IMG/VR virus record: IMGVR_UViG_3300033153_004941 | Location: 1 to 23,251 of that record | DNA from: a virus | DNA: 23,251 bases | Reading direction: 5' to 3' (one strand) | Shown here: one piece after another, positions 1 to 23,251 of the stretch | How positions within the stretch are numbered: position 1 is the stretch's first letter | Layout: every line of letters begins with the position of its first letter | Position numbers and translations under genes: made by a program | Notes under the pieces: generated by a model | Databases searched by the model: none | What the model saw: the letters and a program-made list of their open reading frames with translations, nothing else | Told to the model about the DNA's origin: nothing

Positions 1-1
1 A

Positions 2-64
2 TGTATCTGGCTGGAGAAGGAAGCTAACGGATTATTCCCAGTGGAAAGCATCCAGAAAATATAA
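2..64 (+). CDS. Possible 3' end of a truncated plus-strand gene
   Basis: The first 64 bases are open in one plus frame, ending ...FPVESIQKI and TAA at 62-64. A second plus frame stays open to a TGA at 72-74. With so few codons I cannot tell which frame, if either, is coding, and no function can be given. The following gap with a promoter and hairpin fits the end of a gene entering from the left edge. Confidence 0.2.
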   Translation, partial: CIWLEKEANGLFPVESIQKI

Positions 65-81
65 CAAAACGTGAGATAGAC

Positions 82-110
82 TTGACAAGCGAGAACAGAT
101 GTGCTAGACT
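82..110 (+). promoter_or_regulatory. Sigma70-like promoter facing the minus-strand operon
   Basis: There is a perfect -35 hexamer TTGACA at 82-87, a 17-nt spacer, and a -10 TAGACT at 105-110 (4 of 6 consensus). Transcription would start near 117 and run almost at once into the hairpin at 135-160. No plus-strand gene with a plausible start follows. It would therefore give a very short RNA, or an antisense transcript through the minus-strand genes. Seen in sequence; activity is inferred. Confidence 0.5.
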
Positions 111-134
111 AATGTGAAAGGTGGAGGTATATCC

Positions 135-160
135 AGAAGCCCGTTTTTAGGCGGGCTTCT
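135..160 (-). terminator. Hairpin at the end of the minus-strand operon
   Basis: A perfect 9-bp stem (AGAAGCCCG at 135-143 with CGGGCTTCT at 152-160) closes an 8-nt loop. It begins four bases beyond the stop codon of the last minus-strand gene, as expected for an operon terminator. The U tract is poor on both strands, so it may be a weak or bidirectional terminator or an RNA-stabilising hairpin. The core GCCCG...TTTAGGCGGGC recurs in the hairpin at 13551-13576. Confidence 0.55.
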
Positions 161-163
161 CTG

Positions 164-424
164 TTACTTGCCTCCTTCTGCTTTGGCTCTTGCCTTGAAT
201 GCCTTCACAAGTAAATGCCCAGGCAATCCCAAATTTGGCTCCTCCGCAATGGACTTCAGTGCCCCATACATATCTGGTGCAGCAGCTATGAGATTGGCAT
301 TATCTTCATTGTCTACAGTAGCTATTTTTTCTTTTAACCTACCGTCCTTATCCATGGTAACAATCTGGTATGGCATGTCAATATATGGCCTTTGTACTTT
401 CCATTCTTCCTTATGATGGTTCAT
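164..424 (-). CDS. Small phage protein with 'LIAAAPDMY' core, copy A
   Basis: This 86-aa protein is of unknown function. Its central NLIAAAPDMYGALK resembles a helix seen in many small uncharacterised phage proteins (LIAAAPEL/DMYEAL). It is a paralogue of the 84-aa protein at 851-1105: both start MN-x(3)-EWK, have a middle rich in polar residues, share the AAAPDMY core at about residues 47-55, and end in a basic helix with KA. The start ATG at 424 has a very strong AAGGAGG site 5 nt upstream. It is the last gene of the minus-strand operon and is followed by a hairpin. There are no cysteines, signal peptide or membrane segment. The gene is sure; the function is unknown. Confidence 0.75.
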   Translation of the reverse strand: MNHHKEEWKVQRPYIDMPYQIVTMDKDGRLKEKIATVDNEDNANLIAAAPDMYGALKSIAEEPNLGLPGHLLVKAFKARAKAEGGK

Positions 425-444
425 TTCTTGCCTCCTTCTGCTTT
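167..444. repeat. 18-bp direct repeat bracketing copy A
   Basis: CTTGCCTCCTTCTGCTTT occurs exactly at 167-184 and 427-444, 260 bp apart. On the coding (minus) strand the first copy encodes the last codons (KAEGGK) of the 86-aa gene. The second contains that gene's own ribosome binding site and the spacer in front of its start. The repeat therefore marks one gene-sized unit, as expected if the gene was inserted, duplicated or lost by recombination between ribosome-binding-site sequences. Confidence 0.8.
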
Positions 445-691
445 ATCGGGACAACTCCCTGCATTTCTCTAAGGCACCACATCCATTACAGCAACCATGA
501 TGGAAGACGCAATGGATTCTCTCAAGCCACATCCTTGTACCCCACCCAGTCTTATCGCAGGGGTTGTAACAGGTTGCCCCTGCCTCTGCTAAGGAGATTT
601 TATCAGCATCACTAAAATCCCTAATAGATTTGACCCTTCTTTCTTGTAGGAAACCGACCTGTCTCTTTTTGTGGTAGTCATTCCAGTTCAT
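443..691 (-). CDS. Cysteine-rich small protein
   Basis: This 82-aa hypothetical protein is cysteine-rich in its second half: CYNPC at about residues 41-45, then C61, H64, H65, C67, C68, C71 and C77. This could bind one or two metal ions, but the spacing matches no zinc finger I can name. The N-terminal half is basic and aromatic. Its ATG overlaps the stop of the upstream HTH gene (ATGA at 691-688), so the two are probably translationally coupled; the AGGAGGTAAGAG site lies inside the end of the HTH gene. A function cannot be assigned. It could be a DNA-binding or metal-binding accessory factor. Confidence 0.65.
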   Translation of the reverse strand: MNWNDYHKKRQVGFLQERRVKSIRDFSDADKISLAEAGATCYNPCDKTGWGTRMWLERIHCVFHHGCCNGCGALEKCRELSR

Positions 692-849
692 CTCTTACCT
701 CCTTCTAAGAACCTATTTAATTCATCATCCTTAATTCTTACCACACCCTGGATTTTAACAGCTTTAAGTTTACCGTCTGCAATCCATCTTCTAATCGTGC
801 GTTTATCTACTGCAAGCTCATTAGCTATCCATTTTACTGAGTAGTACAT
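688..849 (-). CDS. Excisionase/MerR-like helix-turn-helix protein
   Basis: This 53-aa gene starts with ATG at 849-847. The protein begins MYYSVKWIANELAVDKRTIR, followed by a turn and a basic strand 'DGKLKAVKIQGVVRI', then a short C-terminal helix (DDELNRFLEGG). This is the winged-helix pattern of the excisionase/HTH_17 family: helix 1 IANEL, recognition helix VDKRTIRRWI, wing around residues 25-40. Members bind DNA as recombination directionality factors or small regulators. Here no integrase is visible, so a regulator of the neighbouring promoters is as likely as an excisionase. It starts one base after the 84-aa gene ends and overlaps the Cys-rich gene by 4 bases. The family call is strong; the role is inferred. 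Confidence 0.85.
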   Translation of the reverse strand: MYYSVKWIANELAVDKRTIRRWIADGKLKAVKIQGVVRIKDDELNRFLEGGKR

Positions 850-850
850 C

Positions 851-1105
851 TTAATCTCCTGCTTTGGCTAGGGCTTGTTCTACCCGTTCCACTACTTTAA
901 GCGGAAACCCAATGTAGCTACCACCTAGAGAATCAAATAGTTCCCTTAGTGCCTCATACATATCTGGAGCAGCAGCTATGAGGTGGGCATCAGCCTGTAC
1001 CTTATCACCAATATTGTTCATCTCTGCTATTACATGACCGTCAGGGGCATAGTCAGTTTCAATAAGTAACCCGTGTAATTTCCATTCATCCTTAGTATAG
1101 TTCAT
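851..1105 (-). CDS. Small phage protein with 'LIAAAPDMY' core, copy B
   Basis: This 84-aa protein of unknown function is paralogous to the gene at 164-424. Shared features are the MN-x-(K/E)-EW-K N-terminus, the core HLIAAAPDMYEAL at about residues 41-53, and a basic, alanine-rich C-terminal helix ending KAGD. The start ATG (1105) has an AGGAGGTAAGAG ribosome binding site. The last codons (GCAGGAGAT) supply a Shine-Dalgarno-like GGAG for the following HTH gene, so the two are probably coupled. Clearly coding; no catalytic motif is visible. Confidence 0.75.
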   Translation of the reverse strand: MNYTKDEWKLHGLLIETDYAPDGHVIAEMNNIGDKVQADAHLIAAAPDMYEALRELFDSLGGSYIGFPLKVVERVEQALAKAGD

Positions 1106-1120
1106 CTCTTACCTCCTTAT

Positions 1121-1300
1121 TTAGTATGGGATTTCGATTATCCGCTTTAGTTTGCGATAGAGTGGTGCTTCCTTGTTTAACTTCCCGTATCTTCTCATAG
1201 ATTCGTTGGCGTAGCAATCTAGTAGGCATTGTGCCTCGTCAGGTGTCAGGAATTCCACGTTGTCATATCGGTGTTTGTAGTATTCAATATCTAATGTCAT
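1121..1300 (-). CDS. Hypothetical small acidic-basic protein
   Basis: I prefer the ATG at 1300, giving 59 aa starting MTLDIEYYKHRYDNVEFLTP. It lies 19 nt after the stop of the preceding (frameshifted) gene. A TTG at 1357 would extend it to 78 aa but would overlap that gene by 38 nt. The middle (TPDEAQCLLDCYANE) looks helical and the C-terminus is basic (YRKLKRIIEIPY). No family is recognised. It sits mid-operon, 15 nt before the 84-aa gene. Confidence 0.6.
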   Translation of the reverse strand: MTLDIEYYKHRYDNVEFLTPDEAQCLLDCYANESMRRYGKLNKEAPLYRKLKRIIEIPY

Positions 1301-1319
1301 GCGCTCTTTTTCCGGTAGG

Positions 1320-1504
1320 TTATTTTTCAAGTTTAACCTCACAATCTGTGATTTCAAGTTCTAGCCCTTGCCATGGTATCTCTCGTAATTTAAGGGTATT
1401 TGATAGGATTACCCAAGTCCACGGGTGGGCTATGGCTTGCTGCCACTGTGCCTCAGTGATAATGCCCTCCTGACATATAGCTTTTCATTCTCCTTTATCT
1501 CCAT
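1320..1504 (-). pseudogene. Frameshifted small gene
   Basis: A start ATG at 1504 gives MEIKENEKLY... but this frame stops after 24 codons. The next frame continues from about 1476 as ICQEGIITEAQWQQAIAHPW and on for about 35 more residues to a TAA at 1322-1320, and this part looks well coded. One missing base near 1474-1479 would join the two into a protein of about 60 aa beginning MEIKENEKLY-CQEGIITEAQW. Either the gene is broken, there is an assembly error, or there is a rare start (ATT/ATC) after the AGGAGG at about 1466-1471. Function unknown. Confidence 0.5.
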
Positions 1505-1514
1505 TTACTTTAAT

Positions 1515-1655
1515 CTACCTTAATTCATCTGAGCCACATCTAGGGCAAGTCACAGGTTCAGGCTCATAGGCTCGGTTATAGCGTTCTTCTCGTTTGTCTA
1601 TACGTGGGGGCTTAGGGGTAAACACCTTGCCGCAAGCTAAACACGTAAACTTCAT
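1515..1655 (-). CDS. Zinc-ribbon micro-protein
   Basis: The 46-aa protein starts MKFTCLACGKVFTPKPPR and ends VTCPRCGSDELR. Two CxxC knuckles (C5/C8 and C37/C40) separated by a basic, charged linker make a classic zinc ribbon. The start ATG (1655) follows an AGGAGGTAAGAGA site, about 30 nt downstream of the minus-strand -10 element. It is therefore the first gene of the operon. Such micro zinc ribbons occur in phages, mostly of unknown role; nucleic-acid or protein binding is likely. The fold is confidently seen; the function is unknown. Confidence 0.8.
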   Translation of the reverse strand: MKFTCLACGKVFTPKPPRIDKREERYNRAYEPEPVTCPRCGSDELR

Positions 1656-1684
1656 TTCTCTTACCTCCTGTCTTTTATATTCAT

Positions 1685-1714
1685 AATATACTACACTGTG
1701 TCATCGTGTGTCAA
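1685..1714 (-). promoter_or_regulatory. Promoter of the minus-strand small-gene operon
   Basis: On the minus strand, TTGACA (1714-1709) is followed by an 18-nt spacer and TATATT (1690-1685; 5 of 6). The start point would fall near 1678, just ahead of the zinc-ribbon gene. The spacer carries a direct repeat (GACACA, CGAT, GACACA) and ACAC...GTGT dyads, a possible operator for a repressor such as the operon's own HTH protein. Promoter elements are seen; regulation is inferred. Confidence 0.75.
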
Positions 1715-1740
1715 CCCCCCTCTAGGCGTGAGGGCAAATG

Positions 1741-1754
1741 AGTTTTATAAAACT
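1741..1754. promoter_or_regulatory. Perfect 14-bp palindrome in the divergent intergenic region
   Basis: AGTTTTATAAAACT is its own reverse complement. It lies 27 bp upstream of the minus-strand -35 hexamer, on the side of the plus-strand late genes. Position and symmetry suit a dimeric repressor/activator site, but no second copy was noticed and an AT-rich palindrome can arise by chance. Confidence 0.4.
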
Positions 1755-1853
1755 AAACGCTACCGTGTAAAATAGGCGTAAAATTAGGGTGGAATATTCG
1801 GGCAGTCTTGTTACTGTCCTATTGAAGCTAGAGGGAAGGGTGCTGCTTCAATT

Positions 1854-2003
1854 ATGTGGAAGTGTCAATGTAGGGATTGTCAAATTGAGTTTAAGAGGCG
1901 CAAGCTAGCACGGGGTTCACATTGTCCAGCGTGCTACTCACAGCGTCTTATATGCAAGGAGATAAAGAATGCGGAAGATAAGACACTAAGCCGAGGGGCC
2001 TAG
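1854..2003 (+). CDS. Possible zinc-ribbon micro-protein
   Basis: The 49-aa frame begins MWKCQCRDCQIEFKRRKLAR and continues GSHCPACYSQRL. CxCxxC followed by CPAC is zinc-ribbon-like and very basic. No Shine-Dalgarno site lies at the normal distance. Instead an 8-bp stem (ATTGAAGC 1821-1828 with GCTTCAAT 1845-1852) ends one base before the ATG and holds a GAGGGAAGGG purine run in its loop. The frame is open back to 1788. Either a real micro-gene under structural control or a chance frame; the cysteine pattern favours real. Confidence 0.4.
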   Translation: MWKCQCRDCQIEFKRRKLARGSHCPACYSQRLICKEIKNAEDKTLSRGA

Positions 2004-2235
2004 GTTCTCTGTGGGGAGAGCTAACTCGCATACACAGACACCGAGCCGAAAGGCTGGATGCGACACGAATGACGAAAGTCTAGGTGCTCTGAGGTTGGAG
2101 GGAAATGTAGTAGGCTTAGTGGAAGTCCCATAGCTCCGCTTAATAAGGTGGGGGAAACAGGCACTAAGAACAACTGTCGTGGCCACCACAGGCGCTTACT
2201 ATCAACGACCTATCAAATCTACGCTAAGCGTGCCT
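1997..2235 (+). ncRNA. Candidate structured non-coding RNA upstream of terS
   Basis: About 240 nt without a convincing gene hold a chain of stems. CTCT/AGAG is at 2007-2020. TCGCAT 2026-2031 pairs with ATGCGA 2058-2063 and encloses AGCC-GAAA-GGCT (2044-2055). GAC-GAAA-GTC is at 2071-2080. CTTAGTG 2115-2121 pairs with CACTAAG 2162-2168 and encloses CCCA/TGGG (2127-2130/2149-2152). An 18-nt imperfect inverted repeat is at 2174-2191. AGGCGCTTA 2190-2198 pairs with TAAGC-GT-GCCT 2225-2235. Two GAAA tetraloops and nested perfect stems suggest a folded RNA. CTAGG-T/G-TCTCTG-like motifs recur at about 2000-2010 and 2081-2090. I do not recognise it as tmRNA, RNase P or a clear group I intron. The exact boundaries are uncertain. 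Confidence 0.45.
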
Positions 2236-2274
2236 GAATAGTGAAAACAATCAATAAACAACAAAGGAAACTAA

Positions 2275-2760
2275 ATGGCTGATAATAAACTAACAGTAAA
2301 GCAAGAGAAGTTTATTGTTAATGTGTTTAAGGGTATGACTCAACGAGATGCTTATATCGATGCGTATAACGCTCATTACGCCGTTGAAACCATTGATGCT
2401 AATGCTTCCCGACTAGCAAGAACAGAAAAGGTTTCACAGCGATTGGCTGAATTGCGAGAACAAGTTATATCGGATGCAGTAATGTCGGTCACTGAACGCA
2501 AAGAGAGGTTATCACAGCTCGCTAGGGAAGATGTGAAGAAGCCACTGACCGGTAAGGAAGTGGTGTTATCAGTGGCCGAGCTCAACAAGATGGAGCATAT
2601 ATATGATGAGCTTACCCCGGTGGGTACTACTATAGTCAACAGTTTCACCTTCATATTACCTGATGGGACGAAGGTAAGTCCCAAGCAGTTAATGGAAGTC
2701 AATCCCGCAGAGGGGAATAATGAACAAAGACACAGCGTTACAAAGGAAACAGACGCTTGA
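2275..2760 (+). CDS. terS: Terminase small subunit
   Basis: This 161-aa protein opens LTVKQEKFIVNVFKGMTQRD, the signature of the Terminase_2 family (PF03592): 'LT-x-KQ-x-F', then 'AYIDAY', 'A-x-RL' and 'KV-x-x-RLAEL' to about residue 62. The N-terminal helices form the DNA-binding part, followed by an oligomerisation helix and a C-terminal tail. In the family it forms a ring that recognises the phage packaging site and stimulates the large subunit. The ATG follows AAAGGA at a good distance. Its last 41 bases overlap the next gene and contain the first of five 9-bp repeats, a plausible recognition site for this very protein. Confidence 0.88.
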   Translation: MADNKLTVKQEKFIVNVFKGMTQRDAYIDAYNAHYAVETIDANASRLARTEKVSQRLAELREQVISDAVMSVTERKERLSQLAREDVKKPLTGKEVVLSVAELNKMEHIYDELTPVGTTIVNSFTFILPDGTKVSPKQLMEVNPAEGNNEQRHSVTKETDA

Positions 2761-2974
2761 GCGTGTAAAGCGTTACAGGGAAAGGCAAAAGAGCGTTACA
2801 AATGGGGAGCGTTACAAGGATAGCGTTACACCCTTGTATGACTACGACTTAGAGCCAGCTGAATGGGTTATGCTACACATCGAAAGAACACAGGACCAAG
2901 TAGACAGATTCCCAATGATACCGCTACCCTTTGGTCGGGCGTATTATGAGGCACTAGAGGAGCAGAAGAGTTAA
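2720..2974 (+). CDS. Small basic protein overlapping terS
   Basis: The 84-aa protein starts MNKDTALQRKQTLERVKRYR, has a very basic N-terminal helix, a variable linker, and an ordered C-terminal half (PAEWVMLHIERTQDQVDRFP). It overlaps the end of terS by 41 nt, with GAGGGG upstream of its ATG. Small proteins of this type (basic helix, 'VT'-rich linker, short conserved tail) are common near phage packaging genes but uncharacterised. Its N-terminal half is laid over five AGCGTTACA repeats read in different frames (ALQ, RYR, SVT, RYK, SVT), so the linker may be shaped by a DNA site rather than by protein function. Confidence 0.6.
   Translation: MNKDTALQRKQTLERVKRYRERQKSVTNGERYKDSVTPLYDYDLEPAEWVMLHIERTQDQVDRFPMIPLPFGRAYYEALEEQKS
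2734..2830. repeat. Five-copy 9-bp repeat array AGCGTTACA
   Basis: Exact AGCGTTACA is found at 2734-2742, 2769-2777, 2792-2800, 2808-2816 and 2822-2830, all in the same orientation. Start-to-start spacing shrinks from 35 to 23, 16 and 14 bp. The copies fall in different reading frames, so the conservation is at DNA level. Position over the 3' end of terS suits a terminase recognition site (pac, or a cosB-like R-site array). An iteron-type replication or regulatory site is the alternative. Confidence 0.75.
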
Positions 2975-2994
2975 TATGATAGGTGAGTATTGAA

Positions 2995-3345
2995 ATGAAA
3001 CACGGAAAGAAACAATTTGACCCGTTAAAACTTCGGGGTAACTCCTATGTTATATGGAGGAATACCAGGGCATTTTTGCATAAAAGAGCTAAAGGTAAAT
3101 GTTCTGATTGTAGTAGGAAGTTAACTCTGTCTGAAGCCGAGATACATCATATTAATGGTTGTGGATTAGATAATCACTTACAGAATTTAGAGGTTCTTTG
3201 CCCTTCTTGCCACGGTGTAAAAACGCAGAATAATGGTAAGCAAGGGGAACTACAAGTTCCGAAGTCCGAGAATAGCTTCAATTCTAGTTCCATACCACTA
3301 GCAGTGAAGCAGGAAGTGTATGATATGTGCTTTCCCCGTGCGTAA
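2995..3345 (+). CDS. HNH endonuclease between the terminase genes
   Basis: The 116-aa protein from ATG 2995 (AGGTGAG upstream) carries CSDC at 36-39, the HNH core EIHHINGCGLDNHLQNLEVL from residue 49, and CPSCH at 69-73. H51/H52, N60/N64 and H73 make the metal-dependent beta-beta-alpha nuclease site, with four cysteines binding structural zinc. A GTG at 2983 would add four residues. HNH proteins next to terminase genes are known packaging partners (HK97 gp74 type) that help cut DNA at cos sites. Free-standing homing HNH enzymes also insert in such places. Its place between terS and terL suits the packaging role, but homing cannot be excluded. Confidence 0.88.
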   Translation: MKHGKKQFDPLKLRGNSYVIWRNTRAFLHKRAKGKCSDCSRKLTLSEAEIHHINGCGLDNHLQNLEVLCPSCHGVKTQNNGKQGELQVPKSENSFNSSSIPLAVKQEVYDMCFPRA

Positions 3346-3557
3346 ATGGTAGACATAACCCTAATAGTGCGCCCCAAACTAGGCACGGATTATTGTTATC
3401 GTTAAGCTGTTGACAGGTGTCTTTTATATTACACTCAGGTTTAAGATGATTGGCACGTATTGGCACAAATCTTACACGGTATAGTGTTCCATTAGATTTC
3501 TTATATAAACCCCTTATTTTACATTGTAGTGCTTGTCATACCCCGTGTAGAGGAGAA
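3346..3557 (+). promoter_or_regulatory. Non-coding leader of terL
   Basis: These 212 bases have no credible gene. They contain a direct repeat TTGGCAC (3450-3456 and 3460-3466, 10-bp period, one helical turn) and a possible long-range stem, TACACGG 3473-3479 with CCGTGTA 3543-3549, whose 3' arm lies just before the AGAGGAG ribosome binding site of terL. A perfect TTGACA at 3410-3415 lacks a well-spaced -10. Unusually long for this tightly packed region; it may control terL or be a leftover from mobility of the preceding HNH gene. Confidence 0.4.
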
Positions 3558-4592
3558 ATGACAACAACAGTAATTGAAAAAGAGATAACTTTACTTCCAG
3601 GTCAAGCCTCTTTATTGACTGATTTCAAGAGCTCTGTCTTGGCTGCGATAGCTGGTACTGGTGGTGGAAAGACTATGACTGGGTACTGGTGGTTGCATAG
3701 CAGGATGGAGGCATACCCTAACAATACCTGGGGTATGGCTGAGCCCACTTATAACATGTTAAGTAAGATTATCCTTGAGAGTTCGGACCCGGACAGGCCG
3801 ACACTTGAGCAGTACTTTAAGATGGTGGGGCATCATCCAGACTATCACGCTGTTGATAAGATACTATATACCGACTTCGGTAAAATCTATCTCGGGTCTG
3901 CTGACAGACCCGACTCAATGCAGGGTGCTGCACTTAAAGGGTACTGGTTGGATGAGGCTGGGCAGATGGCCTTATTAGCCCATGAAACAGCCTCACAGAG
4001 ATGTTCTATGCTTGCAGGACAGGAGTTATTAACTACTACACCTTACAACTTAGGCTGGTTACTGACTGCGATTAAGAACAGGGCTGGTACTGCTGGGATT
4101 CATGTTGAGTCGTGGAGAAGTATAGACAGGCCTGGCTTTCCTCGAGAGAGTTATGAAAGGGCAAAACAGACGTTACCATGGTGGCGCTTTGCTATGCTCT
4201 TTGATGCACAGTTTGAGAAGCCAGCAGGGTTAATATATTCGAGTTTTAATGAGGCGGTATGTGTGATTGACCGCTTCCCGATACCCAAGAACTGGATGAT
4301 ATACTCAGGACATGACTTCGGCCCCGACAATCCAGGGGCTTTATTTTATGCCCAAGACCCGGACACTGGGCAGTTTTATCTGTTTGCTGAATATCTACCG
4401 GGTCCCGGTGTATCAGTGCATGAGAGGGTTGAGGCATTTAAGAAGATTGTAGAAGGGTACACTGTTCTGAAGCGTGTTGGTGGCTCTCCCTGTTGGTGGC
4501 TCTCCCCAGGAAGAGGAGAACAGACAGGCTTACAATGCACATGGTTGGGTTATATCCAAGCCCAAGATAGGTCATGTAGAACCGCAGATTGA
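3558..4592 (+). CDS. terL: Terminase large subunit, ATPase part (frame broken)
   Basis: The start ATG at 3558 (GAGGAG upstream) is chosen over earlier TTG codons, whose extension looks non-coding. ATPase motifs are clear: Walker A GTGGGKT at residues 33-39, Walker B YWLDEAG with D132/E133, and the coupling motif TTTPYN at 159-164. The nuclease domain begins with GHDFG (D253) and FAEYL (E278). After VGGSP (residue 311) an exact 16-bp tandem duplication shifts the frame; this frame then reads a Cys/Trp/Arg-rich nonsense tail and stops at 4592. With one repeat unit removed, the gene would run to 4824 as a normal-looking protein of about 416 aa. As written, the nuclease domain is incomplete. Confidence 0.88.
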   Translation: MTTTVIEKEITLLPGQASLLTDFKSSVLAAIAGTGGGKTMTGYWWLHSRMEAYPNNTWGMAEPTYNMLSKIILESSDPDRPTLEQYFKMVGHHPDYHAVDKILYTDFGKIYLGSADRPDSMQGAALKGYWLDEAGQMALLAHETASQRCSMLAGQELLTTTPYNLGWLLTAIKNRAGTAGIHVESWRSIDRPGFPRESYERAKQTLPWWRFAMLFDAQFEKPAGLIYSSFNEAVCVIDRFPIPKNWMIYSGHDFGPDNPGALFYAQDPDTGQFYLFAEYLPGPGVSVHERVEAFKKIVEGYTVLKRVGGSPCWWLSPGRGEQTGLQCTWLGYIQAQDRSCRTAD

Positions 4593-4824
4593 TAAAGTAT
4601 TCGCCATGCACCAGTTGAATAAAATCATGGTGTTCAGGGATATGGAGCATTACTTAGATGAAAAGAGGACATTTGCAAGGGAACTTGATGGTGAGAATCA
4701 ACCGACTGCAAAGATAGCTGATGAGGCGAAGTTCCATTTAATGTCTTGTGAGCGGTATATATTAAGCGATTTCACACCAGAGACGGTGGTTAGAGGAAAG
4801 TCCAGTGAAGCAGTCAATTATTAG
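4474..4824 (+). CDS. terL: Terminase large subunit, C-terminal nuclease part (second frame)
   Basis: This frame resumes terL after the duplication: GGSPQEEENRQAYNAHGWVI continues directly from VGGS. The end holds KIADEAKFHLMSC, whose Asp fits the third catalytic acid of the RNase H-like terminase nuclease. On its own it would start with GTG at 4474 without a proper ribosome binding site. It is therefore best read as the tail of terL, not as an independent gene. The stop at 4824 is 9 nt before the portal start. Whether a full protein is made depends on whether the duplication is real, repaired by slippage, or an assembly error. Confidence 0.8.
   Translation: MLVALPVGGSPQEEENRQAYNAHGWVISKPKIGHVEPQIDKVFAMHQLNKIMVFRDMEHYLDEKRTFARELDGENQPTAKIADEAKFHLMSCERYILSDFTPETVVRGKSSEAVNY
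4475..4506 (+). repeat. Exact 16-bp tandem duplication inside terL
   Basis: TGTTGGTGGCTCTCCC is present twice with no gap, at 4475-4490 and 4491-4506. Sixteen is not a multiple of three, so the duplication shifts the terL frame by one. Deleting either copy restores ...KRVGGSPQEEENRQ..., a smooth terminase nuclease sequence. Confidence 0.95.
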
Positions 4825-4833
4825 GAGTAGCTA

Positions 4834-6570
4834 ATGGAAGATACGTTAGAGAAAGTTAAGAAGAGGGTAGCAGAACTCCAGCCACTTTACGACCGCATGG
4901 ATAAGACCAAGGATTTAGTTTATCTTTCACCCTACAAAATGCGGAACTTCGACAAGGCAGAGATGGAGAATGTCATCAATGTAACCACTAACTGGCCGGC
5001 TATATATGCCAATGCTATCATCTCAGACCTCATGGGTGCGATATGGCAAACGGTAATCGAGAGTAACACAAAACTGTCCGATAAACAGAAGCATGTTATC
5101 GAGAACTTTATTGAAGACAACCTGGCCCAGGCGGATGAGCAATTAGCAACAAGGGGCATGGCCGATTTATTTACCTGGCTCTGTAACCATGTTTGTATCA
5201 GGAGCCTTATTGGAGCTCGCTGGATTTCTCAGTTTGATAAAGGCGTCTACAAAAATGATTGCCTGCCGGTGGATATGCGCTGGACCCCCTTTGAGTTCGG
5301 TAAAGATGGCTTGTCCTGGGTAGCTCATAAGACCTTCCGCAGTAAGGCAAGAATACTATCGCAATATGGGGTAGATGTTGGTGAGGACGAAATAGAAGTA
5401 ACCGATTTCTGGGATTGTGAAAAGAACGAGGTTTGGCTTGGGGATGAAAAGGTTGATACTGTAGTAGTTAATGGGAAGGTTCAGAAGAGGCAAGAGGAAC
5501 ATCCCTTTGGTTATCCCCCCTTCGTGATAGTAATTCCCTCTTCTGGCTTTATGCTCAGAGACAAGGGCTATATAGAGCATGAGGGTGAGGACTTATTATT
5601 TTTGAGCAGGGGTCTCTATGAAGAGCGTAGTCGTCAAGTGTCTATTGAGCAGACTTTAGGCATGGACGTGCTTTTCCCACCCTATGAGCAGGAGTCGGAC
5701 GAACCCGGGACGCCAGCAGATAAACCGCCCAAAACGATGCAAACAAAAAAGGTCAAAAAGGGAGAACTGCACCAGCTTCTTCCCAGGGGGGACATAACCA
5801 ATGCCTTCCGTGCTAGTCGGGCAGACATTCAGAACATGATAGAGATGGGGGGGCCACTTTTACCAAGGGCTTATAACCAGCCACCATCGGCGGTAGAGGT
5901 TCAGGCTGAAGTAGAGTTATTGGCGAGATGGCACTATCCTCGGGTAAAAGCGCTGGCTCAGTTCCGTCAACAATTAAGCCGAATGATGATTGACCAGTAT
6001 ATCAAAATTAGTGAGCAGGTTAAAGGTAAGTCCGACATCACAATCGGTGCTACTGGCCAGAAGCGGATTTATTCAGTGCAGCAACTGGGAGACCCTGGAA
6101 CCTATACTATCAAAAACCAGTTGATGACCAAGAGTAAGAAGCAGGAGATTGTCAACCTGGCAATGTTTGAGGCAGCTCGGGGAGAATTACCGCTAAGGGT
6201 GAGGCTGACTGATATTCTAATGGCTGACGACCCAGATGGAATAATGCGAGAGCTTGATATTGAAAAAGCAAGGCAAGCTGACCCTGCCATTGGGCTATTT
6301 GAGATGGCTATTAGGTATGCAGAGGAGGCGGAAAACCTCGAGGGTAGTGATGCCGATACGAGAAAAATACAATCAATGATGCTCACTGAAAGAGGATGCA
6401 GTATTATCCGGCAAAGAGCACAGATGCCACAACCACTCCCAGAGGAGGCGACAGTTCCACGGGAAAAGACTAAGGGACCCAGTGGCCAGCCTCTAATGCA
6501 TTTAATGGGGGGCGGTGGTGGAGGTGGTGGTCAACGTCAGCCAACAGAGGAGGCAACCATTGGCGATTAA
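4834..6570 (+). CDS. Portal protein
   Basis: At 578 aa, directly after terL, this is the expected portal: the dodecameric ring at one vertex through which DNA enters and leaves. The N-terminal region is helical, followed by 'NVTTNWPAIYANAIISDLMGAIWQ', a mixed alpha/beta wing (residues 100-230), and a long helical stem/crown region, including GGPLLPRAYNQPPSAVEVQAE-type sequence near residue 345 and ARWHYPRVKALAQFRQQLSR after it. The C-terminus ends in an unusual run of eight glycines (MGGGGGGGGQRQ) and a short acidic tail. The GGAG site precedes the ATG. The stop overlaps the next gene by 11 nt. The call rests on position, size and helical pattern; the exact portal family is not determined. 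Confidence 0.82.
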   Translation: MEDTLEKVKKRVAELQPLYDRMDKTKDLVYLSPYKMRNFDKAEMENVINVTTNWPAIYANAIISDLMGAIWQTVIESNTKLSDKQKHVIENFIEDNLAQADEQLATRGMADLFTWLCNHVCIRSLIGARWISQFDKGVYKNDCLPVDMRWTPFEFGKDGLSWVAHKTFRSKARILSQYGVDVGEDEIEVTDFWDCEKNEVWLGDEKVDTVVVNGKVQKRQEEHPFGYPPFVIVIPSSGFMLRDKGYIEHEGEDLLFLSRGLYEERSRQVSIEQTLGMDVLFPPYEQESDEPGTPADKPPKTMQTKKVKKGELHQLLPRGDITNAFRASRADIQNMIEMGGPLLPRAYNQPPSAVEVQAEVELLARWHYPRVKALAQFRQQLSRMMIDQYIKISEQVKGKSDITIGATGQKRIYSVQQLGDPGTYTIKNQLMTKSKKQEIVNLAMFEAARGELPLRVRLTDILMADDPDGIMRELDIEKARQADPAIGLFEMAIRYAEEAENLEGSDADTRKIQSMMLTERGCSIIRQRAQMPQPLPEEATVPREKTKGPSGQPLMHLMGGGGGGGGQRQPTEEATIGD

Positions 6571-7132
6571 ATGGACTGTCGGTGAGATTAGAAGGGCAAG
6601 TGAGATTGGGTACAAGGGAACTAGCAAATATATCTGGAACGCTTGTTCTATCTGTGGAAGGGAACGATGGGTTCAGTTTAGAGAGGAAAAATCAGCAACG
6701 ACACGGTGTTTTAAGTGTGCTCATCAGAATAACCATAAATCAAACTGGAAGGGTGGTAAAACCTTGAATCCCTCAGGTTATATGAGGGTAAGGCTTCAAC
6801 CTGATGATTTCTTTTTCCCCATGGCGGATAAAGCCCATTATGTGCAAGAACACCGCCTTGTTATGGCAAAACACTTAAAGCGGTGTTTGCTACCCTGGGA
6901 AGTCGTGCATCATAAAGGAACGAAGTATCCCCCTGGCAGCTTGGAAGATAAGGGCGATAATCGCATTGAAAACTTAGAACTCATAACTGATAAACGATTT
7001 CATATAGTAGATATGAGAGTTAAAAATCTTATTACCTCATTGCAAAAACAAGTGAAGGACCATGCCAAAGAGATACAACTTCTTAAATGGCAAGTAAGGG
7101 AACTTAACAAGAAAAAAGCGGAGGTGGTTTGA
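6560..7132 (+). CDS. Second HNH endonuclease with N-terminal zinc ribbon
   Basis: The chosen start is TTG at 6560, 6 nt after a strong GAGGAGG (6547-6553), giving 190 aa; an upstream ATG at 6515 lies deep in the portal gene. CSIC (29-32) and CFKC (50-53) form a zinc ribbon. The HNH_3-type core follows: EHRLVMAKHLKRCL from residue 97, WEVVHHKG (H117/H118), then DNRIENLELIT. A basic coiled-coil tail (about 155-187) ends the protein. It overlaps the portal stop by 11 nt and the next start by 1 nt. Unlike the HNH between the terminases, its HNH_3 layout resembles free-standing homing endonucleases, so it may be a mobile passenger that was fitted into the operon. Confidence 0.85.
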   Translation: MAIKWTVGEIRRASEIGYKGTSKYIWNACSICGRERWVQFREEKSATTRCFKCAHQNNHKSNWKGGKTLNPSGYMRVRLQPDDFFFPMADKAHYVQEHRLVMAKHLKRCLLPWEVVHHKGTKYPPGSLEDKGDNRIENLELITDKRFHIVDMRVKNLITSLQKQVKDHAKEIQLLKWQVRELNKKKAEVV

Positions 7133-7293
7133 TGCCTCAGATACGTTGGGCTAAAGACGATGTTATTAAGAAATTCCAAGAGGCTATGATACCACAGGAA
7201 GCCAAGCCGTCACAGAAGCCGGCACTAATCCAGAAATTAAAGCAGGAAGCAACGCAACGCAAAGGTGAACCAATTGAAGGTGAGGTAGTTTAA
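7132..7293 (+). CDS. Small hypothetical protein between HNH and giant gene
   Basis: The 53-aa frame starts MPQIRWAKDDVIKKFQEAMI and ends KGEPIEGEVV. It is hydrophilic, lysine/glutamine-rich and likely helical then disordered. Start and stop both overlap neighbours by a single base (TGATG at 7130-7134, TAATG at 7291-7295), typical of coupled phage structural genes. GGAGGTGG precedes the ATG. No family is recognised; its place beside the portal suggests a small head or scaffold-like accessory. Confidence 0.65.
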   Translation: MPQIRWAKDDVIKKFQEAMIPQEAKPSQKPALIQKLKQEATQRKGEPIEGEVV

Positions 7294-10200
7294 TGCCCTT
7301 TCAAAGCCCATTAGAGAGCTTACTAGATGAATATGACGAGTACCTGAAGCGGATTAAGGGGCAATGGCCTAGTATCAGTTGGGCTCTTCAGAAGATGAGA
7401 TATGCTGCTGTCGCTCCGCCTACATACCCCTATAAGCCCCCTACAAAACCACAGCTTTATACTGCTGAAGAGGCGAAGGAACTGGGGGTTGATATTAAAC
7501 CGGACTGGCAACTCAAGGTAACACCATCCGGGAGGCATTTTGAGGAAGAGCCGACTGTAAGTTTTGTTACGCCTACGGGCTGGGAATTAAAAGAAGGTGT
7601 CTATGTTTCTCCAGAAGGGGAGGAACTTACCAAGGAACAACTGAGCACTCATCAATTGGCCTATTTAGAATCACTCACAAGAATACCTGTGGAGAAGGGG
7701 GTACTCACCCCGGAACAATTGGCAATAGAGCGAGCGTATAGGGAGGCCTTTGTTCCTGAAACAATAGGTTTTCGGGGCATATTTGGGGAAGGAGTTACCA
7801 AGCCTGAAATGGCAGAGATTACCGCTTACTATGTGGACAAACCAGAGGAATTATACAACGACCTTTTGGTTATAGGTAGGACTGACGAAACGGAGGCTAT
7901 TCTCCAACAACTAGGGGCAACTGAAAAAGATATTGATGAGATATTTGGAATGAAAGGGCTTATGCCTCAGAGAATTCCCCCAGAGGGTATCACTATACCG
8001 ATGGAAGCTGAGGGCGAAAAGGTAGATGCTCTTCTTAAACCCGACTTCAGCGTATGGATAGGGGATACCGAGGTTGGGGCAATCAATCCCGAGACAGGGA
8101 AATTTGAACAGATGGAAGTTGAGTGGTGGCAGAAGTATCTTGTGCAACCGTTACTGACGGCAGCTCAATATACAATTATCCCAGCCGTTGAAACTCTGCA
8201 CAGGCTCTTCGGTGAAATACCATCTGCAGCAGTTTGGAGCTTAATAGAAAGTATCCCTGATTATATACAAAGGTTTGAGGAATCTATCAAGACAGGTGAT
8301 TTCTGGAAGTTACCACAGGGAACTAAGGAGTGGTGGAGGTTTGGTAAACCACAACTTGAAGGTTTGGTTACACCCATAACTGACTTTGATAGCGTAACAC
8401 AAGTACTTAGCTATATGTGGGATGCCTATGAGAAGGCTAGAGAACAATATATGGCCATTGAAGCCCCCGCATGGCACACAGGCTGGGAGAAGCCGAAATG
8501 GCTCGGTGGTGAGGAACTTACCCTTGGTGTTAAAGGTCTTACTGAGGCTTTATTTGAAATACCAATCTGGTTGCTCATTCCATCGGCAGCGTTACTTAGA
8601 GCAAGGCTAGCCCCTACCGCGGCGGCCGGTGGCACAGTAGGAATGACCGCTCAAGCAGCTAGAGTAGCACTGCTCCCTATTGCTAGCCTAGAAACTGCTA
8701 CTGCTACTGGTCTCAGGTACGGCATTGGTCTTCCTCTCAAATATGTGACGGTAGACTTGCCTAGAGTTGCTACCAGGAAAGCCTTTGAAGTAGCTCTGGA
8801 TAGAGGGTTGGATAAGTGGCTCGTCAGGCAGGGCATTAGAGCAAACAATGCCAACAGGGTAGTCGCTTACTTCCTTAAAACTAATCACCACTGGCTATAT
8901 AGGAAGGCACAAGAGAACTTGATAAATCGATTGGCTGCTCATAGAGCTGCTGGCGAAAAAATAGTTCCTCAGCATGTGGCTAATTCTGCGGCTAAACAAA
9001 CTATGGAGCAAGCAGAGCCATTACTGCTCAAAGCAGCGAGGGAAGCAGCGGTTTCCTCAGGGTTAGAGGGGATGCCTCTGGAGATAGTCAGGGCTATAAC
9101 AAATATTGCTGAGCGTATGTCCAGAGAGGGTTTCCGAGTAACTGACCCAATGGTTTTCCTACGCCTCATACCTGAAGCTGCTCAAGCTGAATTTGAGAAG
9201 ACAATACCCTTGATGTTGCAATTAAGGGATATGGGCTATTCTATTGATGCTATTACCGCAATGGCTCCAGAAGAGGCATGGGTTAATCTTCTCAAAAGAT
9301 TTACTCCCGAAGTTGGTACTGCACCAATTAAAGAAACTCCCACTGTGAGTCTTGCCGAATATACGACTGAAGAGATTACAGCGTTGGAAGCCGAACTTGC
9401 AGGACTGCGGGAATGGCTTGCCTTTGAGCCTGCGGTTAAGTTAAGAAACTTGATTAAGAAATGTGGCTGGTATAAGGGTGAGGTTTCTGACCTGACCCTC
9501 AAGCAATACCAGGACATAAAGGGTAGGGAAGAAATACCCCCCAATATATTGGCTGAGGACAAGAAACACGTCCGGTGGGAGTATGCTCTTGATGATGTAG
9601 CTACAGAGATGGGTTATGAGAGCGGCGACGCACTGAAATATGCCATTGAGGATATTGGCAATGCTTTTACGAGGATTGAGAGCCTAGAGCGTGAGTTGGC
9701 ATTAGCTGTAACTGAAGGACTACCTAAGGCACGAATCCCCGTAATGATAACTAAGGCAATGGAAGCCGATTTGCAAGCTTTGGGATATAGTGATGAGGCT
9801 ATTAGTGCTATGACGCCTGCCGAAGCTTGGAACATATTGCGACCTAGAGACGCAATGAAACTAGAAGAGCGTATCACTACTCTGCAGATGGATGAGATTA
9901 TACGCCTTGGCAAAGAAAAGATGTTGGTCAGTGAGGCAGATAAGCCAACCCCTGCCCTTAGAAATCTTCTTAAGGGGCTAGTCGGCAAGGATAAGATTGA
10001 TAAACTGACCGCCAGTGAAGCCGATACGATTGTGGAGGCCCTTGAGCTTTTAGAGGTTAAATACGGTAAGCCTCCGAAGATTCCGACTACAACTGGCTTA
10101 ATCACTAAAGAGTTTGCTGATAAGATACCGCTCCTGAAGGAAGTCGGCATACTTGAGAGACTCCGACCTACCCGCCAGGTCTTTCAGAAGATGGGCTTGA

Positions 10201-13200
10201 GGGCAGAGGTTTCCGAGCCAGCATTTGAGGCAGAGATTAAGATTTATGAAGACCTGATGGCTTTCAGGGCAGAGCTAAAGGGAATAAGAAGCCTCGTGCC
10301 AAAAGGCAGAGAAAGGGCGGTATTCCGAGCCTTAGAGAATCCGGGAGAGGTTGTAGAATTAACCGCTAATGAGCAGAAGGCTCTTGCTTGGTTCCGTAAA
10401 TACTTTGAGGACTGGGCTGGCAAACTGAAGATACCACGTGAGAAGATAAAAAAGAACTATGTAACACATATCTTTGAGGCTGAGATAGCACAGATGCTCA
10501 AGGCTGGTCACCCACTTGATCCTGCTCTAATTAGGGCACTGGACTTTGTCACCCCGAAGACAGTCTTTAATCCCTTCCTTCAAAAGAGACTGGGGCAAAC
10601 AATAGGTTTGAAAGAAAACCCCTTCGCTGCTGCCGAGGCTTATGAAGCCAGGGCACTGAAAGTTTATCACTATGAGCCCTTAATCCAGAAGATACGGGTT
10701 TATGAGAAATACCTGCCTCCGAACGCCGCGAGGTATTTAAGGAGCTTCATTACCAGAATAACTAGCAGACCCTTGCCTATAGACAGGGAGGCCAACCAAA
10801 CCCTTAAGGAGTTTGCTAGCAAGATAGAGAAGCTCCCCGGTGGTGACCTCTTGGCTAAACACCTGACATCGGGCAATGCTAGTGGGCTTCTCGCTTATCG
10901 CTTTGCAAGTAGCCTCTATTTCCTGTGGCTTGGCTTTAAGCCGACTTCTGCCATAAGGAATTTAAGCCAGCATCTATTAGCCCTCTGTGAAGTTGGGCCA
11001 ATACACTTTCTTGGGGGCTTTGGGCTACGAGCCACATCTGAAGGCAAGGCAGTATTGAAAGAATCTTTGGTACTGCGCTCTCGTAGGCAGGCGTTTCTGC
11101 CCGGTATAGATGCTTCATTTACAGACCGCTGGACTGATAAAACTCGTGAAGTCGCTATGTATATGTTTCGATGGGCAGACAAGCAGAATGTGAGTGATGC
11201 CTTTTTATCTGGGTATGCAGAAGCAAAGGGACTTGGTTTGCCTCGTGATTGGTGTATTAAGAGGGGAGATGAGGTTGCTGCGGATACGCAGTATATTTAC
11301 ACACAATTAGGTGGCATGGCTTGGTCTCAACCAGCACTAGGTAGGGCTGTGTCTGTTCTAACAACTTGGCCTCAGAATTGGGTCGAGTTGATGACCAGAT
11401 GGTTTAAGGGAAGACCATCCTATGTCTTTAGTGAGTATGAGGCGGCCACAGGCAAAACGCTTCCGAGGCCCAATTGGTTGTTACGTCGCAAAGCTCTCTT
11501 TATCTATTTGGCTATAGTAGCATCTGGCTACGCTATTAAAGAGGAAACAAGAATAAGGGCATGGGAATATACAGGCTTAACATCATTGCGTTATTTGGCT
11601 GATTTGGCTGGTGGGGAATTCCCAGCCTTGCAGTATCCTGGCGCTGTCGCTAAGGTCATAGTTGGCTTCCTTACTGACGATGACCGTATGCTAAACGAAG
11701 GCTGGTATCAACTGAAACCGACTAACCTAATGGGTATAGTCAGGCAACTTGACCAAGTTATAAGGGGCGAAAAGGACTGGCTAACCTTGCTCTTCTACCT
11801 AAAGGGTAAGGACTTTTTCATGCAGAAGCTAAAAGAGGACTGGGGCAAGGAGCTAGATGTTTACTATGCTCTAGAGACTGCTGGGGAGCGGTATGACTTT
11901 AGGGAAGCGAATCCAGAAACGGAAGCTAAGCTGTTTATTATAGGCAGAATCACAAGGCTTCACAGTGATGAGGCCAGAGATATAGTCCTGAGACTGATTG
12001 AGGAGCACAGCATTGACCCTGAGCTTATAGAGGGATACGAAGCTGTCTTTGGCACTGATACCGCTGCCGAGCTAGCAGAGGTTAAGAAGCAAATAGGGCA
12101 GATAGAGGAAGACAAACTCTTTACCACTAACAAATTCACCTCTGAAGTAAATCGCCTTGTTGACCTTGTGGGTAGGGGTAAAGTGGAAAGAGACGGTATG
12201 CCTTTAGCGATTGAGTACCTCAGAGCAAGCGACCAATGGCAAGGCTACTTTGACTTAGACGCAGAGGCAAGACCTGATTTTAGAAAGCGATTCCCTGAAA
12301 TAGAAGCACAGCTTTTCTTCTGGGGTAAGCTCACCACTGTCAAAAGCCCGGAGAGTGCCAAGATGGTCATAGACTTGATGGAGAAATACGGCATCCCACC
12401 TGAAGGGATAAGAGCCTTTGCCGAGAACATGGACAAGTATGACGAAGTTAAAGACTTGGCTTCAAAGGTAGGAGTCTCCTGGCTGTCAACTAAGTGGTAT
12501 CCTATGGATGAGGAATATGATACCCTTGAGGGGAAAGAGGCACGGCAAGCCTTCTTAGAAGCTCATCCTGACTATGCCAAGGTCAGACGGCAAAGAGATG
12601 CTTACAATTACGGCTTTCCTGACAATCTAATAGACACCTACGCTGAATACTATAGCAAACCTAGAGCTGGTTATGAGGACGAATGGTTCTTGATGGAGCA
12701 TCCTGATTTCTATAATGCTTGCCTTGACCTCCTTGACTGGAAAGCTAAAGACTTTAGTAAGGTTCCGGGGAGAGAGGTCTATACACTTTTACAGGAGTAC
12801 GAGGAGATTGTTGAGGGTAAAGCTAGATTGTTATTCAGGCACGAACACCCAGAGTTAGAGAAATGGTTTGTAGATGTGAAAGGTTATACTCCAGTTGGTG
12901 ATAGGTGGCAAGATGAGGAGGAGGAAGAGGTGGAGGCAAAAGCGGAGATAGAGAAAACGGAGGAAGAGGGAGAGGAAGAAAGGCTATCAGGGGAACTCCA
13001 AGACTTACTTGATGAATACAATAGGCTATCCGAAGGTCAGGAGCGTTTAATCTTTCGCCATGAGAATCCAGACCTGGAGAAATACCTTGTTGAGGAAAAG
13101 GGCTATACGCCAGTGGGGGATAGGTGGAAGGTAAGCAAATCCTTCCTTGAACAACTAGAGGAGCAGGGGTTATTAGAAGAGTGGATGAAGCAGTTTGAAT

Positions 13201-13202
13201 AA
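7293..13202 (+). CDS. Giant (1,969 aa) virion-associated protein, probable internal/ejected protein
   Basis: The start ATG is coupled to the previous stop. Visible parts: an N-terminal linker region with PEGEELTKEQL-type sequence; a hydrophobic stretch at about 415-475; two 'aLGYS-x-DAI-x-AM-x-PEEAW' helical motifs near residues 641 and 823; a coiled charged region to about 1050; a large conserved-looking domain at about 1055-1395 (FLWLGFKPTSAIRNLSQH near 1206); a hydrophobic helix at 1400-1415; two 'FR-x-x-NPE-x-EA-x-LF' repeats near 1534 and 1661; and two C-terminal repeats ending GYTPVGDRW around 1832-1873 and 1905-1947, split by a Glu-rich spacer. No enzyme active site is evident. Size, modular repeats and place between portal and scaffold suit a polyvalent internal virion protein. 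A tape-measure role is possible but its position is wrong for one. Confidence 0.7.
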   Translation: MPFQSPLESLLDEYDEYLKRIKGQWPSISWALQKMRYAAVAPPTYPYKPPTKPQLYTAEEAKELGVDIKPDWQLKVTPSGRHFEEEPTVSFVTPTGWELKEGVYVSPEGEELTKEQLSTHQLAYLESLTRIPVEKGVLTPEQLAIERAYREAFVPETIGFRGIFGEGVTKPEMAEITAYYVDKPEELYNDLLVIGRTDETEAILQQLGATEKDIDEIFGMKGLMPQRIPPEGITIPMEAEGEKVDALLKPDFSVWIGDTEVGAINPETGKFEQMEVEWWQKYLVQPLLTAAQYTIIPAVETLHRLFGEIPSAAVWSLIESIPDYIQRFEESIKTGDFWKLPQGTKEWWRFGKPQLEGLVTPITDFDSVTQVLSYMWDAYEKAREQYMAIEAPAWHTGWEKPKWLGGEELTLGVKGLTEALFEIPIWLLIPSAALLRARLAPTAAAGGTVGMTAQAARVALLPIASLETATATGLRYGIGLPLKYVTVDLPRVATRKAFEVALDRGLDKWLVRQGIRANNANRVVAYFLKTNHHWLYRKAQENLINRLAAHRAAGEKIVPQHVANSAAKQTMEQAEPLLLKAAREAAVSSGLEGMPLEIVRAITNIAERMSREGFRVTDPMVFLRLIPEAAQAEFEKTIPLMLQLRDMGYSIDAITAMAPEEAWVNLLKRFTPEVGTAPIKETPTVSLAEYTTEEITALEAELAGLREWLAFEPAVKLRNLIKKCGWYKGEVSDLTLKQYQDIKGREEIPPNILAEDKKHVRWEYALDDVATEMGYESGDALKYAIEDIGNAFTRIESLERELALAVTEGLPKARIPVMITKAMEADLQALGYSDEAISAMTPAEAWNILRPRDAMKLEERITTLQMDEIIRLGKEKMLVSEADKPTPALRNLLKGLVGKDKIDKLTASEADTIVEALELLEVKYGKPPKIPTTTGLITKEFADKIPLLKEVGILERLRPTRQVFQKMGLRAEVSEPAFEAEIKIYEDLMAFRAELKGIRSLVPKGRERAVFRALENPGEVVELTANEQKALAWFRKYFEDWAGKLKIPREKIKKNYVTHIFEAEIAQMLKAGHPLDPALIRALDFVTPKTVFNPFLQKRLGQTIGLKENPFAAAEAYEARALKVYHYEPLIQKIRVYEKYLPPNAARYLRSFITRITSRPLPIDREANQTLKEFASKIEKLPGGDLLAKHLTSGNASGLLAYRFASSLYFLWLGFKPTSAIRNLSQHLLALCEVGPIHFLGGFGLRATSEGKAVLKESLVLRSRRQAFLPGIDASFTDRWTDKTREVAMYMFRWADKQNVSDAFLSGYAEAKGLGLPRDWCIKRGDEVAADTQYIYTQLGGMAWSQPALGRAVSVLTTWPQNWVELMTRWFKGRPSYVFSEYEAATGKTLPRPNWLLRRKALFIYLAIVASGYAIKEETRIRAWEYTGLTSLRYLADLAGGEFPALQYPGAVAKVIVGFLTDDDRMLNEGWYQLKPTNLMGIVRQLDQVIRGEKDWLTLLFYLKGKDFFMQKLKEDWGKELDVYYALETAGERYDFREANPETEAKLFIIGRITRLHSDEARDIVLRLIEEHSIDPELIEGYEAVFGTDTAAELAEVKKQIGQIEEDKLFTTNKFTSEVNRLVDLVGRGKVERDGMPLAIEYLRASDQWQGYFDLDAEARPDFRKRFPEIEAQLFFWGKLTTVKSPESAKMVIDLMEKYGIPPEGIRAFAENMDKYDEVKDLASKVGVSWLSTKWYPMDEEYDTLEGKEARQAFLEAHPDYAKVRRQRDAYNYGFPDNLIDTYAEYYSKPRAGYEDEWFLMEHPDFYNACLDLLDWKAKDFSKVPGREVYTLLQEYEEIVEGKARLLFRHEHPELEKWFVDVKGYTPVGDRWQDEEEEEVEAKAEIEKTEEEGEEERLSGELQDLLDEYNRLSEGQERLIFRHENPDLEKYLVEEKGYTPVGDRWKVSKSFLEQLEEQGLLEEWMKQFE

Positions 13203-13213
13203 GCAAGGCATTT

Positions 13214-13396
13214 TCAATCGGTGACGAAAGAAAGAATGACCAACCAAAGTAGGATGGGTATGAGTATAATCCCCCAAATCCAGTTTTCGTACTTCGCATA
13301 AAACCATTTAATGCGTAGTATTGTGGGATTTTGGGGCTTTAGGGATTGAAGTAGCCTCTTTTGGTAAGAACGCTGAATTCTAGTGAGTTTATCCAT
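13214..13396 (-). CDS. Small single-pass membrane protein, antisense to the late operon
   Basis: The 60-aa protein has a basic, hydrophilic N-terminus (MDKLTRIQRSYQKRLLQSLK) and one strong hydrophobic helix at about 40-57 (WIWGIILIPILLWLVILSF), so it probably sits in the inner membrane with its N-terminus inside. It is the only minus-strand gene inside the structural region. It has its own promoter, TTGACA-17-TATTGT (13431-13403), whose start point falls within a few bases of the ATG; the mRNA would be nearly leaderless and no good ribosome binding site exists. Possible roles are superinfection exclusion, a host-membrane modulator or a holin-like factor; none is shown by sequence. Confidence 0.5.
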   Translation of the reverse strand: MDKLTRIQRSYQKRLLQSLKPQNPTILRIKWFYAKYENWIWGIILIPILLWLVILSFVTD

Positions 13397-13402
13397 ACCT
13401 TA

Positions 13403-13431
13403 ACAATAAACATTTTCTAATGCCTTGTCAA
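13403..13431 (-). promoter_or_regulatory. Promoter of the antisense membrane-protein gene
   Basis: On the minus strand there is a perfect TTGACA (13431-13426), a 17-nt spacer and TATTGT (13408-13403; 4 of 6). It lies directly upstream of the 60-aa gene's ATG at 13396 and predicts a leaderless or nearly leaderless message. Confidence 0.6.
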
Positions 13432-13452
13432 CTCGAACATTTGGTCTATTAT
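13425..13452 (+). promoter_or_regulatory. Promoter of the scaffold-capsid operon
   Basis: On the plus strand there is TTGTCA (13425-13430; 5 of 6), a 16-nt spacer and TATTAT (13447-13452; 5 of 6). Transcription would start near 13459, giving a leader of about 140 nt that contains the terminator at 13520-13549 before the scaffold gene. Its -35 occupies the same seven bases as the -35 of the divergent minus-strand promoter, so polymerase probably binds in only one direction at a time. Confidence 0.5.
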
Positions 13453-13519
13453 GAGAACGCACAGAATCGATTTTAAGGGGTATAAAATGTAAGAGAAGTA
13501 GTTAGATATTAAACCGCTT

Positions 13520-13549
13520 GCCTGTGAGCGAAAAATCACAGGCTTTTTT
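13520..13549 (+). terminator. Strong intrinsic terminator / attenuator before scaffold gene
   Basis: GCCTGTGA (13520-13527) and TCACAGGC (13536-13543) make a perfect 8-bp GC-rich stem with an 8-nt loop, followed at once by TTTTTT (13544-13549). This is a textbook Rho-independent terminator. It ends the portal-giant gene transcript. Because the plus promoter lies upstream of it, it may also attenuate the capsid operon. Confidence 0.9.
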
Positions 13550-13550
13550 G

Positions 13551-13576
13551 TTGCCCGTCAATCTTTAGGCGGGCAA
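13551..13576 (+). promoter_or_regulatory. Second hairpin in the scaffold-gene leader
   Basis: TTGCCCGTC and GGCGGGCAA form a 9-bp stem (one G-U pair) with loop AATCTTTA, just after the terminator and 9 bases before the AAGGGAGG site of the scaffold gene. No U tract follows, so it is not a terminator on its own; mRNA protection or translation control is likelier. Its core matches the hairpin at 135-160. Confidence 0.55.
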
Positions 13577-13601
13577 ATCCATTTAAGGGAGGTTTAACAA
13601 T

Positions 13602-14315
13602 ATGAGCGGAACTGAGAAACAAAAGAACACATCCTCGGGTGAGTCCGAGCAGTCTTCTGAAGGGACGAAGGGAACCTCAAAGGACAAGGGTAAGTTCTAC
13701 ACCGAAGCTCAGATTCACCAAATCAAGACTAGTGCCGGCGCCGAAGCTGGAAGGCAAAGGAAAGTGGCTGAGCAAGAAAGGGACTCTCTCAAAGAGCAAC
13801 TTCAATCTACGACAAACAGGTTGAACGCCCTCGAGAGTCAAGTAAACGAGTCCCGTCTCGCCGAGGCAAGAGGCGACCCCGACCAACTCCGTATCTATCA
13901 ACGGGAACAGGCTTTGACTAAACTTCAGCGAGAAGTTGAAGCAATGCAAGCAGACCTAACCAGACGTGAGGATCAACTAAAGACTGACCGTGAGGAAGTC
14001 GATAGGGACAGAGGCGTGGTATCCATTGCCTATATTGCTGCCAAACATGGTTTGGAAACTGACGAACTGGAGTCACTTGGTATCAGCGACCCAGAGACAC
14101 TTGAAAAAGTCGCTGAGAGGTTGGCTGTTGGCAAGACGAAAGAGTCTGGGACTGAAGAGGGAGAAGGTGGGGAAGAAGGCGGAGAGGGGGAACCCTTTGA
14201 GCCTGACTCTGGCGAGACTGCTGGTGGAGAAGGAAAAAACTATGCAAAGGTAAGCTTTGCGTCAAACGCCCCAAGTGCTAAGGAAATGATTAGCAAGGGG
14301 CTAACGAAGGAATAA
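13602..14315 (+). CDS. Capsid scaffolding protein
   Basis: The 237-aa, highly charged protein immediately precedes the major capsid gene. It begins with a disordered Ser/Lys/Glu-rich region, has a long coiled coil at about 40-135 (AEQERDSLKEQLQ...LTRREDQLKTDREEVD), a short ordered segment 'VVSIAYIAAKHGLETDELES', an acidic Gly/Glu-rich linker at about 185-215, and a small C-terminal basic piece (SAKEMISKGLTKE). Length, charge, coiled coil and position fit a scaffold: it chaperones coat assembly through its C-terminus and leaves or is cleaved before maturation. No protease motif is seen. The start has GGGAGG at a good distance. Confidence 0.85.
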   Translation: MSGTEKQKNTSSGESEQSSEGTKGTSKDKGKFYTEAQIHQIKTSAGAEAGRQRKVAEQERDSLKEQLQSTTNRLNALESQVNESRLAEARGDPDQLRIYQREQALTKLQREVEAMQADLTRREDQLKTDREEVDRDRGVVSIAYIAAKHGLETDELESLGISDPETLEKVAERLAVGKTKESGTEEGEGGEEGGEGEPFEPDSGETAGGEGKNYAKVSFASNAPSAKEMISKGLTKE

Positions 14316-14327
14316 GGAGGAACTGAG

Positions 14328-15350
14328 ATGGCTAACACATTAGCTGAGTATAAGTATCTCGGTAATGCAGCTGAAATCAGGGCGGGAATTGCCAAGACAA
14401 TTGTCTATGAATCTCCGCTCCTGAGATATCTGCCGTTCACAGAGATACACAACAATGTATCCCGGTACAAGATGGAGACAGTTGAAGCTCGAGCCGATAC
14501 CTATGAAGTGGGAGACACCTGGGTCGAAGGTACTCCAACTTGGGAGTACAGGGATGCGCCTTTGGCAATCTTGGGTGGTGATGCTGATGACGATAATTTC
14601 GGGAAACTGGCTGCTGCTGGTGAAAACACCATGGCCGTTATCACCGAGTTAAAGTCAAAGGCGATTGCCCACTGGTTTGAGAAGCTGGCGGTTGTCGGTC
14701 GCACATCAACTGTCACAGCCTATTTAGCCGAAAAGAACTTCAAAGGGCTGATAAGGCTTAATTGCGAGGCTGAGTCTAAAACCGCAACCGACCTTGATGG
14801 TGCTCTATATTCCGCAGTAGGAAGTGCCAACAATCCACAGGTGATTCAGGCTGCTTCTGGTGCATCAGCAACATTGACCCTTGATATGATTGATGTGCTG
14901 GTAGACCTGGTGAAACCGAAGCCCACTCACCTGTTAATGTCTAAGCTAATGAGGCGTAAGATGACCTCACTGGCAAGGGCTGCGGGTAACAACATGGAGC
15001 ACGACAAAGACCAGCTTGGCTTCCCAGTAACACGATATGGTGAGCAAGTTGTTCTTGTTGGCGACTTCGTACCAGTCAACTTCGATGACCCGACGGCCTT
15101 AGTATCAGCACCTGCATCTTGGGATGCTGACCAGGCGGTCTCGGCAACCCATGACACTTCACCAATATTCGCTATGCGACTTGGTGAAGATGGGCTGTGT
15201 GGTGTCAATGGCCAAGGCATGATTCAGGTCGAAAAGTTTGAAAAGCTGGAAACCAAGGATGCCAAGAGGGTTCGTATCAAGTTCTACGCTGGTATACGGC
15301 TGACGAACAAGCTCGCCCTGGCCGGGCTGTATAGTGCTACAGCGAGCTAG
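14328..15350 (+). CDS. Major capsid protein (HK97 fold)
   Basis: The 340-aa protein follows the scaffold gene by 12 nt with a perfect AAGGAGG site. It begins MANTLAEYKYLG, has an N-terminal arm, an E-loop-like region (VEARADTYEVGDTWVEGTPT, about 51-70), a spine helix (NTMAVITELKSKAIAHWFEKL, about 100-120), and an A-domain with KPTHLLMSKLMRRKM and YGEQVVLVGDFVP. The final strand region has 'KRVRIKFYAGIRLTNKLALA'. This is the usual layout of HK97-fold coat proteins of scaffold-using phages (SU10/gp7-like MCPs). No delta-domain protease maturation site is evident, in keeping with a separate scaffold. The call rests on size, order and motifs. Confidence 0.87.
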   Translation: MANTLAEYKYLGNAAEIRAGIAKTIVYESPLLRYLPFTEIHNNVSRYKMETVEARADTYEVGDTWVEGTPTWEYRDAPLAILGGDADDDNFGKLAAAGENTMAVITELKSKAIAHWFEKLAVVGRTSTVTAYLAEKNFKGLIRLNCEAESKTATDLDGALYSAVGSANNPQVIQAASGASATLTLDMIDVLVDLVKPKPTHLLMSKLMRRKMTSLARAAGNNMEHDKDQLGFPVTRYGEQVVLVGDFVPVNFDDPTALVSAPASWDADQAVSATHDTSPIFAMRLGEDGLCGVNGQGMIQVEKFEKLETKDAKRVRIKFYAGIRLTNKLALAGLYSATAS

Positions 15351-15363
15351 TGAAAAGGCTTCT

Positions 15364-15394
15364 AGGGGGCATGAGCCTTATAATCATGCCCCTT
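15364..15394 (+). terminator. Hairpin after major capsid gene
   Basis: AGGGGGCATGA (15364-15374) pairs with TCATGCCCCTT (15384-15394), one G-U pair allowed, around a 9-nt loop, 14 bases after the capsid stop. The tail is only AAATAAATTAA, so termination is probably partial. It may act as a 3' stabiliser of the abundant capsid mRNA. Confidence 0.55.
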
Positions 15395-15419
15395 AAATAA
15401 ATTAAGGAGGACAAATAAC

Positions 15420-15914
15420 ATGGCTGCACCTGCAACTCGTTTATATCCCGACTTCAAGACATCGGTCGGCGAAGGCGGAGCTTTAAGGGAATTCTGGATT
15501 AAGGTGAAAGGTTTTGTTGGCTCTGATACTGCCGATGCAGGTATCCAGGGCGTTGTCCAGAATCCGCTTGACATGGACTTGGTCATCCTAGAGGCAATAA
15601 TCAATGTAACCACTGAGTCTGGGGATGTGGCTGTAGACTATGACATTGGACTGGGCGATGACGTGGATGGCTCAAATAACGGTGGTGAACTGGCTGATGG
15701 AATGGTGGCAGCTACATTGAACACTGCTGGCATTAAGGAGCTTGGCATTGTCCATGCGGTAGATGCACCACCCGTTAAGCCAATTTGGAAAGCAGCTCTG
15801 GCTGCTGACACTGCCGATAGCTGGATTGTTGGAGACCAGAATGGTGGTGTCGATGCTGGAACTCTCCGCTTTGACCTGTATGTAAAGGTCATTCCATACG
15901 TCGACTTAGCTTGA
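15420..15914 (+). CDS. Capsid-associated protein (possible decoration protein)
   Basis: The 164-aa, beta-rich, acidic protein has no clear homologue that I can name. It starts MAAPATRLYPDFKTSVGEGG, contains 'LREFWIKVKGFVGSDTADAG' and ends in 'LRFDLYVKVIPYVDLA', suggesting one compact beta sandwich. It has its own perfect AAGGAGGAC site and sits right behind the major capsid gene between two hairpins, so it would be made in large amounts. That arrangement is typical of capsid decoration or cement proteins. No signal peptide. The function is inferred from position only; a minor head or tail protein is the alternative. Confidence 0.6.
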   Translation: MAAPATRLYPDFKTSVGEGGALREFWIKVKGFVGSDTADAGIQGVVQNPLDMDLVILEAIINVTTESGDVAVDYDIGLGDDVDGSNNGGELADGMVAATLNTAGIKELGIVHAVDAPPVKPIWKAALAADTADSWIVGDQNGGVDAGTLRFDLYVKVIPYVDLA

Positions 15915-15926
15915 TGGTAAGGCTTT

Positions 15927-15950
15927 GGGGGTGAGCCCAATCACCCCCTT
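15927..15950 (+). terminator. Hairpin after the capsid-associated gene
   Basis: GGGGGTGA (15927-15934) pairs perfectly with TCACCCCC (15941-15948) around a 6-nt loop, followed by TTACTTCTTCT, a broken U tract. It lies just beyond the stop at 15914. Together with the hairpin at 15364 it would separate highly expressed capsid genes from the weaker tail genes. Confidence 0.65.
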
Positions 15951-15973
15951 ACTTCTTCTCAGGAGGACAATCT

Positions 15974-16009
15974 ATGTTAGGGGCATTTAAGGAGGTAACA
16001 TGTCTTTAA
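15974..16009 (+). CDS. 11-codon micro-ORF overlapping the next start
   Basis: ATG at 15974 follows a perfect AGGAGGACAAT site and encodes MLGAFKEVTCL before TAA at 16007. The AAGGAGG site and ATG (16000) of the 88-aa gene lie inside it in another frame. It is either a remnant or a leader whose translation opens the next start site (translational coupling). The peptide itself is unlikely to be functional. Confidence 0.35.
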   Translation: MLGAFKEVTCL

Positions 16010-16266
16010 TTCCACAAATTTCGTATACAGAGTTCAAGAAGCTCACTGCCTCAAAGGTAAAAGAGATGAAATCAGTTGAAGTTACTGCCGATGGTGAGAC
16101 ACTATTCTATGCGATTATCCCACCGATAGGTGGAGGTATGACTATTACCGATAACATCAAAACCCAAGCTGAATATCTCAGCGTTAGGGGAAACACTGTG
16201 GGCGGTAAAGACCCTGCTGAGTTACTAGAGGGAAAGGATGCCGATATATCTTTACCAGTGTCCTAA
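16000..16266 (+). CDS. Small hypothetical head-tail region protein
   Basis: The 88-aa protein begins MSLIPQISYTEFKKLTASKV, has a strand-rich middle ('SVEVTADGETLFYAIIPP', then 'GGGMTITDNIKTQAEYLSVR') and ends ELLEGKDADISLPVS. No family is recognised. Start choice: the ATG at 16000 has a perfect AAGGAGGTAA site. The 3' end overlaps the zinc-ribbon gene by 29 nt. Position suggests a head-completion or regulatory accessory. Confidence 0.65.
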   Translation: MSLIPQISYTEFKKLTASKVKEMKSVEVTADGETLFYAIIPPIGGGMTITDNIKTQAEYLSVRGNTVGGKDPAELLEGKDADISLPVS

Positions 16267-16444
16267 GTGCAACTTTGAGTTTGAGCTTCTATTAGCAATG
16301 CCAGGACAGGCTTATCACCGATGCCCAAAATGCGGTGGTAAAGCCGAGAGAAAGATTGCCTTGGTGAACTATAGCTTCGGCTGGCGTCTATCCGATGCAA
16401 GTCATGAGTCATTTCACCAAGATGAATTAGTAAGGGATATTTAG
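16238..16444 (+). CDS. FmdB-like zinc-ribbon protein
   Basis: The 68-aa protein starts MPIYLYQCPKCNFEFELLLA and has a second pair, CPKC, at about residues 29-32. The 'MP-x-Y-x-Y-x-C-x-x-C' start is the signature of the FmdB zinc ribbon (CxxC_CxxC_SSSS), normally a small putative regulatory domain. The region after it (KIALVNYSFGWRLSDASHES) is less conserved and the C-terminus is acidic. GAGGGAAAGG lies upstream of the ATG inside the preceding gene. FmdB-like ribbons are occasional passengers of phage structural operons; their role there is unknown. Confidence 0.8.
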   Translation: MPIYLYQCPKCNFEFELLLAMPGQAYHRCPKCGGKAERKIALVNYSFGWRLSDASHESFHQDELVRDI

Positions 16445-16454
16445 GAGGTGAATT

Positions 16455-16622
16455 ATGCCTTACGATTTAGAGAAACGGGGTGAAAAGTGGGTGGTATTCA
16501 ACACGGAAACCAAAGACGTTAAGGGACGCCACAAAACCAAGATAAAGGCTCAGAGGCAAATCAACCTGTTAAGAGGTATTGAAAAGGGATGGCAGCCAAC
16601 TGGGGCTAAAGCCAGAAAGTAG
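16455..16622 (+). CDS. Small basic hypothetical protein
   Basis: The 55-aa frame starts MPYDLEKRGEKWVVFNTETK and continues with a very basic middle (KGRHKTKIKAQRQINLLRGI) and C-terminus. GGAGGTGAATT precedes the ATG, and the stop is 7 nt before the next gene. The pattern 'W-V-V-F-N-T-E-T-K' then 'HKTKIKAQRQINLLRGIEKG' recurs in small uncharacterised phage proteins. Nucleic-acid contact is plausible from charge only. Confidence 0.7.
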   Translation: MPYDLEKRGEKWVVFNTETKDVKGRHKTKIKAQRQINLLRGIEKGWQPTGAKARK

Positions 16623-16629
16623 GTGAGCT

Positions 16630-17250
16630 ATGAGTAGTAAAAAACTATCAGCAATAAGAGCCATCGTCAGGCAGAAGCTCAGAGATGAATTTGCTGAAGG
16701 GATTGACCAAGACTGGAAGGATGATGAACTCGACATCTATATCGGTGAATGCCTGGTTGAAATATCAGAGGTAAGCCCGTATGTGGTTAAGGAGACACTA
16801 AAGACCACTGCAAGCTCAAAGGAACTTGACATTAGTTCTATTGAGGACTTGTTAAATGGCTCGAAGTCAATTGAAAAACTGGAATACCCGACTGGTAAAT
16901 CCCCCAGGGCTTTTAGGAACTTCAAGGTGATTGATGCCAGCACTATTGAGATAGATACCACGCTGACACCAGCGGCTGATGAGGATGTCTACCTTTACTG
17001 TAACAAGCTCCACCAGCTTACAGAAAGCACATCTACCTTAAAATCCACACTAGAGAGCTTGTTAGTCTTAGGGGCAACCGCTCTGGCTACAATAGCTTAT
17101 GCACAGTCCATTATGAATACCGTGCCTATGGGTGGAAGCAGGTCGCCATCTGAAATGCTAGCTTTGGGGAATAGCCAATTAGCCTTATACCGGACTAGAG
17201 TAAAACGCTTAGCAACGGCCAAGACTTATGAAGAGTATCCGAAATCTTAG
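16630..17250 (+). CDS. Head-tail connector (adaptor) protein
   Basis: The 206-aa protein has a helical N-terminus (LSAIRAIVRQKLRDEF), then 'DQDWKDDELDIYIGECLVEIS', a common start of portal-binding adaptor proteins (W-x-D-D-E-L-x-x-Y-I). A beta-rich middle follows (TTASSKELDISSIED..., IEIDTTLTPAADEDVYLYCN) and a long helical C-terminus (LESLLVLGATALATIAYAQS). This alpha-beta-alpha layout, size and position four to five genes after the capsid fit the adaptor that extends the portal channel. AGGTGAG precedes the ATG. The exact family is not established. Confidence 0.65.
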   Translation: MSSKKLSAIRAIVRQKLRDEFAEGIDQDWKDDELDIYIGECLVEISEVSPYVVKETLKTTASSKELDISSIEDLLNGSKSIEKLEYPTGKSPRAFRNFKVIDASTIEIDTTLTPAADEDVYLYCNKLHQLTESTSTLKSTLESLLVLGATALATIAYAQSIMNTVPMGGSRSPSEMLALGNSQLALYRTRVKRLATAKTYEEYPKS

Positions 17251-17265
17251 TAAAGGAGGTAAGAG

Positions 17266-17652
17266 ATGGCTGAGTTTTCAGACTACGCAGAGAACAAAAT
17301 ACTAAATCTGATGAGGGGTGTGGCCTGGACAGAGTTTGCTGCCTATGTAGCATTATTCACTTCGGCTCCTACCGATGCTGGTGGTGGCACAGAAGTCAGT
17401 GGCGGTTCTTATGCAAGGCAACTTGCTGGATTGTCGGAGGCTACAGGTTCAGGTGGCACGACTTCTAACGCAGATGACATCACATTCCCCACAGCTACAG
17501 CCGATTGGGGCACAGTAACCCATGTAGCAATAATGGATGCTGTAAGTGGTGGCAATATGATAATGCACAGTGCCCTTGATGCCAGCAAAGCCGTAAATAA
17601 TGGCGATACTTTCAAGATTAACGCTGGCGACTTAGATGTAACTGTAGCATAA
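17266..17652 (+). CDS. Phage tail-associated protein (Gp80-like pattern)
   Basis: The 128-aa protein shows 'YVALFTSAPTDAGGGTEVSG', 'YARQ', 'ITFPTATADWGTVTHVAIMD' and 'NMIMHSALD', then a C-terminal strand. This is the pattern of a widespread small phage tail/fibre-associated family ('ALFT-x-x-PT-x-x-G-x-GTEV-x-G-x-x-Y-x-R'). An N-terminal helix (DYAENKILNLMRG) probably anchors it. GGAGGTAAGAG precedes the ATG. It is followed after 9 nt by the 819-aa tail protein, so it may be the tip or base for that fibre. The family match is from memory of motifs, not a search. Confidence 0.75.
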   Translation: MAEFSDYAENKILNLMRGVAWTEFAAYVALFTSAPTDAGGGTEVSGGSYARQLAGLSEATGSGGTTSNADDITFPTATADWGTVTHVAIMDAVSGGNMIMHSALDASKAVNNGDTFKINAGDLDVTVA

Positions 17653-17661
17653 GAGGGAGAT

Positions 17662-20121
17662 ATGCCTTCAATTGAACTAATAGAGAAACGAACCAGAAAT
17701 AGTAAGACTCATTCTCTGGGTGGGCGTAAGTATTCCTGGGATGGCACTATCGGCTCTATTCACTATGAAGATAACGGCTGGCAGGAGATAGATAATTACT
17801 TTGAGCCTGCTGTTGCTCCGTGGGACTGGCAAATGCTCCATGCTGGCTATCATATCAGAGTCAAGGAGGATTTTACTGCTGGTCAGATTACAGAGTTTGA
17901 GAAGCAGGGTGAGACAGTCCAGTTTCAGCCTATGGCTCTTGAGTGGACTAACGACCTTGACCAGATACAGCCAATAGCGATGCCTCACGAGGTTAGTCCT
18001 GCAATTACTAATCCAGAAGTTGACTTATTGCCTGCTGTCGGTATGCCCAGTTATCAAGGAACTATCAGGTGGAATGATGCCTATGGTGAAGGGCTGGACT
18101 TTCAGTGGAAGTGTAGTTCTACTAGGTTAGTTAAAATCCTAGAGATAGAGAACCTTAACAATTTAATAATACCTGAGCAATATATCCTTGATGGTGGCAA
18201 TCCAGTATTAAGGTTGAACCTGATATTTGACCCCTCTGATTTAGACATTTATGTTGATGACAAAGTGTGGGACAAGAAAACAAAGAAGCAGACCTTCAGC
18301 ATTATCGAGTTTAGAAAAGATGGTGAAGTCCTGTGGGGCTTTATGCCCTTGAGATATTGGGGTAGCAATCCTGAAGCTGAGGACAATGAGGGGCAGTCAG
18401 TAGCTACCTTAGAGAAGCGAGGCAACAAGCTCTATATCTCAATAAGAGTGCCCTACGATTGGCTACAGAATGCTGTCTATCCTGTGTTTATTGATACTGA
18501 TGTTGATGAAACGGTTATTGATGGTAAAGATGATGCTTATGAAAGAGGGGCTGGCGGTTTTTATCCTGACCTTGACTATGCGTATATGCAACGTTATAGC
18601 TCTGACACAAGCAACAATTATAGGTGCTACGGTCTACGGTGGCGAACTGTAAATGTGCCCAAGGAAGCAACCATAATTACGGCTTATCACGAAGTGTATA
18701 TTAATGATAGTGAATATGCTGATAGCCCAGCTGGTAAGATTTATGCTAACAAGGTTGCTAGTGCCGTAAACTTTGAAGATGATGCTGATATTATTGGTCG
18801 GGTGCGAACTGATGGTACAGGTGTTGATGGTGACGGATATACTGCTTGGGTAGCTGTTGATATAGGTTATAATGATTGGAAGGGCTCTAATATTGAGCTT
18901 AAAAATGTTATTCAGGAAATAGTAAATCAAGGAACTTGGGCAGCAAACAACAATCTTGTATTATTGGGCATTGCCGATTTAGACGGTCTTACAGTTTTTT
19001 GTTTCTATACATATGATAAGAATGCGATTTATGGTGCCAAGCTCCACATTGAATATGAGGAGGCAGGGGGGGAAACCCATTATGGAGCCGCCACTTTATC
19101 AGGTGTTGGAACATTAGCTGGTATTCCCCACGCAATCTTTATTGGTAAAGCTACTCTAGCAGGTGGGGGAACTCTGGCTGCTATTGGTAGAGGTATCTAT
19201 ATTGGTGTGGCTAGTCTGACTGGGGATGGCTCTCTATCAGCCATCGGAAGTTTCTTGCGTTATGCTAAGGCCACTTTGGCTGGCGTTGGTACTCTAGTAG
19301 GTAAGGGAGCTTTAACTGCCATCGGCAAAGCTACTCTAACAGGTACAGGTAGTTTAGCAACAATAGGCAGTTTCCTTCGCTATGGCAAAGCAATGCTCTC
19401 TGGGCAAGGAACACTGGCTGCCATTGGCACTGTTATTACTGGAGGGGTCATACACTATGGTTCAGTAGCACTTTCGGGTATAGGAACGCTAACGGCCTCG
19501 GGAGTTAGGGTATTTCAAGGCGCTGTTACACTGGCTGGCAGTGGCACTCTTGCTGGTATTGGACACATAACTGCAATAGGAAAGGCTACGCTATCTGGTG
19601 TTGGAACATTGGTAGGTATCGGTAGGCTTATTGTTATTGGCAAAGCTACTTTATCAGGGATAGGAACCCTTGCTGGCATTGGTAGAGGTATCTTTGTAGG
19701 CACTGCAACTTTAACGGGAAGCGGAACTCTAGCTGCTATTGGTAGTTTTTGGCGATATGGAGTAGCAACTTTATCTGGAACGGGGACTTTAGCAGCGATA
19801 GGAAGAGGACTCTACGCTGGCAAAGCCACATTGGTAGGAGTGGGAACATTAGCCAGTTCTGCCGTAATAACAGTAATAGGCAAAGTCACTCTAACGGGAA
19901 CTGGAACTCTAACAGTTATCGGAGGCTTTGGTAGGTTACTTAGGATTGTTGTTGTAACTACTCAATACCGTGCCGTAAACACCATCACGACAACCTATAG
20001 ACAGGTAAATGCTATTACCGCTTACTACCGAAAGGTAAAGGTAGTTACAGCACATAATAGGCTGGTCAAGGCTATTACTACTCTGTATAGGAAAGTAAAG
20101 GTCATTACCTCTGGAGGTTAA
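17662..20121 (+). CDS. Repeat-rich tail/adhesin protein
   Basis: This is an 819-aa protein. Residues 1-270 look like a globular beta-rich domain with many aromatics. Residues 275-470 resemble a DNRLRE/CBM-like beta sandwich ('DAYERGAGGFYPDLDYAYMQ', paired strands, 'IIGRVRTDGTG', closing 'AKLHIEYEE'), a carbohydrate-binding type of domain. From about 473 to 757 there are fourteen repeats of about 20 residues with the core G-K-A-T-L-S-G-x-G-T-L-A-x-I-G. From about 765 to the end come five 10-aa repeats of the form (I/V)-T-x-x-Y-R-x-V-(N/K)-x. The whole reads as a receptor-binding or fibre protein with a hydrophobic glycine-rich stalk. Start: GAGGGAGAT then ATG. No signal peptide. Confidence 0.7.
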   Translation: MPSIELIEKRTRNSKTHSLGGRKYSWDGTIGSIHYEDNGWQEIDNYFEPAVAPWDWQMLHAGYHIRVKEDFTAGQITEFEKQGETVQFQPMALEWTNDLDQIQPIAMPHEVSPAITNPEVDLLPAVGMPSYQGTIRWNDAYGEGLDFQWKCSSTRLVKILEIENLNNLIIPEQYILDGGNPVLRLNLIFDPSDLDIYVDDKVWDKKTKKQTFSIIEFRKDGEVLWGFMPLRYWGSNPEAEDNEGQSVATLEKRGNKLYISIRVPYDWLQNAVYPVFIDTDVDETVIDGKDDAYERGAGGFYPDLDYAYMQRYSSDTSNNYRCYGLRWRTVNVPKEATIITAYHEVYINDSEYADSPAGKIYANKVASAVNFEDDADIIGRVRTDGTGVDGDGYTAWVAVDIGYNDWKGSNIELKNVIQEIVNQGTWAANNNLVLLGIADLDGLTVFCFYTYDKNAIYGAKLHIEYEEAGGETHYGAATLSGVGTLAGIPHAIFIGKATLAGGGTLAAIGRGIYIGVASLTGDGSLSAIGSFLRYAKATLAGVGTLVGKGALTAIGKATLTGTGSLATIGSFLRYGKAMLSGQGTLAAIGTVITGGVIHYGSVALSGIGTLTASGVRVFQGAVTLAGSGTLAGIGHITAIGKATLSGVGTLVGIGRLIVIGKATLSGIGTLAGIGRGIFVGTATLTGSGTLAAIGSFWRYGVATLSGTGTLAAIGRGLYAGKATLVGVGTLASSAVITVIGKVTLTGTGTLTVIGGFGRLLRIVVVTTQYRAVNTITTTYRQVNAITAYYRKVKVVTAHNRLVKAITTLYRKVKVITSGG
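19081..19935 (+). repeat. Fourteen 20-residue glycine-rich repeats
   Basis: The units read like GKATLSGVGTLAGIGRGIFV, with the T-L/S-L and G-T-L positions kept and the last five residues alternating between 'RGIxI', 'SFLRY' and 'xITAI'. One unit (about the sixth) carries a five-residue insertion. Third-codon positions differ strongly between units, so the array is old and kept by protein selection rather than recently amplified. A beta-solenoid or stacked-strand stalk is a reasonable inference. Confidence 0.85.
19954..20118 (+). repeat. Five 10-residue basic-aromatic repeats at the C-terminus
   Basis: The last 55 residues are VTTQYRAVNT, ITTTYRQVNA, ITAYYRKVKV, VTAHNRLVKA, ITTLYRKVKV and a final ITSGG. 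Each unit keeps (V/I)T at positions 1-2, R at 6 and V at 8, with Y at 5 in four of five. The alternation suggests an extended strand or fibrous tip with a row of arginine and tyrosine side chains. Confidence 0.9.
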
Positions 20122-20123
20122 TT

Positions 20124-20642
20124 ATGGCAATTCTGGATATTAAAGTATTTATAGATAAGGCAACTGTGTTGATTATAGCCTATGTCTACAATCTCGCCGA
20201 TGCCCTTGTTGACCCAACAGGAATTACAATTACTATCTATGACTCCGATGCCGTGCAGAAGGCAGGCTATATTAGTGTCTCCGATAGTTCAACTTTCACT
20301 GCTGGTTTGGTCGTAACAGGTACAACCTCGGGTGCTAAAGGCGTTGTTATGTCCAAGCCTGACGGCACTACTTTGGAACTCCAACAAGTAACTGGTGTAT
20401 GGCAATCTGGCGAGGGCATAACCGATACCGGTTCAGGCACATCTACGACAACCTCCGCACTCTTAGGTGCCAGTATGACTAAGCAGGATAGCACTACCGG
20501 GGTTTATGAATATTACTATCACAAGGGCGCAGACCAAGACCCCATGGATAAAGGAGAGTGGCGAGGTCTAGTTCTTGCTGCCGATGGAACTGGCATAAAT
20601 ACCATATACTCACCAGGTAGTTTTAGCTTTACGGTGCAATAA
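20124..20642 (+). CDS. Beta-rich tail protein
   Basis: The 172-aa protein starts MAILDIKVFIDKATVLIIAY. It contains an Ig-like opening ('PTGITITIYDSDAVQKAGYI'), a Thr/Gly-rich hairpin region ('SGAKGVVMSKPDGTTLELQQ', 'VWQSGEGITDTGSG'), and closes 'GVYEYYYHKGADQDPMDKGE' and 'GSFSFTVQ'. The order strand-(G/T)-rich insert-strand is typical of small phage tail or fibre-attachment proteins. Its start follows the 819-aa gene by 2 nt with GGAGG inside that gene's last codons, and its stop overlaps the next ATG by one base. No catalytic motif. Confidence 0.6.
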   Translation: MAILDIKVFIDKATVLIIAYVYNLADALVDPTGITITIYDSDAVQKAGYISVSDSSTFTAGLVVTGTTSGAKGVVMSKPDGTTLELQQVTGVWQSGEGITDTGSGTSTTTSALLGASMTKQDSTTGVYEYYYHKGADQDPMDKGEWRGLVLAADGTGINTIYSPGSFSFTVQ

Positions 20643-22228
20643 TGAGAGATTTATCAGCTACTTTGTTGGCACAACAGAAAACAGGATATACGAGAAGGCG
20701 GAAACCGCTTTGTAAGATAGTCCTTACCAAGAGTGGTGAAGATACTCAAACCTATGGCCTGGGTCGCATACTTGACCTGAAGTACCCACAGGCTCAAGAT
20801 AGTCAAACTGCTGAAGTTTTACTTAAAAACGCTGATGGTGCATTGACGAGTCTTGACCTCAAGGGCTACCAAGGCGTTATATCTAAAGGGGCTACCACCA
20901 GTGCCGGGGATGAATATTCAGAATATCCTCCCCTATGGGTTCTCTCCCAGCAACTATTCTCAGCGGGGGGGCAGTTATTATGCCACTTATCACTAACTGG
21001 GATACCCAACCTAATGAGCGCGGAGAAGGCTGATGCCGATTATACCCCAGACAGTGATGACACTGATACGGTCAAAACTTTAATCCGCAAAATCTGCGGC
21101 GATAGTGGCGTGAGTATACTTGATTGCTATGACCACTGTAAGTTATATGATGTTGTATTTGAGGGTACGGACACACTAATTGATGTATTCCAGCCTAAAG
21201 ACAGCTTCAGCATTAAGGTTGGCGAGACTCGCTGGGATAAGATAAAGGAATTACTTTTCTGGACGCAATCTGTAGCAATAGTCAAAGCCGATGGCAAAGT
21301 ACACATAATAGTTGCTACAAGAACTGGCACTACATATGACTATGAATATAAACTTCTTACCCCGGGGGAACACACTTTCTTTCAAAAGACAGTGCGAGAA
21401 CGGGTAGTTGTTCCGAACTATATAGAAGTTAAAAGTCATCCGAGCCATGAAAACCAATACTCAGGCTCTGCCCAAATTGATGGCTACGACAGCCTCCCAG
21501 ACGAATTAAAGAAGCCTGAGACTCGGTACCTGCGTGTTTCCAGCAACGCTCAGGCCACAGCAATTGCTACGGCAATGTTAGCTCATTACGAGTGGGATGC
21601 GGAAACGGGACATGGATTTGCCCCGATGAATGTTGGGGCTGAAGTCCATGACTATGTGAAAATCACAGACAAGAGGCAAGGTGACACCCGAACAGGCAAT
21701 ATAGGCTTTCTATTATCGCACTACACACCAGGGAAGTTCGAGTTTGAGTTTAGATTCGGCAATATCTTACAGACCGGCCTCTTGGGAACAATGTCCCCCA
21801 GCGCTACAAGCGGTGGGGCTGGAGTCGGCGTGCCCGATTTATCATACCTCCAAGACCAGATAAACCTGTTGAATAACATAATTCAATCTATATTGTCCCA
21901 ACTAGCTGCACTTGGAGAGTATACCGACCGGCTCTTAGGGTATATCTATATTACTCAAAACGGTGATATTGTTCTAAACCCGAAGTATTTAAGAGCCGTA
22001 CTGAATACTGGCGACCTGGGTATGTCTTCAAATAAGGCTTTCGGACTACTGCTGGCACTCACCGAATCGAATGTAAAGTTCTATACGAAGGGTGGAACAC
22101 TAGACCATGCTTTCTGCCCCGACTCTGACGGACACGGAAAGGTAGGAACGGCAGACTTTCATTTCCTAGAAGGTCGGTTCAAGAAGATGTATGTGACCGA
22201 TGAATTATACATCCCTGCTGAGGAATAG
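20642..22228 (+). CDS. Tail hub / baseplate-type protein with C-terminal fibre
   Basis: The 528-aa protein starts with TAATG coupling. The N-terminal part has the layout of a tail-hub protein (beta strands 'RKPLCKIVLTKSG', 'GLGRILDLKYPQAQDSQTAE', 'VLLKNADG'). The middle is helical and beta (TVKTLIRKICGDSGVSILD; 'KIKELLFWTQSVAIVKADGK' at about 200-220). A later strand region ends 'FEFEFRFGNI'. A glycine-rich hinge at about 384-396, a coiled coil at 400-426 (LQDQINLLNNIIQSILSQLA), and a C-terminal small domain (residues 430-528) with a 'HGKVGTADFHFLEGRFKKMY' end follow. The latter looks like a short fibre tip. The role of hub or spike anchoring is inferred from layout; no hydrolase site is seen. 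Confidence 0.6.
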   Translation: MRDLSATLLAQQKTGYTRRRKPLCKIVLTKSGEDTQTYGLGRILDLKYPQAQDSQTAEVLLKNADGALTSLDLKGYQGVISKGATTSAGDEYSEYPPLWVLSQQLFSAGGQLLCHLSLTGIPNLMSAEKADADYTPDSDDTDTVKTLIRKICGDSGVSILDCYDHCKLYDVVFEGTDTLIDVFQPKDSFSIKVGETRWDKIKELLFWTQSVAIVKADGKVHIIVATRTGTTYDYEYKLLTPGEHTFFQKTVRERVVVPNYIEVKSHPSHENQYSGSAQIDGYDSLPDELKKPETRYLRVSSNAQATAIATAMLAHYEWDAETGHGFAPMNVGAEVHDYVKITDKRQGDTRTGNIGFLLSHYTPGKFEFEFRFGNILQTGLLGTMSPSATSGGAGVGVPDLSYLQDQINLLNNIIQSILSQLAALGEYTDRLLGYIYITQNGDIVLNPKYLRAVLNTGDLGMSSNKAFGLLLALTESNVKFYTKGGTLDHAFCPDSDGHGKVGTADFHFLEGRFKKMYVTDELYIPAEE

Positions 22229-23113
22229 ATGGTAGAAAGACTATTAAAAGTTGATGGTAATGACCTCTATTATGTGGATTACAGTGAGGTTGGACATTCT
22301 TTAACGGGCACAGTTGTTGAAGGCAACATGACCCCAAGATTCAAGGTGAAAGATATTTACTTTTACTACCGAGACTATAGCGATGTTGTCCGTAGGTTAC
22401 TGGGAACTTTAACAGGCGAAGACATGACTGCGGGTAGGGTAAAGATTAAGGGTGACTATATCTATTACGGGGATATAAATAACAAAGAGAGAAAGTTAGT
22501 CTTTGAAACGGAATATAATGGATGGCTTGGTGGGATTCACGGGTGGACACACGACCCCGATTGCCCTACTTGGCTTACCAGATATGGAAGTTCACTGCAT
22601 TTGAGTGGTGGCACTATCAATGAACTTGGTGCTTTTGTGGTGCGTCTTCTTCGTCATCCCGATAATTGCCCCGGCTGGTGGTGTGCTCATATGGGTAGAG
22701 GTGTTATCTATTTTAATACTTCGGCGATTCCTCCAGCTACTGTTATAACCAGTGCTAAGCTCAAGGGTAGATATCATCATACAGGCGACGACCTCATAAG
22801 CGGTGGGACTGTTGTTAGCGGAAACGTTAATTTCAACGACGGCTCTACGCTTCCGAACGGCCCGCCACCATCGTCTCCTCCTGATGCTTGGTTTGTTACC
22901 ATGAAGGATTGTTTTGATGTGAAAGCCAGTCTTTTCGTCAACAAATTGGTAACCAGTTGGACCGCTTTTGAAATTGAGCTTTTGCCTGAAGCAGTTAAAA
23001 AAGGTGAATGGACAAGGTTAGCTATCCGTGGGGTTTATGACACTGCTACTCCGATGGGCTACCAGGTATGGGGCGTTATACTGGACGAGATAGAGCTTGT
23101 CGTAGGGATATAG
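22229..23113 (+). CDS. Tail fibre/adhesin-type protein with three N-terminal repeats
   Basis: The 294-aa protein starts directly after the previous stop, using GAGGAAT within it as ribosome binding site. Residues 4-95 are three imperfect copies of about 31 residues with core 'h-K-V-K-G-x-x-I-Y-Y-x-D-Y-S-x-V-x-R-x-L' (DGNDLYYVDYS, VKDIYFYYRDYS, KGDYIYYGDI). The remainder (about 96-294) is a beta-rich domain with many Trp/His/Cys and Gly (GWLGGIHGWTHDPDCPTWLT) and a final strand 'GYQVWGVILDEIELVVGI', similar in style to DNRLRE/CBM-like sandwiches. Fits a receptor-binding or glycan-binding tail protein. No enzyme motif is visible. Confidence 0.6.
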   Translation: MVERLLKVDGNDLYYVDYSEVGHSLTGTVVEGNMTPRFKVKDIYFYYRDYSDVVRRLLGTLTGEDMTAGRVKIKGDYIYYGDINNKERKLVFETEYNGWLGGIHGWTHDPDCPTWLTRYGSSLHLSGGTINELGAFVVRLLRHPDNCPGWWCAHMGRGVIYFNTSAIPPATVITSAKLKGRYHHTGDDLISGGTVVSGNVNFNDGSTLPNGPPPSSPPDAWFVTMKDCFDVKASLFVNKLVTSWTAFEIELLPEAVKKGEWTRLAIRGVYDTATPMGYQVWGVILDEIELVVGI

Positions 23114-23121
23114 GAGATAAT

Positions 23122-23251
23122 ATGAGAGACTTACCAACTCTATTTAACGCCTTCGTTATTCCCTATTTCACGTGCTGTGCTTTCACGGGTGTTGTCTTTA
23201 TGATTGCAACGGGACAAGAGGTTGACATAATATTGTGGGGTATTGTCGGTG
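23122..23251 (+). CDS. Partial membrane protein (possible holin)
   Basis: The first 43 codons of a gene cut by the window edge, after AGGAGATA. The protein starts MRDLPTLFNAFVIPYFTCCA, continues into a hydrophobic segment (about 9-30), a short polar turn (TGQEVD) and the start of a second hydrophobic segment (IILWGIVG). Two closely spaced membrane helices right after the tail genes fit a holin. The truncated sequence cannot confirm this. Confidence 0.5.
   Translation, partial: MRDLPTLFNAFVIPYFTCCAFTGVVFMIATGQEVDIILWGIVG

Follow-up and report, generated by a model that had tools for sequence, protein, structure and literature searches.

What reads a short repeated word beside the terminase genes of a phage, and in which process? 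The question is raised by a 23,251-bp viral stretch (IMG/VR record IMGVR_UViG_3300033153_004941, hereafter the window) that contains five exact copies of the 9-mer AGCGTTACA, all on the plus strand and starting at 2734, 2769, 2792, 2808 and 2822 (spacing 35-23-16-14 bp). The original prediction was a packaging recognition site bound by the small terminase subunit TerS, with an adjacent HNH protein as a possible cleavage partner. The packaging reading as such is plausibly right, whereas the roles given to TerS and to the HNH protein were not supported.

The array and its surroundings

The array starts within the terminase small subunit gene terS (2275–2760, plus strand; profile matches to Terminase_2 and phrog_51) and continues in a small ORF of 84 aa on the same strand (2720–2974), which was aligned with eight array-bearing relatives. 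An HNH endonuclease gene (2983–3345) and a terL region (3450–4824) follow on the plus strand, both identified by profile matches. The terL frame is broken, giving ORFs at 3450–4592 and 4474–4824, and where it breaks GTTGGTGGCTCTCCC is repeated with a 16-bp period (4476–4507); the break is damage or an assembly error. A second HNH endonuclease gene, at 6515–7132, overlaps the end of a portal-like gene.

Copy 1 (2734–2742) lies where terS and the small ORF overlap, copy 2 (2769–2777) falls within the codons of a basic helix (KRYR), and copies 3, 4 and 5 follow at 2792–2800, 2808–2816 and 2822–2830. Relative to the small ORF the copies are in frames 2, 1, 0, 1 and 0, encoding ALQ, KRYR, SVT, ERYK and SVT, which confirms the predicted five exact same-strand copies in different frames and extends them to all three frames of this ORF. 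As terS stops at 2760, the claims that the array lies over the terS 3′ end and that two overlapping genes accommodate the copies apply to copy 1 only; copies 2–5 are carried by the small ORF alone, and the array lies mostly beyond the end of terS. No further exact copy was found outside 2734–2830 in the 23,251-bp record. With up to one mismatch, the window held 10 sites, compared to 3.4 ± 1.85 in shuffled sequences, and 10 sites were reached in none of 100 shuffles.

When the small ORF was recoded synonymously with the codon use of the window, five copies of any 9-mer were obtained in 0 of 20,000 trials (best result, three), and the encoded protein allows AGCGTTACA at exactly five positions, every one of which is occupied. 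Because the copies fall in three frames and recoding gave at most three copies per 9-mer, selection at the DNA level is well supported, as had been proposed, and the array is very probably a protein-binding cluster. Its GC content is 0.46, and an AT-rich stretch is found ~440 bp away at 2234–2293. An Rfam search of the window returned no match, and the fold of 1985–2274 was not structured (z −0.44).

The small ORF had no match in PHROG and no significant match in Pfam. It matched A3, a family profile of phage replication initiators, with an E-value of 2.9e-4 in a small local set; profile searches found no initiator domain in the small ORF or its neighbours, and the similarity to A3 is confined to the helix. 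In an AF2 model, residues 3–27 form a helix, with pLDDT of ~82–91 over the first 20 residues and the rest poorly predicted. The putative recognition-helix core, TLERVKRYR (2753–2779, plus strand; class T..RV..YR), was assigned by reading the codons and from the helix-motif association in initiator genes described below. Annotated phages yielded no relatives of this ORF or of those from L106 and L020. A search with A5, which comprises the closer relatives of the small ORF, gave four loci (three on contigs already known), and a search for family A4 in 400 genomes of one phylum gave the known copy and one weak match only.

Recurrence of the word and its helix

Three copies of AGCGTTACA within short gaps were found in 33 viral stretches, compared to 3 for the reversed word. 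Some of the 33 are unremarkable tandem repeats in coding sequence (PSVT and similar) and were set aside; many others are irregular and lie in several frames, on both strands or in noncoding DNA. The mixed-strand arrangement GCGTTACA..GCGTTACA..TGTAACGC occurred in 36 viral stretches, against 0 for the reversed control, and in 45 bacterial stretches, from genomes spread over many phyla. In whole-record searches the word was present in 24 of 25 virus records, nearly always as one cluster, and in ten bacterial genomes paired copies were likewise confined to one or few places. Since the copies form one cluster per record rather than being scattered, in keeping with the original expectation, the word behaves like one cis-acting locus in each phage. 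Tight hairpin-like CGTTACA runs were also seen in four Bacteroidales contigs (L082, L086, L113 and L119), apparently outside a phage replication or packaging context.

Across many unrelated phages the array word turns up in two settings, namely replication-initiator genes and the terS–terL interval. The initiator genes encode DnaB_2, Phage_rep_org_N or Lin1244_N proteins, and the word is found immediately after the helix; annotated phages with this arrangement include Enterococcus VEsP-1, Streptococcus SM1 and Listeria A500. A basic helix fitting [1]..R[5]..[8]R lies close to the array at 21 of the 85 loci with arrays, compared to 3.9 expected, and usually immediately precedes it. As a guard against circularity, initiator loci were next chosen solely for their wHTH domain, which gave 160 loci and, after reduction, a set of 92. 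CGTTAC was the commonest 6-mer with at least three linker copies in these genes (33/92) and was never present at three copies in the upstream control stretch.

Within this set, the helix class T..RV..[HY]R was paired with CGTTAC (27/27), N..RK..SR with CGTGAC (16/17), N..RM..AR with ACGTGC (7/7) and D..RK..R with ACGTCC (9 genes, with 11 further genes lacking a callable array). Helix class and motif thus agree in 59 of the 60 callable genes out of 92, the classes and motifs having been defined together on the same genes. For family A3 alone the agreement is 33 of 34, the permutation maximum being 23 in 100,000, and for family A2, in which 24 of the 26 genes belong to one class, the test has little power. 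The A3 tree implies a minimum of 11 to 16 switches of helix class, with most forks weak and few well-supported independent pairs. The window ORF, with its helix TLERVKRYR and CGTTAC array, shows the pairing given by this code.

A model of an initiator consists of a helical wHTH-like N-terminal domain, a long helix reaching residue 124, a low-confidence linker (residues 125–183) and a DnaD-like C-terminal domain, and the linker is the stretch encoded by the array. Farther down the linker, A3 initiator genes (e.g. L154 and L195) have a further repeat, CCTAACC / ACCAACC, which encodes TVPNPT-like runs and is possibly a second DNA-level array. The replication initiator gene of Sbash (gp77; L328, 45011–46081) has a GGGTTA linker array and no basic helix.

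In the second setting, arrays lie in the terS–terL interval or on the TerL side in at least nine contigs (the window, L008, L020, L055, L056, L057, L072, L074 and L319, the last on the TerL side), so the predicted recurrence of the same 9-mer in the same place was found in other terS–terL contigs. These loci match the terL profiles phrog_2, 3717, 979 and 38 and the terS-side profiles Terminase_2, GP3_package, DUF5681 and phrog_4044. The array is therefore at or beside terminase genes, as a pac or cos site would be, in the window and at least eight other contigs. An overlap between the small ORF and the 3′ end of a terS-like gene was seen in L014, L056, L057, L072 and the window. No HNH gene adjoins the array in L057, L072 or L008, which argues against this protein as a needed partner. 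Ten Terminase_2 loci from Chloroflexota genomes had no array, and the array is thus not a general feature of terS. The L055 contig encodes, at 2119–3162, the N-terminal part of TerL with a GAGK motif, followed by an intein-like sequence.

A possible packaging role and competing functions

We propose that the five 9-mers would form a half-site cluster for a DNA-binding protein, the likeliest reader being the basic helix of the small protein whose own gene holds the array. By marking the phage DNA alongside the terminase genes, this protein would help the TerS/TerL complex to start at the array, much like at a pac or cosB site. The position of the cassette, between terS and terL, makes packaging its likeliest job. 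Going by the sequence, it is about an even call that the array represents packaging-side recognition sites read by the helix of the small protein. Both the contact between helix and sites and its use for packaging in the window phage are inferred, and a packaging start at the array would follow only by analogy with the recorded genome ends of Sbash and the Charlieviruses.

The analogy starts from the array ORF of L008, which matches phrog_6975 (E 1.8e-7), the actinophage gene 1, which lies after base 1 of the record and ahead of terL. We take base 1 of these records to be the cos end, as is the convention for such records. Gene 1 of mycobacteriophage Sbash encodes ATCRKRHSR (R4 K5 S8 R9); its 54 kb contain a single CGTGAC cluster, at bases 30–62, before the matching helix gene and terL. 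Charlieviruses have a helix with an acidic first residue plus RK, and three CGGGAC copies at bases 16–40; Gordonia phage Eyre has a similar helix, yet a GTGCC array at the recorded end, which the code does not predict. Each of these end arrays has 3–5 sites, and the helix-motif match was judged after the classes were known. A search for phrog_6975 in 348 genomes of another phylum returned noise. The window ORF has neither the C-x2-C Zn-ribbon of this gene 1 nor a match to its profile.

Alternatively, the array could be a replication origin, or a second one, its repeats acting as iterons for the small protein or the phage initiator, in the manner of lambda ori within gene O or of SPP1 oriL/oriR. 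Replication is a serious competitor since the same word, together with the helix, is common in DnaB_2, Phage_rep_org_N and Lin1244_N initiator genes, and for the same reason the word cannot be called specific to packaging, as had been implied. Phage SPP1 offers a precedent with two origins that contain direct repeats ~13 kb apart, one of them inside gene 38 (PMC6316719), and in the window the GC skew changes sign near 1.5–2 kb, where the genes diverge, with the AT-rich stretch at 2234–2293. The small ORF has no initiator domain, however, and the array, at GC 0.46, appears to have no AT-rich stretch directly beside it. Furthermore, three relatives with the terS-type arrangement (G001, G002 and G004) have a second array with other words (TGTAAGT, TTGTCAGT and TGTCACG) immediately 5′ of a gene for a helicase or P-loop ATPase, so that their origin is probably elsewhere and the terS-side cluster is probably not their only one. 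Taken together, we consider an origin at the window array unlikely. Against the packaging reading, the helicase-side array of G008 uses a word, TTGTAACTAT, similar to the terS-side one. Arrays of short words, the word differing from one to the next, were also observed near AT-rich stretches directly 5′ of helicase or P-loop ATPase genes in L309 (~5107), L311 (~4540), L316 (~13592) and L314 (~18618), and are likely origins.

The sites lie inside the small gene just past its start, and the terS–terL operon arrangement recurs, as would be expected if the small protein bound its own gene and blocked or timed transcription into terL and the late genes; such autoregulation alone would not account for arrays that lie at the recorded ends of genomes or precede replication genes, and we regard it as distinctly unlikely. 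The originally favoured reader, TerS, would bind the array as a pac site through the HTH of Terminase_2, with the small ORF as a by-product. SPP1 gp1 does bind pac, which overlaps the region of gene 1 encoding the gp1 DNA-binding domain (PMC6316719), but the word stays constant while the terS type varies between GP3_package, Terminase_2, DUF5681 and phrog_4044, and the recurring neighbour is the small basic-helix protein, making TerS a very unlikely reader. A mutational or coding repeat with no function at the DNA level is hardly credible: although many matches to the word are tandem coding repeats, the window copies are irregularly spaced in all three frames, both-strand and noncoding copies exist elsewhere, and synonymous recoding failed to produce such an array.

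Relation to known systems

More broadly, phages of many bacterial phyla may share a modular bZIP-like helix with a residue-to-base code, each with its own half-site array in the adjoining linker DNA and serving both replication initiators and terminase-side packaging proteins, a view that we hold tentatively and rate a little below an even chance. If true, a 9-residue stretch of protein predicts the word that marks a phage origin or packaging start, such sites can be found in uncultured phages by sequence alone, specificity swaps can be tested in laboratory phages, and a zipper-less bZIP-like reading head exists in phages of bacteria. Self-encoded iterons (lambda O, PMC7466680; SPP1 gp38, PMC6316719) are known, as are cosB/pac sites; neither the helix-to-word code nor its terminase-side use was found in the open-licence literature searched, and nothing relevant was recognized in open-licence full text for the array word, GTAACGTTAC or bZIP in phages.

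The phage helices space their variable and fixed residues (1, 4, 5, 8 and 9) as the basic regions of eukaryotic bZIP proteins do, and the initiator classes have ACGT-type half-sites. In contrast to the bZIP signature N-x-x-A-A-x-x-[SC]-R, the phage helices have R-K or R-V in place of A-A, and the leucine zipper is absent, the helix being followed in the models by a low-confidence, largely unstructured stretch. The sole PDB protein matched by one helix was NFIL3 (E 0.57, not significant). Actinophage gene 1 (Sbash, Charlievirus) likewise combines a small helix protein with a short array near the recorded end and terL, but phrog_6975 has a Zn-ribbon that the window ORF lacks.

As in SPP1 oriL/gp38 and lambda ori/O protein, where binding-site repeats lie inside the gene of the binder (PMC6316719, PMC7466680), the window array would be located in the gene of its own reader, although the gene that carries it is a short ORF on the terS side and lacks initiator domains. 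With the R-sites of lambda cosB and with SPP1 pac the window shares several short sites beside the terminase genes for what would be a packaging protein, and differs in that the likely reader is a putative, additional small basic-helix protein rather than TerS. Furthermore, SPP1 pac is situated at the 5′ end of terS, whereas the window array lies at and beyond the terS 3′ end.
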